From Planctomycetota bacterium (GTDB lineage Bacteria > Planctomycetota > Planctomycetia > Planctomycetales > Planctomycetaceae), in assembly GCA_003388505.1 (NCBI GenBank), contig QQVO01000032.1, forward strand, positions 1 to 64,000: DNA of 64,000 nucleotides. Reading direction: 5' to 3'. The notes under the pieces are model-generated. The model saw only the letters and a program-made list of their open reading frames with translations, had not been told where the DNA came from and ran no database searches. Each line of letters starts with the position of its first letter. Position 1 is the stretch's first letter. The position numbers and the translations under genes were made by a program. Below are positions 1 to 64,000 of the stretch, one piece after another.

Positions 1-102
1 GGCGGTGCGAACGGCCTGCTCATCGACGCCTGCATCGATGAGGGCTGCGAGCGTCATGTCGCCGGCGATGCCGGTCGAGCAGTCGAGGTAGGCGATTTTC
101 AC
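1..102 (-). CDS. larC: Nickel pincer cofactor biosynthesis protein LarC (N-terminal fragment, cut by window edge)
   Basis: Only the first 34 codons lie in the window. Read on the minus strand from a GTG at 102, the peptide begins MKIAYLDCSTGIAGDM and continues TLAALIDAGVDEQ. This is the typical start of the DUF111/LarC family, whose usual opening is MKIAYLDCFSGISGDM. LarC inserts nickel into the pincer cofactor used by lactate racemase-type enzymes. Nothing can be said about the rest of the protein or its downstream partners. The match is short but distinctive. Confidence 0.75.
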   Translation of the reverse strand, partial: MKIAYLDCSTGIAGDMTLAALIDAGVDEQAVRTA

Positions 103-190
103 GGTGGGCGGGTCGTTGTGAAAGAGTGGGAGTTTCGGGTGCGGTTCGCGATTGTAGAAGCGATGAGGGACGGGTTGAAGAAAGGGAGGG

Positions 191-221
191 ATCCGCAGGC
201 TGACGCCGCGCGGCTCGCCGG
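191..221 (+). repeat. Dispersed 31-bp GC-rich repeat, copy 1
   Basis: The 31 bases at 191-221 (core GGCTGACGCCGCGCGGCTCG) recur at 50039-50069 with a single A/G difference. Both copies are intergenic and both lie just upstream of a plus-strand gene. The central GCCGCGCGGC is self-complementary, so the element is REP-like. No function is known from the sequence. Confidence 0.6.
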
Positions 222-327
222 CGATCGACTTGCCTGTTATCGCCGGTCGGAGAGGTTACACTGACTCGCGCGGGGTCATTCTACGACTGGCAATTCTTCT
301 GAGACGAACAGCAGTGAGGGAACGGCG

Positions 328-1278
328 ATGGATCTGATGACGACGATCGGCGGATCGATGATGGAAGGCTTCTTCCCCGCCGGCTGGAACCTGGCGAAGA
401 TCGACGCCTGCGTGGACGACGATCCGTCGACGATTACGGACCGGCAGTCGTACTGGCACGAGCGGTTCGAGCCGATTCCGTGCGCTTCGGTCGCCGACTT
501 TGACACGTTTCTCGGCCACGAGATCGCGTTGACGATCAAACAGAGCCGGGACGCGGGAGAGCAACTGGCGATGATTCTGCCGGTGGGGCCGATGGGGATG
601 TACCGCTGGGCGGTCTACTTTCTGAAAGAGTGGGGCGTGCCTTGCGACCACGTACATGGCTTCAACATGGATGAATGGAGCGACGCGGAAGGAAACACGC
701 TGCCGTCGGACAATACGGGGGCGTTTCAGTACGCCATGGAGCAGGCGTTTTACGGTCCTCTGGGAGACCTGACGGTGCCGGCGGACCAGCGGCATTTCGC
801 GTTGAAGAACGCGTTGCCGCACTTCGGGGAGCAGATTGGCGAGTTGCGGTCGGGGGGCGCGAAGCTGACGGTGATCTTCGGCATCGGCCGGGTGTGTCAC
901 ATCGCGTTCTGGGAGCCGCACTTTGCCGGTGAATATGACAGCGAGGAGGAGTGGAAGTCCCAGACGCATCGCATTGCCGCGAAGCTGCATCCGCTGACGA
1001 TCGAGCAGAACGCGCTGACGAGTTTCAAGAGCCGGACGACGCATGTTCCGGCGTATGCGAATACGATCGGGCCGGGACTGTTTCTGGGGGCGGACAAGAT
1101 CATCGGCGGGGCGGACGGCACGCTCGGGCGCGGGATGATGTGGCAGGGCCTGAGCCTGTGGATGACGCTGCGTCACGGACCGAGCACCTGGATTCCATCG
1201 ACTTATATGCCGACGCAGCCGGGACGGTTGTTCTTCCTCGAAGAACTGGCGGGACCGCTGGTGGCGGAGTGCAACTGA
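328..1278 (+). CDS. Glucosamine-6-phosphate deaminase/isomerase-like protein with altered active-site motif
   Basis: The 316-residue protein has the NagB/6-phosphogluconolactonase fold signature. FNMDEW at residues 112-117 matches the FNMDEY block carrying the general-base Asp of GlcN6P deaminase. The second block reads [13 protein letters not shown] at residues 185-197, where true NagB has G-x-D-G-H-I-A-F-N-E-P: the His and Glu are kept, while the Asp-Gly before His is Val-Cys and the Asn before Glu is Trp. The start has a good GAGGGA Shine-Dalgarno. The protein is longer than NagB (about 266 aa) because of an N-terminal extension. It is probably an amino-sugar or sugar-phosphate enzyme, but the substrate is uncertain. 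Confidence 0.75.
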
Positions 1279-1428
1279 CTTGAGTTTTTGAACTTTGCTG
1301 GGATTACCCGGTCCGACGGGGGAACGCTCTGCTCGGACTCTGAGTATGTTCAACTTGAGGGAGTGCGGTTGACCGGAAGCGCCTCTACCAGGCGCGGGCC
1401 TTGTGGTGGAGCGATGGACATCTGAGGT

Positions 1429-3942
1429 GTGGAGTCGTGGGAGACCGTGCCGCGCGTTGAAACTGGAGAACGGGAGAGCGACCGCCGAGCCGGGTTTCGG
1501 ACCGCGGCGCTGGTCGTTGCGGCGCTGGTGTGGCTGATCGCTTTCGGTTGCTACTTCTTTTCACAGACGCTGCCGAACAATTCGGATTTTGCGCGGTCTG
1601 CCATCCTGCTGCAGACGCCAGAACTGCTGCTGGAGCAGATCGTGCCGACAGAGACGCCTGCCGGAATGTCGTCCGGGTGGAGGTTTTTTCCGCAGCGGTT
1701 CGATCTGCTGTTGATCGCGGGGATCATCTGGACGGCGGCCTGGGCGCTCGGGCGACTGATTCTGAGGTTGCTGGGAGTCAGTTTGCCGATGCCGGCGTCG
1801 GGCCGACTGGCGCTGGCAACCGGCGTCGGGCTGGCAGCGTGGTCGCTGGCGACGCTCGGATTGGGGCTGTGCGGACTTCTCGAGCGGTGGTTGTTTGCGG
1901 CGCTGATGGTTGCGGCGGTGGTTGCGGAGATCGCCGTTGGAATCGGAGGGCTGCGGCGGTCCAAGGCGGAACCTGCAGCAGCCGAAGGGAGCGAGCGGGC
2001 GCCGTTGCTTACGCGGCGGTTCTTGCGGGGGTCGCGGGTTCCGGCGCTGGTGGTGCTCGCCGTGCTTCCGTTTCTGCTGGCGATGCTGCTGGGGGCGATG
2101 CTGCCACCGGCGGTCGACTTCGATGAGAAGGAGTACCACCTGCAGGGGCCGAAGGAGTGGTATTTACAGGGGGAGATCAGCTTTCTGCCGCACAACGTGT
2201 ATACGAGTTTTCCGTTTCTGACCGAGATGCTGACGCTGCTGGCGATGGTGTTGCGGGGGGACTGGTACCGGGGTGGTATGGCGGGGCGCACCGTGCTCAT
2301 GGGGTTTGCCCCGCTGACTGCCTTGGCGCTGCATGCGGCGGCGGTGATCACGGCGGGCGGAACGTCGACCGAAGGGACTGATGCGCCGATGAAAAGGAGA
2401 ATGCACGCTTTGGCTTCGACGGCGGGCTGGTTGGCGGCGTTTGTTTTCCTGACAACGCCGTGGGTGCATCGCATTTCGGTGATTGCCTATGCAGAGGGGG
2501 GGCTGACGTTTTATCTCACGGCGGCGTTTCTGTGCGTGCTGATGGTCTTGAAGGGATCGGGGGAAGACGGAATCTGGAATCGGGGGATGCTGGTGCTGAC
2601 AGGGCTGACGGCCGGGTCGGCGATGGCGTGCAAGTACCCGGGTGTGCTGAGCGTGGTGATTCCGCTGGGCGCCTGTCTGATCTGGCTGGCGATGCGCGGC
2701 GCAGTTATTCGCCCGGGAGAGAGCCGATGGAAGGCTGCGCTGCGGGCAGGGGGGCTCTACAGTGTGGGGGTGGTGATTGCGTTCGGCCCGTGGGCTCTCA
2801 AGAACACGGCGCAGACGGGGAATCCGGTCTATCCACTGCTGTACAGTGTGCTGGGAGGCGCTGACTGGGACGATGAACTGAATGCAAAGTGGAAGGCGGG
2901 TCACAGTCCCCCGCTGCATCTGCTGGAGGAACCGGCGGCGATCCTGCCCGATCTGACTGCGAATGCGTTGAGCGTTGCCGTGCGGAGCGACTGGCAGAGT
3001 CCTCTGGTGTTCGGCGGGGGCATGCTGACCGTGCTGGTCTTGTTGAGCGGCGGGAGTGGCGCGAGCAGCCTCGGCCGCGTTGTGCTCGGCGCGATGCTGT
3101 ACGTGGTGTGGCTGTTCTTGACGTGGTGGTCCTTCACGCACCGGATTGATCGATTCTGGGTGCCGATGCTGCCGGTGGTGTGCCTGTTGGCCGGGCTGGG
3201 TCTGGCGGAGATGTTCGCGGCCATTGAACGCTTATCGGGGAGGTTGGGGGAGTTCGCGGGCGTCGCCGCGAAGCTGACGCTCGGTCTGCTGCTTGTGACG
3301 GCGACGGCCTACAACCTGGCATTCGCGACGTCGCGACTGACGGGATACAACGCGTTTCTGCTGGACCATGCGGAGGCGCGTCGACAGGCGACGACGCGGA
3401 GCATTGCCCTGGTGAATCGCGCGGTGCCGCAGGATGCACGGGTGTTGCTCGTGGGGGAGGCGGAGGTGTTCGATGCGGAGTTCGAGCCGATTTACAACAC
3501 GGTGTTTGACCGGTCGATCTTCGAGGAACTCTGCACGGACGACGGCGGCCGGATGCTGTCAAGCGAGGAGATTCGCGAGCGCTTGCAGGGGGCAGAGATT
3601 GGCTATGTGTTCGTCAACTGGCTGGAGATTCTGAGGTATCGTGAGCCGGGGTCGTACGGGTACACCGATTTCGTTTCGCCGTCGCGGATCAACGGGCTGG
3701 TGGAGGGGGGCGTGCTGGAAGAGGTTCCGCTCGGCGTGATGGAGACGACTGTTTTTGTGGGGCAGTTGTCGCCGGGGAAGCGGCAGGAGGTGGAGCGATG
3801 GGGAGCTGGATTGCGAACGTCTTTGAACTTCCGGCCGGCGATTCGGGTGTATGCGCTGTACCGGGTTGTGGGAGATCAGGCGAATTGGCAGCGGATGCGG
3901 CGGATGCGGCGGATGCGGCGGGTTGACGCGGATGAAGGGTGA
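1429..3942 (+). CDS. Large multi-pass membrane protein, glycosyltransferase-like (GT-C type)
   Basis: The 837-residue protein starts at a GTG. It has a hydrophobic segment near residues 25-50 and a long series of transmembrane segments to about residue 660, followed by a soluble C-terminal part. The acidic stretch VDFDEKEYHLQGPKEWY follows an early membrane segment, as the catalytic Asp/Glu loop does in GT-C (ArnT/PMT-like) dolichyl-sugar glycosyltransferases. The C-terminus ends in RMRRMRRMRR, encoded by three perfect 9-bp repeats, then VDADEG. It stands alone between a NagB-like gene and a convergent HAD gene. Transfer of a lipid-linked sugar is inferred from topology only; no substrate can be named. 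Confidence 0.7.
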   Translation: MESWETVPRVETGERESDRRAGFRTAALVVAALVWLIAFGCYFFSQTLPNNSDFARSAILLQTPELLLEQIVPTETPAGMSSGWRFFPQRFDLLLIAGIIWTAAWALGRLILRLLGVSLPMPASGRLALATGVGLAAWSLATLGLGLCGLLERWLFAALMVAAVVAEIAVGIGGLRRSKAEPAAAEGSERAPLLTRRFLRGSRVPALVVLAVLPFLLAMLLGAMLPPAVDFDEKEYHLQGPKEWYLQGEISFLPHNVYTSFPFLTEMLTLLAMVLRGDWYRGGMAGRTVLMGFAPLTALALHAAAVITAGGTSTEGTDAPMKRRMHALASTAGWLAAFVFLTTPWVHRISVIAYAEGGLTFYLTAAFLCVLMVLKGSGEDGIWNRGMLVLTGLTAGSAMACKYPGVLSVVIPLGACLIWLAMRGAVIRPGESRWKAALRAGGLYSVGVVIAFGPWALKNTAQTGNPVYPLLYSVLGGADWDDELNAKWKAGHSPPLHLLEEPAAILPDLTANALSVAVRSDWQSPLVFGGGMLTVLVLLSGGSGASSLGRVVLGAMLYVVWLFLTWWSFTHRIDRFWVPMLPVVCLLAGLGLAEMFAAIERLSGRLGEFAGVAAKLTLGLLLVTATAYNLAFATSRLTGYNAFLLDHAEARRQATTRSIALVNRAVPQDARVLLVGEAEVFDAEFEPIYNTVFDRSIFEELCTDDGGRMLSSEEIRERLQGAEIGYVFVNWLEILRYREPGSYGYTDFVSPSRINGLVEGGVLEEVPLGVMETTVFVGQLSPGKRQEVERWGAGLRTSLNFRPAIRVYALYRVVGDQANWQRMRRMRRMRRVDADEG
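3891..3917 (+). repeat. 9-bp tandem repeat (GCGGATGCG x3) at the 3' end of a gene
   Basis: Three exact, adjacent copies of GCGGATGCG encode Arg-Met-Arg repeats at the C-terminus of the 837-residue membrane protein. Copy-number change would keep the reading frame and lengthen or shorten a basic tail. Confidence 0.85.
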
Positions 3943-3962
3943 TTGGCGAGGGTTGAGTCGCT

Positions 3963-4631
3963 TCAGTCTTTGAGCAGGTCGAGTATCTGTGGGTCGGCGA
4001 GGCTGTGGGCGACGGCTTTGGCGGGTGAGAAATCCTGCCGCCGGCTGTGTTCGTGGGGGACGGCGATGACGTGGGCGCCGGCTGCTGCGGCGGCGCAGGT
4101 GCCGGCTTCGCTGTCTTCCAGAACGAGCATCTGCGGCGGGTCGACGCCGATTCTCTCGGCGGCGGTGAGGTAGATCTCGGGGTGGGGTTTGCCGTGCGTG
4201 ACGTCTTCGGCGGTCAGGGTGAAGTCGAACCGGTGCAGGAGGTCGAAGCGGCTGAGGAGTCGCTCGAGGTACTTGCGGCCGGAGGAAGTCGCGACGGCGC
4301 GGGGAAGGCGGCGGGACTCGATGAGGTCGAGCAGTTCAAACAGGCCCGGCATCACCTGCAGGTGTGTTTCCATGACCTGCATAAAGATCTCTTCGGTTTC
4401 CGCCTGCAGACGGTCGATGGTGTCGTTGAGTTGCATCAGGTCGATCATGACCTGGAGCGCCTCGGGCGCGCGGCGGCCCATCATGCGATGGAAGAGATCG
4501 GGGGCGGGGGTCTTGCCCCGGCGGCGGAGGATCTCCGTGCCGGTGTGGGAATAGACCTCTTCGGTATTGAACATGAGCCCGTCGAGGTCGAAGACGACGG
4601 CCCGGATCGGACCTGATGCGGAGGACGGCAT
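3963..4631 (-). CDS. HAD-superfamily phosphatase, beta-phosphoglucomutase-like
   Basis: The 222-residue cytoplasmic protein has all HAD motifs: VVFDLDGLMFNTE near residue 12 (nucleophile Asp and acid/base Asp), the VATSSGRKY block (motif II), Lys in the HGKPHPEIY block (motif III), and VLEDSEAG (motif IV). The alpha-helical cap between motifs I and II places it with beta-phosphoglucomutase and 2-deoxyglucose-6-phosphatase-like enzymes (HAD subfamily IA). It converges with the upstream membrane-protein gene, leaving only 20 bp. The substrate is probably a small sugar phosphate but cannot be fixed from the sequence. Confidence 0.9.
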   Translation of the reverse strand: MPSSASGPIRAVVFDLDGLMFNTEEVYSHTGTEILRRRGKTPAPDLFHRMMGRRAPEALQVMIDLMQLNDTIDRLQAETEEIFMQVMETHLQVMPGLFELLDLIESRRLPRAVATSSGRKYLERLLSRFDLLHRFDFTLTAEDVTHGKPHPEIYLTAAERIGVDPPQMLVLEDSEAGTCAAAAAGAHVIAVPHEHSRRQDFSPAKAVAHSLADPQILDLLKD

Positions 4632-4707
4632 GAAGGGAGGTTGCAGCGGGGATGTTCAGCGGGATGCGAGGCGGGCCGGTCGGGCGCGGTCGGGTCGTTC
4701 GGTCTGG

Positions 4708-5412
4708 TTACTCTTCGTCGTCGGTCTCCTGCTTCTCGTCATCCGTCAGCGGCCGGAGCTTGAAATTGCGGACGGCGGCCTTGGTGCGGTAGGTGGCGTA
4801 ACCGAGCGGCCTGCAGGGCTCCATTTCAAAGCGGATGCCGATCTTCTGGTCGGTGTAGTCGACATCGGCGAGTTGGGCGTCGTCGAGCCAGGCCTGGATG
4901 CGGGAGTCGGTGACGCGAATGCGGATTTTGTACCACTTGCCGTTTTCGAACTCGAAGAAATCGGTGGTTTCGTTTTCGGAGGCGTCGAGATAGTTGATGC
5001 TCGACAGCCCGGTGAGGCTGCCGCCCCAGCCGCCGAGGATGAGGGTGCAGGGATCGTCCTGGACGGGGAAGGTGAGGCCGCAGAAGAAGTCGCTGCCCTC
5101 GACGCGTTGGGCTTCCAGCGAGATCTCGTAATCGACCCGGGGCAGGTCACCGCCGTCCCAGGTGAGGCCGGTGAGCGGTTTTCCGGCCTGAAAAACGAGA
5201 TTGCCGTCTTCGACGGAGACTTCGCTGTCGGTTCCGAAGTCGGTCTTTTTCCAGTTCTTGAGCGATTCGCCGTCGAAGAGGAGGGTTGACTTGTCGGCCT
5301 TGGGGCAGGGTTTGGGCTGGGCGTCGTCGGCCTGAACGGCGACGGAGAGTGCGATGGCGATCACGAACGTCGCGGCAGGGGGCAAAACCGGCTGTGACTT
5401 GAGTGGATGCAT
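4708..5412 (-). CDS. Secreted DUF1080 (3-keto-disaccharide hydrolase-type) domain protein
   Basis: Read from the ATG at 5412, the 234-residue protein opens with a signal peptide (MHPLKSQPVLPP followed by AATFVIAIALSVAVQA). The mature part has the DUF1080 hallmarks TLLFDGESLKNWK and VEDGNLVF, a jelly-roll body containing GGWGGSLTGLSSINY, and GKWYKIRIRVTDSRIQAWLDD. DUF1080 proteins are concanavalin-like sheets, abundant in planctomycetes and linked to extracytoplasmic carbohydrate turnover. Upstream in-frame codons lie before the signal peptide and look non-coding, so the start at 5412 is preferred. The very acidic tail (DDEKQETDDEE) is unusual. Confidence 0.85.
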   Translation of the reverse strand: MHPLKSQPVLPPAATFVIAIALSVAVQADDAQPKPCPKADKSTLLFDGESLKNWKKTDFGTDSEVSVEDGNLVFQAGKPLTGLTWDGGDLPRVDYEISLEAQRVEGSDFFCGLTFPVQDDPCTLILGGWGGSLTGLSSINYLDASENETTDFFEFENGKWYKIRIRVTDSRIQAWLDDAQLADVDYTDQKIGIRFEMEPCRPLGYATYRTKAAVRNFKLRPLTDDEKQETDDEE

Positions 5413-5658
5413 TTTCTGATTCTCGCTGCGTAGAAATCCGGGACGCCGTTCTCCGACTTTAGCAGTCGCACTGAGGTAAGCCAATTGCTCCGTTGGCGAG
5501 ACGACCGGGCTGTTTGAGGAACGGGAACTTTCCCGGGGCGGGGTTGCTGCTCATTTCGGCGAAAATCTCCAATGAATCGTTATTTTTGCTCCGGGGGATC
5601 GCCTGCTATCATGCCGGCCGGATGACGGCGGCCGAGCGCGAGTCTCGGGGATGAGGAG

Positions 5659-6723
5659 ATGCAGATGAAGGCAACCGGATTCCGGGAGAGAAGGCCCGTC
5701 CGCGTGTGGACGCTTCGATGTCTCGCGGCAGCCGCTTTTCTGGTCATGATGGGCGGAGTGAGGGGAATGGCGCAAACGGACGGAGCAGAGGCCGAGGGAG
5801 AGTCGACGATCGAGCAGCGGTTCAACATCCGGTCGAAGACGCTGGGGGGCCGCCAGTTCTGGGGCGACGTCCTGTACTTTCGGGGGTGGCGAATTCAGCA
5901 TAACGTGCTCACGGGGCACCATCGGCTGCTCGATCCGGATGATGTGCGTCACGCTTGGGGGTCTCTTGCGGCTTGCACATCGCGGCTGAAACAGATCAAG
6001 GCGTCACAGTCGCTGCCTCCGATGGAGGGGCGGGCGGTGATCGTGATCCATGGGATCGTCCGGTCTTCGAAGTCTTTCGACGCATTGCGGAAGGCGCTGC
6101 TGGAGGACGACTGCACCGTCGTCGGGTTTGACTATCCGAGCACCCGCGTGACGATTGAAGAGTCGGCCGAGTATCTGCACCATGTGATCGAATCGCTGGA
6201 GGGGATTGATCAGATCGACCTGGTGGTCCACAGCATGGGGGGACTGATCGTCCGAACTTATCTGGCGAAGCACAGCGATCCGAGGTTGCACCGGATGGTG
6301 ATGCTGGGCGTCCCCAACCTGGGGGCCAACATGGCGAACATCGTGCAGATGAATCCGCTGTTCCGACTGGTGTTCGGTCCGGCGGGACAGCAGTTGATCG
6401 TCGATCCCGAGGGATTTATCGCGGAGCTGCCGACCCCGGAATTCGAGTTTGCCGTGATCGCCGGCGCCAAGGGGACGGATGGGGGGTGGAACCCGTTGCT
6501 GGAGGGGGATGACGACGGGACGGTGGAGGTGTCGAACACGCGGTTGCCGGGCGCGGTCGATTTCATGACGGTGGAGTCGCTGCATTCCTTCCTGATGGGC
6601 CACGAGGAGGTGATCGCCGCCACAGTGCGGTTTCTGAGGTCGGGCGCGTTGCGGGAGAGCGGAGTGCGCGAGCCGATCGCGCGTTCCGACGATGTGGGGC
6701 GGGCCACGATCACCGATCAGTGA
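5659..6723 (+). CDS. Secreted alpha/beta hydrolase, lipase-like
   Basis: The 354-residue protein has an N-terminal signal-like segment (RTLRCLAAAAFLVMMGGVRGMAQ) and then an alpha/beta-hydrolase core. HGIVRSSKSF supplies the oxyanion-hole HG. The nucleophile elbow is VHSMGGLIVRTYL, equivalent to GxSxG with Val for the first Gly. It is followed by MLGVPNLGAN, and the catalytic His is probably in SLHSFLMGHEE. This is the layout of triacylglycerol lipases and esterases of the GPI-inositol-deacylase type (the LGVPNLG segment after the elbow). It probably acts in the periplasm on an ester or lipid. The substrate is unknown. Confidence 0.82.
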   Translation: MQMKATGFRERRPVRVWTLRCLAAAAFLVMMGGVRGMAQTDGAEAEGESTIEQRFNIRSKTLGGRQFWGDVLYFRGWRIQHNVLTGHHRLLDPDDVRHAWGSLAACTSRLKQIKASQSLPPMEGRAVIVIHGIVRSSKSFDALRKALLEDDCTVVGFDYPSTRVTIEESAEYLHHVIESLEGIDQIDLVVHSMGGLIVRTYLAKHSDPRLHRMVMLGVPNLGANMANIVQMNPLFRLVFGPAGQQLIVDPEGFIAELPTPEFEFAVIAGAKGTDGGWNPLLEGDDDGTVEVSNTRLPGAVDFMTVESLHSFLMGHEEVIAATVRFLRSGALRESGVREPIARSDDVGRATITDQ

Positions 6724-6800
6724 TCGACGCGGGCGGAGCGCCGCAGGCACTTCTGTGCGGAGGCGAGAATCTTCCGATGGGATGATCGGTGGAGGTCCCG

Positions 6801-7493
6801 GTGAAGATCGACCTGATCATCGACGGCTACAACCTGCTGCATGCGGCGGGTTTCGCCCGGCGAAGCTACGGGCCGGGTGATTTGGCCCGCTGCCGGCTCC
6901 GGCTGCTGAATCTGATTGCGGCGGGTCTCGACGACGCGGTGAGGCCGCGGACGACGGTGGTGTTCGATGGGAAAGATCCCCCGCCCGACGCGGAGCGGTA
7001 CGCGGTGCACCGGGGGATGCAGATCTTCTTTGCGGAGCCGGGAGAGGAGGCGGACGACCTGATCGAGGATCTGATCGCCGCGCACTCATCGCCGAAACAG
7101 TTGTTGGTTGTTTCCAGCGACCGCCGCCTGCAGAGAGCGGCGAGACGGCGCAAGGCTCACGTGCTGGAGAGCGAGCCGTTTGTCGACGATTGCGAACGAC
7201 GCAGGGGAGCGACGGATTCGAATGACGAACCGGCGGAACCGCTGAAGCCGCAGGCGGTCGACTCGCCGGAGGAACTCGAACAGTGGCTGAACGAATTCGG
7301 AGAGATTGACATCGAGCAGTTGCGGAGTGAGATCGGCCCGGTCGAGGAAACGCGGGGCGTGCCGGAGCGTGAGGCGAGGACGCGGAAGAAAACCAAGCCT
7401 GCGGCCGACGCGGGGAAGAGCGATTACGGGATGGACGAACTTGCGTTCTGGGAAGACCGGCTGAGCGATTTGCTGGAGGATGAGCCGGGGTGA
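6801..7493 (+). CDS. NYN-domain (PIN-like) RNase, YacP/Rae1-type
   Basis: The protein starts KIDLIIDGYNLLHAAGF and contains TTVVFDGKDPPP, EEADDLIEDLIA and LLVVSSDRRLQRAARRRKA. These are the acidic metal-binding blocks of NYN/YacP nucleases (Asp in IDGYN, Asp in VFDGK, the EADD pair, Asp in SSDR). The GTG at 6801 is preferred over the GTG at 6789 because a perfect GGAGG (6791-6795) sits five bases before it. The conserved domain ends near residue 135; the remaining 95 residues are acidic and low in complexity and end in a conserved-looking MDELAFWEDRLSDLL. In Bacillus the relative Rae1 cleaves mRNA at the ribosome; the role here is inferred. Confidence 0.85.
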   Translation: MKIDLIIDGYNLLHAAGFARRSYGPGDLARCRLRLLNLIAAGLDDAVRPRTTVVFDGKDPPPDAERYAVHRGMQIFFAEPGEEADDLIEDLIAAHSSPKQLLVVSSDRRLQRAARRRKAHVLESEPFVDDCERRRGATDSNDEPAEPLKPQAVDSPEELEQWLNEFGEIDIEQLRSEIGPVEETRGVPEREARTRKKTKPAADAGKSDYGMDELAFWEDRLSDLLEDEPG

Positions 7494-7521
7494 GGGCGGT
7501 TCGGCGTCGTCGCAACTCGCA

Positions 7522-7545
7522 GCGCTCCCCTGCGGGTCGCGGCGA
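7522..7545 (+). repeat. Short dispersed repeat (24 bp), copy 1
   Basis: A 24-base stretch beginning GCGCTCCCCTGCGGGTC occurs here and again at 19531-19554 with one mismatch (23/24). Both copies are intergenic. CCCCTGCGGG is imperfectly self-complementary, as in REP-like elements. Confidence 0.5.
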
Positions 7546-7606
7546 ATCGGGATGTGTCGAACGCTGTTGGCGGTTGTGGAATGCAGGGCTGTATCTTGCG
7601 AGTTGG

Positions 7607-8396
7607 TCAGTTGGCGGTGAGGGGGTCGTCTTCCCCGCTTGCGATGCGGCGGTCGATCTCACCCTTCATGCCCCAGAGTTTGACGATGAAGATGATGAGA
7701 AGGACGAGGTTCGCGGGAACTGCGGCGGCGTTCAGGCAGGGAATCCAACTGCCTACGAAGCAGATGGCCCACCACACTCCGATCTGTGCGCCGCAGTCGC
7801 CGAACCGCGTCACGCCGACGTTCGCAAAGTAGTTCTGAAAGGACCGCGGAACACGCTGGGCGACGAGGAAGGCCCATACGAGATTGAACAGCGGGATCAA
7901 CAGCAACCAGACCTGGCCTGGAGACATTTCCCGCAACTCTTCGGGTACCATTGAGAGCGGCGAGGCGATCAGAAAACAGACAACGGCGTAAACGACGAAC
8001 CACCCGAGCACCACAATGCCGAAGATCGCTCCGTAGAATGCCAGCACGAATGCGAACAGGCTGGCATCGGGCGTTGGGGCCGTTGCCGGCCGGCCAGTCT
8101 TCGTCGTCCCAGGATTCCCATTCATCGACGCCGGGGCCGTCGAAATTGAAGTCGCCCGGCCGTCCGGTGGTGCTGCCGGAGTCGAAGAAAGGATCGTTCG
8201 GGCCGGTGGTGCTGCCGGAGTCAAAGAAGGGATCGTCCCGACCGGTTGTGCTGCCGGAGTCCGAGAATGCATCGCCGGGGCCGGTGGTGCTGCCTGAGTC
8301 AAAGAAGGGAGCCTGCCGGGCGACGGCAGTCTCAGCCGCCGGCAGTCCGAGCAGGAGTGCGAGTGTTGTGAGCAGTGTCGGCAACGTCCGGGTCAT
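7607..8396 (-). pseudogene. Membrane protein with N-terminal DSGSTTG repeats, split by a frameshift near 8060-8110
   Basis: Two overlapping minus-strand frames make sense only when joined. From the ATG at 8396, one frame gives a signal peptide (MTRTLPTLLTTLALLLG...) followed by four FFDSGSTTG-type repeats and DGPGVDEWESWDDEDWPAGNGPN, then turns into junk. A second frame, starting without a proper N-terminus, gives PDASLFAFVLAFYGAIFG and three or four transmembrane segments, then ends VKLWGMKGEIDRRIASGEDDPLTAN. The switch lies in a GC-rich stretch with short C and G runs, so it may be a base-calling indel or a real disruption. The intact product would be a roughly 260-residue signal-peptide protein with a polar repeat linker and a small multi-pass membrane domain. 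The family was not recognised. Confidence 0.7.
8158..8305 (-). repeat. 39-bp tandem repeat coding for FFDSGSTTGPxDP
   Basis: Four copies of a 13-codon unit are seen, with small variations (FFDSGSTTGPGDA, FSDSGSTTGRDDP, FFDSGSTTGPNDP, and a final FFDSGSTTG). The unit length is a multiple of three, so unit gain or loss would not alter the frame. The peptide is Ser/Thr/Asp/Gly-rich and probably disordered, lying between a signal peptide and the membrane domain. Confidence 0.85.
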
Positions 8397-8550
8397 GGAG
8401 AACCTCTGTGGTGCAATCGGCGTCGGCGGCAGATCCACTGCGTCGCGGTCCGTCGTGAATTGTGTTCGGCCACTATAGTGTTGATTCGGGCGGAGGGAAA
8501 AGGGGCTTGGGGCGGTGGGGCGTGATTCGGGTTGCGGGCCGTGGGTGGTC

Positions 8551-8578
8551 TTCACGCGAGTGTCGCAGGCATTAGAAT
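8551..8578 (+). promoter_or_regulatory. Possible sigma-70-type promoter of the Gfo/Idh gene
   Basis: TTCACG (8551-8556), 16-bp spacing, TAGAAT (8573-8578). The expected start of transcription lies about 30 bases before the start codon at 8614. Four of six and five of six positions match the consensus. Confidence 0.4.
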
Positions 8579-8613
8579 ACATGGGACAGACGTTCTGCTT
8601 GTGATTGAGACTG

Positions 8614-9888
8614 ATGATGAACGTTGACGAGTTTCTGAGACAGGATTGCAACCGGAGGAAGTTCCTCGAGAACAGCGCGCGGAACGCGGCGGGTGTGGCT
8701 GCGGGGTTCGTCGGTCTGGGGGCCGCGGGGACCGCCGGGGCTACGCCCGGTGAGCGGATTAACGCCGGTGTGATCGGGGTGCGTTCGCAGGGGAAGACAC
8801 TGGCGCTGCACCTGGCGGGGATGCCGGACGTCTGCGTGAGGACGGTGTGCGACGTCCACGAGTCGGTCGTTGAAGAGACGCGGCGTGAGGCGGCGGAGGT
8901 GCAGGGGAGTCCGCCCGGTTCGGTCGGCGACTATCGCCGGATGCTGGACGATGACGAGATCGACGTGGTCGTCGTTGCCACTCCGGACCACTGGCATGCG
9001 CAGATGGTGGAGGACGCCTGCGCGGCGGGGAAAGACGTGTACGTGGAAGCTCCGGTGTCGCACACCGTGAGCGAAGGAGTGCGGATCTGCGAAGCGGCTC
9101 GGGAGACGGGCCGGATTGTCCAGTGCGGTCTGCAGCAACGGAGCGGAGCGCATTTTCGCTCGGCAATCGAGGCGGTGTGCAGCGGGGAGATCGGAACGGT
9201 GCGGCTGGCGAAGGCGTGGGTCGTCCATCGGCGGAAGCCGATCGGGCGGAAGGCGGGTGGACCGGCGCCTGACGGAATTGACTACACGGCCTGGTTGGGA
9301 CCGGCGGCCGAGCGAGAGTTCACACCCAACCGGTTTCACCACAACTGGCAGTGGTTCTGGGAGTACGGGAGCGGCGAACTGGGCGCGTGGGGCGTGCACC
9401 TGCTGGACGTCGCCCGCTGGGGGTTGGGAGTCGGGCTGCCTGTGCGTGTTTCGGCGACGGGGGGAATTCATCATTTTCAGGATGAGCGCGAGACGCCAGA
9501 CACGCTGAGCGTGCAGTACAGCTTTCCCCAGGCGTCGCTGGTGTGGGAACACCGGCAGTGGTCGAACCACGGCGTTGAGGGCCGTTCGGCGGCTGTGGCG
9601 TTTTATGGAGATAACGGAACCCTGATCGTGGACCGGGGCGGGTGGAAGATTTACGGCCGCCGGGACAGCCTGACCGCCGATTCGAGCGAATTGCAGGGGG
9701 CGCACCTGCGAGATTTTGTGCGGAGCGTGCGGACCCGCGAGGCTCCGAGTGCGACGATCGAGATCGGGCATCTGAGCACCACGCTTTGTCACCTGGGGAA
9801 CATCGCCTACCGCGTGGGACGGGAGGTGACGTTTGATCCGGCGGGGATGAACTTCGGATGGGACGGCGAGGCGAATTCTCTGCTGTAG
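8614..9888 (+). CDS. Gfo/Idh/MocA-family oxidoreductase, Tat-type signal, altered EKP motif
   Basis: The roughly 424-residue protein begins with a twin-arginine-like leader (NRRKFLENSARNAAG...) as is common for planctomycete Gfo/Idh proteins. The Rossmann part includes INAGVIGVRSQGK, DVVVVATPDHWHA and KDVYVEAPVSHTVSEG. The C-terminal domain has the typical substrate-side GAWGVHLLDVARWGL. Two departures stand out: the glycine-rich NAD loop is weak (GVRSQGK instead of GxGxxG), and the EKP motif reads EAP, so the conserved Lys is Ala. Redox activity on a sugar is therefore doubtful. The start is one of two adjacent ATGs (8614 or 8617). Confidence 0.88.
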   Translation: MMNVDEFLRQDCNRRKFLENSARNAAGVAAGFVGLGAAGTAGATPGERINAGVIGVRSQGKTLALHLAGMPDVCVRTVCDVHESVVEETRREAAEVQGSPPGSVGDYRRMLDDDEIDVVVVATPDHWHAQMVEDACAAGKDVYVEAPVSHTVSEGVRICEAARETGRIVQCGLQQRSGAHFRSAIEAVCSGEIGTVRLAKAWVVHRRKPIGRKAGGPAPDGIDYTAWLGPAAEREFTPNRFHHNWQWFWEYGSGELGAWGVHLLDVARWGLGVGLPVRVSATGGIHHFQDERETPDTLSVQYSFPQASLVWEHRQWSNHGVEGRSAAVAFYGDNGTLIVDRGGWKIYGRRDSLTADSSELQGAHLRDFVRSVRTREAPSATIEIGHLSTTLCHLGNIAYRVGREVTFDPAGMNFGWDGEANSLL

Positions 9889-9949
9889 AGCCGGATGCGT
9901 GGACGGGCGACCTCTTCGTTCAGACGTACATCGTCTTGCAGGGTGACCG

Positions 9950-10138
9950 ATGGAGCAGGCCCCGGAATATGCGGTGGGCTGGGGGACGCTGGCGCTCGTG
10001 AATGCGGGACTGGCGCAGGGGAAGAACCGGAGCGGGTTGGCATGGTTTCTGTTGTCGCTACTGGCGGGGCCGGTCGCCACATTTGTGCTGGTGGCCTTTT
10101 GTGACACGCTTCCGGCGGCGCACGAGCCGCGCGATTGA
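9950..10138 (+). CDS. Small hypothetical membrane protein
   Basis: A 62-residue ORF with an ATG start sits between two plus-strand genes. The sequence is a polar head (MEQAPEYAVGWGTLALVN), a basic turn (GKNRSG) and one strong hydrophobic segment, LAWFLLSLLAGPVATFVLVAF. The pattern of a basic turn followed by WFLLSLLAGPVATF is seen in small PspC- or SHOCT-like membrane proteins, but no family is claimed. The stop is 20 bp before the next gene, so the two are probably cotranscribed. Confidence 0.55.
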   Translation: MEQAPEYAVGWGTLALVNAGLAQGKNRSGLAWFLLSLLAGPVATFVLVAFCDTLPAAHEPRD

Positions 10139-10158
10139 ATCAGTTTGATGGAGCGCGG

Positions 10159-11769
10159 ATGTACGACGCGATCATCATCGGCGCGGGCCACAACGGGCTG
10201 GTCTGCGCCAATTATCTGGCGCGGGGGGGATACAAAGTCCTGGTGCTGGAGCGGCGGGGTCTGGTCGGCGGGTGCTGCGTGACCGAGGAACTGTGGCCCG
10301 GTTACCGAATTTCGACGGCCGCGTATGTCGTGAGTCTGCTGCTGCCGGAGATTGAAGATGATCTGGAACTGGCCAAGTACGGCTACCGGGTGCTGCCGCG
10401 GAATCCGTCTTCGTTTACGCCGCTGGAGGATGGCCGGTCTCTGCTGCTGGGCCCGGACGCTGAACTGAACCGGCGCGAGATTGCGAAGTTCTCCGAGAAG
10501 GATGCGGAAGCATTTCCGCGATACGAAGGGCTGCTGACGCGCGTCGCCGAGTGTCTTGAGCCGGTGCTCTCGCAGACGCCGCCCGATCCGCTGCCGTTGC
10601 CCGCCAGTTGGCGGAAGGTGGGGCTCGGGCGGCGGCTGAAGAGCGGGAAGCAGGCGCTCGATCTGCTCGGGTCGTTGAAACGGTTGGGGGAGGATCTGCC
10701 GGAGGCGATTGAACTGCTGACCGGGCCGGCGAGTGCGATTCTGGACCGGTGGTTCGAATCGGACGTGTTGAAGGGAACGCTGGCGACCGATGCGATCATC
10801 GGGACGTTCCAACCGCCTTCCGCCCCCGGGACGGCGTACGTGCTGCTGCATCATGTGATGGGTTCGTCGGGAGGCGAGCGGGGCGTGTGGGGTTACGTCG
10901 CGGGAGGAATGGGGAAGCTCTCCGAAGCGCTCGCCGATTCGGCGACCCGGCAGGGGGTGGAAATCCGGACGGGCGCGAGTGTGGAGAGCATCGACGTAGT
11001 CCGGGGACGTGCGGTGGGAGTGACGCTGCGCGGGGGAGAATCGGTGTCGTCGCGGATCGTCGCGTCGTGCGTGGATGCGAGGACGACGTTCGGTCAATTC
11101 CTGCGGGAGAGCGACCTGCCGGAAGCGTTTGTGCGGGCGGTCAAGCGGATTGACTATTCCAGTGCTTCGCTGAAGATCAATCTTGCGTTGAGCGAACTCC
11201 CCGACTTTGAATGCCGGCCGGGCAAGAGCGAACCGGGGCCTCACCACCGGGGGACGATCCACATCGGTTCGACGCCGGAGTACATCGAGCGGGCTTATGA
11301 CGACGCGAAGTACGGCGAGCCTTCGGCGCATCCGGTGATCGAGATGACGATTCCGAGTGCGGTGGACGACTCTCTCGCACCGGCCGGTCATCATGTGGCT
11401 TCGCTGTTCGTGCAGTATGCTCCGTACCGGCTGCGAAGCGGCCGGTGGGACGACCGGAAGGAAGAATTCGCCGATCGTTGCATCGAGGAGATCGCCCGCT
11501 TCGCCCCGAAAATCCGTTCGGCGATTGTGCAGCGGCAGGTGCTTTCTCCGGTGGACCTGGAGCGGACGTTCGGCCTGACGGGGGGAAACATCTTCCAGGG
11601 CGCGATGCCGCTGCACCAGTTGTTCAGCCTGCGGCCCGTGCCGGGCTGGAGCGACTACCGGACGCCGATTGCGGGCTTGTATCTGTGCGGTGCGGCCGCT
11701 CATCCCGGCGGCGGAGTGATGGGGGCGTGCGGAAAGAACGCGGCGCGGGAGATATTGCGGGACGGGTGA
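10159..11769 (+). CDS. FAD-dependent oxidoreductase, phytoene-desaturase/PYROXD2-like
   Basis: The 536-residue protein opens MYDAIIIGAGHNGLVCANYLARGGYKVLVLERR, a canonical FAD-binding Rossmann start (GxGxxG, then acidic end of beta-2). LVGGCCVTEELWPGYRISTAAYVVSLL follows, as in the PYROXD2/CrtI-like branch of NAD(P)/FAD amine-oxidase-fold proteins. The C-terminal FAD-closing block is GLYLCGAAAHPGGGVMGACGKNAAREIL. The ATG at 10159 is preferred to a TTG at 10135 because GGAG lies five bases upstream. No carotenoid genes are adjacent, so a desaturase role is not supported by context and the substrate is unknown. Confidence 0.88.
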   Translation: MYDAIIIGAGHNGLVCANYLARGGYKVLVLERRGLVGGCCVTEELWPGYRISTAAYVVSLLLPEIEDDLELAKYGYRVLPRNPSSFTPLEDGRSLLLGPDAELNRREIAKFSEKDAEAFPRYEGLLTRVAECLEPVLSQTPPDPLPLPASWRKVGLGRRLKSGKQALDLLGSLKRLGEDLPEAIELLTGPASAILDRWFESDVLKGTLATDAIIGTFQPPSAPGTAYVLLHHVMGSSGGERGVWGYVAGGMGKLSEALADSATRQGVEIRTGASVESIDVVRGRAVGVTLRGGESVSSRIVASCVDARTTFGQFLRESDLPEAFVRAVKRIDYSSASLKINLALSELPDFECRPGKSEPGPHHRGTIHIGSTPEYIERAYDDAKYGEPSAHPVIEMTIPSAVDDSLAPAGHHVASLFVQYAPYRLRSGRWDDRKEEFADRCIEEIARFAPKIRSAIVQRQVLSPVDLERTFGLTGGNIFQGAMPLHQLFSLRPVPGWSDYRTPIAGLYLCGAAAHPGGGVMGACGKNAAREILRDG

Positions 11770-11817
11770 CGGGTCGTCTGCTTTTGAAGGCGGGTCGCGC
11801 ACGATACGCTTTCCCAG

Positions 11818-12786
11818 ATGCGTTACCGGAATCCCGATCCGCGGCACCGTCGGCCATCGCTGTGGGGGGTGTTCCGCTGGGCGGTGCTGGACCGATTGAC
11901 GGGACGGCGGAAGATCGCGCCGCCGGGCCCGGCGGCGCCGTTCGTTGACGCGGACCTGGCTGTGATCCACGATGAGACGCGGGACGCGCGGTTGACGTGG
12001 ATCGGGCACGCGTCGTTTCTGCTGCAAATGTGCGGGATCAACATTCTGCTGGACCCGGTGTTTTCCGAGCGGATCGGATGGCTCTATCCGCGTCACGTCG
12101 CGCCCGGGCTGACACCGAGCCAGCTTCCGCCGATCGATCTGCTGCTGATTTCTCACAGCCATTACGATCATCTGGACGCGGCCTCGGTGGCTGCGATCGA
12201 CAAGTCGGCGACGGTGATCGCGCCGCGCGGGCTGGCCCGGCTGTTTGTGCGGCAGGGCTTTTCGTGTGTGATCGAACTGGACTGGTGGGACGCGGTGCAC
12301 GTGAAGTCGGTCGAAGTGACGTTTGTTCCGGCGCGTCACTGGTCGAAGAGGACTCTGTTCGACACGAACCGGTCGCTGTGGGGCGGATACGTCATCCGCG
12401 GGAAGTCCGATCAGGGCGGGTCGACCGAAGAAACGAGCATCTACTTCGCGGGAGACACGGCGTGGTTCGACGGATTCGCTGAGATCGGACGCCGCTTCCG
12501 AGGACTTGATGCGGCCCTCCTGCCGATTGGCGGCTACGAACCGGGGTGGTTTATGAAAAACAATCACCTCAATCCGGAGCAGGCGGGACAGGCGTTTCTC
12601 GACTGTGGGGCCCGGAGGCTCGTGCCGATGCACTGGGGTACCTTGCAACTGACGGATGAACCGCTGCTTGAACCGATCGACAGATTGCGGACCTGGTGGG
12701 GCAGGGCGGGAGCGGCGGCGGCGGATCGCATTTTGAACCAACTCGCCGTGGGCGAGACCCTGCGGATTTCGGAGGGACCGGATTGA
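11818..12786 (+). CDS. Metallo-beta-lactamase-fold hydrolase, NAPE-PLD/UlaG-like
   Basis: The 322-residue protein has TWIGHASFLLQMCGINILLDPVFSER at the N-terminus and the metal site HSHYDHLD near residue 115. Further metal ligands are likely in FVPARHWSKR, YFAGDTAWFD and MHWGTLQLTDEP. This arrangement is that of the NAPE-hydrolysing phospholipase D branch. There is no signal peptide. It ends four bases before the KDO-transferase frame opens, which suggests shared transcription and possibly a role in lipid or envelope metabolism (inference). Confidence 0.85.
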   Translation: MRYRNPDPRHRRPSLWGVFRWAVLDRLTGRRKIAPPGPAAPFVDADLAVIHDETRDARLTWIGHASFLLQMCGINILLDPVFSERIGWLYPRHVAPGLTPSQLPPIDLLLISHSHYDHLDAASVAAIDKSATVIAPRGLARLFVRQGFSCVIELDWWDAVHVKSVEVTFVPARHWSKRTLFDTNRSLWGGYVIRGKSDQGGSTEETSIYFAGDTAWFDGFAEIGRRFRGLDAALLPIGGYEPGWFMKNNHLNPEQAGQAFLDCGARRLVPMHWGTLQLTDEPLLEPIDRLRTWWGRAGAAAADRILNQLAVGETLRISEGPD

Positions 12787-12880
12787 TATCGTGTCGAATC
12801 GTCGCAGGGAGTATCCTTTGCGGGATTCGGGACACGGCTTTGGACGGCCGTGGTACCGACATGACGGCTTGTGGAAAGGG

Positions 12881-14209
12881 ATGTCCTTGGCCGGATGGTT
12901 GCTCAATCTGATTTATCTGGGGCTGCTGTCTGCGGTCTCGCCGGTGCTGCTGTACCGGGCGATCGTGCATGGCAAGTACCGTCGCGGTTGGCGTGAAAAG
13001 CTGCTGGGGGGGCTGCCGCAGCGGGCTTCGACGGGACCGTGTGTGTGGCTGCATGCCGTGAGCGTCGGCGAAGTGTTGTTGCTGCGGACGGTGATCGAGA
13101 GGCTGAAGCGAGTCGACGGGGAACTGGATATCTGGATTTCGACGACGACGGATACAGGCCACACCGTGGCGACGGAGCAGTTCCCCGACTGCCGGGTCGT
13201 TTACTTTCCGCTCGACTTCACGTGGGCGGTGCGGAGCGCGCTTGAGCGCGTGCGGCCGGACGTGGTGGGACTGGCCGAACTCGAACTGTGGCCGAACTTC
13301 ATCCGGGCTGTTGAAGGTCAACGGATTCCGCTGGTGCTGATCAACGGACGCATCAGTGACAGGAGTTTTCGGGGGTATCGCCGGATTCGTTTCTTGATGC
13401 GGCCGACGCTGCGTCGATTCGAAGCCCTGGGAGTGCAGACGGAAGAGCACCGGCGGAGGCTGATGCAGTTGGGGGCTTGCGGAAGGCGGACCGTCGTGAC
13501 CGGTTCCGTCAAGTTCGACGCGTGCGGATCGAGATCGAGCGAGTTGAGAACGGGCGAACTCCGCAGGGAGCTTGGAATCGAACCGGGAGAACCGGTGTTC
13601 GTCGGGGGGAGCACGCATCCGCCGGAAGAGAAATTCGTGCTGGAATGCTATCGGGCGCTGCGCGAGGAAATTCCAGGACTGCGACTGGTGATTGCGCCGC
13701 GGCACCGGGAGCGATTCGATGAGGTCGCGAAGCTGATTCAGGAGCGCGGATTGTCGGTCGTGCGGCGGAGTGGAACCGGTTCGAATCGATCAGCGAGCGA
13801 GGATCATGACCGTCCGGTCATTTTGTGGGACACGCTGGGTGAGTTGCATCGCGGGTGGGGACTGGCGGACGCGGCGTTTGTGGGGGGGAGCCTGTCGCAG
13901 CGGGGGGGGCAGAACATGCTGGAACCGTGCGGGTTGGGTGCGGCTGTTGTGGTCGGCCCGAACACGTGGAACTTTCGCGAGGCGGTGGAACTGTTGCACG
14001 CGGGGAAGGCGATTTGTGTGGCCGGAAACCAGGACGAACTACTGAAAGCCGTGCGGCGATTGCTGACGGATCGCGACGGTGCGGCGGCGATGGGAGCGCG
14101 GGCGCGGGGGATTGTCCGCGCGCATCAGGGGGCGACCGCGAAGACGGTTGACCTGCTGCTGGAGGCGATGGGGGTGCAAGCGAGTGGGTTGCCGCGAGCG
14201 GCGGCGTAA
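12881..14209 (+). CDS. waaA: 3-deoxy-D-manno-octulosonic acid (KDO) transferase
   Basis: The protein has the family layout: an N-terminal membrane anchor (SLAGWLLNLIYLGLLSAVSPVLLYRAI), YRRGWREKLLGGLP, VWLHAVSVGEVLLLRTVI (with the conserved Glu of SVGE), WISTTTDTG, then the C-terminal GT-B half with GGSTHPPEE, LVIAPRHRERFDEV, GGSLSQRGGQNMLEPCGLG and VVVGPNTWNF. KdtA/WaaA adds KDO to lipid IVA at the inner membrane, showing an LPS-type outer membrane. The open frame extends back to a GTG at 12791, but homologues begin at the membrane anchor, so the ATG at 12881 is chosen (443 aa). Confidence 0.92.
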   Translation: MSLAGWLLNLIYLGLLSAVSPVLLYRAIVHGKYRRGWREKLLGGLPQRASTGPCVWLHAVSVGEVLLLRTVIERLKRVDGELDIWISTTTDTGHTVATEQFPDCRVVYFPLDFTWAVRSALERVRPDVVGLAELELWPNFIRAVEGQRIPLVLINGRISDRSFRGYRRIRFLMRPTLRRFEALGVQTEEHRRRLMQLGACGRRTVVTGSVKFDACGSRSSELRTGELRRELGIEPGEPVFVGGSTHPPEEKFVLECYRALREEIPGLRLVIAPRHRERFDEVAKLIQERGLSVVRRSGTGSNRSASEDHDRPVILWDTLGELHRGWGLADAAFVGGSLSQRGGQNMLEPCGLGAAVVVGPNTWNFREAVELLHAGKAICVAGNQDELLKAVRRLLTDRDGAAAMGARARGIVRAHQGATAKTVDLLLEAMGVQASGLPRAAA

Positions 14210-14281
14210 TTGCCGCTCGCGTTTTGACAGTCGCGACTTCGATCTGTGGCGTGCAACATTTGGTGCTTTTGCAGGAGGCGG

Positions 14282-14310
14282 TTGTGAGGCGGGGTCGCGC
14301 CCACTACAAT
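14282..14310 (+). promoter_or_regulatory. Predicted promoter of metK
   Basis: TTGTGA (14282-14287), 17-bp spacing, TACAAT (14305-14310). The match is four of six and five of six to the sigma-70 consensus at ideal spacing. It predicts a leader of about 65 nt before metK. The leader showed no recognisable SAM riboswitch. Confidence 0.55.
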
Positions 14311-14382
14311 GCGACTTCAGCGAAAGAGATGAGTGACCCTACTCCAGCGAAATTCCCACGTTACGTCGAACGGAGCAACTGA

Positions 14383-15564
14383 ATGTCGCGTTTTATCTTC
14401 ACGAGTGAGTCAGTCAGTATGGGACATCCGGACAAGGTGTCCGACCAGGTTTCCGACGGCGTGCTGGACGCGCTGCTGGCACAGGATGCGACGTCGCGCG
14501 TCGCCTGCGAAACGTTGTGCACGACTGACTACCTGGTGCTGGCCGGCGAGATCACCTCGCAGGCGGACGTCGACTATGAGCAGGTTGCCCGCGACGTGGT
14601 GCGGGAGATCGGTTACACGAGCGACGATATCGGATTCAACGCCGATACGTGCGAAGTCAATGTGCGACTGCATCAGCAGAGCGGCGACATTGCGATGGGC
14701 GTCGACAAGGACGGGGCGGGCGACCAGGGGCTGATGTTCGGGTATGCGTGCAATCAGACCGAGGAGCTGATGCCGTTGCCGATTGCGCTGTCGCATCGGA
14801 TTCTGAATCGTCTTGCGAAGATGCGGCAGACGAACGTGGTGGACTGGCTGCGGCCGGACAGCAAGAGCCAGGTCTCGGTGATCTACGAGGGCCGGCGGCC
14901 GGTCGGTATCTCGGCGGTGGTGGTTTCCACGCAGCACGCTGATTCGGTCGAGCAGAGTCAGATTCACGAGTTTATTACGGACCAGGTGATTCGCGAGACA
15001 GTTCCGGAAGAACTGCTGCTGGACGAGACGAAGTATCACATCAATCCGACGGGCCGTTTCGTTGTGGGAGGACCGCACGGGGACTGCGGATTGACCGGTC
15101 GGAAGATCATCGTCGACACGTACGGCGGGTGGGGGCGTCACGGCGGCGGGGCGTTCAGCGGAAAGGACTCGACAAAGGTCGACCGTTCGGCGGCGTACAT
15201 GGCCCGCTATATCGCGAAGAACGTGGTGGCGTCGGGCGCGGCCGATGAGTGCGAAGTGCAACTGGCGTACGCGATCGGTGTGGCGGACCCGGTAAGCGTC
15301 CGCGTCGATACGATGGGGACAGCGGACGTGGCGGAGAAATCGATCGAGGCGGCGGTGCGGGAACTGTTTCCGCTGACGCCGCGGGGAATTATCGAGCATC
15401 TCAGCCTGCGACGCCCGATCTTCCGGAAGACGGCCTGGGGCGGGCACTTCGGCCGGAGCGACTCGGACTTTACCTGGGAAGCGACCGACAAGGCAGCCGA
15501 GTTGCGGGATGCAGTCGGTCTCGGCGGCGGAGTCCCCGAGCCTGCCGTGGCAACGACGGTGTGA
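14383..15564 (+). CDS. metK: S-adenosylmethionine synthetase
   Basis: The 393-residue protein matches MetK throughout: [27 protein letters not shown] (ATP-site His and Asp), [25 protein letters not shown] (the GAGDQG signature), [23 protein letters not shown] (signature 2, GG-x-F/S-GKD) and [23 protein letters not shown]. It makes SAM from methionine and ATP in the cytoplasm. The length is normal for the family and the active-site blocks are intact. A good promoter lies 73 bases upstream and the gene seems monocistronic. Confidence 0.98.
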
Positions 15565-15766
15565 GCCGGGGAGGTTGCGGCGAGTCGCAGCGGCAGTTGT
15601 GAACGGAAAGTGATCCACCGACGCGCGGTCTTGGCTCGCCGGGAGCAAGTGCCATTTGCAATAAAGTGTGGCGGCGCCTGCAGGCGTATGTGCGGGAGTT
15701 TGCGGCCTTTTGCGCGGCCAGACCGCTACATTGATCCGCGCACGGTTCTCAGGGGAGGGATTCCCG

Positions 15767-16603
15767 ATGGTGACTCACTTGCAACGGCATGGCTGGTTGC
15801 TGGCGACGGTCGTGTGGACGGGGATCGCGTTCCTCGTCTGCGGCGCTTTGGGACGCGCGGCGGCGGCCGCTGTGTCGGTTGCTCTTTCGACCGCGCTTGC
15901 CGGTTCCCTTGCGGTCTGCGGTCTGGCGGCCTCGGTCTCGGCGTGGTGGATTCACAGGCCGGAGCGACGGTCCTCGGAGAATCATCGAAGCGATTATGCC
16001 ACCGGGTTGGCGGCCGTGCTCGGTCCGATGCTGCTGGGATTGATTCTTGTGGGCGAGTCGCCGCTTGCGGTTGCGTGTGTTCTGTTGCTGTCGTTCGGCG
16101 CGACAGGCGGGATCGCGTGCGCCACGGTCTCGCCGGGGCCTTTTCGCGAGGCCATCGGGTTGACAGAGTGGGTGGGTCAATCTGACAGGGAGTCTTCCGT
16201 CTTGAACGAGGGTCAAGATGCCAGCGAGCCGGGCATCGACGGAGGAGAGTCTGCGGTCGGCCTGGACGAGGGCTTTGTGCTGGACGCCGGAGTGGTGCAG
16301 CAGATGACGCGGCGCACTCATGACGGAACGGACGAACTGGAATGTGTTTTTCGCGTCGAGTTCGCGGCGGGGCAACGGGAGACGAGCGTACACATTCCGA
16401 TCTGGCCTGCGTTTTATGAGATTCCGAACGTCGAGTGCGAGCCGTTGGATGAGAGCGATGTATCGACGACGGCGGCCGCCGTGCACACTTATGGAGTGCG
16501 GATCGACATTCGGTTGCCGCAAGCGAGTGGTGAGCGGCAGACGGTGCTGGTCGGCGTTCAGATGGCGGGCTGTGTGAAGGAACGCGTGGTGGATGCGGCG
16601 TAA
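15767..16603 (+). CDS. Hypothetical membrane-anchored protein
   Basis: From the ATG at 15767, preceded by GGGAGG eight bases upstream, the 278-residue protein has four hydrophobic segments (about residues 10-28, 36-56, 73-92 and 96-115), then an acidic cytoplasmic or periplasmic domain. That domain has a clear sheet-like pattern (DGTDELECVFRVEFAAGQRETSVHIPIWPAF...). The family was not recognised. It converges with the small sugar-binding-domain gene downstream. Confidence 0.75.
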   Translation: MVTHLQRHGWLLATVVWTGIAFLVCGALGRAAAAAVSVALSTALAGSLAVCGLAASVSAWWIHRPERRSSENHRSDYATGLAAVLGPMLLGLILVGESPLAVACVLLLSFGATGGIACATVSPGPFREAIGLTEWVGQSDRESSVLNEGQDASEPGIDGGESAVGLDEGFVLDAGVVQQMTRRTHDGTDELECVFRVEFAAGQRETSVHIPIWPAFYEIPNVECEPLDESDVSTTAAAVHTYGVRIDIRLPQASGERQTVLVGVQMAGCVKERVVDAA

Positions 16604-16658
16604 CGCGGAGCGGCGGGGCGCAACCAGCGATGCGCGAAGACGTGGACCGTTGCACTTC

Positions 16659-17102
16659 TCAAAGTCGCGCAGCGGGGCGAATTTCGAGCAGGACGGTTTG
16701 CCAGAGGCCTGCCATCGTCTGAGGGACGGCGGTGGGATCGCAGGTAATCTCGACTTCGAGCAGATTGAAGTCTCGCAGGTGTTCCGTCACGTCGTAACGC
16801 TGCTGAGGGCCGGATGCGCCGGCCGCCGTGATTTCGTGCGTGTTGCAGCGGAGAACGACCTCGCCGGGAACGTCCGTCAGCACAATCACGACACGTTCGT
16901 CCGGGGCGAGGTTGGTTGGACGGTTGAACCGTCTGCGAAAGAGGGCGCGACCGGGAGCTGCGCCGAAGAGTTCTTTCCAACTCTCGGGAAGGTAGACGGT
17001 GTCGAAGGTGGGTTGCTCTTCGGCAGGCGGTCCGCTCCCGAGCCAGGCGACCTGCCAGGGTCCGCGGAGTCGAATCTGATAGGGGTCTGCGGAGGATGGC
17101 AT
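16659..17102 (-). CDS. Stand-alone GH2-type sugar-binding (jelly-roll) domain protein
   Basis: The 147-residue protein has no signal peptide and reads like the N-terminal jelly roll of family-2 beta-galactosidases/glucuronidases. Landmarks are RGPWQVAWLG, VYLPESWKELFG, ALFRRRFNRPTNLAPDERVVIVLTDVPGEVVLRCNTHEI, YDVTEHLRDFNLLEVEI and a final LWQTVLLEIRP. The TIM-barrel catalytic domain is absent. The gene follows the Fe-alcohol dehydrogenase by 27 bp on the same strand, so they are probably cotranscribed. It may be a free carbohydrate-binding module or the remnant of a larger enzyme; the uniform codon use favours a functional gene. Confidence 0.7.
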   Translation of the reverse strand: MPSSADPYQIRLRGPWQVAWLGSGPPAEEQPTFDTVYLPESWKELFGAAPGRALFRRRFNRPTNLAPDERVVIVLTDVPGEVVLRCNTHEITAAGASGPQQRYDVTEHLRDFNLLEVEITCDPTAVPQTMAGLWQTVLLEIRPAARL

Positions 17103-17129
17103 CGCGGTTGCGGTTTTGGTCCCGGGCGG

Positions 17130-18338
17130 TCAAAACGCCGCCCGGTAGATTTTCAGAATATCGGACTCTGCCACCGGACGGGGTGTGAGAGCCATCAGCC
17201 GTTTGATGGTAAAGGCCTTGGCGGCGAACTCGGAAAGTTGTTCGTCGCGGCCGCCCAGGTCGCGGATGCGGGAGCGAACGCCGACGGCCCGGCTGACTTC
17301 CTCAACGACGGTGATGGCGTTCATGGCTGCGTCCTCGATGGAAAGAACGCCGGTTTCAACTCCCAATAGTTCGGCGAGGCGGGCCAGTTCACTCGTGCGT
17401 TCGGGAAGCACGAAGCGCAAGACGTGCGGCAAGAGCAACCCGTTGCCTTCGCCGTGAGAGCAGTGAAGCGCGCCGCCGAGGGGGTACTCCATGGCATGCA
17501 CCAGCGCGACGGCGGCGTTGGAGAAGGCGAGACCGGCGAGGGTGGCGGCGAGCGACATGCCGGCGCGGGCGTCGATGTTCTGCGGTTGTTCGACAGCCGT
17601 GACGAGATGTTCTGCAATGAGAGCGACAGCTCTTTCGGCCAGCGCGTCCGCCAGTGGGAATTTCCCCTCGTAGGGAAAGAGCGTCCCGGCCGGGACGTCG
17701 AGATCGGTGGAGTACGTGGCGAGGTAGGCTTCGACGGCGTGCGTGAGGGCGTCGATTCCGCTGTCGGCGGTGGGCTTGGGCGGACAGGAAACAGTCAACT
17801 CGGGATCAACGACCGCCGCCGTGGGCCTGAGGTAGGGGCTGAGCGTGCTGACCTTGGTGCAGTTTTCGTGATCAGTGAGCACGGCGGCGTGCGAGACTTC
17901 GCTGCCTGTGCCGGCGGTGGTGGGGACGCAGATCAGCGGAACGACCGGCCCGGGGACGTTGTCGAAGTCGAAGTAATCGCGATACGTTCCGCCGTGCGTG
18001 AAGACGGCGGCGGTGATCTTGGCGAGGTCCATATTGCTGCCCCCGCCGAGTCCGAGGATTGCGTCGGGCTTGCACTCGCGGGCAGCCGCGATGGCGCGGT
18101 TTGCACATTCAAAGGAGGGTTCCGGTTCTCCTTCGTCGAAGAGGATGACATCGACGCCGGCCGACTTGAGGGGCTGCGCGACGCGCTGGGCGATTCCGGC
18201 GTCGACGAGATTGGAATCTGTGAGGATGAGCAGGCGGCGGGTCGAAAGTCGGTCCGCGATTGCGGCGAGTTCGCGCACAGCGCCGCAGCCAAAGACGAGG
18301 CGACCGGCCGACGAGAAGTTCCAGATGGTGCGGGACAT
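17130..18338 (-). CDS. Iron-containing alcohol dehydrogenase
   Basis: The 402-residue protein matches group III metal-dependent ADHs. The cofactor part has AILGLGGGSNMDLAKITAA (GGGS loop) and PTTAGTGSEVSHAAVL. The metal site uses Asp and His in DSGIDALTHAVEAY and His residues in LVHAMEYPLGGALHCSHGEGNGLLLPHVLRF. All expected ligands are visible, so it should reduce aldehydes or oxidise alcohols with NAD(P)H. The next gene downstream is a sugar-binding-domain protein. The physiological substrate is not evident. Confidence 0.94.
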   Translation of the reverse strand: MSRTIWNFSSAGRLVFGCGAVRELAAIADRLSTRRLLILTDSNLVDAGIAQRVAQPLKSAGVDVILFDEGEPEPSFECANRAIAAARECKPDAILGLGGGSNMDLAKITAAVFTHGGTYRDYFDFDNVPGPVVPLICVPTTAGTGSEVSHAAVLTDHENCTKVSTLSPYLRPTAAVVDPELTVSCPPKPTADSGIDALTHAVEAYLATYSTDLDVPAGTLFPYEGKFPLADALAERAVALIAEHLVTAVEQPQNIDARAGMSLAATLAGLAFSNAAVALVHAMEYPLGGALHCSHGEGNGLLLPHVLRFVLPERTSELARLAELLGVETGVLSIEDAAMNAITVVEEVSRAVGVRSRIRDLGGRDEQLSEFAAKAFTIKRLMALTPRPVAESDILKIYRAAF

Positions 18339-18490
18339 GAGGGCTGAAGGCCGTTCGATCGAAGTGTGTACCGAAGCGCCACTGTGGCGAGGGTGGAACC
18401 CGCCGTCAATGGCGGGGCGTGAAGCTGCCGGACGGGAGCGTTTGCTGACGCGGAGTCGTGGGCGATCGAAATCGCGGCGTTAGGCGCAGG

Positions 18491-18919
18491 TCAGTGTTTC
18501 TCGCGCACCGGGAAAAAGAGCGCCTTCTTTTCGCCGGGGAGCGTGAAGTCGAATCCGCAGGACTTGAAGAACTCGTCCTGTGAGGTAATCGCCATGACCT
18601 CGAAGACGCCGCGGCGCTCGGCGAGCTGCAGACACTCACGGACGAGTCGCCGGCCGATTCCCATTCCCTGCGCAGCGGGCGCGACGCAGAGGCTGCGGAT
18701 CTCGCCGAGCTTGGGCGAGTAGACTTCCAGGGCGGCGAACCCGATGATTCCGTGATTCGATTCCGCCAGGAATCCTGTGGAGAGGAGTTGGTTGAGTTCC
18801 TCTTTCGTGCGGGGCAGGATTCTTCCGTCCTCGACGAACGGCGCGATGAAGGATTCGAGAGCGTCGAGATCATCCGGCGTTGTGGCACGGACCTGGAACG
18901 GAGCGTCGTCGCTGGGCAT
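18491..18919 (-). CDS. GNAT-family N-acetyltransferase, ArgA-like
   Basis: The 142-residue protein carries the GNAT core: VRATTPDDLDALESFI, IIGFAALEVYSPKLGEIRSLCVAP, then the acetyl-CoA loop QGMGIGRRLVRECLQLAERRG and VMAITSQDEFFKSCGFDF. The spacing and the EIRSLCVAP and FFKSCGF blocks resemble the acetyltransferase domain of N-acetylglutamate synthases, the single-domain type found in several phyla. Arginine biosynthesis is possible, but no arg genes are nearby. It lies 33 bp downstream of the GroES-like gene. Confidence 0.85.
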   Translation of the reverse strand: MPSDDAPFQVRATTPDDLDALESFIAPFVEDGRILPRTKEELNQLLSTGFLAESNHGIIGFAALEVYSPKLGEIRSLCVAPAAQGMGIGRRLVRECLQLAERRGVFEVMAITSQDEFFKSCGFDFTLPGEKKALFFPVREKH

Positions 18920-18952
18920 CGTGCGAGGTGGTGCGCGGAGGGAGGAAGACGA

Positions 18953-19315
18953 TCATTCCATGTCGTCGGAACCGGGAAAGCCGTCCACTTCGCCGGACTG
19001 GTCGGACGTTTCGGCCGAGGCTTTGGGGGCCCGGCGGAACACGGCGACGACGTCGTCGATATTGACGACGAACAGCACGTTGTCGGGTTCGAAGTCGACG
19101 GGAATCGCGTTTCTGGGATTGAACAGCACCTTGTCGTACTTCCTGACGGGAAACAATTCGTCATTCTCGACTTCGGCGCTGATTTCGACAACGCGTCCGG
19201 TGATCGTGGGGATCTCCGCCTTGTCGGGGAGTACGATTCCGCCGCGCGTCGCTTGCCGTCCCTCGTCCTTGCGGATCAGGATGCGTGGTCCCAGCGGTTC
19301 AACAAAATCGTTCAC
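18953..19315 (-). CDS. GroES-like co-chaperonin (divergent)
   Basis: The 120-residue protein starts at a GTG and matches the Cpn10 fold: VEPLGPRILIRKDEGRQATRGGIVLPDKAEIPTITGRVVEIS, then DKVLFNPRNAIPVDF and NVLFVVNIDDVVAVF. The mobile-loop region (RQATRGGIVLPD) is recognisable. Normal GroES is about 97 residues; this one ends with an extra acidic, Ser-rich tail (RRAPKASAETSDQSG...DDME). No groEL is adjacent, which suggests a second, specialised co-chaperonin. It probably forms a two-gene unit with the GNAT gene. Confidence 0.8.
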   Translation of the reverse strand: MNDFVEPLGPRILIRKDEGRQATRGGIVLPDKAEIPTITGRVVEISAEVENDELFPVRKYDKVLFNPRNAIPVDFEPDNVLFVVNIDDVVAVFRRAPKASAETSDQSGEVDGFPGSDDME

Positions 19316-19530
19316 GGTCAGTCACCCTGCATTCTCTGAAATCGCAGCGCGAAGGGGCTGCAATTCGGGTGTGGAATTGATCTTTCACAGAGGGGGCTTC
19401 GGCGTCTATTGCATTATACGCAACACGGGGTCGCGCGGCGACCTGTCTTCGTTCCGGAAAAGGCGGCACGGGCCGGATTCAAGACGGACGCAAAGGATGC
19501 TCTTCCCCTGACGTCGCCATTTGAAACGGC

Positions 19531-19554
19531 GCGCTCCCCTGCGGGTCACGGCGA
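19531..19554 (+). repeat. Short dispersed repeat (24 bp), copy 2
   Basis: This copy matches 7522-7545 at 23 of 24 positions (GCGCTCCCCTGCGGGTC then ACGGCGA here, GCGGCGA there). Confidence 0.5.
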
Positions 19555-19626
19555 GAGCGCTTTTCGGAACTGTGTTTGTGCTGAGGGGGTCGGTTGGCTG
19601 GAGTTCGTCACCTCCGGCGAAGATGC

Positions 19627-19661
19627 GGGTCGAGAGCCGAGAGTCAAGAGCCGAGGGTCCG
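19627..19661 (+). repeat. Degenerate heptanucleotide repeat array (GAGyCrA type)
   Basis: Five successive 7-mers read GGGTCGA, GAGCCGA, GAGTCAA, GAGCCGA, GGGTCCG. The same consensus recurs seven times inside asnS (51678-51726, minus strand). The array resembles short tandemly repeated heptamer elements known from other bacteria, such as the STRR sequences of cyanobacteria. Confidence 0.75.
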
Positions 19662-19691
19662 AAATCGCTGACGGCTCGTCTCAGAAAGGAC

Positions 19692-19719
19692 GATGGTCTA
19701 TCGACTATGGACCATCGAC
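19692..19719 (+). repeat. Degenerate heptanucleotide repeat array (TATsGAC type)
   Basis: Four successive 7-mers read GATGGTC, TATCGAC, TATGGAC, CATCGAC. They follow the first array after 30 bp. The pairing of a GAGyCrA array with an nnTCGAC-type array is also seen within asnS. Confidence 0.7.
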
Positions 19720-19870
19720 CGTTCTCGGTGATGCATCCGCAAATCAGGAACGGATCGTTGTCGGGGGCCACAGACCGATTTGCAAGGCGCTCTCAACGGA
19801 TCCTGTCGGCAAGTGTGGGCCTGGTGGGCCGTCCAGGCTGACATTGCGAGGTTGGCCGCGTTCGTGAAAT

Positions 19871-22624
19871 TCAACTCGCCGAGCGGACTTTCTCTCGCCG
19901 GGCCGGGCCGAATTTGACATGCGGGGCGGGCAGCGGACGTTTGGCCGCGGTCGCTTCGTCGACGGTTCGGGCCGGGATGGAACGCTCCAGAAGCGCACCG
20001 AGCGGTCCGGCCAGTAAAGCGGGGAGCAGAACGAGGTCGGCGAAGAGGGCTGCGCCGATCAGCGCGGACATGAGCCAGCCGAAGCGACTGATGAGGACGA
20101 GTTCAGCGGGCGCGAGCATGAGCAGGCCGATTCCGACGGCGACGCTGGTCTGCCACATGGCGGGTCCGCAGTGGGCGAGGGCTTCGATGACGGCGCGCTG
20201 GCGGGATCGCCCGGAACGGATGCCGTGTCGGAACCAGGTCAAGAGATGGAGTGTCCCGTCGACGGCGATGCCGAGCGCGACGGAGGCGGTGATCATCGCT
20301 CCGATGTCAATGCGTTGACCGGCAAATGAAACAACGCCGAAGACAAAGCCGATCGGGAGCACGTTGGGCAGCATACAGACGAGAGTGGCGAGAGGATTGC
20401 GGAGCGTCCAGAAGATGACTCCGGCGATGACGAAGAAGGCCAGGCCGAAGCTCCAGATGAGACTGCGGACGATGGCCCGTTGCGTGCGGTCGAACAGGGG
20501 CGCCATTCCGGTGACGACGTGACTGGCCCCCTGGTGATAGCGAGTGACGGACTGGACGGCTTCGTCGAGTTCCGCCGTGAGCCGGCCGTAATTCACGTCG
20601 GTCAGCAGATCGGCCTGAGCGGAGATCCGCCAGAGTTCGTCTCCGGCGCCGTTGAGTCCGGCGTCGCCGTCTTCAAGCCAGTCGGTCGGTTCATCGGCGA
20701 CGGTGAGGAAGGAAGCCGTCCCGCTCTCTTCGCCATCCTTGATGCGGCGTTCAGTCTCGTTGGAACGCCGATTGTAGGTGATTCGCGAGACGCGGCTGGC
20801 GTTTTCACCGGGGGCTTCCCTCTCCGGAAGGAAGTCGGCCAGCGACATGCTGCCGGAGATGCTTGGATGCGAGCGGACCTTGTTCTCGATTTCGCGGACG
20901 ATTTCGAGCCTTTCGAGGAAGCGGTGCTGATGCTGCGCTTCGGGCGTGAAGCGAACGATCAAGTCGATCGGCGTGATGCCGGTCAGGTTTTGCTCGATGA
21001 ACCGGTAGTCCTGCATCAGCGGCGAGTCCGGTTGGAAATTGCGGACGACCTTTGTTTCGGTCTGGAACCGCGACAGTCCGCAGGCGCCGGCGAGGAGGAT
21101 TGCGCAACTGACGGCGCTGGCTGTCCAGGGACGGCGGGTGATGAGAGCGCCGAGGGAGTACCACGGCCGTTCATTGGAGGCGGACACGACCGGCGGACGC
21201 AGACGGGTGATCTGGAGGATTGCGGGAAGTCCGTAGAGCACGAGTCCGAGCCCAATCAGACATCCCAGAGCCGAGAATCCACCGAACTGGCGCACCGGAG
21301 AGAGGGGACTGGTGCAGAGCGTGAGCAATCCGACGGCGGTGGTCAGGCTGGCCATGACGCATGGTTGCCGGGCCATATCCAGCGCGCGCTGCACGGCGGT
21401 CTGCGGGTCGTCTGCGGAGGCATGTTTCCAATAGTTGGCGACGTGGATCGCGCAGGAGAGCGCGAGAACCATGAGCAGCGTAGGCATCACCACCAGCACC
21501 ATGTTCATCGAATGACCGGTGATCGGGACGAGCGAAACGCCCGCCATGGTGGCGTAGAAGGTGAGTCCGACGACGAGCGCGCCGAGCCCGAGATGTCTGA
21601 GGAAATACATGGCGAGGGCGATGCCGATGAGGCCGGAGAGCAGCACGACGGAGCGGCGGGGCAGCTTCCAGACGGGCGCCTCCCGGTTCCAGGCGGCGCG
21701 TTTCATGGAACGGTTCAGTTCGACGAGCGCGACCGGCCGTCCGCCGAGGTGCAAGTCTGCTTCGGAGACGCCTGCGGCGAGCGCCGCCTCACGGATGGCC
21801 GTGACCGAGTTGGTGAGTTCGGAGTTCCCGGCGTCGGAGAGCGTCACCGCGACGGCCACGGGCGATCCGGCGGCGAAGAAGCAGTCCTCCACGAGGCGGC
21901 GGCCGTCCGGCTCGTCGAGCGTGGGGAATCCGATCTGTTCCAGCAGAACGCGGCGGACCTGCATGGCAGTGATCGACTCGGGACGCAGTCCGGGACATGT
22001 GAGCTGCAGATCGTGAGACGGAATCTCGATGGAGAGGGGGGGCGCGGCCGAGTCGCTCTCGCTCAGATTCCAGGTTTCTACGGGATCAATGACCTGCGGT
22101 TCGATGTTGAGTCGGCTGCGGACGGCCTCCACAATCTGCCGCACTGTTTTGTCCCGCGACTTCCGCCCGGCGTCGGTGAGACGCACCTTCAAAGGACCGG
22201 CGCCGATGAGGACGCTTTCCAGCCGGCGGACGGCTTCGTCCTGTTCGATGTTGCGATCGGTCATCCGCGTGACGACGTCGCTGGGGGTCACGACCTTTTT
22301 CACGTAGGGGCTGCCACCGCGGCGGACCCCGTCTTCGTCGACGGCGCCGAGCAAGTCGGCGGCGAGGTGGCCGATGCGGGGATCGTCGATCGTGCTGCCT
22401 TCCCAGGTGACGAGGATGCGATCATCGCTGGGAAACTGATCCTTGTACCAGGTGTAGATGCGTCCCTCGGGATCATCTTCCGGCAGCCAGGCTTCGACGT
22501 CGTTCTCGAGATGGATGTGCTTGACGGCTCGCAGCACGAAGGGCGCGACAAACAGCATTGCTGCGAGAATCCAGATCGCCGTGCCGTGTCCCCAGGGGTC
22601 ACGTTTCTCGAGAATGTTTCGCAT
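19871..22624 (-). CDS. MMPL/RND-family transporter
   Basis: The 917-residue protein, read from the ATG at 22624, starts NILEKRDPWGHGTAIWILAAMLFVAPF. A first periplasmic domain follows (LENDVEAWLPEDDPEGRIYTWYKDQFPSDDRILVTWEG). The topology is the RND one: TM1, large loop, TM2-6 (HVANYWKHAS and a sterol-sensing-like helix cluster near residues 330-510), a second loop, then TM8-12 ending in VLLPALLAGPLGALL. It fits MMPL/HpnN-type exporters that move lipids or hydrophobic compounds with proton motive force. A KAS III-like synthase lies upstream on the same strand, which suggests lipid export (inference). Confidence 0.9.
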   Translation of the reverse strand: MRNILEKRDPWGHGTAIWILAAMLFVAPFVLRAVKHIHLENDVEAWLPEDDPEGRIYTWYKDQFPSDDRILVTWEGSTIDDPRIGHLAADLLGAVDEDGVRRGGSPYVKKVVTPSDVVTRMTDRNIEQDEAVRRLESVLIGAGPLKVRLTDAGRKSRDKTVRQIVEAVRSRLNIEPQVIDPVETWNLSESDSAAPPLSIEIPSHDLQLTCPGLRPESITAMQVRRVLLEQIGFPTLDEPDGRRLVEDCFFAAGSPVAVAVTLSDAGNSELTNSVTAIREAALAAGVSEADLHLGGRPVALVELNRSMKRAAWNREAPVWKLPRRSVVLLSGLIGIALAMYFLRHLGLGALVVGLTFYATMAGVSLVPITGHSMNMVLVVMPTLLMVLALSCAIHVANYWKHASADDPQTAVQRALDMARQPCVMASLTTAVGLLTLCTSPLSPVRQFGGFSALGCLIGLGLVLYGLPAILQITRLRPPVVSASNERPWYSLGALITRRPWTASAVSCAILLAGACGLSRFQTETKVVRNFQPDSPLMQDYRFIEQNLTGITPIDLIVRFTPEAQHQHRFLERLEIVREIENKVRSHPSISGSMSLADFLPEREAPGENASRVSRITYNRRSNETERRIKDGEESGTASFLTVADEPTDWLEDGDAGLNGAGDELWRISAQADLLTDVNYGRLTAELDEAVQSVTRYHQGASHVVTGMAPLFDRTQRAIVRSLIWSFGLAFFVIAGVIFWTLRNPLATLVCMLPNVLPIGFVFGVVSFAGQRIDIGAMITASVALGIAVDGTLHLLTWFRHGIRSGRSRQRAVIEALAHCGPAMWQTSVAVGIGLLMLAPAELVLISRFGWLMSALIGAALFADLVLLPALLAGPLGALLERSIPARTVDEATAAKRPLPAPHVKFGPARREKVRSAS

Positions 22625-23030
22625 GGAGTCTGCTCTGCTGAGAGGTCGTCGCGGTCCGAATCGTGGCGGCGTTGTGCCCTTGCTGGCAGGCCTGTATTCC
22701 GCCAAAGCCGCAGTGCACTGAAACTCACTCTAGACCGTTGATGAGGCGTCACTTGCCGCACTCATTGCACGAAGTGCTGAGTGCGGGCGGGTGGTCGGCC
22801 TTGGGTGAATCGCCGCCGGCAGAAATTGCCGGGACGAGTTGTGATGACCGACCGGCCGGTATCTTCCCATCGTCGAATTGGAGGGGCAGACTTTTCGCAG
22901 TGCGAGCCGGAGGTGGTTTCGTTACAGGAATCGCAACGCAGGCAACGATCTGCGAAGCGCGGGGATCGAGGGGGAGTGTTCCGACCGGGTTGAGTTTGCC
23001 GGAGGAAGTGGAGAGGGGAGGCGCGCTGCG
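22625..23030. other. 406-bp intergenic region, nothing recognised
   Basis: No gene, repeat or clear promoter could be supported between the transporter start and the end of the KAS III-like gene. Open frames here look like non-coding shadows. Confidence 0.5.
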
Positions 23031-24086
23031 TCAGTCGTGCGCCCAGTCGAGTCCCAACATCAGCACGTTGAGACCGCTGCCAATTCCGAGCAGGGCCGTC
23101 CGATCTCCGGGGTTGATGTGCCGGTGCTCGATCGCGAGCGCGGCGGCGGTGGGCAGCGCTGCGGCGCCGGTGTTGCCCAGATACTCGACGGTGGGATAAT
23201 CGAAATTCTCCGGCAGGGAGAGCCGTTCGAGCAAGAGTCGGCGATGCGCGCGACCAACCTGATGTGTGACGACGCGCGTGACGTCGGTCGGTTGCCAGTT
23301 GCAGGCATCGAGAAAGCGGGGCCAGGCGCGCTCGGCGAGATTGACTCCGGCATGCAGGAGCGCCTCGGAATTGGTGCTCATTCGCGGTCGATGGTCGGCA
23401 GAATCGGCCGGATTGACTCCGCCGGAGCAGAGCTGGTGGCTGGTGGTGTCGGCCTGAAACCAGCCGCCGACGAGTTGCATTCCGGACCTGGAGAGTTTTC
23501 GGTCGCAGAGGACGACCGCCGCCGATCCGGAGCCGATGGTCAGGGATGCGAACTCAGGTTTGACGTCCTTGCGGGTCAGGCGAGTGTCGGTGAGCAGTCG
23601 ATCGATGGTTCCTTCGACGAGCGGGCGTCCGACCTCGGTCCCGACGACGACGCCGGCGCGAATGCGGCCGAGTTCGATCATGTCGGCGATCATGACGATG
23701 CCGTTAAGCAGGCCGAGGCAGGCATTGCTCACGTCGAGGACGAGCGCGTTCTCGGGGAGTCCGGCGGCGTGATGCACGCCGGACGCGGTCGCCGGCTCAA
23801 GCTGGTCGCGGCAGACCGATCCGTGGACGAGAGCGCCGACATCCCGTGGTTCGATGTCTGCCGCCTGGAGCGCGTCGCGAACCGTCTGCGCACTGACCTG
23901 TCCGGGCGTCGTCCCGGGATCGTAGAAGCGGCGTTCGCGGATGCCGGTCATTAACTCAAGCCGGCCGGCCGGCAAGGCGAGGCGGTCGTAGACCGGGGCG
24001 AGGCGGTCTTCGATCTCCTCAGAAGTGACCGTGTGAGGCGGGAGGGAACAGGTGAACGCCTCGACGGCGACGTGTTGATAACGCAT
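23031..24086 (-). CDS. 3-oxoacyl-ACP synthase III-like enzyme (FabH/OleA type)
   Basis: The 351-residue thiolase-fold protein has a complete catalytic triad: Cys123 in DVSNACLGLLNG, His in VVTHQVGRAH and Asn in YLGNTGAAALP. The C-terminal glycine loop is ALLGIGSGLNVLMLGLDW. FabH normally has HQAN at the His site, whereas this has HQVG, as in the branch that includes OleA-like and planctomycete KAS III homologues. It probably condenses two acyl thioesters. No oleB, oleC or oleD gene is in the window, so olefin synthesis is not supported. The MMPL exporter lies downstream. Confidence 0.88.
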   Translation of the reverse strand: MRYQHVAVEAFTCSLPPHTVTSEEIEDRLAPVYDRLALPAGRLELMTGIRERRFYDPGTTPGQVSAQTVRDALQAADIEPRDVGALVHGSVCRDQLEPATASGVHHAAGLPENALVLDVSNACLGLLNGIVMIADMIELGRIRAGVVVGTEVGRPLVEGTIDRLLTDTRLTRKDVKPEFASLTIGSGSAAVVLCDRKLSRSGMQLVGGWFQADTTSHQLCSGGVNPADSADHRPRMSTNSEALLHAGVNLAERAWPRFLDACNWQPTDVTRVVTHQVGRAHRRLLLERLSLPENFDYPTVEYLGNTGAAALPTAAALAIEHRHINPGDRTALLGIGSGLNVLMLGLDWAHD

Positions 24087-24181
24087 CAGGGGCGTTTTCT
24101 GCGGCCGCGCGAAGTTGGCGTGTGCGACCTGAGGGGGAGGACAGGGGGGTCATCCGGTCGGTCGACGACGCGGGCGAGCGG

Positions 24182-24385
24182 TCAAACCGAGGCCGCCTCG
24201 GAAATCGGTGCGCTGTTGACGATTTCCTCGAGTTCACCGATCTGGGCGTAGCGGGCTTTGCGGTCGGCAGCGATCGCCTCGGAGTAATCCTGAACGTCGA
24301 GTTCCACCGAACTGCGGACAAACCGCAGCCCCTGCAGGAGAATCTGTTGCTGTTCGCGCGTCAGTTCAAATGTTTGATTGGCCAT
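24182..24385 (-). CDS. Small conserved-looking hypothetical protein
   Basis: The 67-residue protein MANQTFELTREQQQILLQGL... is entirely helical in pattern, highly polar, and has no signal peptide or membrane segment. The heptad-like FELTREQQQILLQGLRFVRSSVELDV followed by KARYAQIGELEEIVNSA suggests a helical hairpin. A plausible promoter lies about 190 bp upstream. The family was not identified. Confidence 0.6.
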   Translation of the reverse strand: MANQTFELTREQQQILLQGLRFVRSSVELDVQDYSEAIAADRKARYAQIGELEEIVNSAPISEAASV

Positions 24386-24722
24386 TTGCTCTCGAGTCTT
24401 TGAACCGTAAGCGACCCGGTTTCCCGGCGGAGCGACATCCCTGGCTGTTCAGCTCGGTCTTTTTGGGGTTGCAGAAGTTGGTTTCTCGACTCAGCCGACC
24501 TGATCCTGGCCGAGTCGTCACCGGACGGGAAACGCATTGGCTCTGTCCGTCCGGCCATTAAGTGTATGCATCGTAATATCCGCAGCCAACCTTTGCTATC
24601 AACGACCGTGCAAACCGTGCAACGGCGATCCGAACGACCCGGGGCGTTAAATCCGCGTCCGGCCGCTGCGAGCGTTTCCGCCGAAATACGCGGCACAATC
24701 CGCACGAGACAACTTTGCGCTG
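24386..24722. other. 337-bp intergenic region with a likely minus-strand promoter
   Basis: No gene is supported here. It holds a sigma-70-like promoter for the small minus-strand gene and nothing else recognised. Confidence 0.5.
24573..24602 (-). promoter_or_regulatory. Possible promoter of the 67-residue gene
   Basis: On the minus strand TTGATA (24602-24597), 18-bp spacing, TATTAC (24578-24573). It predicts a long leader of about 180 nt before the start at 24385. Confidence 0.35.
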
Positions 24723-25718
24723 CTATTGGCTGCCATTGTTGACGTGCAACTGTCCGCGCGAGAACGCCTCGGCCATTGCTTTGGGAACTTCGGCCTCGGC
24801 CAGCACGACGTGGGCGCGGTTTTCCTGCGTGCGGGCCTGCATTTCCTGCTCCTGGGCCACGGCTTCGGCGCGGCGTTGTTCGGCCTTGGCGCGAGCCACG
24901 CGGATGTCGGCCTCGGCCTGATCGGCCTGAAGCCGGGCACCGACGTTGTCACCGACGTCGATATCGGCAATGTCGATCGAAACGATCTCGTAGGCAGTTT
25001 GCGAGTCCAGGCTTTTTCGCAGAACGGCCTCGGCGATGAGGGCGGGATTCGCGAGCACGACCTTGTGCGACTCCGAGGAGCCGATGGCGGAAACGATCCC
25101 TTCGCCGACGCGAGCGATGATCGTGTCCTCGGTGGCGCCTCCGACAAGTTGCGCGATGTTGGTCCGGACGGTGACACGGGCGCGGGCCTTGAGTTGAATG
25201 CCGTCCTTGGCGACGCCGTCGAGCGTTGTTCGGCCGCGGCGCGGATCGGGGCAATCGATGACCTTCGGATCGACGCTGGTTTGCACGGCGTCGAGGACGT
25301 TCCGGCCGGAGAGGTCGATCGCGGCGGCCGTGTTCCAGTCGAGGTCGATGCGGGCGCGGTGGGCTGCGATGAGCGAGCGAACGACGCGGACGACGTTGCC
25401 GCCCGCCAGGTAGTGGGCCTCCATCCCGGCGGTTTCGATGCCTGTGAGTCCGGCCTGAACGGCGCTGATCTTTGCGTCGACGATGGCTGCGGGATTCACC
25501 TTCCGCAAGGACATGGCGACGATGGTCAGCGGCCCGATGCGGGCCTTGGTGACGAACGAGCGCAGCCAGAGGTTAAAGTACTTCCCGAACATAAAGAGGA
25601 AGATCAACCCCAGGATTCCGAGGAAGATGACTCCCAGAACGATCAAGACCTTCCACATATCGCCCGCGCCAAGCCCTTGGGCGGGAATGAACGCCGGCAG
25701 CACTTCCGTCGTCGACAA
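24723..25718 (-). CDS. floA: Flotillin-like protein FloA
   Basis: The 331-residue protein has an N-terminal membrane segment ([31 protein letters not shown]), then the FloA/YqfA body: [40 protein letters not shown]-like [31 protein letters not shown], and a long Ala/Glu/Arg-rich helix ([32 protein letters not shown]). It should oligomerise at the inner face of the membrane and mark ordered-lipid domains. A TTG start is used; it has a strong GGGAGAG at correct spacing, so it is preferred over the ATG at 25658. The terminal VNNGSQ is short for the family. Confidence 0.93.
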
Positions 25719-25755
25719 GGCTACTCTCCCAACCGAAGGAATCAGACTTCCGCAA

Positions 25756-25826
25756 TGCCCTGTCAGGGCTTTTTCTCAGGGTTGACTGGACCGCGCATCC
25801 GTAGGAAAGCCTGCGGGATTCGTGCT
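25756..25826 (+). repeat. REP-like 71-bp repeat, left copy (inverted pair around yjbQ)
   Basis: It begins with the palindromic TGCCCTGTCAGGGCT (25756-25770) and ends with CCTGCGGGATTCGTGCT (25810-25826). The same two blocks, at the same spacing but in inverted orientation, lie at 26631-26702. The middle is poorly conserved. The two copies flank the yjbQ gene. Confidence 0.7.
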
Positions 25827-26008
25827 TTCATGAGAACCGCTCACCCGAAACTGAATCGACGGACCAGTCGTCGCGTGCGTGTATTGTAGAGTCGCCGACG
25901 CCGATTGCAATTTGAGCGGGTGGGGAACTCCGGGGGGGCCTGGCTTCGCTCCGACTCGCAGGGCCCCCTGCAACTCTCGAACGGGCGAATGCCGGGGAGG
26001 GGCTTGGT

Positions 26009-26431
26009 TCAGCTTTCCCCATGCAGGGTGAGGACAAGGCGGCGCGGGCCGGCGCGGTCGCGGTGCTCGCAGAGGTAGACGCCCTGCCAGGTTCCGAGAG
26101 CGAGTCGCCCCTGGGTGATCGGCACAGAGACGCTGCAGCCGAGAAGCGAGGACTTGACGTGGGCGGGCATGTCGTCCGGCCCCTCCATGGTGTGGACGTA
26201 AGGGAAGTCTTCCGGAGCGATTGCGCTGAACGAGGATTCCAGATCGACGCGGACATCCGGATCGGCGTTCTCGTTGACGGTGAGTGACGCGGATGTGTGC
26301 TGAATGAAGATGTGGAGGAGGCCGACCTGGATGTCCCGAAGCTCGGGCAATGCGTCGACGATTTTCGGGGTGATCAGATGAAATCCGCGTGAATACGCGG
26401 GGAGCGTTGTCGAGCGTTGAAACCAGGGCAT
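26009..26431 (-). CDS. YjbQ/UPF0047 family protein (secondary thiamine-phosphate synthase-like)
   Basis: From the ATG at 26431 the 140-residue protein reads MPWFQRSTTLPAYSRGFHLITPKIVDAL, then VGLLHIFIQHTSASLTVNENADPDVRVDLESSF, FPYVHTMEGPDDMPAHVKSSLLGCSVSVPITQGRLALGTWQGVYLCEHRD and RLVLTLHGES. HTSASLTVNENADPDV and the MPAHVKSSLLG block are the UPF0047 signature with conserved His and Asp residues. The E. coli homologue can act as a weak thiamine-phosphate synthase, but the true role is unsettled. Inverted REP-like repeats lie on both sides. Confidence 0.93.
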   Translation of the reverse strand: MPWFQRSTTLPAYSRGFHLITPKIVDALPELRDIQVGLLHIFIQHTSASLTVNENADPDVRVDLESSFSAIAPEDFPYVHTMEGPDDMPAHVKSSLLGCSVSVPITQGRLALGTWQGVYLCEHRDRAGPRRLVLTLHGES

Positions 26432-26809
26432 GTGGTGTATCTTGCGATGTGGTGCGAGGATGCTGCTGCGAGCGGTCGCTGACGATTGTGGACGGCGGAC
26501 GAGCCGCAAGGCGACGACCGAATGCGTCGTGCTGCTTGTTCCGGCGGGGGGAACGGTGACTTTCAAAGTCTCAGCCAGTATAAACGAGTGCAGCCTCAAC
26601 CGGGAGTTGACGGAACGGGAAGCAAATGGGAGCACGAATCCCGCAGGGTTCCGTGCGGTGTCAGCCATTTCGAGCATCCCTCAATAGAGCCCTGACAGGG
26701 CACGAGTCGTGCCTGACGCTCACCTCCGGTTGCGCCGAAGTTGTCGTCGGCCGACGTTTCGGAGTGATCCGGCGTTGCTGGCGAGTTTGTACCCCCGAGG
26801 AACTGTTCG
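26432..26809. other. 378-bp intergenic region with palindrome and right REP-like copy
   Basis: No gene is supported. A perfect 13-bp palindrome GACTTTCAAAGTC lies at 26558-26570 and the right REP-like repeat at 26631-26702. A TATAAA box occurs at 26579 but no matching -35 element is at proper spacing. Confidence 0.5.
26631..26702 (-). repeat. REP-like repeat, right copy (inverted)
   Basis: Starts with AGCACGAATCCCGCAGG (26631-26647) and ends with AGCCCTGACAGGGCA (26688-26702), the reverse complement of the end blocks of the 25756-25826 copy at nearly equal spacing (72 versus 71 bp). Confidence 0.7.
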
Positions 26810-27160
26810 ATGACCGACAGCCATTGCAGTCGCCGGGATTTCGCGCGCCGCCTCGCCCTCGGGACCGGTTCGCTCGCCCTCGCCGGAACATCAGTCGTTG
26901 CAGATGAGAACACGCCTGAGGGCGAATCTGGCAAAGACAGTGAGAAGGAAGCGGACGCACCGCCGGCGCCGGAAGCCGAGGACTATCTGCTGGCGTCGCT
27001 GTTGTTGAGTTATCCGTCCGAACATCTGACCGATGCGATGCTGGTGGGGATTCGCTCGCAACTGAGCCGCAGCCGGCGGCAGGCAGAGCGTCTGCGGAGC
27101 GTCTCTTTGGACAATTCGGACGAACCGGCGTTTGTTTTTCGCGCCTACCGAAAGGACTGA
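26810..27160 (+). CDS. Small Tat-exported protein of unknown function
   Basis: The 116-residue protein begins TDSHCSRRDFARRLALGTGSLALAGTSVVA, a twin-arginine leader (SRRDF). An acidic, low-complexity linker follows (DENTPEGESGKDSEKEADAPPAPEAED), then a helical tail (YLLASLLLSYPSEHLTDAMLVGIRSQLSRSRRQAERLR). It ends three bases before the YceI gene start, so the two genes are cotranscribed and the product may be an accessory to that periplasmic protein. The family was not recognised. Confidence 0.7.
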   Translation: MTDSHCSRRDFARRLALGTGSLALAGTSVVADENTPEGESGKDSEKEADAPPAPEAEDYLLASLLLSYPSEHLTDAMLVGIRSQLSRSRRQAERLRSVSLDNSDEPAFVFRAYRKD

Positions 27161-27163
27161 TTG

Positions 27164-27871
27164 ATGTTTTCTTCTCTTCGTTATCGACGGCGGGCGTTAT
27201 CGTCTGTGTTCGTCACAGGCCTGCTGGCTGCGATTGTGATCCCGACCGGTCAACCCGGCTGTCGCCTGTTGGCGGATGATGAGGAGGCAGCGAGCGAACT
27301 CAGGCCGGGCGACGTCGATCCCGAGACGTCGCGGGTGTATGTGTGGATCGGCAAGCGGCGGCTGGGACACGAACACGGAGTGGAGGGCCGGGTCAAAGAG
27401 GGGCGACTCAAGCTCAACGCCCGTGAGGATGCGGGAGAGATCGTCTTCGACATGAAGTCTTTCTCGGCCGACACCGCGGAGGCCCGGAAGTACGTCGGAC
27501 TGGAGGGAACGACAGACCAGGACGAACAGGCGGACGTCACGAAGACGATGCTCGGGAAGAGCGTGCTCAACGTCGACGACCACCCGACGGCGACATTTGC
27601 AATCGGGCGGGCGCCGCTGCTCGTTGAGAAGACCGACGACGGCGACTCACAATATCTGCTCGAAGGGGAATTCACGCTGTGCGGCGAGACGCAAGCGTTG
27701 AAAGTCGTCGCGGCGGCCGTTGAAGAAAAAGACGGGCAGGTGAGATTGCGAGGGAATTTCACCATCAAGCAGAGCGACTTTGGGATCAAACCGTACCGGG
27801 CGTTCGGAGGCATCGTCGCGGTGACGGATGAGATCAGAATCTACGGCGACCTGTGGATCGTCGCGGAATGA
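27164..27871 (+). CDS. YceI-family periplasmic protein
   Basis: The 235-residue protein has a signal peptide (LSSVFVTGLLAAIVIPTGQPGCRLLA). The YceI lipocalin-like body follows: VYVWIGKRRLGHEHGVEGRV, GEIVFDMKSFSAD, TKTMLGKSVLNVDDHPTATFAIG, LEGEFTLCGETQALKVV and RGNFTIKQSDFGIKPYRAFGGIVAVTDEIRIYGDLWIV. YceI proteins bind long isoprenoid or lipid ligands in a beta barrel. The HEHGVEG segment, like the LGHEHG of the family, is present. It lies directly downstream of a small Tat protein. Confidence 0.9.
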   Translation: MFSSLRYRRRALSSVFVTGLLAAIVIPTGQPGCRLLADDEEAASELRPGDVDPETSRVYVWIGKRRLGHEHGVEGRVKEGRLKLNAREDAGEIVFDMKSFSADTAEARKYVGLEGTTDQDEQADVTKTMLGKSVLNVDDHPTATFAIGRAPLLVEKTDDGDSQYLLEGEFTLCGETQALKVVAAAVEEKDGQVRLRGNFTIKQSDFGIKPYRAFGGIVAVTDEIRIYGDLWIVAE

Positions 27872-27901
27872 TTGGCCGGTGCGCGTCGGTTGGAGAAGAT
27901 C

Positions 27902-28825
27902 ATGCAACTCGGTTTTGTGAGCGCGATTCTTCCGGATCTTTCTCTGGAGGAGGTGCTGCGATTTGCGGCTGAGACGGGTTACGACTGTGTCGAGGTGATG
28001 TGCTGGCCGGTGAGCAAGGCTGAGCGACGCTACGCGGGGGTGACGCACGTTGACGTGACGGAGTTCAGCCAGTCGGACGCCGACCGGATCAATGAGCTTG
28101 CCGAGACGGCCGGGGTCGCGATCAGCGGACTGGGGTATTATCCCAACCCACTCTCTCCCGACGCGGACGAGTCCCGGTTGGCTGTGGAACACATCGGCAA
28201 GGTCATCGCGGCCGCTGCCATGCTGGGCGTCGGCCGGATGAACACGTTCGTGGGGCGCGATTGGACGAAATCGGTGGATGAGAACTGGCCGCGGTTCGCG
28301 GAAACGTGGAAGCCGCTCGTCGAAACAGCCGAGGCCGCGAAGGTCAAAGTCGGCATCGAGAACTGTCCGATGTTGTTTTCCGCAGACGAATGGCCGGGAG
28401 GGAAAAACCTGGCAACGACTCCCGCGATCTGGCGGCGGATGTTCGAGGAGATTCCGAGTCCGTATTTCGGACTCAATTACGATCCGTCGCATATGATCTG
28501 GCTGCACATCGACTACGTCGCCCCGCTGCGGGCATTCGCCGACCGGTTGCATCATCTGCACGCGAAGGACGTGCGGATTGACGTCGACCGGCTGAACGAC
28601 GTCGGCATCATGGCGCATCCCAACGAGTACCATACTCCGAAGATTCCGGGCCTGGGGGACGTCGACTGGGGACGATTTTTCTCTGTGCTGACCGACATCG
28701 GATACGACGGGCCGATCTGCGTCGAAGTGGAAGACCGGGCCTACGAGGGCTCGCTGGAGCTGCGAAAGGCGTCGCTCCGGCAGAGTGCAACCTATCTCCG
28801 CAACTTCCTGCCGCGCGTCGGCTAG
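27902..28825 (+). CDS. Sugar phosphate isomerase/epimerase (xylose-isomerase-like TIM barrel)
   Basis: The 307-residue protein, with a GGAGAAG site before the ATG at 27902, opens [32 protein letters not shown]. Metal-binding residues of the AP-endonuclease-2/xylose-isomerase barrel are visible: Glu in VGIENCPML, Asp and His in [11 protein letters not shown], His in [12 protein letters not shown], and Glu in [10 protein letters not shown]. It probably interconverts a keto sugar and its epimer. It heads the sugar-related run (ROK kinase, deoC, cinA) downstream, after a 156-bp gap holding a dispersed repeat. Confidence 0.9.
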
Positions 28826-28851
28826 AGCAGAGTGCTCTACCACGTGTCCCC

Positions 28852-28926
28852 GTCGAGTGGTTTTCGCCTGTCGAGCCGGTGATTCCGCGAGACAGATCGC
28901 CAACACTGATTTACAACGCGCAATAA
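28852..28926 (+). repeat. Dispersed ~75-bp repeat, copy A
   Basis: A second copy lies at 62977-63051 in the opposite orientation. The 23 bases at 28884-28906 (including GCGAGACAGATCGCCAACAC) are identical to 63018-62996. Flanking identity is partial. It sits between the isomerase and ROK genes. Confidence 0.7.
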
Positions 28927-28981
28927 ATCAAACACCGGTCACGACGAGCAGACTTCTACCCCGGGTGGCTGACGACGAATC

Positions 28982-29959
28982 ATGGCAGACATTTACGCAG
29001 GAGTTGATCTGGGCGGGACGTCGGTCAAGTGCGCGCTGGGCACGGCCGACGGGGAGATGGTCGCGGAAACGAAAATCGCGACGACTGCCCACGAGGGAGC
29101 GGAAACGGTCCTGGAGAGAATCGGCGAGGCCATTGAGGATCTCGTGAATGAGACGGGCAGCCGGCCGGTTTCCCTGGGGATGGGTGTTCCCGGCTTGGTC
29201 GACATTCAAGAGGGCGTCACCCGGTTTCTGCCGAACCTGGCCGGTCACTGGAAGGACGTTCCGGCGGGCCCGATTCTGAGCGACGCGCTCGGTTGCCCTG
29301 TGCAACTTCTGAACGACGTGCGGACGGCGACGCTGGGTGAATTGACGTTCGGCCACGGCCGGGGAGTCAACACGATGGCGTTCTTCGCGCTGGGTACGGG
29401 CGTGGGAGGCGGGATCGTCGTGGATGGAAAACTGAGGCTGGGACCGCTGGGTGCGGCCGGGGAACTGGGACACATGACGATTCTGCCGGACGGTCCTCCG
29501 TGCGGATGCGGCAGCCGCGGTTGTGTCGAGACGCTGGTGGGGGCGCCGGCCATCGTGGCCGAGGGGATCCGGTTGATGCGCATCGGATTGGCGCCACGTC
29601 TGCGGGAGCTGGTGGAAGGCGATATTACGCGGATCACGCCGCGCGAGATGGCGGAGGCGGCGCACTCGGGGGACGAGGATGTGAAGGAGGCGATTGTGCG
29701 GGCGGCGGGTTATCTGGGGTTGGCCGTGGCGAACACGATCACCGTGCTGCACCCCGAACTCGTGGTGTTGGGGGGAGGCGTGGCGAACATGGGAGATCTG
29801 ATTTTTGACCGCGTCCGCGAAGTCGTTCAGGAGGACGTGCGAATGTTTCCGGCTGACGAGGTGCGGATCGAATCCTCGCTGTTGGAAGAAAAAGCGGGCG
29901 TGATGGGAGCGCTGGCGCTGGCATCGAGGGGGATCGATGCGGCCGGCAAGTCCGATTGA
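28982..29959 (+). CDS. ROK-family sugar kinase (glucokinase-like)
   Basis: The 325-residue protein has the ROK ATP-site start (YAGVDLGGTSVKCALG), substrate and catalytic Asp in LLNDVRTATLGEL, FFALGTGVGGGIVVDG, and GELGHMTI. The zinc motif is complete (CGCGSRGCVETLVG). The C-terminal VVLGGGVANMGDL block closes the ATP site. It phosphorylates glucose or a related hexose in the cytoplasm. The gene overlaps the start region of deoC, so they form an operon. Confidence 0.94.
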   Translation: MADIYAGVDLGGTSVKCALGTADGEMVAETKIATTAHEGAETVLERIGEAIEDLVNETGSRPVSLGMGVPGLVDIQEGVTRFLPNLAGHWKDVPAGPILSDALGCPVQLLNDVRTATLGELTFGHGRGVNTMAFFALGTGVGGGIVVDGKLRLGPLGAAGELGHMTILPDGPPCGCGSRGCVETLVGAPAIVAEGIRLMRIGLAPRLRELVEGDITRITPREMAEAAHSGDEDVKEAIVRAAGYLGLAVANTITVLHPELVVLGGGVANMGDLIFDRVREVVQEDVRMFPADEVRIESSLLEEKAGVMGALALASRGIDAAGKSD

Positions 29960-29979
29960 TTCGGTGCCGTGGGGCGAAC

Positions 29980-30708
29980 GTGGAATACAGCTACAGCGAC
30001 ATTGCGAAGATGATCGACCACTCGCTGCTGAAGCCGACGCTGACGCAGCGGGAACTGGAGGCGGGGATTCAACTGGCGCTGGCTTATGACGTCGCGAGCG
30101 TGTGCATTCTGCCTTACTACCTGCGGCGCTGCGCCTCGCTGCTGAAGGGGAGCGGCGTGAAGGCGAGCACGACGATCGGGTTTCCTCACGGCGGACACAC
30201 AACCGCGATCAAGAAAGCGGAAGCGGAGCGGGCGATCGCGGACGGCTGCGAAGAACTCGACATGGTGGTCAACATCAGCCAGGTGCTGTCGGGGCAGTGG
30301 GACGTGGTGCGGGATGACATTGCCGCAGTGATCGAAGTGGCTCACGCCGCCGCGCAGAAGGTGAAAGTGATCTTCGAGAACTGCTACCTGGACGACGAAC
30401 AGAAACAGCGGCTGTGCCGGATCTGCAGCGAACTGCGGGCTGACTGGGTGAAGACCTCCACGGGTTACGGCAGCGGCGGCGCCACGCTGGAGGACCTGAA
30501 ACTGATGGTCGACAACGTCGACGACGGAGTGCAGGTGAAGGCGGCCGGCGGCGTGCGCGATCTCGACAAGCTGCTGGAAGTGCGCAGGTTGGGCGTGACC
30601 CGGATCGGCGCGAGCGCGACGCAGACGATTCTCGACGAATGCCGGCGACGGCTGGAGTTGCCGCCGATCGATCCGCCGGTGGAGTCGTCGACGGCGGTGG
30701 GGTATTGA
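29980..30708 (+). CDS. deoC: Deoxyribose-phosphate aldolase
   Basis: The roughly 242-residue protein has the DeoC landmarks: AKMIDHSLLKPTLTQRELEAG (substrate Asp), VCILPYYLRRC, TIGFPHGGHT, ELDMVVNISQVLSGQWD, KVIFENCYL, and VKTSTGYGSGGAT with the Schiff-base Lys. VQVKAAGGVRDLDKLLE contains the second Lys. It cleaves 2-deoxyribose-5-phosphate to glyceraldehyde-3-phosphate and acetaldehyde. A TTG at 29956 overlapping the ROK stop is possible, but the GTG at 29980 is closer to the conserved start. It ends five bases before cinA. Confidence 0.95.
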   Translation: MEYSYSDIAKMIDHSLLKPTLTQRELEAGIQLALAYDVASVCILPYYLRRCASLLKGSGVKASTTIGFPHGGHTTAIKKAEAERAIADGCEELDMVVNISQVLSGQWDVVRDDIAAVIEVAHAAAQKVKVIFENCYLDDEQKQRLCRICSELRADWVKTSTGYGSGGATLEDLKLMVDNVDDGVQVKAAGGVRDLDKLLEVRRLGVTRIGASATQTILDECRRRLELPPIDPPVESSTAVGY

Positions 30709-30713
30709 ACCGA

Positions 30714-31982
30714 ATGCACGCAGAGATTGTTGCGATCGGGAGTGAACTGACGTCGGGGCAGAAGCTCGACACGAACAGTCAGTGGCTCAGTCTGCAACTG
30801 GCGGATCTTGGGATTGCGGTGCGGTATCACACGACAGTGGCCGATGACCTGGCGGCGAACGTGGAGGTTTTGAGAGCGGCTGTGACGCGGGCCGACGTGG
30901 TGCTGATTACCGGAGGACTGGGGCCGACGTTGGACGACCTGACCCGCGATGCGCTGGCGGAACTGGCGGGAGTGCCGCTCGTGTGTGACGAGGCGTCTCT
31001 GGCGTTTGTCGAGACGTTTTTTCAGCACCGCGGTCGCGAGATGCCGGAACGGAACCGGGTGCAGGCGATGTTTCCCGAGGGCAGCGAACCGCTGCCGAAT
31101 CCGGTGGGGACTGCGCCGGGAATCTGGATGACGCTGCCGTCGCCGGGTTCGGAGCGGACCTGTCTGATCGCGGCGCTGCCCGGCGTGCCGAGCGAAATGT
31201 ACCGGATGTTTCGCGAGCAGGTGCGCCCGCGATTGCCGGGCGGAAAACTCCTGATCCGGCGGGCGCGAATCAACTGCTTCGGCCTGGGGGAATCGGGAGT
31301 GGAGGAACTGTTGGGCGAGTTGACCGCACGCGGCCGTGACCCGGAGATCGGGATTACGGCTCACGAGGCAACAATCACCATGCGGATCGTGGCGCACGGC
31401 GTTTCCGAGGAGGAGTGCCGGCAGAAGATTGCGGAGGCGAGAACGGAAATCGGACGCAAGCTGGGACACTACGTCTTCGGCGAAGAGGACGACGAACTCG
31501 AGACTGCGCTGATTCGGATGCTGACTGCGGAAGGGCAGACTCTGGCCACAGCGGAGTCCGGCACGGGTGGATTGATGGCGCAATGGTTGACGGCCGTGGA
31601 GGGATTCGAGAAGGCGTATCTCGGCGGCGTGGTCGTGCCGACTGATGCGGCGCGTGAGGGGATTCTGCAGATCGATGAGACTGACGGCGCCGTGAGCGCG
31701 ACGACGGCCGCAGCGATGGCGGTCGCCTGCCGGGAACGCTTCGGCAGCGATTACGCACTGGCGGTGACGCAGTATCCGGCGATCAACCCGGAGCACGTGA
31801 TGGGCAACGCGCCGTTTGCATACCTGGCGCTGGCTGATCAGCAGGGCGCAGAGGCGCAGCAGATTTCCCTGGGCGGCAATCCGGCGATTCTTCGCAGCCG
31901 GACGGCGAAAGCGGCGTTGAACCTGCTGCGGTTGCGGTTGCTGCAATCATGCGGAGAAGCACAAGCACCGACACGCCGGTGA
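30714..31982 (+). CDS. cinA: CinA-family protein (nicotinamide-nucleotide amidohydrolase/ADP-ribose pyrophosphatase)
   Basis: The 422-residue protein has the two CinA modules. The N-terminal MoaB-like part reads MHAEIVAIGSELTSGQKLDTNSQWLS, LITGGLGPTLDDLTRDALA and ALPGVPSEMYRMF. The C-terminal PncC deamidase-like part reads LIRMLTAEGQTLATAESGTGGLMAQWLTAV. The catalytic Ser-Gly-Thr-Gly block is AESGTGG (usual AESCTGG, so the Cys is Gly). YALAVTQYP replaces the usual GVAGP segment. Function in NAD-salvage or repair is known for the family; the altered C-terminal motifs make the deamidase activity here less sure. Confidence 0.92.
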   Translation: MHAEIVAIGSELTSGQKLDTNSQWLSLQLADLGIAVRYHTTVADDLAANVEVLRAAVTRADVVLITGGLGPTLDDLTRDALAELAGVPLVCDEASLAFVETFFQHRGREMPERNRVQAMFPEGSEPLPNPVGTAPGIWMTLPSPGSERTCLIAALPGVPSEMYRMFREQVRPRLPGGKLLIRRARINCFGLGESGVEELLGELTARGRDPEIGITAHEATITMRIVAHGVSEEECRQKIAEARTEIGRKLGHYVFGEEDDELETALIRMLTAEGQTLATAESGTGGLMAQWLTAVEGFEKAYLGGVVVPTDAAREGILQIDETDGAVSATTAAAMAVACRERFGSDYALAVTQYPAINPEHVMGNAPFAYLALADQQGAEAQQISLGGNPAILRSRTAKAALNLLRLRLLQSCGEAQAPTRR

Positions 31983-32041
31983 GCAAAGTAGAAGTCGGGT
32001 CCGGTGAGTGCAAGCGCGGGTAGGATTGGCCTCCGTCTCAA

Positions 32042-32836
32042 TCAGTTCGCCCAGGGCGCTGTGCTGGACTCGCCTGCTTCAGCGGGGGGAGCCGGCTGGG
32101 ATTCGGCGGGGGGGGCCGGCTTGGGTTCGCGGCCGCTGGTGAACTGAATCTGCGGAGGTTCCTCTGTCGTTTCGGTGATGGGCGCAGGCGCGGCGAACGA
32201 CACAAAATCGGGCACGGACTTGCGCTCCCAGGCGGCCCGCCCGGTGGTGCCGCGTTTGACTTCTTCCTTGAGCGTTCCGGAACGATAGGGGCCGACACCG
32301 GCGACGAACCAGTTGCTGTCGTCGGAATTGGCCAGCGACTGGCCCCCGAGACCGAGTGATTTGCCGGTGGCGGCCTCGTAGGCGACGAGGCCGATTTTTG
32401 CGGTTCCGCCCTGCCTGGTGCGGGTCATCAACCGCACTTCGGGCAGCGTGACCATGCCGGGCAATGCGATCTCGGGGACGCCGACGTACGACTCGGACGA
32501 CGTGGTGCCGACGGCGCCGGCGCGAGGTTCGACGACAACCGTTGCCTGGTCAACAGCAGGAACCATCGTGGCGCCGGCGTTCATCAAGCGGTGCCTCAGC
32601 GACGCGATGAGGTAGCCTTTGTCGACGCAATCGACGTACTTTTCCTCGAGGAACACGGCCTGCCCGTTAAACGGCTGAAAGTTGACCTTGTCGAGGGCGT
32701 GATCGATCGCGTTGGAGATGAGCATTTGCTCGGTCGCCGTCCGGGCCGTATTCGAAGTCTTGGTCGAGGTGCAGCCCGGCGACGCCGAAAAAGCGAGGGC
32801 GATGGTCAACAAAAGCAGGCTGTGCGGGGCCGTCAT
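32042..32836 (-). CDS. Putative lipoprotein, DUF6655-like
   Basis: The 264-residue protein has a signal sequence (LLLLTIALAFSASPGCTSTK) with a Cys at the predicted cleavage point; the lipobox is non-ideal (SPGC). Conserved-looking blocks are TATEQMLISNAIDHALDKV, YVDCVDKGYLIASLRHRLM and TVVVEPRAGAVGT, then AKIGLVAYEAATGKSLG. The C-terminus is Pro/Ala/Glu-rich (PKPAPPAESQPAPPAEAG). It resembles planctomycete DUF6655 lipoproteins, a family of unknown role; the family assignment is from memory of its signature and is tentative. Confidence 0.72.
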   Translation of the reverse strand: MTAPHSLLLLTIALAFSASPGCTSTKTSNTARTATEQMLISNAIDHALDKVNFQPFNGQAVFLEEKYVDCVDKGYLIASLRHRLMNAGATMVPAVDQATVVVEPRAGAVGTTSSESYVGVPEIALPGMVTLPEVRLMTRTRQGGTAKIGLVAYEAATGKSLGLGGQSLANSDDSNWFVAGVGPYRSGTLKEEVKRGTTGRAAWERKSVPDFVSFAAPAPITETTEEPPQIQFTSGREPKPAPPAESQPAPPAEAGESSTAPWAN

Positions 32837-33055
32837 GGGAGTCCTTTCCCGGGAACAGCGTCAAATGGCCGAAAATGTCTGGTCGCGGTGCGAGCGTGTA
32901 CACGAAGCGACGGCCGCTCGTCAATCCCTTTCGAGGAAAGGAGGCGGCCGACAGGCGCTTCAACGCCTTAATAGAACAGGGGTTGCGTATCGTGGCGGGG
33001 CCCGCGGACTCGTTGAGCACCGGTTCAGCGGCGAAACCTGCCGCGCCGGCGGAGG

Positions 33056-34066
33056 TTACGCTTCGATAAAGGGCGCGGCGATTTTGTCCAACCCGACGAT
33101 TTCCGCACGGTCGCCGGCCTGGTCGACGATCTCGCAGATCATCTTGATCGTTTTGAACTCGGGATCTTCGACGACCATGCAGGACGGGTGACAGAGAAAG
33201 TCGAAGACGCCGCCGGTTTCGACGGCCCACTCCACCGCCATGCGGATCGCCTTGAGAAAATAGTCGAGCTTCCAATAGGTGGAGCGGAAGGCGCCGACGT
33301 CGCTGATGGGGCTCATCGGAACCTCGACGAGTCCCGTGGGGTAGACGAACGGCTGGGATTCGGTTTGCGCCCGGACGATGTCTTTGTAGACCTCTGCGGA
33401 CGGTTCCTGCATCGGTTCGCCGTACTTGTGAGCGGGATATTTGCAACTGGCCCAGTTGAAGCCGAGGTCGAGCAGCATCTGCTGGATGTCCTCGCGTCCG
33501 TTGAGGGCGTCGCGGAAGCCGCCGGGAGTGCGGAAACCGTTGACGTCGATGCCGCAGCGGTCTTTCAGTCCGATGGTGGTCAGCTTGATGTTTTCGTACA
33601 GCACCTGTTCGGTGGACATGCCTTCGACCAGCCACGGCGCGCGCTGAAAGCGGAACTGCGTCTCCACGGGCGAAGAGGCGAGCAAGTAGACGTGGTCGTA
33701 GGTGTGATTGCCGATCGGATGTCCGCCCGCGCTGATTTCCTTCAGCCAGTCGACATTTGGTTGCTCGAGGACGCGGCCGACGCAGAAGAAGTGGATGATT
33801 CCGCCGAGATCCCTGGCGATCCGGGCGGCTTCGACGGAGTAGTCCTTTGTGGGTTGATCGAGATTGCCTTTCTGATAGTCCCACTCGGTCATGCCGCGCT
33901 CGGGGTAGTGGCGGCTCATTTCGAGATCGAGCGTGATGGCGATCTGGGCCTTGTTGGAAGGAGCGGGAGCGGCGAACGCTCTCGGCAGGCAGAGCGAGAC
34001 GGACGAGCCAGCCAGTGCGGCGAGCATGCTGCGGCGGGTGAGAGGAGTGTCGGGTGCGACCATCAT
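33056..34066 (-). CDS. Polysaccharide deacetylase-family protein (CE4-like)
   Basis: The 336-residue protein has a Tat-type leader (TRRSMLAALAGSSVSLCLPRAFA). The NodB-homology domain reads AQIAITLDLEMSRHY (motif 1), GGHPIGNHTYDHVYLLA (motif 2, the His-x3-His metal pair), NGFRTPGGFRDAL (motif 3) and a late VFDFLCHPSCM. The first motif has only one Asp at the usual DD position (LDLE), so the second, metal-binding Asp is not obvious. It probably acts in the periplasm on acetylated glycans. It is divergent from the sulfatase gene that follows at 34348. Confidence 0.85.
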   Translation of the reverse strand: MMVAPDTPLTRRSMLAALAGSSVSLCLPRAFAAPAPSNKAQIAITLDLEMSRHYPERGMTEWDYQKGNLDQPTKDYSVEAARIARDLGGIIHFFCVGRVLEQPNVDWLKEISAGGHPIGNHTYDHVYLLASSPVETQFRFQRAPWLVEGMSTEQVLYENIKLTTIGLKDRCGIDVNGFRTPGGFRDALNGREDIQQMLLDLGFNWASCKYPAHKYGEPMQEPSAEVYKDIVRAQTESQPFVYPTGLVEVPMSPISDVGAFRSTYWKLDYFLKAIRMAVEWAVETGGVFDFLCHPSCMVVEDPEFKTIKMICEIVDQAGDRAEIVGLDKIAAPFIEA

Positions 34067-34347
34067 TGCTTCTCTGGTGGGAGGCGAGATCGGTTCCGGA
34101 TTGCATGGAGCCGGCAGGTTTCCCCATGCTCTCGGGAACAGGCCGACGCGTCAACTGCGGGGACGCGGGCCGGATTGCTTACAAGCATGGCAATCTCACA
34201 GGTGATTCGGGTGGACTGAGTACTCGGTCGCGGAAGGAAGACGGCGTGCCCTTCATTCGATGAACAGGGCCTGTAGACTGTGCAGGTGGATCTGTGAGAA
34301 TTGTCCACAGGTCTTTGAGTCCGCCTGCATGCTGATGGGAGTGACAC

Positions 34348-35751
34348 GTGATTCGTCCGCCGCTGATGGGATTCCTGATTGTCGCCGCATGCGCACGCGG
34401 CGCGACTGCGGAGGCGCCGGAGGAGAGGCCGCCGAATATCGTGTTGATCGTGGCGGACAACCTGGGATACGGGGACGTCGGCTGTTATGGATCGACGCTG
34501 CATCGCACTCCCCGGCTGGACCGGATGGCGGCCGAGGGGATGCGACTGCGGCATTTTTACGTGACGAGCGGCGTCTGCACGCCGTCGCGGGCCAGCATTA
34601 TGACGGGCTGTTATCCGCGCCGGGTGAACATGCACATCTCGGATTTGGGGCATCACGTTTTGCAGCCTGTGTCACCGAAGGGGCTGCATCCCGATGAAAT
34701 CACGGTCGCGGAATTGCTCAAGCACGCTGACTATGCGACGGCCTGTATCGGGAAGTGGCATCTGGGCGATCAGCCGGAATTTCTGCCGACACGGCAGGGG
34801 TTCGATTTCTACTACGGGATTCCCTACAGCGACGATATGACGCAGCGCGAGGGGAAGCCGTGGCCTCCGTTGCCGCTGATGCGGAACGAAGAGGTCGTCG
34901 AAGCGCCGGCCGACCGGAATACGCTGACGCAGCGGTATACGGAAGAAGCGATCGCCTGGATGGAGGCGAACCGCGAGCGGCCGTTTTTTCTGTTCATGCC
35001 GCAGGCCATGCCGGGCAGCACACGCGAGCCGTTCGCGAGCGAGGAGTTCCGCGGCAAAAGCGCGAACGGCGCCTATGGCGACTCGGTCGAGGAACTCGAC
35101 TGGTCGGCGGGGGAGATTCTCGACGCCGTTGCGCGGCTGGGACTGGACGAGCAGACGCTGGTGATCTGGACGTCGGACAACGGCGCGCCGCGGCGCAACC
35201 CGCCGCAGGGGAGCAACAGTCCGCTCAAGGGCTGGGGTTACGACACAAGCGAAGGCGCGATGCGGATGCCGTGCATCGTGCGCTGGCCAGGGCATGTTCC
35301 TTCGGGCGTGAGGTGCGACGTGCTGTGCACATCAATGGACTTCTACGCGACGTTCGCGAATCTGGCTGGTGCGGAGATTCCCGACGACCGCATCATCGAC
35401 GGGTATGACATCCGCCGCATCCTCAAGGGTCATCCCGCGGCCGAGACACCCTACGAGGCGTTCTACTACTACGATCGAGGAGAGCTGAAGGCGGTCCGCA
35501 GCGGTCCGTTCAAGCTGTATCTCTCGGACGACGGTGAGCCGGAAGGTCTCTACGACCTGGTCAACGATATTAGCGAGGAAGAGAATATTCTTGCAGATCA
35601 CCCCGACGTTGTGGCGCGACTGGACGAGCACGCCGCGGAGGCGAGAGCGGACCTCGGGAACGGGGATCAGGAAGGCGCGAATCAACGCCCCGCCGGATGG
35701 GTTGAGGAAGTAACGGCGCGCGAGATGGCTGCTTCAGACCGAGGCGATTGA
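34348..35751 (+). CDS. Secreted arylsulfatase, CTPSR type
   Basis: The 467-residue protein has a short signal peptide (MIRPPLMGFLIVAACARGATA). PNIVLIVADNLGYGDVGCYGS holds the N-terminal metal site (usual ADDLGYGD; here Asp-Asn). The formylglycine motif is CTPSRASIMTG with Cys77. Further blocks are CIGKWHLGDQPEFLPTRQGFDFYYG and LVIWTSDNGAPRRNP (C-terminal metal Asp-Asn). All catalytic elements are visible. It hydrolyses sulfate esters, probably of marine polysaccharides, after activation by FGE. The nearest FGE gene is at 52.4-53.6 kb. It starts at a GTG with GGGAG upstream. Confidence 0.93.
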   Translation: MIRPPLMGFLIVAACARGATAEAPEERPPNIVLIVADNLGYGDVGCYGSTLHRTPRLDRMAAEGMRLRHFYVTSGVCTPSRASIMTGCYPRRVNMHISDLGHHVLQPVSPKGLHPDEITVAELLKHADYATACIGKWHLGDQPEFLPTRQGFDFYYGIPYSDDMTQREGKPWPPLPLMRNEEVVEAPADRNTLTQRYTEEAIAWMEANRERPFFLFMPQAMPGSTREPFASEEFRGKSANGAYGDSVEELDWSAGEILDAVARLGLDEQTLVIWTSDNGAPRRNPPQGSNSPLKGWGYDTSEGAMRMPCIVRWPGHVPSGVRCDVLCTSMDFYATFANLAGAEIPDDRIIDGYDIRRILKGHPAAETPYEAFYYYDRGELKAVRSGPFKLYLSDDGEPEGLYDLVNDISEEENILADHPDVVARLDEHAAEARADLGNGDQEGANQRPAGWVEEVTAREMAASDRGD

Positions 35752-35766
35752 GCCAGTGGGGGCAGC

Positions 35767-38454
35767 TTACGGGTCTCCGCCGGATGAGTTGCCCAGGCGG
35801 AAGGGGGTTTGCACGGCGTCGCCGGGCAGGTCGGCGGTTTCGAATCGCGACTCGAGGTAATCGAAGAGTTCGCCCGCAGTGATCTCCAGGTCTTTGTCGG
35901 CGTCGGCTGCGCCGGCAAAGCCGTCGGCGACGAACCGGCCGAACAGGCTGTGCCGTGAATTGGGCAGGTTGAGTCCGCGCTCCTCTTCACTGCAGCTTCC
36001 GATGACGTCGATCGTCTTGATCGGCGTCTGCAGCTTGTAGAGGAGATCGGGCGTGGAGGGCTGGTGTTCCAGGTCTTCACCGCCTCCGGAATTCACGACG
36101 CTCAGCAGCAGAATCTTCTCGTCAGCCCGGCAGGCCTCGATCTGTTCAATGACCCAGTCCAGCGGCAGGCCGGTGCCCGGCATGTCGTCGAACTGGAAGT
36201 CGGTGCAGGCGAGATACACCTTTTCGTCGGGACCGACATACGCGTGCCCGGTGATGTAAACAATCAACTGGTGCCGCACGCCGACATTCGCCAGTTGCCG
36301 CTCGATTGCGGCCCGCGTCTGTTCCCGGTTCTGATCGAAGACGCGCGTCGCCCAGTCGGGGTCCATAGCGTAGCGGTGGACTAGCGACTCGTAGACAAGC
36401 TGAGCGTCGGCGTTGGCGTGGGGAAGTCGGGTGAGGGTGCGGTCGACAAACGACTGTGAACTGACCAGCAGTCCCCAGCGGTTGTGCAGGTCGCCGCGGT
36501 GAGCGTCGACGGCGGCGGCGACTTTGGTCCCGTCGGGCTGTTCGCTGTAGGAGACGGTCGCCGAGTCGATTTCCGGGCGAAAATCGCCAAGCTCGGCGGG
36601 CGCCAGCCCCAGCGTGACATCGGCATTCTCAGCGACCTGCAGACTGTGTTTCTCTCCCTGCTCGTCGGTGACAACCAGCGAGCGCGCCGCTTCATCGATT
36701 GAGAGAATCAACCCGGCAATCTGCAGTTCCTCGCGCGTGACGGTGATTCTGTGAATCGCAACGTCCGCTTCGACGGTCAATCGATCTCCGTCGCGGAGAT
36801 CGGACTTCTTGAGCGGTTCGCCGGTCTTCAGAGCGATGGTGCAGTCGTCAGCGAAAGGCAGGGTCCGGGTTCGCGACGATCCGCGGCCGAAAACCAGGTC
36901 AATCTCGTCCTGGTCCAGATCGACGTCCGAGACAAAGGCGGAGAATTCTTCGAGCCGGAGGACATCCAGTTCGCTGATGATGTGGCCCAGTTTGCCGGCC
37001 GGATCGAGGAGATGCCGCACCATCTGCACATCGTCCCCGACCTGCAGATCGCGGAGGCTTTTCGGTTCTCCATTCAGTGTGACGTCAGAGCCCTCCGGAA
37101 GCTGCATGGAGACATCGTCGCGGAGGGCGCCGGACTTCACGGCAATTGTGAGGCGGCGAGCGGGGACGTCGAGCTTGCGAATTGTCCCCGCGCTCTCAAC
37201 CGGCTTGGAGACCGTGAGATCGAGGGTGGCGTTTCCCGACTCGTCGGCCGCCTGCTCGATTTCGATCCAGTCGCCCGGTTCGATGTCTTTCGGGAGAATG
37301 AACTGATCGTCCTCGCCGAACTCGAGCTTGAGGATTCTGGCGGACGAGGGGACGTCGATCGGTGCAGGCAAGCCCGTCAGGGGGTCTTCATAGACAAGCT
37401 GGTTCGTTTCGAGGTCCATCTCTCGCACGACTCCCACCGTCGCCTTTGCAGGGCCCTCGTACAGTTTGTCGTCGCCTCCCGGCAGAAACAGCATGGCGAG
37501 GGAAAGGAGAATGCTGAGCGCAAGAGCGACGTAAACCAACACCTTCCGGTTCTTTTCCGGCGGCGCCTCCGCCGGTTCGGGCGATTCGTCGTCGTCGGGT
37601 CCGCTCTTGACGATCTTAAGATCGACCTTGAGGTCCGACAGCGCCTCTTCGGCCGTCTCGTAGCGGGACGCCGGGTCTTTCTCGACCATCCTCTCGATGA
37701 CACGGGCCAGATCCGGCGGCACGCCCTCGAGGACGCGGGAGATGGGGGGGAGTTTGCGATCCGGCGCTGCGTGCCACATCATCCAGGCCGCCTGTTTGTC
37801 ACGGCCGAACGCGCTCAATCCGGGAAACAGGTCCTCGAAATTCTCCGTGCCGCACATTAACTCGTAGGCTGAGAACCCGAGCGCGTAGAGATCACTGTGC
37901 GGGCCGACTTCCCCGAACTCGTCGGAGACGACTTCCGGGGCGATGTATTTTGCGGTCCCCTTGAGCAGGCTGCCCTCGTCGTCGCTGACGCGCCGCGCCA
38001 GGCCGAAGTCGCCCAGTTTCACGCGTTTGCGGTGGTCGATCATCATGTTGCCGGGTTTGATGTCGCCGTGCAGGACGCCCCGTTCGTGGAGATATTTGAG
38101 GGCTCGCAAACAGTGCGCGACCGACGCACGGAGCGACCGGAGGTCCATCTGCCGGCCGGCGAGACGTTCCTTGAGGCTGCCCTGCATGAGTTCCATGATG
38201 AGCCAGCCGCGATCGCGGACGATGTCAAAGATCGTGACGATGTTGGGGTGCTGCAGGGACGCGAGCAACTGGGCTTCCTCCCAGTAGCGTTCCAGCGTTT
38301 TCGGATCTTCGAGGAACTGATCGTGGATCTGCTTGACAGCAACCTCGCGGCCGAGTTCCTTGTCCCGCGCCCGATAGACGGTGGCGTAACTTCCGCTGCC
38401 GATTCGATCCAGCAGTTCAAACCGAACGTCGAGGTCCACGCAGTAGGCTCCCAT
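35767..38454 (-). CDS. Ser/Thr protein kinase fused to beta repeats and a caspase-like domain lacking the catalytic Cys
   Basis: The 895-residue protein has four parts. Residues 11-280 are an active-looking kinase (GSGSYATV loop, Lys41, HGDIKPGN at 129-136 in place of HRDxKPxN, DFG at 149-151, APE). A single transmembrane segment spans about 304-324. Residues 335-640 hold about four 80-residue beta repeats (AGTIRKLDVPARRLTI... / AGLILSIDEAARSLVVTDEQG...), resembling DUF5666-like sheets. The C-terminal domain is caspase-like: LIVYITGHAYVG keeps the His (about 736), but the strand that should read LxxDACxSG reads LLLSVVNSGGG (about 781-791), so the Asp and Cys are gone. The sensor part faces outside; substrates are unknown. 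Confidence 0.88.
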   Translation of the reverse strand: MGAYCVDLDVRFELLDRIGSGSYATVYRARDKELGREVAVKQIHDQFLEDPKTLERYWEEAQLLASLQHPNIVTIFDIVRDRGWLIMELMQGSLKERLAGRQMDLRSLRASVAHCLRALKYLHERGVLHGDIKPGNMMIDHRKRVKLGDFGLARRVSDDEGSLLKGTAKYIAPEVVSDEFGEVGPHSDLYALGFSAYELMCGTENFEDLFPGLSAFGRDKQAAWMMWHAAPDRKLPPISRVLEGVPPDLARVIERMVEKDPASRYETAEEALSDLKVDLKIVKSGPDDDESPEPAEAPPEKNRKVLVYVALALSILLSLAMLFLPGGDDKLYEGPAKATVGVVREMDLETNQLVYEDPLTGLPAPIDVPSSARILKLEFGEDDQFILPKDIEPGDWIEIEQAADESGNATLDLTVSKPVESAGTIRKLDVPARRLTIAVKSGALRDDVSMQLPEGSDVTLNGEPKSLRDLQVGDDVQMVRHLLDPAGKLGHIISELDVLRLEEFSAFVSDVDLDQDEIDLVFGRGSSRTRTLPFADDCTIALKTGEPLKKSDLRDGDRLTVEADVAIHRITVTREELQIAGLILSIDEAARSLVVTDEQGEKHSLQVAENADVTLGLAPAELGDFRPEIDSATVSYSEQPDGTKVAAAVDAHRGDLHNRWGLLVSSQSFVDRTLTRLPHANADAQLVYESLVHRYAMDPDWATRVFDQNREQTRAAIERQLANVGVRHQLIVYITGHAYVGPDEKVYLACTDFQFDDMPGTGLPLDWVIEQIEACRADEKILLLSVVNSGGGEDLEHQPSTPDLLYKLQTPIKTIDVIGSCSEEERGLNLPNSRHSLFGRFVADGFAGAADADKDLEITAGELFDYLESRFETADLPGDAVQTPFRLGNSSGGDP

Positions 38455-38613
38455 TCGGCGCCGCGGCCGAGAAAGCCGGGCGGCGCGATCAATCGCTGTT
38501 GAAACGTTGATTATGCCGCCTGCGGCCGATGAGGGAAAGCTCTCGCGAACCGGGAGCGCTCGACTTCGCAGGGTGAATACGAAACGGAATGAGCCGCACT
38601 CCGGGGAGATTCG

Positions 38614-39804
38614 TCAGCCCGGCTTCCCAGGCGTGATAATCCGTGCCATCCGGTCAAGTTCCCGGATGGGGAGGGCTTCGTAGAACGGCAGAAATACCGC
38701 TTGATCGAGCATCCGCCGGGCGTTCTCGGGGCTGGCCGTGCCGGAGGGACATGGCGGCTGGACGACGCACATGCTATCGGCCTGGGTCGTGTCGAACCCT
38801 GCGGCGAGCAGCTTTCTCCGCAACTCCTCCGGATCTTCGACCAGGACTGGTATCACCCAGAAGGCGTGCTGCTCGACGTCAGCCGCCGGACACGCGGCGA
38901 CCGGTTCGAGTTGACGCACCAGTCTTCGGCCACGCTGCTCGCGCGCCTGCTGTGCATCGATGTCGAATGCCTCTATTCGCCGCCGGAGCAGTCTCAGGAG
39001 CGGTGTGGACGGCCGCCGGCGGATCATCTCGAACATCCGGTGGCGGGGGAATCCACGCGTGCGGGAGTTAAGAAAGCGATCGACGTTGCGGCCGCAGATT
39101 CTCAGCAAGGTCAACAGGCTCCGCGCACCGATGCGGCTGCTGAGAAGTTTCAGGACCGCACAATGCAAGCCGCGACGCAGATGCTCTCGTTTCGGCTGGA
39201 TGGGATACTCGTGTTGTCGACGCCGCATCTCGTTCAACAAGTCAGGACGTCGTACGATGGTGACCGCTCCCCCGAGTGCGGTCGCGGTCTTGATGAAACC
39301 GAAGCTGACGAGCGACGCGTCGGCTTGTGGATGACCGGCATCTCCGAGGCCGCGAAACGCCTGGGCGCAGTCCTCGACGAAGAGCAGCCCGTGCCGCCGG
39401 GCGACCGCGACGTGCCGGTCCAGCGGGGCCGTCGCGCCAAACAGATGTGCGAGAAGAACGGCACGGGTGTTGGGGGTCACGCCGGCTTCGATCGTCTCGG
39501 GAGAAGGGAGAGCTGTCTCAGTCTCCACATCGAGCGGCACAGGGACCAGACCGTGGTCCTCGATGATGCGGACCATGTCGGGAATTGTGAGCGCAGAAAC
39601 GAGCACTTCGCTGCCGGGAGGAAACGCGGTCGCCTGGAGCAGCAGATCCCAGCCTGAGCGCACCGACAGACAGGCCAGCGCCGACTCACTCCAGAGCGCC
39701 TCAACTCGCGTCTGCTCGACATCGGCACGACGCGCCATCAGGCAGTAAACCGCTGCCCGACTCAGGTCTCGCCAGGAAATGTCGATGCGCTTGCGAATCC
39801 ACAT
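38614..39804 (-). CDS. DegT/DnrJ/EryC1/StrS-type aminotransferase
   Basis: The 396-residue protein has the PLP-fold blocks: CLSVRSGWDLLLQATAFPPGSEVLVSALTIPDM, VLLAHLFGATAPLD, LLFVEDCAQAFRG (Asp binding the pyridine nitrogen) and LVSFGFIKTATALGGAV with the probable internal-aldimine Lys. Members transaminate keto-sugars or make aminoglycosides and LPS sugars. The middle region (MRRRQHEYPIQPKREHLRRGL... ) is unusually basic for the family. No other sugar-nucleotide genes are adjacent apart from a PfkB kinase 45 bp upstream on the same strand. Confidence 0.85.
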   Translation of the reverse strand: MWIRKRIDISWRDLSRAAVYCLMARRADVEQTRVEALWSESALACLSVRSGWDLLLQATAFPPGSEVLVSALTIPDMVRIIEDHGLVPVPLDVETETALPSPETIEAGVTPNTRAVLLAHLFGATAPLDRHVAVARRHGLLFVEDCAQAFRGLGDAGHPQADASLVSFGFIKTATALGGAVTIVRRPDLLNEMRRRQHEYPIQPKREHLRRGLHCAVLKLLSSRIGARSLLTLLRICGRNVDRFLNSRTRGFPRHRMFEMIRRRPSTPLLRLLRRRIEAFDIDAQQAREQRGRRLVRQLEPVAACPAADVEQHAFWVIPVLVEDPEELRRKLLAAGFDTTQADSMCVVQPPCPSGTASPENARRMLDQAVFLPFYEALPIRELDRMARIITPGKPG

Positions 39805-39848
39805 TCACGATTCTCACGAGCGTGGGAGAGACGGTCTTAACACGTGGA

Positions 39849-40772
39849 TTATTGCGGTGCGTATCGTGCCCGCAGTTCGCGGAACCGGTCTGCCAGATCC
39901 GGCATCGCGCCGCGTTGGGTGGCGACCAGTGCTCCGATCTCGTTGGCGAATTCGGCGGCGGCGCGAAGCGGCCAATTCTCCAGCAAGGCCGTGATCAGCC
40001 CGGCGGTGAAGGCGTCGCCGGAACCGACGGCGTCCACAACGTCGACGCGACGTCCGGGGACGTCGGCGACTTCATCGCTTCCGACGAGGAGGCAGCCACG
40101 TTCCGCACGGGTCACGCAGACGGCGCGCAGGGAGTAGCGGCGGCGCAGTTCGGCGGAGAACTCGGTGAGGTCGTCGGCTGGACAATCGAGCACAGGCGCG
40201 AGCAGCCTCGCTTCTTCGTGATTGAGCTTCGCCACGGACGCAGCCTCCAGCGACTCGGTGACGCAGTCGGCGGACCAATAATGTTGCCTCAAGTTCACGT
40301 CGCAGACGATCAGACAGTCGCAGGAGGCGGCGGCGAGCGCCGTGCGGATCGCGTCGCGGCTGACCGGGGACCGCTGTGCCAGTGTTCCGAAGCAGACGGC
40401 CGCTGCGTGGCCCATGGCAGTCAGCAGTGCGTCGTCCGATTGGAGGTACTCCCAGGCGACGTCTTCATGAATCGTGTAGGTGGGGTGATGCGCGTCGGAG
40501 ACATCGACGGTGACGCAACCGGTCGGGTGATCGGGGTCCGTCTGGACCGTGCTGACGTCCAATCCCCGGTCTTTGAGATATTCCAGAATCTCGCGGCCGA
40601 GTTCGTCATTCCCGACGCGGGAGGCGACGAGCCCCCGGCCGCCCAACTGCTGCGCCTGGTAGGCAACATTCGCGGGCGCTCCACCGGGTCGCCTCGAATC
40701 GGGGAAGACGTCCCAGAGAAGTTCTCCCAGGCCGATTACGGACGGCGAATCGCGATTCACACCTGACTCCAA
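39849..40772 (-). CDS. PfkB-family carbohydrate kinase (fructokinase-like)
   Basis: The 307-residue protein has both family signatures: the N-terminal RRPGGAPANVAYQAQQLGGRGLVASRVGNDELG and the C-terminal VVDAVGSGDAFTAGLITALL (catalytic Asp in GSGDAF). VCDVNLRQHYW and KLNHEEARLL are further ribokinase-fold markers. It is similar in length and blocks to fructokinases. It lies in the same direction as the DegT gene downstream and the DinB gene upstream. Confidence 0.92.
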   Translation of the reverse strand: MESGVNRDSPSVIGLGELLWDVFPDSRRPGGAPANVAYQAQQLGGRGLVASRVGNDELGREILEYLKDRGLDVSTVQTDPDHPTGCVTVDVSDAHHPTYTIHEDVAWEYLQSDDALLTAMGHAAAVCFGTLAQRSPVSRDAIRTALAAASCDCLIVCDVNLRQHYWSADCVTESLEAASVAKLNHEEARLLAPVLDCPADDLTEFSAELRRRYSLRAVCVTRAERGCLLVGSDEVADVPGRRVDVVDAVGSGDAFTAGLITALLENWPLRAAAEFANEIGALVATQRGAMPDLADRFRELRARYAPQ

Positions 40773-40806
40773 GCGTTCCAGTCAGTCATCGTTGCTGATT
40801 CAACCC

Positions 40807-41289
40807 CTAAAACAGCGGGGGGCGCCCCAGTTGCCTGCGGACCACGGCCCATTGGCCGGCGTGCATCAGCCAGTGAGAGCCCTGCATCTCGAACAGGGCG
40901 GCGACGGTCGGCGCGTATTCGATGCCGGTTTCGCGGTCGAGATCGGACTCTGCGACTTGTTCCAATGCCTGGAGTGTGCCGGCCCGCTGCGCCTCGAACG
41001 CGGCCAGCAGTTCGGCCTTGTTGCAGAAGGCGCCGGGATCGTCGACCGATGTTGTTTCTCTGCTGTAGCGTTCCTCGAAGCCCTCGGGCAGCGGCGGCAT
41101 CGATCCCGGCACGGCCTTCTCGATCAGCGCGTGCTCGGAGGCCACGAGGTGACCCACCTGCCAGTTGATGTGGTTGCACCCTTCGCAGGGCCGACGCAGC
41201 AGTTCGTCGTCAGTCAGGTCGTCCAGGTAGGACATGCAAACCATCCGTCCCATGCCGATCGACAGTTTCAAAGCGTCTTTGGCGTTCAT
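40807..41289 (-). CDS. DinB-family metal-binding protein
   Basis: From the ATG at 41289 the 160-residue protein reads MNAKDALKLSIGMGRMVCMSYLDDLTDDELLRRP and shows the three-His DinB metal triad: His in HINWQVGHLVASEH, and two in SHWLMHAGQWAVVRRQLGRPPLF. It is a four-helix bundle with no signal peptide. DinB-like proteins are often bacillithiol- or mycothiol-dependent transferases or have unknown function. The upstream in-frame codons back to 41448 run into the divergent promoter region and are not used. Confidence 0.9.
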   Translation of the reverse strand: MNAKDALKLSIGMGRMVCMSYLDDLTDDELLRRPCEGCNHINWQVGHLVASEHALIEKAVPGSMPPLPEGFEERYSRETTSVDDPGAFCNKAELLAAFEAQRAGTLQALEQVAESDLDRETGIEYAPTVAALFEMQGSHWLMHAGQWAVVRRQLGRPPLF

Positions 41290-41476
41290 GTTCGGCCTTC
41301 TGTAAGAGAAAGTGTCTTTGATTCGCCAGGGCAGCCTACCGGACCGCATCGGCTGTTGCCACCGGCGGTGTCCATTCGGCAGCGAACTTTTGATTGCCAC
41401 CTGTTCCGGATGCAAGCGGCCGCTTGACGGCGTATGCTGACGCCGCATTCGACCTGCAAACAGGGGACTCCGGAGA

Positions 41477-43543
41477 ATGGCGAACGACCGACGCGCTCAC
41501 TCAACCGTGCTGTTCGCGGCTGCGGTGTTTGTGAGCGCGTTTCTGCTGTTTCAGATTCAGCCGCTGATCAGTAAGGCGATCCTGCCCTGGTTCGGCGGAA
41601 CGCCCGGCGTGTGGACCACCTGCATGCTCTTTTTTCAGGTCGTGCTGTTCGCAGGCTATGGATATGCGCATCTCGTGGCGTCGCGGGCACCGGTCCGGTT
41701 GCAGGGAGTGCTGCACACGCTGCTGATCGTGATCGCGCTGTTTCAGTTGCAGGTTCTGCCGGGCGCGTCGCAGAAGCCCGACGGTGATGAGCAACCGGCG
41801 CTGCGAATCGTCGTGCTGCTGGTCTCGACGATCGGGTTGCCGTATTTTCTCTTGTCCACGACCGGTCCGCTGCTGCAACGCTGGTTCAGTCTGGTGCATC
41901 CCGGCCGGTCGCCGTACCGGTTGTATGCGCTCTCGAACGCCGGTTCGCTGCTGGCGTTGCTGTCTTATCCCTTCGTATTCGAGCCGGCGTTCGCTCTGTC
42001 GGTGCAGGCGCGGCTCTGGTCCATCGGGTTCTGGGTGTTCGCCGCCGGGAGCGCGGTGTGCGGCGGCCTGTTGCTGAGGGTGGTTCAGCCTTCGTCCTCT
42101 TCGGTGCGAGCCGTGGAAGCGGAGGAAAAGGCAGCCGCCCCCACCCCCGGACGCTATGTGCTCTGGTTTGTGCTAGCGATGATCGCCTCGGCGATGCTGC
42201 TGGCGACGACGAACCATGTCTGTCAGGACGTGGCCGTCGTTCCGTTCCTGTGGGTCGTGCCGCTTTCGATTTATCTGCTGACGTTTATTCTGTGCTTCGA
42301 GAGCGACCGCTGGTACAAGCGTCGCTGGTACGCAGCGGCGACGGCCGTCTTCGTGTTCTGCGTGTGCTGGCAACTTATTTTCGACACCGTTTCGACATTC
42401 TCTCTCGAGGCGGCGCTCTTTTTCGGGACGCTGTTCGTGTTGTGCATGACGTGTCACGGAGAACTGGCACGGCTGCGGCCGCATCCCCGTCATCTCACGG
42501 CGTTCTACCTCACGCTGTCTGCCGGAGGCGCCGGGGGCGGGCTGTTCGTGGCCTTGGTTGCCCCCGCGCTGTTTCCTGATTTCTGGGAGATGCACCTGTG
42601 CCTGTTGGCCGGAGTCTTGTGCTCCATTGCGGTCTATTTCGACGATGCGGGGTGGCTCGACGACGGACTGGTCGCCCCGCCGATTGCGATGGGGGTCGCA
42701 GTCTTGCTGATCGTTGCGGCCGGGACCGTATTCGCGGACTCGATCATGAATTCGCAGAAGTCATTGCGGATGACCCGCAACTTCTACGGCGTTCTGGAAG
42801 TCGAAATTGACGACTCAGTCGACGCCGTCGTGCTCCGGCACGGGCGGATCATCCACGGGGTGCAACTTCGCGCCCCGGGAAAGAGCATGATCCCGACGAC
42901 TTACTACTCGCGGAGGTCGGGCGTTGGGAGAGTGTTGGAACTGCTGCAAAGCCGCAAGGAGAACCTGCGGGTCGGGCTGGTCGGGCTGGGAATCGGCACT
43001 CTGGCTGCTTATGGCCGCCAGGGCGACACCATGCGGTTTTACGAGATCAATGAAGACGTCGAGCGACTGGCCCGCGAGGAGTTCACGTTTCTTTCCAACT
43101 CGTCCGCTGAGATCGAGGTGATCATCGGAGACGCGCGACTTTCGCTCGAGTCCGAACCGGACGAGGAATTCGACCTGCTCGTGCTCGACGCCTTCGCCGG
43201 CGATGCGATTCCGACTCACCTACTGACGCGGGAGGCGTTTGAAGCGTATCTCCCGCACGTCGCGGCGGACGGCGTGATCGCGGTTCACATCTCCAACCAG
43301 CACTTCAACCTGCGTCCGGTCACCGCTGCGCTGGCGAAGGAGTTCAGCCTGTCGACGGTGACGATCGGCATCGAGCGTGCCGCCGAACTGGTGGACGAGA
43401 GCAGCACATGGGTGTTGATGGCGCGGGACCGGTCGACGCTCGATGCGGGCGTCCTCAAGTACGACGCAATTCCCCCGCCACGGGAGCAGGTTCTCTGGAC
43501 GGACGATTACAGCAACCTGTTCGAGTTGCTCGGCTCAGAATAA
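41477..43543 (+). CDS. Membrane-fused spermidine-synthase-like protein
   Basis: The 688-residue protein starts with a multi-pass membrane domain, with about 10-11 helices up to residue 415 (VLFAAAVFVSAFLLFQIQPLISKAILPWFGGTPGVWTTCMLFFQ...). A Rossmann methyltransferase-like domain of the spermidine-synthase type follows: VGLVGLGIGTLAAYGRQGDTMRFYEINEDVERLA, EVIIGDARLSLE and FDLLVLDAFAGDAIPTHLLTREAF. The motif order matches SAM-dependent aminopropyltransferases, with the D/E-N pair seen in GxGxG-E-D blocks. Fusions of this type are common in planctomycetes; the true substrate is unknown and polyamine synthesis is only inferred. Confidence 0.9.
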   Translation: MANDRRAHSTVLFAAAVFVSAFLLFQIQPLISKAILPWFGGTPGVWTTCMLFFQVVLFAGYGYAHLVASRAPVRLQGVLHTLLIVIALFQLQVLPGASQKPDGDEQPALRIVVLLVSTIGLPYFLLSTTGPLLQRWFSLVHPGRSPYRLYALSNAGSLLALLSYPFVFEPAFALSVQARLWSIGFWVFAAGSAVCGGLLLRVVQPSSSSVRAVEAEEKAAAPTPGRYVLWFVLAMIASAMLLATTNHVCQDVAVVPFLWVVPLSIYLLTFILCFESDRWYKRRWYAAATAVFVFCVCWQLIFDTVSTFSLEAALFFGTLFVLCMTCHGELARLRPHPRHLTAFYLTLSAGGAGGGLFVALVAPALFPDFWEMHLCLLAGVLCSIAVYFDDAGWLDDGLVAPPIAMGVAVLLIVAAGTVFADSIMNSQKSLRMTRNFYGVLEVEIDDSVDAVVLRHGRIIHGVQLRAPGKSMIPTTYYSRRSGVGRVLELLQSRKENLRVGLVGLGIGTLAAYGRQGDTMRFYEINEDVERLAREEFTFLSNSSAEIEVIIGDARLSLESEPDEEFDLLVLDAFAGDAIPTHLLTREAFEAYLPHVAADGVIAVHISNQHFNLRPVTAALAKEFSLSTVTIGIERAAELVDESSTWVLMARDRSTLDAGVLKYDAIPPPREQVLWTDDYSNLFELLGSE

Positions 43544-43602
43544 GAGACGGCCATTCGGGCGGCAGCCGGCGGCAGCGCAGCCGGAATTCCCGGCGCTTGA
43601 GA

Positions 43603-43630
43603 TTGACACGTGTGCCCGAAGCCGTATTCT
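43603..43630 (+). promoter_or_regulatory. Predicted promoter of the YbjN-like gene
   Basis: A perfect TTGACA (43603-43608), 16-bp spacing, TATTCT (43625-43630). It predicts a leader of about 50 nt before the ATG at 43686. Confidence 0.6.
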
Positions 43631-43685
43631 CAGGAAACTTCGTCTGCGCGAATATCTCGTCACAACAACCAGCAGGACAGGGTCG

Positions 43686-44246
43686 ATGATGCACTTGACC
43701 GGGACAACAATTCGGCGGCACGGTGGACAGTTTCGGGCGGGCCGAGTCGCCGCGTGCCTCGCAGCGGGCCTGATGCTGTTGGTTCTGTGCCCGGACGGCG
43801 CCCGGACCGACGATCAGGAAGGCAGCAAGTTCCTGAAGGGGGCTCGACTGGGCAAGGGGGGCGATCAGCAGATACTGACTTCGCTCTCCGGCGAAGAAAT
43901 GAAGAAGATTCTCGTGGGGGAGGGATACCGGGGCATCAGCATCGACGAGGACGGGGACATTGTCGGCCGGATCGATGAGATTCCCTTTCTCATTCTCGTC
44001 GCCTCGGACCAGAAAGCGCTGTTGTTCAAATACAGTTGCGAAGGGAACAATGCGGACGTGATGAAGGTGAACGAGTGGAACAAGAACCGCCGCTTTTCAC
44101 GGGCGTACGTGGACGACGACGGGGACTACAACATCGAACTGGACCTCGTGCTTTCGGGGGGCATCACGGTCGATCGCGTGAAGGACTTCTTCGAGACGTC
44201 GAAGCTGTCGATGCTGACGTTCCGGGACGAGGTGTGCGGTTTCTGA
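43686..44246 (+). CDS. Secreted YbjN-domain protein
   Basis: The 186-residue protein has a signal peptide with basic n-region (TIRRHGGQFRAGRVAACLAAGLMLLVLCPDGART). The YbjN domain follows: LTSLSGEEMKKILVGEGYRGISIDEDGDIVGRIDEIPFLILVASDQKALLFKYSCEG, then VNEWNKNRRFSRAYVDDDGDYNIELDLVLSGGITVDRVKDFFETSKLS. The VNEWNKNRRFSRAYVDDDGD block is highly diagnostic. Family members are thought to act as sensory-transduction or chaperone-like proteins; the role is unproven. A strong promoter precedes it. Confidence 0.9.
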   Translation: MMHLTGTTIRRHGGQFRAGRVAACLAAGLMLLVLCPDGARTDDQEGSKFLKGARLGKGGDQQILTSLSGEEMKKILVGEGYRGISIDEDGDIVGRIDEIPFLILVASDQKALLFKYSCEGNNADVMKVNEWNKNRRFSRAYVDDDGDYNIELDLVLSGGITVDRVKDFFETSKLSMLTFRDEVCGF

Positions 44247-44395
44247 CCGGAAGCCCGGAGATACTGAGCGCCGCACGATGACGGCCCCGTCCGCCGAGCG
44301 GTCTTAACTTTGACGTAGGCGTGTTCCTGGCGCGGAGCCGTCGATTGAAGCGGTTGAACGCCGCCGCCCACTGCTTCATGGCGCGCCAAGCCGGC

Positions 44396-44530
44396 TCATT
44401 CCGGCTTGAGATCTGAGACCGGGCAGTGCGCCAGACGGACGAGCCGCGCGGTGACTGAGCCGAGCGGGAACCGCTGCACGCCGCGACGCCCGTGAGACGG
44501 CGCGACGGTCAGTTGTTCGCTTCGTCTTTC
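44396..44530 (-). pseudogene. Remnant of a universal stress protein (C-terminal fragment)
   Basis: On the minus strand, in a frame different from the LRR gene, the sequence reads EQLTVAPSHGRRGVQRFPLG and then SVTARLVRLAHCPVSDLKPE before a stop at 44396. This is the C-terminal UspA pattern (typical: DLIVMGTHGRRGLSRLLLGS, then VAERVVRLAPCPV). No start codon or N-terminal two thirds exist; the fragment begins inside the last codons of the LRR gene. The LRR gene stop codon overlaps it. It looks like a degraded Usp gene whose 5' part was replaced. Confidence 0.6.
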
Positions 44531-45138
44531 TTCTCTTCTTCCGGCTTTTCTTCGCCTTCGGCCGGTTCCTCGGCAGGCGGCTCGGCCGGTTTGAGTTCGA
44601 CGCCCGCGACAACGGTGACTTCGGGCAATGCCTCCTCGAGTTTGGCGATCCCCTCGTCCGTCACGCCGGTCTGCCAGACGTAAAGGCGTTTGAGACTCTT
44701 GAGTCCGGCCAGTTGCTCCAGTCCGGCATCGGTCACTTTCGTGCCGTAGAGATTGAGGTAGACGAGGTTCTCGAGCCCCTTCAAGTGGGCCAGCCCCGCG
44801 TCACCGATCTCGGTCTTCTCGAGATGCAGCTTTTCGAGGGTGGTCATCCCGGCGAGATTTGCGAGGCCCGCGTCGGTGATCTGCGTGCCGGCCAGGTGGA
44901 GATAGACGACCGGCTTCAGCTTGGCCACGATTGCCAGGTGTTCGTCGGTGACGTCCTGGTCGGCGAGGTAGAGCGAGACTTCCAAACGAGGGTCATTCTG
45001 GGCGATCGGCGCCACATGCCCGCCGATCGCGGCGATGGCGGCAACCGCTTCGGGATCGGGCGGTTCCGGTTGATCGTCCTGGGCAAATGCCGATTCGGCT
45101 GCAAGCAGAATCATTGCGAGCGACAGGATCTGTTTCAT
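44509..45138 (-). CDS. Secreted leucine-rich-repeat protein
   Basis: From the ATG at 45138 the 209-residue protein has a signal peptide (MKQILSLAMILLAAESAFA) and four to five RNI/LRR-type repeats of about 24 residues: LADQDVTDEHLAIVAKLKPVVYLHLAGTQITDAGLANLAGMTTLEKLHLEKTEIGDAGLAHLKGLENLVYLNLYGTKVTDAGLEQLAGL... The C-terminus is an acidic Pro/Glu/Lys tail (EPAEGEEKPEEEKKDEANN). Such proteins are common in planctomycetes and probably mediate binding outside the cell. The 3' end overlaps a universal-stress-protein remnant. Confidence 0.9.
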   Translation of the reverse strand: MKQILSLAMILLAAESAFAQDDQPEPPDPEAVAAIAAIGGHVAPIAQNDPRLEVSLYLADQDVTDEHLAIVAKLKPVVYLHLAGTQITDAGLANLAGMTTLEKLHLEKTEIGDAGLAHLKGLENLVYLNLYGTKVTDAGLEQLAGLKSLKRLYVWQTGVTDEGIAKLEEALPEVTVVAGVELKPAEPPAEEPAEGEEKPEEEKKDEANN

Positions 45139-45437
45139 GACGGCTCCTCTCTCAGCGTTGCATGGTTTCGATCGGCCGACTCGTAGAAACTGTCGTCGGC
45201 GCCGATGGGGGTTGAATTTCAATGGGCTTTATTGTCCAGGCGATGAACGGCGTCCGTTCGCGAAGGTTGGTTGTCGCATGCGAAATCGCCGGTTTCGTCC
45301 TCTACCTGTGCTCAGGTGCTGATGATACCGCGCGTCCGATCCGGGTCCAATCGTCGGTCCGATCGCTCCCGGAGAGTGAACGCGGTATAGTCGCGGAAAC
45401 ATGAGGCTGGCCAACGAAATCCGTATCTGAAAGTGCC

Positions 45438-45902
45438 ATGTCGATCGAAAAGACTCTTGCAAAGCTGGGACTTGCTCTCCACGACGCGCCGAAGCCGGTC
45501 GCGGCTTACGTTCCGTGCGTCCGGACGGGCAACCAGGTGCTGGTGAGCGGCCAGTTGCCGCTGACGGCGGGCCAACTGATCGCAGAGGGTCCGGTGCCCT
45601 CGGCCGTGACGGTCGACCAGGCCCAGGAAGCGGCGGCGCAGTGCGTCTTGAACGGGCTGGCGGCGCTCAAAGCTGAGTTGGGCGGAGATCTGTCCAAACT
45701 GAAGCGGGTGTTGCGAGTGGGAGCGTTCGTGCAGTCGGACGATGGTTTTCGCGACCAGCCGCTCGTGGTCAACGGAGCGTCGGAACTCCTCGAAAAACTG
45801 CTGGGGGAAGCCGGGCGACACGCCCGCGCGGCGGTCGGCGTGAATGCTCTGCCGCTGAATGCGACTGTGGAGATAGAGTTTCTGTTCGAGGTCGAGGGTT
45901 GA
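45438..45902 (+). CDS. RidA-family protein (YjgF/YER057c/UK114)
   Basis: The 154-residue protein matches the RidA type seen as Atu-like proteins: KPVAAYVPCVRTGNQVLVSGQLPLTAGQL, QAQEAAAQCVLNGLAALKAELGGDLSKLKRVLRVGAFVQSDDGF, and ARAAVGVNALPLNATVEIEFLFEV. The Arg that binds the substrate carboxylate in true RidA (in the R-A/V-x-V/P block) appears as HARAAVGV. It deaminates enamine/imine intermediates or is an unspecialised member of that family. It lies 62 bp upstream of trmL. Confidence 0.93.
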   Translation: MSIEKTLAKLGLALHDAPKPVAAYVPCVRTGNQVLVSGQLPLTAGQLIAEGPVPSAVTVDQAQEAAAQCVLNGLAALKAELGGDLSKLKRVLRVGAFVQSDDGFRDQPLVVNGASELLEKLLGEAGRHARAAVGVNALPLNATVEIEFLFEVEG

Positions 45903-45963
45903 CGGTTTTCGGTGAAACTGGCACCAGAATCTCTGCACCTCTGCGCCTTCGCGAGCCACGCCA

Positions 45964-46440
45964 ATGCCTCCGCCAGAACCGCGTTTTCACGTCGTCCTGC
46001 ATCAGCCGGACATCCCGCAGAACACTGGGAACATTGGGCGGAGTTGCGTGGCAGTGGGGGCGAAGTTGTGGTTGGTGCGGCCGCTCGGTTTCCGGCTCGA
46101 CAGTCGCTATCTCAAGCGGGCCGGAATGGATTACTGGCAACACCTCGACTGGCAGGCCGTCGACGGTTGGCAGGAGATCGAATCGCGACTCGGTGAGCGA
46201 CCGATCTGGTTCTTTTCCCGCTTTGCAACGAAGTCGCTGTGGGCGGGTGAGTTCCGGGAGGGAGACGTATTCGTATTCGGCAGCGAATCCCGCGGGCTGC
46301 CTGATTCCATCCTGCATGCCAACATGCATCGCGCGCTGCGATTGCCGATGCGGGCGGAGGTGCGCAGTCTCAATCTGGCGAGCACAGTGAACACAGCGCT
46401 CTACGAGGCGGTGAGACAATGCGGCGGAAGCGTTGGATGA
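45964..46440 (+). CDS. trmL: tRNA (cytidine(34)-2'-O)-methyltransferase
   Basis: The 158-residue SPOUT protein reads [36 protein letters not shown], then [28 protein letters not shown] and the knot block [25 protein letters not shown]. All SPOUT motifs (NTGNIGR, GSESRG, SLNLA-x-x-V) are intact. It methylates the wobble position of tRNA-Leu with SAM in the cytoplasm. Confidence 0.95.
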
Positions 46441-46510
46441 ATGCAGAAATCGAAAAGCGGACTGAAGAATGAGCTTGTCCGAACTCCGAGTTCCGCTTTC
46501 CGACTGACCT

Positions 46511-47458
46511 CTACTCCGCCAGCAACGTATTGAGCGCCTCGCGAAGGTCTTCGTCGCTCGAACGGGCACGACCTGTATGGCGGCCGGTCAATCCGTAAGG
46601 ATTGCCCGGATCGAGGACGTCGGCGGAATTCAGCATGCGGAGCACGCTGCGATAGGCGGCCCGCTCCGCCGCGAAATCGCCCTGGGAATGCGCGACGACC
46701 GCCTGGCGGAGTGTCCGCTGGTAGGGCTCCAGATCGGCCCCGTTCTCACCGAAGAATTCGCGAAGTTCGAGGCGGGCGAGGTCTTTCTCAGCGGTGGACG
46801 TCGTCGACGCCCCGTTGGGGTCGATCAGCAACATGCCGAGCGACATGACGATGCTGAATCCCATAGCCCCGTAAAGCAGGAGCGGATTGGAGCCCGATTT
46901 CTGCTGCTTCTCGACGGGGTGTTCTTCGGCGAGTTCGGAAAGTTCCAGGGCCGGCAGTTGGCCGTCGTCTCCAAGTTGCACGAGCGGCGCACCGGAGCGG
47001 TCGCTGATAAACTTTGCGACGTGTCGCTCGGCTTCCGGGGTGCGGGCTCGCTTTCGCGCTCGCCGAGAACCGGGAGGATTTGACTTGGGCCTTCTCCGCG
47101 AGGAGGCGGGCGTCGGCGTCGATTCCGCAGAGGATTCGACGCCTGCGCCGTTTCCGGCCGCTTCGAGGCGGAAGACCGTCTCCCGCCCGACACGGATCTG
47201 CGCCTCCTGCGGCAACCAGACCCACCGTTCGGCCGGAATCTCGTTCTCGTCGACGTGGATCGCGCCGGCCAGCGTGGAATAGATCGCGTAGCGTCCGTTG
47301 CGACGGACAATGCTGGCCTGATGCTCGGAGACAGTCGGGTCGGTCAGTACGACTTGATTGTCTTCGGCGCGGCCGATGTGAACCAGCTCGTCACTCAGCG
47401 CGTACGCCTGGCCGGCGTCGGGGCCGGCAGTGACGGTGATTTTCGCGGCAGCGCTCAT
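46511..47458 (-). CDS. FHA-domain protein with C-terminal helical domain and a membrane segment
   Basis: From the ATG at 47458 (alternative ATGs at 47470 and 47467) the roughly 315-residue protein has an FHA domain (KITVTAGPDAGQAYALSDELVHIGRAEDNQVVLTDPTVSEHQASIVRRNGRYAI) with the phospho-Thr-binding Arg and Ser-x-x-His pattern. A basic linker follows (SSRRRPKSNPPGSRRARKRART), then a membrane segment (LLLYGAMGFSIVMSLGMLLI) and a helical tail that mentions no known domain. It lies 80 bp downstream of the TadC-like gene; FHA proteins often regulate secretion. Confidence 0.88.
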   Translation of the reverse strand: MSAAAKITVTAGPDAGQAYALSDELVHIGRAEDNQVVLTDPTVSEHQASIVRRNGRYAIYSTLAGAIHVDENEIPAERWVWLPQEAQIRVGRETVFRLEAAGNGAGVESSAESTPTPASSRRRPKSNPPGSRRARKRARTPEAERHVAKFISDRSGAPLVQLGDDGQLPALELSELAEEHPVEKQQKSGSNPLLLYGAMGFSIVMSLGMLLIDPNGASTTSTAEKDLARLELREFFGENGADLEPYQRTLRQAVVAHSQGDFAAERAAYRSVLRMLNSADVLDPGNPYGLTGRHTGRARSSDEDLREALNTLLAE

Positions 47459-47538
47459 GGATCCCATCATACCTGACGGGGGAACGTCAGCAATCTGTGT
47501 CCTGTCGAGCGATTTCTGCAATGAATGAGAACGCCGTC

Positions 47539-48465
47539 TCAGCCGAGGAAGTCGCCTGTCATAAAGGCCAGGACGAACGGCCCCAGAATCACGATGACTG
47601 TGGCCGCCATGATCAGCACGGCGGGGGCGAGCATCTTGACGCCCGCCTCGCCGGCGATGGTCTCGGCCCGCTGGGTCCGCTTGATTCGCATGAAATCGGC
47701 CTGTGTGCGGAACAGCACCGCGAGCGGCGTTCCCAACTGTTCGCCCTGGATAATCGCGCCGACGATGCTGGTGATTTCGTCGTCGCTCAGGCGTCGCTTC
47801 AGCGATTCCAGGGCGGCGGTGCGGCTTTTCCCCATGTTCATTTCGGCGAGAACGCGACCGAATTCGACGCCGACGGGATGGTCGCGAAACTCATGACAGG
47901 CCTCGCGGAGGGCGCTGAGGAAGGTCGACCCCGCCTCCATCAGGAGCGTGAGCAGGTCGAGCAGGTAGGGCAGGCGAAGTTTGATCAGAAACAGCCGGTA
48001 TTCCGCCTGACGCGCCAATCGTCGCCGCATCAGGACCGCCGCGACGATCGTCAGCACGCCCCCCAGAACGACGCCGGGGGGCCCCATCATTTCAATACAG
48101 ACATAGAAAATGGGGAAAGCCCAGAGAAACGCCTGCAGCTCGATCTTGGCCAGCCATTCTTCCGCCGTCCAGTATCGAGAGTGCCCGGCGGCCAGGATCT
48201 GCCGGTTGATTTCCGGAAGCTGATCGCGAAACGCCCTGCGGTTCATCGCCGCCAGACTCTGCATCAATGGCTGAAATCCGCGATACAGGAAACTGATTTT
48301 GCGAAGTTCATTGATCCGGCTGACGTCGTACCGCCACTCATCGTCCTGCGCCTGATCCTCTGTGGCAAGCGCACGGGCGATGACTCCCGCAAAGACAAAA
48401 ACCGCCGCGCCCAACAGGGCGCTTGCCAGCAGCGGAAACGTGAATGTGGCGGCGGCCAGGAGCAT
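47539..48465 (-). CDS. tadC: Type II/IV secretion F-family protein (TadC-like)
   Basis: The 308-residue protein has hydrophobic ends (LLAAATFTFPLLASALLGAAVFVFAGV and PAVLIMAATVIVILGPFVLAFMTGDFLG) and the T2SF motif region: LLDLLTLLMEAGSTFLSALREACHEF and RTAALESLKRRLSDDEITSIVGAIIQGEQLGTPLAVLFRTQADFMRIKRTQRAETIAGEAGVKM. This is the TadC half of the inner-membrane platform of tight-adherence pili. No tadA, tadB or pilin gene is in the window, so the rest of the tad locus must be elsewhere or lost. Confidence 0.9.
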   Translation of the reverse strand: MLLAAATFTFPLLASALLGAAVFVFAGVIARALATEDQAQDDEWRYDVSRINELRKISFLYRGFQPLMQSLAAMNRRAFRDQLPEINRQILAAGHSRYWTAEEWLAKIELQAFLWAFPIFYVCIEMMGPPGVVLGGVLTIVAAVLMRRRLARQAEYRLFLIKLRLPYLLDLLTLLMEAGSTFLSALREACHEFRDHPVGVEFGRVLAEMNMGKSRTAALESLKRRLSDDEITSIVGAIIQGEQLGTPLAVLFRTQADFMRIKRTQRAETIAGEAGVKMLAPAVLIMAATVIVILGPFVLAFMTGDFLG

Positions 48466-48683
48466 GGGGCTCTGTGCGAAACGACCCGGGATCTGCGATG
48501 CACGTGAATTGCGACCGGAAGCGACAAGTCATCCATTCTGACGCTTCCCGGTTTTTCGCACAATCTCACTGAATGCTGCGATTCCACCGCGACAAACGCT
48601 CAGGGGTCTGTCGGCCGGCCCGACTTGATTCTTGAGTTGATATTGACCGAATCCAGAATTTTTGCAGAATCCCCTCTCCCGGC

Positions 48684-49988
48684 ATGTTCCCAGGGGTTCT
48701 CCCGCACTCGCCGGTTCCCGTCGACTCCCCCCTACCAATATCAGGCTTTCCCGTGAATATCCCGCTCATCGTCTGTCTTGCGCTGGCCGCTTCTGGTGCG
48801 GCCGGGGAGCGTCACACATCTCTGTACCGACCGGCATCGGTGCTCAACAGCGCCGTTTCCGGACAGTTCGATCGAGATTTCGTGGTCCGTGGACAGAGTC
48901 CCTATGTTGCCGCGCCGCTCACGGGGCCGCAGATGCAGGGAAATACCACCACGCTGTATCCTCCCACCTATGCGCCGGACGGGACGACGTATCCCACGTA
49001 CGATCCGGCACTTGGAACTTCCGATCCATTCGCCGCGCCGGTTGATCCGTATCAGCCGGCGCCGATCGGCAGCGATCCGTGGCTGGGGAACCAGGCGGTG
49101 CCGCCCGGCGCCTATGCTCCCTATGCCGCGCCGGCGGGCATTCCCCAAGGCTTCTACACGTTCGGCCTCAATGGCCCGCGCCCCTATCGTTACGGGTGCG
49201 CGGAGCGCGTGAACGTCGGCTGGCTCCCTTCCGTCGGGACCAGCGGCCCTGACGTGGGCAACTTCGGAATCTTCGAGGTGGATGTTGAAAAGGAATACGT
49301 CACGCCCGTCAATTACAACTGGGTGTTCACGGTCGGCCCGCAGTTCAACTTTCGCGCTTGGGACGGACCGACGAACGGAGCCGTCGGTCCATCGCACCTG
49401 CCGGGGCAAGCCTATCGGTTCGGACTGAACCTGAAACTGGCGACGCCGCAATACGGCGGTTGGAGCGGCGAAGTCGGGTTCACTCCGGCCATTGCCACCG
49501 ACTTTGAGGCCTCCTTCGGGTCCGACACCTTGTTTTACGACGCACACGCCGTGGCATTCTGGCAGTGGTCTCCGCAATGGACCTGGGCGCTGGGAGCGGC
49601 GTACTGGGATCGCGTCGACAACATCGTGCTGCCCTACGCCGGTGTCGTGTATGCACCGAACGATTACTGGGAATTCCGACTCGTGTTCCCGAAACCGCGG
49701 ATCAGCTATTTTCTCGGGACTCCCTACGGAGTCGCGACGTGGGTTTATGTCGGCGCCGAGTATAATGTGGAGGCGTACCACATCGCGCTTTCTCCTCCGG
49801 GAGTCGACACCCGCGTGCAAGTCACAGACTGGCGCGCTTACGGCGGATTGCGATTCGAGGCGGGACAGTACGCGTCATTCATCGAAGCCGGTGCTTCGCT
49901 GGGCCGCGAGGTCGAGTTTGACCACCCCGCCGGCGCCGACTTTGACGTCGACAATGGATTCTTCACGCGACTCGGCCTGCGCTGGTAA
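48684..49988 (+). CDS. Outer-membrane beta-barrel-like protein (DUF6268-like)
   Basis: The up to 434-residue protein opens with a hydrophobic segment (IPLIVCLALAASGAAG) that begins at a GTG at 48753, which may be the true start; the ATG at 48684 adds a tail with no positive charge. A Pro/Tyr-rich linker follows (PPTYAPDGTTYPTYDPALG...), then alternating strands from about residue 170 to the end, with many aromatic residues at strand ends (ISYFLGTPYGVATWVYVGAEYNVE) and a final FTRLGLRW, typical of outer-membrane barrels. The DUF6268 assignment is from memory and tentative. Confidence 0.75.
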   Translation: MFPGVLPHSPVPVDSPLPISGFPVNIPLIVCLALAASGAAGERHTSLYRPASVLNSAVSGQFDRDFVVRGQSPYVAAPLTGPQMQGNTTTLYPPTYAPDGTTYPTYDPALGTSDPFAAPVDPYQPAPIGSDPWLGNQAVPPGAYAPYAAPAGIPQGFYTFGLNGPRPYRYGCAERVNVGWLPSVGTSGPDVGNFGIFEVDVEKEYVTPVNYNWVFTVGPQFNFRAWDGPTNGAVGPSHLPGQAYRFGLNLKLATPQYGGWSGEVGFTPAIATDFEASFGSDTLFYDAHAVAFWQWSPQWTWALGAAYWDRVDNIVLPYAGVVYAPNDYWEFRLVFPKPRISYFLGTPYGVATWVYVGAEYNVEAYHIALSPPGVDTRVQVTDWRAYGGLRFEAGQYASFIEAGASLGREVEFDHPAGADFDVDNGFFTRLGLRW

Positions 49989-50038
49989 TATCGGCTCTCA
50001 TCGATCAGGTGAGACGGAGCGCGGCGTGAAACGTTCGC

Positions 50039-50069
50039 ATCCGCGGGCTGACGCCGCGCGGCTCGCCGG
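50039..50069 (+). repeat. Dispersed 31-bp GC-rich repeat, copy 2
   Basis: One base differs from copy 1 at 191-221. It lies in the 107-bp gap between the outer-membrane protein and the nucleotidyltransferase gene. Confidence 0.6.
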
Positions 50070-50095
50070 GGGGCTTCTGAGAAGAGGACGCTGCC

Positions 50096-50830
50096 ATGTC
50101 TGCACCGGCTGCTGTGATCCTCGCCGCAGGGCAGGGCAAACGAATGAAGTCGGACCTGCCGAAGGTTCTCCACATCGCCTGCGGCCGGCCGCTGGTGGCG
50201 TACGTGATCGATGCGGCCCGCGCCGCCGGGGCGGGAAAAATCGTCCTGGTTGTCGGCCACAAGCAGGAACTTGTGCGCGAAGCGATGGCGGACCAGCAGG
50301 GGATTGCCTTCGCCGTGCAGGAGCAGCAACTCGGCACGGGCGACGCCGTGAAAGCGTCCCGCGATGCGCTCGCCGACCATGACGGCGCGGTCCTGGTGCT
50401 CGCCGGAGACATGCCGCTCGTGACGAGCCGGTCGCTCGGCCGTCTGCTGGAACTTCAGCAGCGCGAGAAGGCCGCGTGCGTCGTCGGAACGGCGAGAACC
50501 GAGCAGAACAAAGGGCTGGGCCGCATTGTCCGTGACAGTGACGGCGTGTTTCAGCGGATTGTGGAAGAGGCGGATGCGTCCCCCCAGGAGAAGGCGATCA
50601 CCGAGATCAATACCGGTTGCTACGCGTTCGAAACGTCCGACCTCTTCGCGGCGCTGGACGAGATCAAGCCGGAAAACGATCAGACCGAGTACTACCTCAC
50701 GGATTGCGCAGAGATTCTGCTGCGTCGCGGCAAGCGCGTGCTGGCCGAATGCTGTTTCGACGTGCAGGAGGCGATCGGCGTCAATACCCGAGAGCAGCTT
50801 GCGGAAGTGGAGCGAATTCTGGGAAGCTAA
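50096..50830 (+). CDS. GlmU-type NTP transferase domain protein (uridylyltransferase half only)
   Basis: The 244-residue protein reads [40 protein letters not shown], with the GxG-x-R-M-K-S-x-x-P-K-V-L signature of GlmU. Further blocks are [65 protein letters not shown] and [15 protein letters not shown]. These give UDP-GlcNAc pyrophosphorylase activity. The left-handed beta-helix acetyltransferase half of normal GlmU (about 456 aa) is absent, and the protein ends with [15 protein letters not shown], i.e. at the domain boundary. The start has GAGAAGAGGA upstream. It converges with asnS with 4 bp of overlap. Confidence 0.9.
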
Positions 50831-52278
50831 AACTCCGCGTTCTTCGGCGTCCGGGGAAACGGGATCACGTCGCGGATGTTCTGCATGCCGGTGAGCAGCA
50901 GGAGCATCCGTTCCAGACCGAGTCCGAAACCGGCGTGAGGCACCGACCCGAACCGTCGCAGATCGAGATACCACCAGTATTCTTCCGGGTCGAGCCCGCA
51001 CTCCTTGATCCTCGATTCGAGGACGTCGAGCCGGTGCTCGCGCTGACTGCCGCCGATGATCTCGCCGACGCGCGGCACCAGCACGTCCATCGCGCGGACG
51101 GTTTTGCCATCGTCGTTGCAGTACATGTAGAACGGTTTGATCGCACGCGGGTAGTCGTAGACAATGATCGGCTGCTGGAAGTGCTCTTCAGTCAGAAATC
51201 GCTCGTGCTCGGCTTGCAGGTTGTGGCCCCATTCCACGGGGTAATCCCACGACCGGCCGGCCGATGTGAGGATGTCGACCGCCTCGGTGTAGCTGATTCG
51301 CCGGAAGTCCTTCTCGACGATGTGACGCAGCGTCTCGAGCACTGTTTTCTCGATCCGCTGATTGAAGAACTCCATGTCGTCGGCGCAGTTTTGCAGTACG
51401 TCGTTGATCAGGAATTTGATGAACTCCTCGGCGAGCTGCATGTTGTCGTCGAGTTCGTAAAACGGCATCTCCGGTTCGATCATCCAGAACTCGGCGAGGT
51501 GCCGCGTGGTGTTGGAATTCTCGGCACGGAACGTGGGACCGAACGTATAGCAGGGGCCGACGGACGTTGCGTAGATTTCCGCTTCGAGTTGTCCGGAGAC
51601 GGTGAGGGAGGCTTTCTTGCCGAAGAAGTCGGTGGAATAGTCGAGGGTCGAGGATCCAGGGTCGAGGGAGGCCGCACTCGGCTCTTGGCTCTCCGCTCTT
51701 GACTCTTGCCCCTGGGCTCTTGACTCCTGCAGCAGCGTTGTGACGGTGAACATTTCACCCGCGCCTTCGCAGTCGCTGGTGGTGATGATCGGGGTATGGA
51801 CGTAGAGGAACCCTCGGGACTGGAAGAAGGTGTGGATGCCGTGGCTGACGCGGTTGCGGACTCGGGCGATCGCACCGAACGTGTTGGTGCGGGGACGCAG
51901 ATGGGCGATCTCGCGAAGGAACTCAAACGAGTGCCGTTTCTTCTGGAGTGGGTACGTTTCGACATCGGACGTCCCGACAAGTTCCAGCGATTTTGCGTGC
52001 AGCTCGACTCGCTGCTTCGCACCGGGCGATTCCTTCAGTTCTCCCGTAACGCGGATGCTTGATCCGGTCTGGACGCCTTTGATCGTCTCCTCATAGCCCG
52101 GAACGGTGTTGTCGGCGATGACCTGCAACCCGGCCATCGACGAGCCGTCGTTCAGTTCGATAAACGAGAACCCTTGTTTGGAGTCGCGGCGCGTGCGGAC
52201 CCAACCTCCCACCGTGACGGTCGAGCCGGGCTCTCCCTCGGAAAGAAGTTGAGCAACGCGATGGGTGATGCCGGACAT
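50827..52278 (-). CDS. asnS: Asparaginyl-tRNA synthetase with an in-frame heptad-repeat insertion
   Basis: The 483-residue protein, from the ATG at 52278, has an N-terminal OB domain ([35 protein letters not shown]) and the class II core: [111 protein letters not shown] and [29 protein letters not shown]. Between TTLL and DFFGK, where the family has a variable loop, about 29 residues (roughly 181-210) are encoded by heptamer DNA repeats and read as seven-residue units ([28 protein letters not shown]). Catalytic motifs are intact, so the enzyme should be active. Confidence 0.96.
51640..51667 (-). repeat. Heptamer array inside asnS (GTCGAGG type)
   Basis: On the plus strand four exact adjacent 7-mers read GTCGAGG, GTCGAGG, ATCCAGG, GTCGAGG. 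In the gene direction they encode part of the [10 protein letters not shown] linker. Confidence 0.8.
51678..51726 (-). repeat. Heptamer array inside asnS (GAGyCrA type)
   Basis: Read on the minus strand, seven successive 7-mers are GAGTCAA, GAGCCCA, GGGGCAA, GAGTCAA, GAGCGGA, GAGCCAA, GAGCCGA. The same consensus forms the intergenic array at 19627-19661. Because 7 and 3 share no factor, the coded peptide repeats every seven residues. Confidence 0.8.
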
Positions 52279-52440
52279 GAGTGACTCCTCTTCGAGCGAG
52301 CGGACCACACGGGCACGGCGTCTGAACGAGCACGGCGCCGCCTGCGCGTCTGGCGCGTAATCTAGGAAATGTGGCCGGGCGGAGCGACTCCACCCAAACC
52401 AGCCGGGCCGTGCGGTGAACGACCGGAGCGGTCCCGCTGG

Positions 52441-53601
52441 TCACTCCTCGCCCGGAGAGTTCGCGGCAGAGACGACACAGCGGAAGCCGACGTGGGACAT
52501 GCCGGTGTCGGGAGCGTTCGGCATCCGGGCAGCCGGACGGTAGCTGGCGCAATAGACGTCGTTACAAAGGAAAGAGCCTCCGCGCTGAACGCGCTGCGGC
52601 ATCTGCGGCCGGCGCGGATCGTACGGCTGTTCCGGCCCATCGGGATTCACGACAAGCTCGCGGTGGGCGCGTCGCGCGTAGGTGTCCGGTCGATACCAGT
52701 CGCTGCACCATTCCCACACGTTGCCCGCCATGTCGTACAGCCCGTAGCCGTTAGGGGCGAACGACTTCACAGGCGCCGTGCCCGCGTATCCGTCAGCCTT
52801 CGTGTTCCTGTTGGGAAACTCTCCCTGGAAGATGTTCGTCTGCGGCTTCTCATTCGAGAGCGGCGCGTCGCCCCAGACGAACGGTTGCTGATCCAGTCCG
52901 CCGCGGGCAGCGAATTCCCATTCGGCTTCAGTCGGGAGACGCTTGCCGGCCCATTCAGAATACGCAACGGCGTCATACCAGGAGACCTGCACTACCGGAT
53001 GGTCTTCGCGGCCTTCGAGGTCGCTGCCCGGACCTTCCGGGTGTTTCCAGTTTGCGCCGGGAGTCCAGAACCACCATTGACGGATGTCGTCGAGCGGAAC
53101 AGACTCCTCGGGCGGCCTGAAGACCATCGACCCCGGAACGAGCAGCGCCGGATCGGGCGGAGGTGTGCCAGGCGGCTGCTGGCTCATGATCTCTTCCAGA
53201 TCGGGAGCCACTTCGGCCGTGGTGACGTAACCGGTGGCGTCAACGAACCCCTGGAATTGCCGGTTGGTGACTTCCGTCTCGTCGATCCAGAACCCGTCGA
53301 CTCGAACACGGTGCATCGGAAGTTCGTCTTCGCGTCCGAGTGGATGATCGCTGCCCATTGTGAACTCGCCGCCGGGAATCCAGACCATGCCGAAAGGGGC
53401 TTCGGCGGGAGGAGGCCGGCCGTCTGACGCATCAACACGTGTTGTGAGCGCGGGCGCGGTGGGCGTCTGCAGAGCGTCTTGGTCGGACTCGCCGTAGCCG
53501 CAACCGAGCAGGGCGAGGGCGAGACCGGTTGCGATGAGCAGCCGATTTGCTGCCGTGACGTTCGGGCGATGTTGGTTCGGGAGAAACAAAGCGCATCTCA
53601 C
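52441..53601 (-). CDS. Formylglycine-generating enzyme (sulfatase-modifying factor), lipoprotein form
   Basis: From the GTG at 53601 the 386-residue protein has a lipoprotein signal (LLIATGLALALLGCGYG). The FGE fold follows: FGMVWIPGGEFTMGSDHPLG, ETEVTNRQFQGFVDATGY, GREDHPVVQVSWYDAVAYSEWAGKRLPTEAEWEFAARGG and YGLYDMAGNVWEWCSDWY. The active-site Cys pair is in GGSFLCNDVYCASYRPAARMPNAPD, at Cys346 and Cys351, matching the redox Cys of human FGE. It should oxidise the sulfatase Cys to formylglycine outside the inner membrane. The open frame extends back to 53685, but a REP hairpin sits there, so the start is placed at 53601. It is the last gene of the sulfatase island. Confidence 0.92.
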   Translation of the reverse strand: MRCALFLPNQHRPNVTAANRLLIATGLALALLGCGYGESDQDALQTPTAPALTTRVDASDGRPPPAEAPFGMVWIPGGEFTMGSDHPLGREDELPMHRVRVDGFWIDETEVTNRQFQGFVDATGYVTTAEVAPDLEEIMSQQPPGTPPPDPALLVPGSMVFRPPEESVPLDDIRQWWFWTPGANWKHPEGPGSDLEGREDHPVVQVSWYDAVAYSEWAGKRLPTEAEWEFAARGGLDQQPFVWGDAPLSNEKPQTNIFQGEFPNRNTKADGYAGTAPVKSFAPNGYGLYDMAGNVWEWCSDWYRPDTYARRAHRELVVNPDGPEQPYDPRRPQMPQRVQRGGSFLCNDVYCASYRPAARMPNAPDTGMSHVGFRCVVSAANSPGEE

Positions 53602-53621
53602 AGAGTCGCTGCCATCGGAGT

Positions 53622-53639
53622 GCGGCGACCTGTCGCCGC
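53622..53639. repeat. REP-like palindrome, family B copy 1
   Basis: GCGGCGAC-CT-GTCGCCGC is an 18-base perfect inverted repeat. With its flanks (AGCGGCGACAGGTCGCCGCA read on the minus strand) it matches 53741-53760 in the opposite orientation. Confidence 0.75.
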
Positions 53640-53741
53640 TTTGGGATCGTTCAACTCCACCATGCAAACGCGCCAGGGCGTGCAAGTCAACATTGATGCC
53701 GCGGTCGTTGATTCGACGCGATGCGCTGGCATCGTCCTAGA

Positions 53742-53759
53742 GCGGCGACAGGTCGCCGC
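53742..53759. repeat. REP-like palindrome, family B copy 2
   Basis: GCGGCGAC-AG-GTCGCCGC, followed by ACTCC as in copy 1. It lies between the FGE and the adjacent sulfatase gene. Together the two copies are an inverted pair 120 bp apart. Confidence 0.75.
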
Positions 53760-53769
53760 ACTCCAAAGG

Positions 53770-56097
53770 TCACTCTGTCAGTTTGAAATCGACGCGTTCA
53801 ATCGTTCCGGTGAACTCGAACGTGCCTTCATCTTTGTAGGCGGGATCGATCGGAGTGATCGAGTCGCGGCCGACTTCAAATGGTTCCAGGCCGTGGCGGG
53901 GGAGGGTTCGCGTCAGTTTGCCTTCTCCGGCGGGTTTGTCATTCACGAAGAGCTTGAGCGTGCCGCCGCCCTGCTTCGAGCCGTCGGGGGTGAATTCGGC
54001 TTTCAGTTCGACCTCTCCTTCCGGAATCTTGACCGTGCCGGGAATCTCCACATCGGCAATTTCGAACAACTGGTAGCGGTAATGCGGCAAGCCGTCCTTG
54101 ATGTACAGCGTCCATCCGGCGGAGAACGCGCCGGCACAGGTGACGACGCCTTCGGCCCCTTCTTTCGGAATGTGCAGGTTTGCAGTCAGCGTGTGGCCGC
54201 GAGGGAAGAGTTGCGGGCCGATCGGTTCGGGCAACCAGACGTCGTTCCCGTAGTAGGTCCACGAGGTGGGAGGGTCGCCGCCGACGCGGAGTTTGGGATC
54301 GAATCGCTCCGAGAACCTTGGATCGAGCGGGAGAACGTCGTACTTCCGGGCTTCCTCCAGGAAGAGATCCTGAAGCTGCTGCAGTTTGTCCGGATGATCT
54401 TCGGCGAGATTGACGGCTTGCGAAAAATCCTCCTCGATGTTGTAAAGTTCCCAGGGGGCGTCCAGAAAGTCGCCGGTTCGACTGGCGGTGTCCCAGGGTG
54501 TCCCGAAGTGCGAGCAGGCGATCCATCCTTCGTGGTAGATGGCCCGGTTGCAGAACATTTCGAAGTACTGGGTCGTTCGCGTTCCTTCGGCGTCCGCGTC
54601 GTCGAAGGTGTAATTCATGCTCACACCTTCGATCGGTTTCTGCTCGATGCCGTTGACTTCCTCCGGCTCGGGGATCTGACACGCCTCCAAGATGGTCGGC
54701 ACGACGTCAATCACGTGGTGGAACTGAGTGCGCTGCTCTCCCTTCGCTTTGATGCCGTTCGGCCAGTGAATGATCATCGGGTTGCGCGTGCCGCCGAAGT
54801 GGGAGGCGACCTGCTTGGTCCACTGAAACGGACTGTCCATGGCCCAGGCCCAACCGACCGGGACGTGCGGCTCGCTGGTCGGACCGCCGATTTCATCGAT
54901 TCGGTCGATCGTGCTTTCCAGACCGAGTTGGATTCCGAACAGGCTGGCGAGTTCGCTGAACGTCCCTTCCAGGCCGCCCTCGGCGGAAGCGCCGTTGTCG
55001 CCGACGATGTAGAAGATCAGCGTGTTGTCGAGTTCGCCTGAGTCTTCGAGGCTGTCAATCAGCCGACCGACATGGTGATCGGTGTGGGCCATAAACGCGG
55101 CATAGTTCTCCATCAGCCGTTTGTAGACGGTCTTCGCGTCCTCCGGCTGGTCGTCCCAGGCGGGGATCTCCTTCGGCCGCGGTGTGAGTTTGGTGCCTTC
55201 GGGGATGACGCCCATCTCCAGTTGCCGGGCGTGGGTGATCTCGCGCTGCTTGTCCCAGCCGTGGTCGAATTCGCCCTTGTACTCGTCGCGCCACTCCTGT
55301 GGGGCGTGATGCGGGGCGTGGACGGCGCCGGTGCTGAAGTAGCAGAACCACGGCTTGTCGCGGTCGGCGGCGCGGGTGTTGCTGATCCACGCGATCGCCT
55401 CGTCGGTCATGTCCGCAGTGAAGTGATAACCTTCCTCGGGCGTTTTCGGCGGCGGAACCCACGTGGTGTTTCTGTACAGGGTGGGGTAGTACTGGTGCGT
55501 CTCACCTTGGTTGAAGCCGTAGAAGTAGTCGAACCCGAGTCCGGTCGGCCAGCGGTCGAACGGGCCGGCCGGGCTGATGTCGGGTTCCGGCGTGTTGTGC
55601 CACTTCCCGAACATGGACGTCGCGTATCCATTGCATTTCAGCACCTCGGAGACGAGGGCCGTACTTCTCGGGATGATCCCGGTGTAGCCGGGATAGCCGG
55701 TTCCCATCTCGATGATGACACCGGTGCCGACGCTGTGGTGGTTGCGACCGGCGAGCAGCGCGGCCCGCGTGGGGCTGCACAACGCCGTGGTATGAAACCG
55801 CGTGTAGGAAAGCCCGTTGTCTGCCAGTTTCTGCATGTTGGGCGTCGGGACCGGCCCGCCGAACGTGCTGCACATGCCGAATCCGACGTCATCCAGCAGG
55901 ATGATCAGGACATTGGGCGCACCGTCGGGGGCTTTCAGCGGCTGCGGATAGCTGGGTGTCGAGTCCTTGAGAGTCTGTCCGACCTTGCCCTTGAACTCGG
56001 GATCGGGCTGCGGGAGTTGCTCCTGGGCGAAAGCGTGAAGCGACAACATCGAACCGCAAACAATCGCGCAAACGACAACGCGAATCCAATCTTTCAT
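53770..56097 (-). CDS. Secreted arylsulfatase (CSPTR), long form
   Basis: The 775-residue protein has a signal peptide (VVVCAIVCGSMLSLHAFA). The sulfatase core follows: PNVLIILLDDVGFGMCSTFGGPVPTPNMQKLA (metal Asp-Asp), ALCSPTRAALLAGRNHHSVG with formylglycine Cys107, MFGKWHNTPEPDISPAGPFDRWPTGLGFDYFYG, and FYIVGDNGASAEGGLEG (metal Asp-Asn). It is much longer than the CTPSR sulfatase at 34.3 kb, with an extra C-terminal beta-rich domain (VTCAGAFSAGWTLYIKDGLPHYRYQLFEIADV). It is a paralogue of the next gene upstream (56133-58481) and is probably cotranscribed with it. Confidence 0.94.
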   Translation of the reverse strand: MKDWIRVVVCAIVCGSMLSLHAFAQEQLPQPDPEFKGKVGQTLKDSTPSYPQPLKAPDGAPNVLIILLDDVGFGMCSTFGGPVPTPNMQKLADNGLSYTRFHTTALCSPTRAALLAGRNHHSVGTGVIIEMGTGYPGYTGIIPRSTALVSEVLKCNGYATSMFGKWHNTPEPDISPAGPFDRWPTGLGFDYFYGFNQGETHQYYPTLYRNTTWVPPPKTPEEGYHFTADMTDEAIAWISNTRAADRDKPWFCYFSTGAVHAPHHAPQEWRDEYKGEFDHGWDKQREITHARQLEMGVIPEGTKLTPRPKEIPAWDDQPEDAKTVYKRLMENYAAFMAHTDHHVGRLIDSLEDSGELDNTLIFYIVGDNGASAEGGLEGTFSELASLFGIQLGLESTIDRIDEIGGPTSEPHVPVGWAWAMDSPFQWTKQVASHFGGTRNPMIIHWPNGIKAKGEQRTQFHHVIDVVPTILEACQIPEPEEVNGIEQKPIEGVSMNYTFDDADAEGTRTTQYFEMFCNRAIYHEGWIACSHFGTPWDTASRTGDFLDAPWELYNIEEDFSQAVNLAEDHPDKLQQLQDLFLEEARKYDVLPLDPRFSERFDPKLRVGGDPPTSWTYYGNDVWLPEPIGPQLFPRGHTLTANLHIPKEGAEGVVTCAGAFSAGWTLYIKDGLPHYRYQLFEIADVEIPGTVKIPEGEVELKAEFTPDGSKQGGGTLKLFVNDKPAGEGKLTRTLPRHGLEPFEVGRDSITPIDPAYKDEGTFEFTGTIERVDFKLTE

Positions 56098-56132
56098 GTT
56101 GGTTCTCCAGAATGAGAAGGCCGTGTTGTCAA

Positions 56133-58481
56133 CTACTTCAACTCGATCGTTACTGTTTTGAGTCGCCCGGTAAATTTGAACGGCACCTCGAAGTCCTCCG
56201 AGACCGGCGTTCCCGTGTCGAAGCCGGTGTCGAGTGTTTCGTCCAGCGTGACGCGGTTCGGAATGCTTTTCTCGACGCGACCGGAGCCGACCTGTTGATC
56301 GTCGACGTAAAGCGTGACGTCGGCTCCCGCGAAGGGCTTGTCAGCGTCGGACTTGTAGACGACCCTGAGTTTGACGTCGCCGGAGGGGACCGGTTTGTCC
56401 GAAGTGACGGTGTACCGCTCGACGCCCGCCAGGTTGTAGTGATAGACCAGTTTGCCGTCCTTGACGTAGAGGCCGTAGCCGGCAAAGCGACCGCCCTGGG
56501 TGAGCAGCATGCCTTCGGCGCCGTCCTCGGGGATCGTGACGTCGGCGATGATCTCATGGCTTTTGTGCTTGAGGTCGGGGGCGGCGCCCTCGGGCAGGCG
56601 GAGCAGGTTCGGGTACGTGAAGGTCGTGCGTCCTTGCGTGAGGCTGGGTCGGTTGTCGACGTTCAGCCGTTCCGTTTTGCGGCCGTCGAGTGGCAGCACT
56701 TGATACCGGGCGGCCTCGGCAAAAAACAGCTTGACCAGTTCTTCGAGCTTTTCGGGATGCTCTTCTGCCAGGTCATTCGCCTGCGAGAAGTCTTCTTCAA
56801 CGTGGTACAGTTCCCAAGGCATGTTCAGCAGGTCGACCGGGGGAGGCTCACTGACCCACGGTTCGCCACGAATCGCGCTGATCATCCAGCCGTCGTGGTA
56901 CATCCCCTGGTTGCCGAGCATTTCGAAGTATTGCGTCGTGCGACGATCTTCGGCGTCGGCGTCGTCAAAGGTGTAGGCCATGCTGACGCCCTCGATCGGC
57001 TTCTGGGCGATGCCATTGAACTGGCTGGGTGCCTCGATGCCGATCACTTCCAGAATGGTCGGCGCGATGTCGATCACGTGATGGAACTGGTCCCGGATTT
57101 CCCCCTTCGCCTTGATGCGGCTCGGCCAGGAGATCGCCACCCCGTTGCGCGTGCCGCCGAAGTGGCTGGCGATCTGCTTGGTCCACTGGAAGGGCGTGTC
57201 CATCGCGTGCGCCCAGGCGGCGGGGAAGTGGTTGTAGTGCTTGGCGCTGCCGAGCGTGTCGATCGCCTCGAGCTTCATTTCGAGCGGCTCGGGAATTCCG
57301 TTGAAGAAGGTCATTTCGTTGAGCAGACCGTTGAGGCCGCCCTCCGCGCTGGAACCGTTGTCGCCCGCCATGTAGATGACGATGGTGTTGTCGCTTTCCC
57401 CCATGTCGTCAATCGTATCGAGCAGGCGTCCGACCTCATGATCGGTGTGCGCCGTGAACGCGGCGAAGACCTCCATCATCCGCGCGTAGACTTTCTTTTC
57501 GTCTTCCGGCAGCGAGTCCCAGGCTTGCAGCGAGTCGGGCCTGGCCGTCAGCTTCGTATCGGGGGGGATGATGCCCATTTTCTTCTGGCGCTCGAACGTC
57601 TCCTCGCGGTAGACGTCCCAGCCGTCGTCGAACCGGCCTTTGAACTTTTCGATCCATTCTTCCGGAACCTGGTGCGGCGCGTGCGTCGCTCCGGTGGCGA
57701 AATAGACAAAGAAAGGGCGCTGGGGAGCGACCGCCTTGGACGCCCGCATCATGCGGATGGCGTGATCGGCGATGTCGGTGGTGAAGTGATAGGGCGAGCC
57801 GTCTTCGTTGGTTTTGGGCGGCTCGAGCCGCTTCTTGTTTTCGACCAGGGCCGGACTGAACTGGTCGGTGTCTCCGCCGACAAAGCCGTAGAAGTAGTCG
57901 AATCCGAGATCGCCCGCCCAACGGTCGAACGGGCCGACGATGCTGGTTTCCCAGTCAGGGACGTTGTGGTTCTTGCCGAACCAGGCGTTCATGTAGCCGT
58001 ACTCGCGGAGGATTTCCGCGAAGGTCGCGGCCGAACCGGGGATGATGCCTGAGTAGCCCGGAAAGCCGGTTCCGGCTTCGCCGATCACGCCCGAACCGAC
58101 CGAATGATGATTCCGGCCGGTCAGCAGGGCGGCGCGTGTGGGGCTGCAGAGCGCGGTGGTATGGAACCGCGTGTATCTCAGTCCGTTCTCAGCCACGCGA
58201 TCAAGCGCCGGCGTCGGGATCCCGCCGCCGAACGTGCCCATCTGACCGAACCCGCAGTCGTCGATGAGCACCAGCAGAATGTTGGGGGCGTCCTCGATAC
58301 CGAAGTTCTGCGGGATTTTTAACTGCGGCTTGACAGGCGTGGAATCTTTGTACGTCAGGCCGATTTTCCCTTGGAAGGGCGGCTCGGGAGCTGGCAGATT
58401 GGAGCGATTCGGTTCGTCTGCACGCGCGATGGAAACAAAGAGTGCAAGGCCCAACACGGCGGTCAGTGGTCGTCGTAGCAT
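56133..58481 (-). CDS. Secreted arylsulfatase (CSPTR), long form, paralogue
   Basis: From the ATG at 58481 the 782-residue protein starts with a signal peptide (MLRRPLTAVLGLALFVSIARA) and shares the full domain plan of the neighbouring sulfatase: PNILLVLIDDCGFGQMGTFGGGIPTPALDRVA, ALCSPTRAALLTGRNHHSVGSG with Cys112, WFGKNHNVPDWETSIVGPFDRWAGDLGFDYFYG and IYMAGDNGSSAEGGLNG. The C-terminal domain ends LLTQGGRFAGYGLYVKDGKLVYHYNLAGVERY. Two close paralogues in tandem suggest a local duplication and different sulfated substrates. A REP hairpin lies 52 bp upstream of the start. Confidence 0.94.
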   Translation of the reverse strand: MLRRPLTAVLGLALFVSIARADEPNRSNLPAPEPPFQGKIGLTYKDSTPVKPQLKIPQNFGIEDAPNILLVLIDDCGFGQMGTFGGGIPTPALDRVAENGLRYTRFHTTALCSPTRAALLTGRNHHSVGSGVIGEAGTGFPGYSGIIPGSAATFAEILREYGYMNAWFGKNHNVPDWETSIVGPFDRWAGDLGFDYFYGFVGGDTDQFSPALVENKKRLEPPKTNEDGSPYHFTTDIADHAIRMMRASKAVAPQRPFFVYFATGATHAPHQVPEEWIEKFKGRFDDGWDVYREETFERQKKMGIIPPDTKLTARPDSLQAWDSLPEDEKKVYARMMEVFAAFTAHTDHEVGRLLDTIDDMGESDNTIVIYMAGDNGSSAEGGLNGLLNEMTFFNGIPEPLEMKLEAIDTLGSAKHYNHFPAAWAHAMDTPFQWTKQIASHFGGTRNGVAISWPSRIKAKGEIRDQFHHVIDIAPTILEVIGIEAPSQFNGIAQKPIEGVSMAYTFDDADAEDRRTTQYFEMLGNQGMYHDGWMISAIRGEPWVSEPPPVDLLNMPWELYHVEEDFSQANDLAEEHPEKLEELVKLFFAEAARYQVLPLDGRKTERLNVDNRPSLTQGRTTFTYPNLLRLPEGAAPDLKHKSHEIIADVTIPEDGAEGMLLTQGGRFAGYGLYVKDGKLVYHYNLAGVERYTVTSDKPVPSGDVKLRVVYKSDADKPFAGADVTLYVDDQQVGSGRVEKSIPNRVTLDETLDTGFDTGTPVSEDFEVPFKFTGRLKTVTIELK

Positions 58482-58532
58482 GGCGGTTCCTTTCGTAGAC
58501 GGCCTCACATGAGTTGTCTGATTGAAATGATT

Positions 58533-58597
58533 CCGAAGTCTCTCGACTTCGGCTACGGCGCGCGACAACAACGTAGCTGAAGTCGTGAGACTTCAGC
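58533..58597. repeat. REP palindromes (family A), left flank of the RAYT gene
   Basis: Two hairpins: CCGAAGTC-TCTC-GACTTCGG (58533-58552) and a second with arms GCTGAAGTC and GACTTCAGC around a GTGA loop (58576-58597). The first is followed by CTACGGCGCGCG, as is the matching copy at 59287. Confidence 0.85.
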
Positions 58598-58646
58598 CAT
58601 GCTCGACGCGCTTAAATCCATTCGAGTCATTCCGCGCGAACATTCT

Positions 58647-59237
58647 CTATCCTTCTTTCGAGTAGAATCTAACGAGACCGTTCTTCTGAAGTGCCGAGTG
58701 AACCCTCCAAAACACGTCCCAATAGTCGTCCTGCCAGAGATCCAGGTTGGGATATCCGGGAACGAGACATCCGGTATACGCGTACTCGCGGAAACAGTCG
58801 CGAGCAACGAGTCCGGCCCTCTCGGGATTACGGGCGATGTACTCGACAACGCTCTCGAAGGCAGTTCGCTCACGCTCCTCATCATGGAGTACGTGGTCGT
58901 ACGGCTGTTGCTGAAACTGCGCACCGAATTGCTCCAGAGTCGGATTGAGTTGGGACCGGAAAAACTTGACAGCATTCCGCTGATCGCTTCCGTTCAGGAT
59001 TCCGATGTAAAGCAGGTGGATGTGGTCAGGCATGCAGCAATAGATGGGACAGCACAGTCCGTAACGGAACAGCGTGTGGGTCAACACCTCGCGAAATCGG
59101 CAGTAGAACCTTGGAACAAGCCAGCCGGTTTTCCGCCCGTCCATGGTCATCGACCAGTGGACGTATGCCTGCCCGCGATAGGATTCGGGCGGAAGACGCC
59201 GCAGATAATCTCGCGGCTTCCGACGAATCGAATTCAT
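58647..59237 (-). CDS. REP-associated tyrosine transposase (RAYT, TnpA-REP family)
   Basis: The 196-residue protein has the HUH-type Y1 transposase motifs. The His-hydrophobic-His site is CCMPDHIHLLYIG, with His72 and His74. The catalytic Tyr is in VVEYIARNPERAGLV (Tyr133). The upstream residues YRGQAYVHWSMTMDGRKTGWLV match the usual YF-H-VT-R type start of RAYT proteins in modified form. RAYTs cut and join single-stranded DNA at REP hairpins and are domesticated relatives of IS200/IS605 transposases. It sits between two sulfatases in the same direction and is flanked by hairpins of one family at 58533-58597 and 59287-59388. Confidence 0.92.
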   Translation of the reverse strand: MNSIRRKPRDYLRRLPPESYRGQAYVHWSMTMDGRKTGWLVPRFYCRFREVLTHTLFRYGLCCPIYCCMPDHIHLLYIGILNGSDQRNAVKFFRSQLNPTLEQFGAQFQQQPYDHVLHDEERERTAFESVVEYIARNPERAGLVARDCFREYAYTGCLVPGYPNLDLWQDDYWDVFWRVHSALQKNGLVRFYSKEG

Positions 59238-59286
59238 TGTTCGAATCCTCCCTTACTCGCGGATTCGTTGTCAGGGATGCTTCGTT

Positions 59287-59388
59287 CCGAAGTCTCACGA
59301 CTTCGGCTACGGCGCGCGAATCCGGCGACGTCTCACGGCGTCATGGTAGCTGAAGTCGTGAGACTTGAGCACAGGGCCGAAGTCTCAC
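59287..59388. repeat. REP palindromes (family A), right flank of the RAYT gene
   Basis: CCGAAGTC-TCAC-GACTTCGG lies at 59287-59306, followed by CTACGGCGCGCG. A second hairpin with GTAGCTGAAGTCGTGAGACTT lies at 59347-59367, and a partial third copy of CCGAAGTCTCAC at 59377-59388. The same two-hairpin plan is at the left flank. Confidence 0.85.
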
Positions 59389-59408
59389 GCAGCTCAAGAA
59401 ATTCAAGA

Positions 59409-59426
59409 GCGGCGACGAGTCGCCGC
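59409..59426. repeat. REP-like palindrome, family B copy 3
   Basis: GCGGCGAC-GA-GTCGCCGC, followed by GCTTTGAGG. It belongs to the same palindrome family as 53622-53639 and 53742-53759. Confidence 0.65.
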
Positions 59427-59438
59427 GCTTTGAGGGGA

Positions 59439-61043
<1,605 letters not shown>

Positions 61044-61120
61044 CGTGGTGTCCTTTTTTCTCTTGAGGATCAGAGTACGTGTCGCCCGCATCGTCGTTGT
61101 AGGCGCTCTCCGGGCGCCTG

Positions 61121-62161
61121 CTACTCACCGTCCGCGAAGATTGCGTTCCAATCGTCCTTCATATCCACAACGGTCCAGCCGCGTGCTGTTGCCTCTTCGA
61201 GCGCTTTGTCGAGGCGGCCGATGTGCGAGTCGCGATCGTAGGCGTATTCCCGCTCTGCATCGGTGTGATGGACGAGGAGGCCGAATCGTGGCCCGTCTCC
61301 CGCGGTGGTCCATTGCAGCATCTGCAGGTCGCCGTCCGAGTTGCCGAACGCCATCACCGGGCGGCGGCCGATGTGCAGGTTGATGTTGATCGGCTTGCCC
61401 TCCTTGTCGTCGATGCTGCCGACCTCCGGCAGCTTGACCAGCACCGGCTCACCATTTCTCATTTCGTACCGGGTCTTCACGCTGCTGCCAATCACCTGTT
61501 CAGGAGGAATGCCGTAGACGTCTTCGGCGAAGACGCGGAGGAATTCAATCCCACCACCGGAGACGATGTAGGTCTTGAAATCATTGGCGCGGAGGTACTC
61601 AAGGAGTTCGAGCATCGGCTGGTAGGTGAGTTCGGTGTACGGCCGGTCGTAGACCGGATGCCGGGCGGTTTTCAGCCAGTCCTGGACGACGGCGGCGAAC
61701 TCGTCGGTCGTGATTCCGGCGTGCGTGGCGGCCACGATCGCGGCCGCGTCATGTTCGGTCAGTTTCGCGAGCGCCTCCTTGTCGTCGGCGAGAATCGCGG
61801 CGAACGGCTGCTGCTCCCGCCATTCCGGATGGTCCTCGGCCAGCGCCTTCACACGATCGAGGGCGAAAAACAACTGGAAGTAGAGCGGCTGCTCACACCA
61901 GAGGCAGCCGTCGTTGTCGAAGACGGCGATCCGCTCCGCGACCGGGACGAAATCTGCGCTCCCCTCCGTCGTGACGCGCATGACGAAATCGACGATCGCC
62001 TGCCGGGGGCCGGTGTCGTTCCAGGAGGGGAGGGAGGGAGGCTCCTTGCACCGGTCCTGCGCTTCCGCGTCGACTGTACCAAGAATGGCGGCTAGTACGA
62101 CGGCCAGACCCAGGGTCCGGCTTCGCAAACTGAACGAGCAGGCGTAAGGTCGTGTGTTCAT
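61121..62161 (-). CDS. Secreted HAD-superfamily phosphatase
   Basis: The 346-residue protein has a signal peptide (SRTLGLAVVLAAILGTVDAEA). The HAD motifs are VFDNDGCLWCEQPLYFQLFFALD (nucleophile in DNDG), TYIVSGGGIEFLRVFAEDVYG (motif II Ser), the lysine-bearing KPININLHIGRRP segment, and MAFGNSDGDLQML (motif IV). The Asp-Asn-Asp-Gly variant of motif I and the secretion signal point to an acid-phosphatase-like enzyme acting in the periplasm. It is the first gene of the sulfatase unit, and may remove phosphate from a sulfated glycan or its product (inference). Confidence 0.9.
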   Translation of the reverse strand: MNTRPYACSFSLRSRTLGLAVVLAAILGTVDAEAQDRCKEPPSLPSWNDTGPRQAIVDFVMRVTTEGSADFVPVAERIAVFDNDGCLWCEQPLYFQLFFALDRVKALAEDHPEWREQQPFAAILADDKEALAKLTEHDAAAIVAATHAGITTDEFAAVVQDWLKTARHPVYDRPYTELTYQPMLELLEYLRANDFKTYIVSGGGIEFLRVFAEDVYGIPPEQVIGSSVKTRYEMRNGEPVLVKLPEVGSIDDKEGKPININLHIGRRPVMAFGNSDGDLQMLQWTTAGDGPRFGLLVHHTDAEREYAYDRDSHIGRLDKALEEATARGWTVVDMKDDWNAIFADGE

Positions 62162-62235
62162 TGCGGTGCTTTCGACGGTGCGACTCCGGTCAGCGAGTCG
62201 TGGCCGGGGATGCGGCGGACTGTATCAAGATGGAT

Positions 62236-62793
62236 TCAACCGGCTGCCGACGCCTGGGACATTCGGTTGAAGCTGCGAATGGTTACCGACAGGAGAACGA
62301 GCGCAAGTCCCGTGGACAAGAGGTCCACGCCGACGAGAACCCCAACCGCCCAGAGCCCGGAGAGCGGCCACTGCATCCAGATCAGGAGGCCCAGAATTAA
62401 TCCCAGCGCGCCGCTGACCAGCATCGCCAGCCAACCGCTTGCAGGACGGAACGAAAAGGAAGCGACAATCTTCCAGAATCCGACAACCACGAAAAAGATC
62501 GCCAGCACCAGAGCAAGTATCGAAAGTCCCAGAAAGGGATGCGCCAGCACTGCACCGCCGGCCAATGACGTGAGAAAACCCATGATAAGAGGGACGACTC
62601 TTTCCGTCCAACCCTCCGAGCGGAGACCGTTGACGACCTGCAGCGCGCCGGCAATCAGCAGCAGCCCGCCGATAACGTACACCACGGCTGTTCCCGCAAT
62701 CGCCGGCGACGCGATCGCCAGCCCGCCGGCAACGGCGAGGATCACCCCCATCAACAGAAGACGACTGGCGCCGGGCAGCTTCGCGTCGGTCAT
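62236..62793 (-). CDS. HdeD-family membrane protein
   Basis: From the ATG at 62793 the 185-residue protein has six transmembrane segments in three helical-pair repeats: LLLMGVILAVAGGLAIASP, TAVVYVIGGLLLIAGALQVVNGL, VVPLIMGFLTSLAGGAVLAHPFLGLSILALVLAIFFVVVGFWKIVAS, WLAMLVSGALGLILGLLIWMQWPLSGLWAVGVLVGVDLLSTGLALVLLS. The repeated G-x-x-x-G and WPLSGLWAVG-VGVDLLSTG are the HdeD (DUF308) signature. In E. coli HdeD supports acid resistance; the role here is unproven. Confidence 0.92.
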   Translation of the reverse strand: MTDAKLPGASRLLLMGVILAVAGGLAIASPAIAGTAVVYVIGGLLLIAGALQVVNGLRSEGWTERVVPLIMGFLTSLAGGAVLAHPFLGLSILALVLAIFFVVVGFWKIVASFSFRPASGWLAMLVSGALGLILGLLIWMQWPLSGLWAVGVLVGVDLLSTGLALVLLSVTIRSFNRMSQASAAG

Positions 62794-63358
62794 CACTCCG
62801 CTTTCGTAGTCGAAGAAGCTCTGGCGAGATACACCTGTACATCGGCGGGACAGTAGAACGGACCGCCAGCCGCGCTGCTGAATCCGCAAACGGACCGGAC
62901 CCGCTCGCGGAAGAGTACAAGCGGCGGATCACGATCGATGTCGCCGTTTTTCCGAAACAGTTCGTGCCAGACGTCTTATAGCGCTTTGAAAATCGGTGTT
63001 GGCGATCTGTCTCGCGGATTCTCGTCCTCGACAGTCCAAACACCGCTCGACTCGGACACATGGTCGAGCAATTTGCTCTAAGTGGCGGCCAGGACGACTG
63101 GGAAAAAATCGCGAAGTTGGTTGGCCGCCGGTTCCGCGGCCTCCGGACCGGGCGGCGTGACAGATGGACGGGGGTTCTAGCACTTCTGTGCGCCGCTTTT
63201 CAAGAGGCCGGAATCTTCAGAATTCGTGAAAACCGAAGCCGACTCCTGCGGCAGTTGCCTGGAGTGCAGAGCGTTCAACAAGCGTGAAGGGGATCGTTGA
63301 GTCGGCGGCGACGGCGAGACGCCTTGGCGGACTTCACAGACGCCGTCACCGCTTAGAG
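62794..63358. other. 565-bp intergenic region with a dispersed repeat
   Basis: No gene is supported. The only recognised element is the second copy of the ~75-bp repeat (62977-63051, minus). No UBact or Pup-like small gene was seen. Near 63308-63354 GC-rich complementary stretches are possible but there is no poly-T run. Confidence 0.5.
62977..63051 (-). repeat. Dispersed ~75-bp repeat, copy B
   Basis: Reverse-oriented partner of 28852-28926, with an identical 23-base core at 62996-63018. It lies between the HdeD and Pup-ligase-like genes. Confidence 0.7.
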
Positions 63359-64000
63359 TCAACTGGATGCGGTCCGGCGCCGAGCGCGGCGGAGAGTCTC
63401 CTGAAGTTCGGCCAATGTAGGCGTCGATCCTTCACCCAATTCTGGTTGCGGTCGCGGTTCCGACCACTCGTCGTATTGATCTGCGAAGGGATCGTCGATT
63501 CGCATCGTGCGCCGCTGCTCGCGATCCGCGACGGATGACCAGTCAACAAGGAATTGTTCCTGTCCTGCATGCTCCTTGATGAATCGCGCCCTGGCGGTGG
63601 CCCGCGTACCGGTCTCGGGAACGAATGGCTCCGGCTCTTCACCCGGCAGCACGACTGGGCCGACCCGGTGATCCAGCAGTCCTTCCGATTCCAGCATCGT
63701 GAAGACCGACTCGGGGTCGGAAAAATCGTGATAGCTGTGATCCAGCAGCGCCAGTTCATTGAACAACGACGCGTCGCGCGGCAGGTTGCTCCAGGACGAA
63801 TCCGCATCGTGCAGCACGGCCGAGTAGTACTCGTACTTGGCAAACGCATCAAGCCGGGCGGACAGCCAGTCGCGATCGAGCCGCTCCATGGCCGAGAGTG
63901 TCTCCTCCCAGTCGTGCAATGCTTCTCGCATCCAGGAGGGAGACTCATCGAGGGAGTCGACGTAACGGTGTGCGGCGTCGAGATAGACGCGCTGAGTCGG
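63359..64000 (-). CDS. Pup ligase/deamidase family (PafA/Dop-like), C-terminal part, cut by window edge
   Basis: The minus-strand frame is open from the right edge to a stop at 63359, 213 codons. The first in-window residues, QRVYLDAAHRYVDSLDESPSWMREALHDWEETLSAMERLDRDWLSARLDAFAKYEYYSAVLHD, fit the end of the carboxylate-amine ligase domain of PafA/Dop (RRWEEVLDALE...LADRLDWVAKL). The rest, LDHSYHDFSDPESVFTMLESEGLLDHRVG and TRATARARFIKEHAG...VDWSSV, matches the small C-terminal domain (LQYSD..YDRL and TRAYFRG...ASWDSV). These enzymes attach or process Pup or UBact. The N-terminus and any tag gene are off-window, so ligase versus deamidase cannot be told. Confidence 0.8.
   Translation of the reverse strand, partial: PTQRVYLDAAHRYVDSLDESPSWMREALHDWEETLSAMERLDRDWLSARLDAFAKYEYYSAVLHDADSSWSNLPRDASLFNELALLDHSYHDFSDPESVFTMLESEGLLDHRVGPVVLPGEEPEPFVPETGTRATARARFIKEHAGQEQFLVDWSSVADREQRRTMRIDDPFADQYDEWSEPRPQPELGEGSTPTLAELQETLRRARRRTASS

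Follow-up and report, generated by a model that had tools for sequence, protein, structure and literature searches.

Two complete and chemically unrelated protein-tagging pathways, one of ubiquitin type and one of Pup type, are probably encoded together with a common unfoldase in a single planctomycete operon. Only the end of this operon lies within the stretch of DNA analysed here (the window, 64,000 nucleotides, equal to positions 1-64000 of contig C21), which it enters at the right edge. The content and order of its genes, the conserved catalytic residues, the C-termini of the tags and the absence of a 20S proteasome are established by the sequence. Tagging of the ubiquitin type and of the Pup type is the usual illustration of convergence in separate organisms, and the presence of both systems, complete, in one conserved operon makes it testable whether the two chemistries operate as one code. 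In the same way, genomes free of the 20S particle make the role of a Pup-like tag without a proteasome testable, and the compact set of ten genes is amenable to study in a laboratory strain.

The terminal gene and its operon

An open reading frame of 213 codons (642 bases) occupies positions 63359-64000 of the window on the minus strand and remains open through the right edge. It matches the Pfam profile PF03136 (Pup_ligase) over profile positions 299-440 of 441, with E=1.9e-14 and a score of 53.9 bits (cut-off 25), which is far beyond chance. The contig is 126.8 kb long (126,806 bp) and runs on rightward, and its coordinates, used below with the prefix C21, continue the numbering of the window. 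The complete gene (C21:63359-64831) encodes a protein of 490 aa that matches PF03136 at E=8e-38, bearing out the initial annotation of the fragment as a PafA/Dop-type enzyme in a planctomycete (home genome G000, 6.78 Mb, 98.8% complete). A second PF03136 gene is located on the same contig (C21:65183-66775, E about 2e-40), and the two whole genes score 131 and 140 bits against the cut-off of 25. In the PafA-like protein, E13, E15, E66, E71, R203 and H205 are invariant among 10 homologues and D61 is found in nine of them. The catalytic and the ATP/metal residues are thus retained, and the loss of the latter, which the initial annotation had named as speaking against such an enzyme, is not seen in the full gene with its conserved Asp and Glu.

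The gene is the last of ten on the same (minus) strand (C21:63359-73846). In transcription order they encode an FHA/RING-like protein, an E1, an E2, a TY-chaperone (TY-Chap; C21:70462-71436), a ubiquitin-like protein (Ubl), a JAB/JAMM protease, an Mpa/ARC-like AAA ATPase, a Dop-like enzyme, a small tag and the PafA-like ligase; everything except the C-terminal 213 codons of the ligase lies beyond the window edge. The intergenic gaps range from -4 to 295 bp and a Shine-Dalgarno-like stretch precedes most genes, and the cluster is predicted as a likely single transcript. An upstream Ser/Thr kinase gene (C21:74815-77592) was considered as a further member and excluded because a related genome, G015 (Planctomycetaceae bacterium OFTM22), carries a different gene at that place.

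Elsewhere in the window, three neighbouring arylsulfatase-like genes (53770-61091, minus strand) are adjoined by genes for a HAD hydrolase (61121-62161) and a DUF308 membrane protein (62236-62889). A sharply bounded hairpin repeat of about 100 bp is found at 62995-63085, with at least 39 other copies in the genome at 91-98% identity; the copy at 28823-28906 is 82% identical. An ORF of 196 aa (58647-59237, minus strand) with a PDHIHLL motif has the look of a REP-associated (Y1/HUH) transposase. It has no Pfam match at a threshold of 0.05, and may be what mobilises the dispersed repeat.

Components of the two probable tagging pathways

Comparison of the full enzymes with PafA and Dop, as the initial annotation had proposed, separates the two PF03136 genes. 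The last gene is matched best by the NCBIfam model for PafA (TIGR03686, 8.9e-29, vs 9.7e-21 for Dop), and the earlier one by that for Dop (TIGR03688, 1.8e-30, vs 3.5e-19 for PafA). The scores of 100 bits for the last gene and 106 bits for the earlier one lie far under the respective equivalog cut-offs of 551 and 492 bits, and the proteins are therefore divergent relatives. Against solved structures, the Dop-group profile matches Dop at 2.6e-81 and PafA at 1.9e-51. Proteins of this group, in which E11, D76 and E81 (alignment numbering) are invariant, carry an insert with a conserved D and R at the position of the Dop-loop, and the alignment of the PafA group has no insert there. The PafA-group profile, which takes in more distant homologues, matches Dop (3e-66) slightly ahead of PafA (5e-60) in the PDB, so that the ligase role leans on the NCBIfam models, the missing Dop-loop and the adjoining tag.

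The tag gene (C21:64917-65120) lies between the genes for Dop and PafA, 85 bp upstream of the latter, and encodes 67 aa ending in SGQ. An ORF of 64-73 aa with a GQ or GE end is present in the Dop-PafA gap of all seven hybrid loci, that is, those combining both halves; of the 581 ORFs 40-100 aa long across these loci, only 5 have such an ending. The tag of genome G147 ends in FLEYVMQKGGE, which we take to resemble the end of Pup. The tags tested have no relevant match among the Pfam and NCBIfam tag families. A Pup/UBact tag has been defined as a protein of 50-90 aa with a C-terminal G-[EQ] and a gene beside PafA (PMC2588565), and the home tag agrees with this definition in its length, its Gly-Gln C-terminus and its position. 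In G015 the gap holds two diverged tandem tag genes (L028 1724-1918 and 2013-2213), as if two tags were served by one ligase.

The ATPase (C21:67071-68822) is covered by one unbroken profile match (1e-80), which spans the coiled-coil, OB and AAA regions and pairs its residues 41-531 with residues 50-560 of ARC/Mpa, and its best NCBIfam model is pup_AAA. Its C-termini (LKLHTA, LKVHSA, VRAESA, RYVSAA, RFLRTA) are brief motifs related to one another, with Ala as the last residue in most loci. Neither an HbYX nor a GQYL docking motif is present at the C-terminus in any of the loci compared. The ATPase is without any known tail for docking onto a protease, and it has no linked protease. The initial annotation had looked beyond the edge for a tag gene, an Arc/Mpa ATPase and a proteasome alpha/beta pair. 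The tag and the ATPase were found, together with a Dop partner; the proteasome pair is absent from locus and genome alike. The sole PF00227 gene of the home genome is HslV by sequence, G015 likewise has HslV only, and PF00227 searches of the other five of the seven hybrid genomes (G117, G283, G111, G114 and G146) gave no member, archaeal genomes serving as a control that did give matches. Degradation by a 20S particle is therefore not available, unless its genes are missing from seven assemblies simultaneously.

In the ubiquitin-type half, the E1 (C21:72086-73219) exceeds the PF00899 cut-off; its profile finds MoeB at 7e-23, with UBA5, Cap2 and BubCD as further matches, and the invariant C181 is its putative catalytic cysteine. 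The E2 (C21:71433-72053, 206 aa) has no match in Pfam. Its HPN motif and a Cys nine residues downstream are kept in all six loci aligned, and a comparison of its profile with the PDB finds E2 structures of eukaryotes at 2.8e-4, with the HPN and the Cys aligned. A single-sequence AF2 model (pLDDT 37) is too poor for use, leaving the profile match as the one backing for a UBC fold.

The JAB protease (C21:68949-69983) has an E...HxH...SxxD signature and three Cys that are invariant in six loci, and its orthologues in G114 and G146 exceed the PF14464 cut-off. The Ubl (C21:70111-70389) contains AG near its C-terminus in all loci compared. In G015 and G117 it ends in ...SAG, and elsewhere a tail follows the AG (AKSALH in the home protein, after ...SAG; GRRSALS in G114, AGGEAR in G111, ARGPQD in G146), as would be expected of a precursor trimmed by the JAB protease. 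When the G015 orthologue was modelled with AF2 from its sequence alone (pLDDT 65), a Foldseek search of the PDB with this model returned mainly ubiquitin, at E values of 0.03-0.5 (best 0.034; SAMP1 0.33), and these weak matches, together with the gene context, are suggestive of a beta-grasp, ubiquitin-like protein. Five Cys are invariant in the FHA/RING-like protein (C21:73274-73846), of which an orthologue matches PF14446 at 2e-4, under the cut-off; for the home genome this is suggestive of a RING-like domain.

Distribution and alternative readings

PF03136 genes occur in 8 of 99 close relatives and, mostly as single genes, in 37 of 392 genomes across the phylum. The hybrid cluster is present in the home genome and six further planctomycete genomes, which together represent five families (f1, f28, f22, f25 and f33). 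The home gene order is repeated in G015 (L028/L036) and G117, and also in G283, where a break within the ATPase gene divides it between two contigs (L055, L038). G111, G114 and G146 have more divergent versions, with the chaperone gene as the least certain member. E2 matches below 1e-40 are confined to six of the 392 phylum genomes, all with Dop and PafA, and weaker ones lie in E1/Ubl/JAB/RING operons without PafA. For eight genes in the seven genomes, pairwise distances correlate at r 0.84-0.99, a mirroring that fits co-inheritance and equally plain vertical descent.

Two genomes separate the halves. In G134, the ATPase, Dop, tag and PafA genes have no E1 or E2 in the upstream stretch, and the Pup half can therefore stand alone. 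In G390 (L057 259-9839), genes for the RING-like protein, E1, E2, a chaperone-like protein, Ubl, JAB and the AAA ATPase follow one another as in the hybrids, and after the ATPase a small possible Ubl, a JAB (PF09436) and an E1 replace Dop, tag and PafA. By gene content, the second cassette seems exchangeable between lineages.

A scan of genome contigs with PafA matched only the G015 record. In G013 (L029 824-1045 and 9095-10492) and G327 (L039 248-439, 14612-14782 and 14840-16258), PafA-like genes with 30-36% identity to that of the window stand alone, with no Dop, E1 or E2 nearby. They are accompanied by small ORFs ending in GGE or SGE and by large paralogous proteins, of which one carries WD40 repeats, and are possibly a PafA-only, conflict-type system. 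Single-copy PF03136 genes also stand beside small ORFs ending in HGGE in G007 (L030 11995-12261), G010 (L031 9897-10049) and G049 (L032 7585-7773), and probably represent the known membrane-type planctomycete pupylation.

With Dop, PafA, a tag and an Mpa-like ATPase all in place, the locus could be an ordinary Pup/UBact-proteasome locus with its core-particle genes elsewhere in the genome. This is very improbable, as a genome 98.8% complete holds HslV only, five hybrid genomes are without PF00227, and a full E1/E2/Ubl/JAB set shares the operon. The plain UBact-proteasome reading is contradicted and was dropped because 20S genes are absent; the E1, E2, RING-like, Ubl and JAB genes, moreover, mean that this is not a plain Pup/UBact locus. 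The initial idea of a Pup-type tagging locus in a planctomycete thus holds for the enzyme, the tag and the ATPase, but has to be given up in its plain form, since ubiquitin-type genes, which it had not anticipated, belong to the same operon. It is equally hard to believe that two independent operons became neighbours by chance, even though the Pup half occurs alone in G134 and many planctomycetes carry E1/E2/Ubl/JAB sets without PafA: seven genomes from five families keep the order, the genes lie on one strand with gaps of -4 to 295 bp, and in G390 the block from RING to AAA is found again, with Dop-tag-PafA exchanged for a second Ubl/JAB/E1 set. Chance was rejected because of the conserved order, the small gaps and the mirrored distances, although the last would also follow from vertical descent.

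The main rival is an antiviral or conflict system, in which Ubl and Pup tags would inactivate or mark invader proteins, comparable to the Bil, CBASS type II and Bub operons. In bacteria, operons with E1, E2 and JAB genes frequently serve in defence, the spread of this one is patchy (strong E2 matches in 6 of 392 genomes), and its E1 has weak matches to PADLOC E1-E2 models. Related Ubl systems have also been classed among conflict systems by Kaur et al. (2020; PMC7159879). A defence role is nevertheless rather unlikely, because PADLOC matches are limited to generic AAA, E1 and kinase models, the operon has no effector or toxin gene, and an order kept in distant families points to a stable role in the cell. 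Least credible is a RiPP-like product, for which the PafA-like and E1 enzymes would modify the peptide of the small ORF and no protein would be tagged. Natural-product loci do contain ThiF-like and GS-fold ligases alongside small peptides, but the E2 with its HPN and Cys, the JAMM protease, the RING-like protein, the Mpa-like ATPase and the Dop/PafA pair are parts of protein tagging, the tag ends in GQ or GE as Pup does, and the operon has no transporter gene.

A two-tag model and its relation to known systems

In the favoured model of two pathways with a common unfoldase, whose biochemical steps, sharing of the ATPase and fate of targets we infer from the genes, the JAB protease would trim the Ubl to its C-terminal Gly, the E1 would adenylate it and the E2 would accept it as a thioester on Cys145, with the RING-like protein aiding its transfer onto targets. 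In parallel, Dop would deamidate the C-terminal Gln of the tag to Glu, and PafA would use ATP to join the tag to target lysines, from which Dop could take it off again. The hexameric Mpa/ARC-like ATPase may then take targets with either or both tags and unfold or disassemble them, while JAB, in the manner of Rpn11, and Dop, as untagging enzymes, would recover the tags. As there is no 20S particle, the outcome would be unfolding or disassembly per se, or passing of the target to an unlinked protease. A more specific version, put forward tentatively and given somewhat less than even weight, is that Ubl-like and Pup-like tags are placed on the same targets and feed a single proteasome-free unfoldase, with an exchangeable second cassette. 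The tags might then be added in sequence, for example, or one tag on the other.

The actinobacterial Pup-proteasome system (Pup, PafA, Dop, Mpa/ARC and 20S) shares with this locus the Dop and PafA pair, the GQ/GE tag and the coil-OB-AAA ATPase. The planctomycete locus differs in having no 20S particle, no GQYL tail on the ATPase and a tag outside the Pfam and NCBIfam families, and in its additional E1, E2, Ubl, JAB and RING-like genes. The UBact systems of Gram-negative bacteria likewise combine a Pup-like tag with PafA/Dop outside the actinobacteria. For UBact loci, proteasome genes are reported; the locus described here has none. The ubiquitin-type half has the same enzyme set as the prokaryotic E1/E2/Ubl/JAB/RING operons (Iyer, 2006; PMC1779556), and related E2/E1/Ubl/JAB operons are present in other planctomycetes; unlike the hybrids, the PafA-free planctomycete operons have in most cases no Mpa-like ATPase, and in none of them does the stretch compared contain Dop, tag or PafA. 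The membrane-type pupylation of planctomycetes such as Rhodopirellula (Iyer, 2008; PMC2588565) resembles the locus in its PF03136 enzyme, its GE-ending tag and the lack of a proteasome nearby, but has a single enzyme, an HGGE tag end and no E1, E2 or JAB seen nearby.

A survey of PafA/Dop evolution (PMC7947786) describes, for some Planctomycetes, a PafA/Dop homologue present as a single copy, and the available part of its text makes no mention of a Ubl-Pup operon. The coupling of Ubl-conjugation with Pup-conjugation is treated in a single sentence, for Thermofonsia and Planctomycete lineages, in the main text of Kaur et al. (2020, eLife; PMC7159879), and no other paper joining the two systems was found in the literature searched. 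The present locus fits that sentence, which in the main text comes without a gene list, a tag sequence, a Dop/PafA split or the proteasome status. The link to target degradation suggested there meets a locus without 20S genes, which argues against a simple degradation reading of the coupling. The pairing has thus been noticed before, yet as far as found it has not been described, although the work of Burroughs (2011) on prokaryotic RING fingers is a likely source of an earlier account. The anatomy of the operon, its tags and the absence of 20S genes appear to be new.
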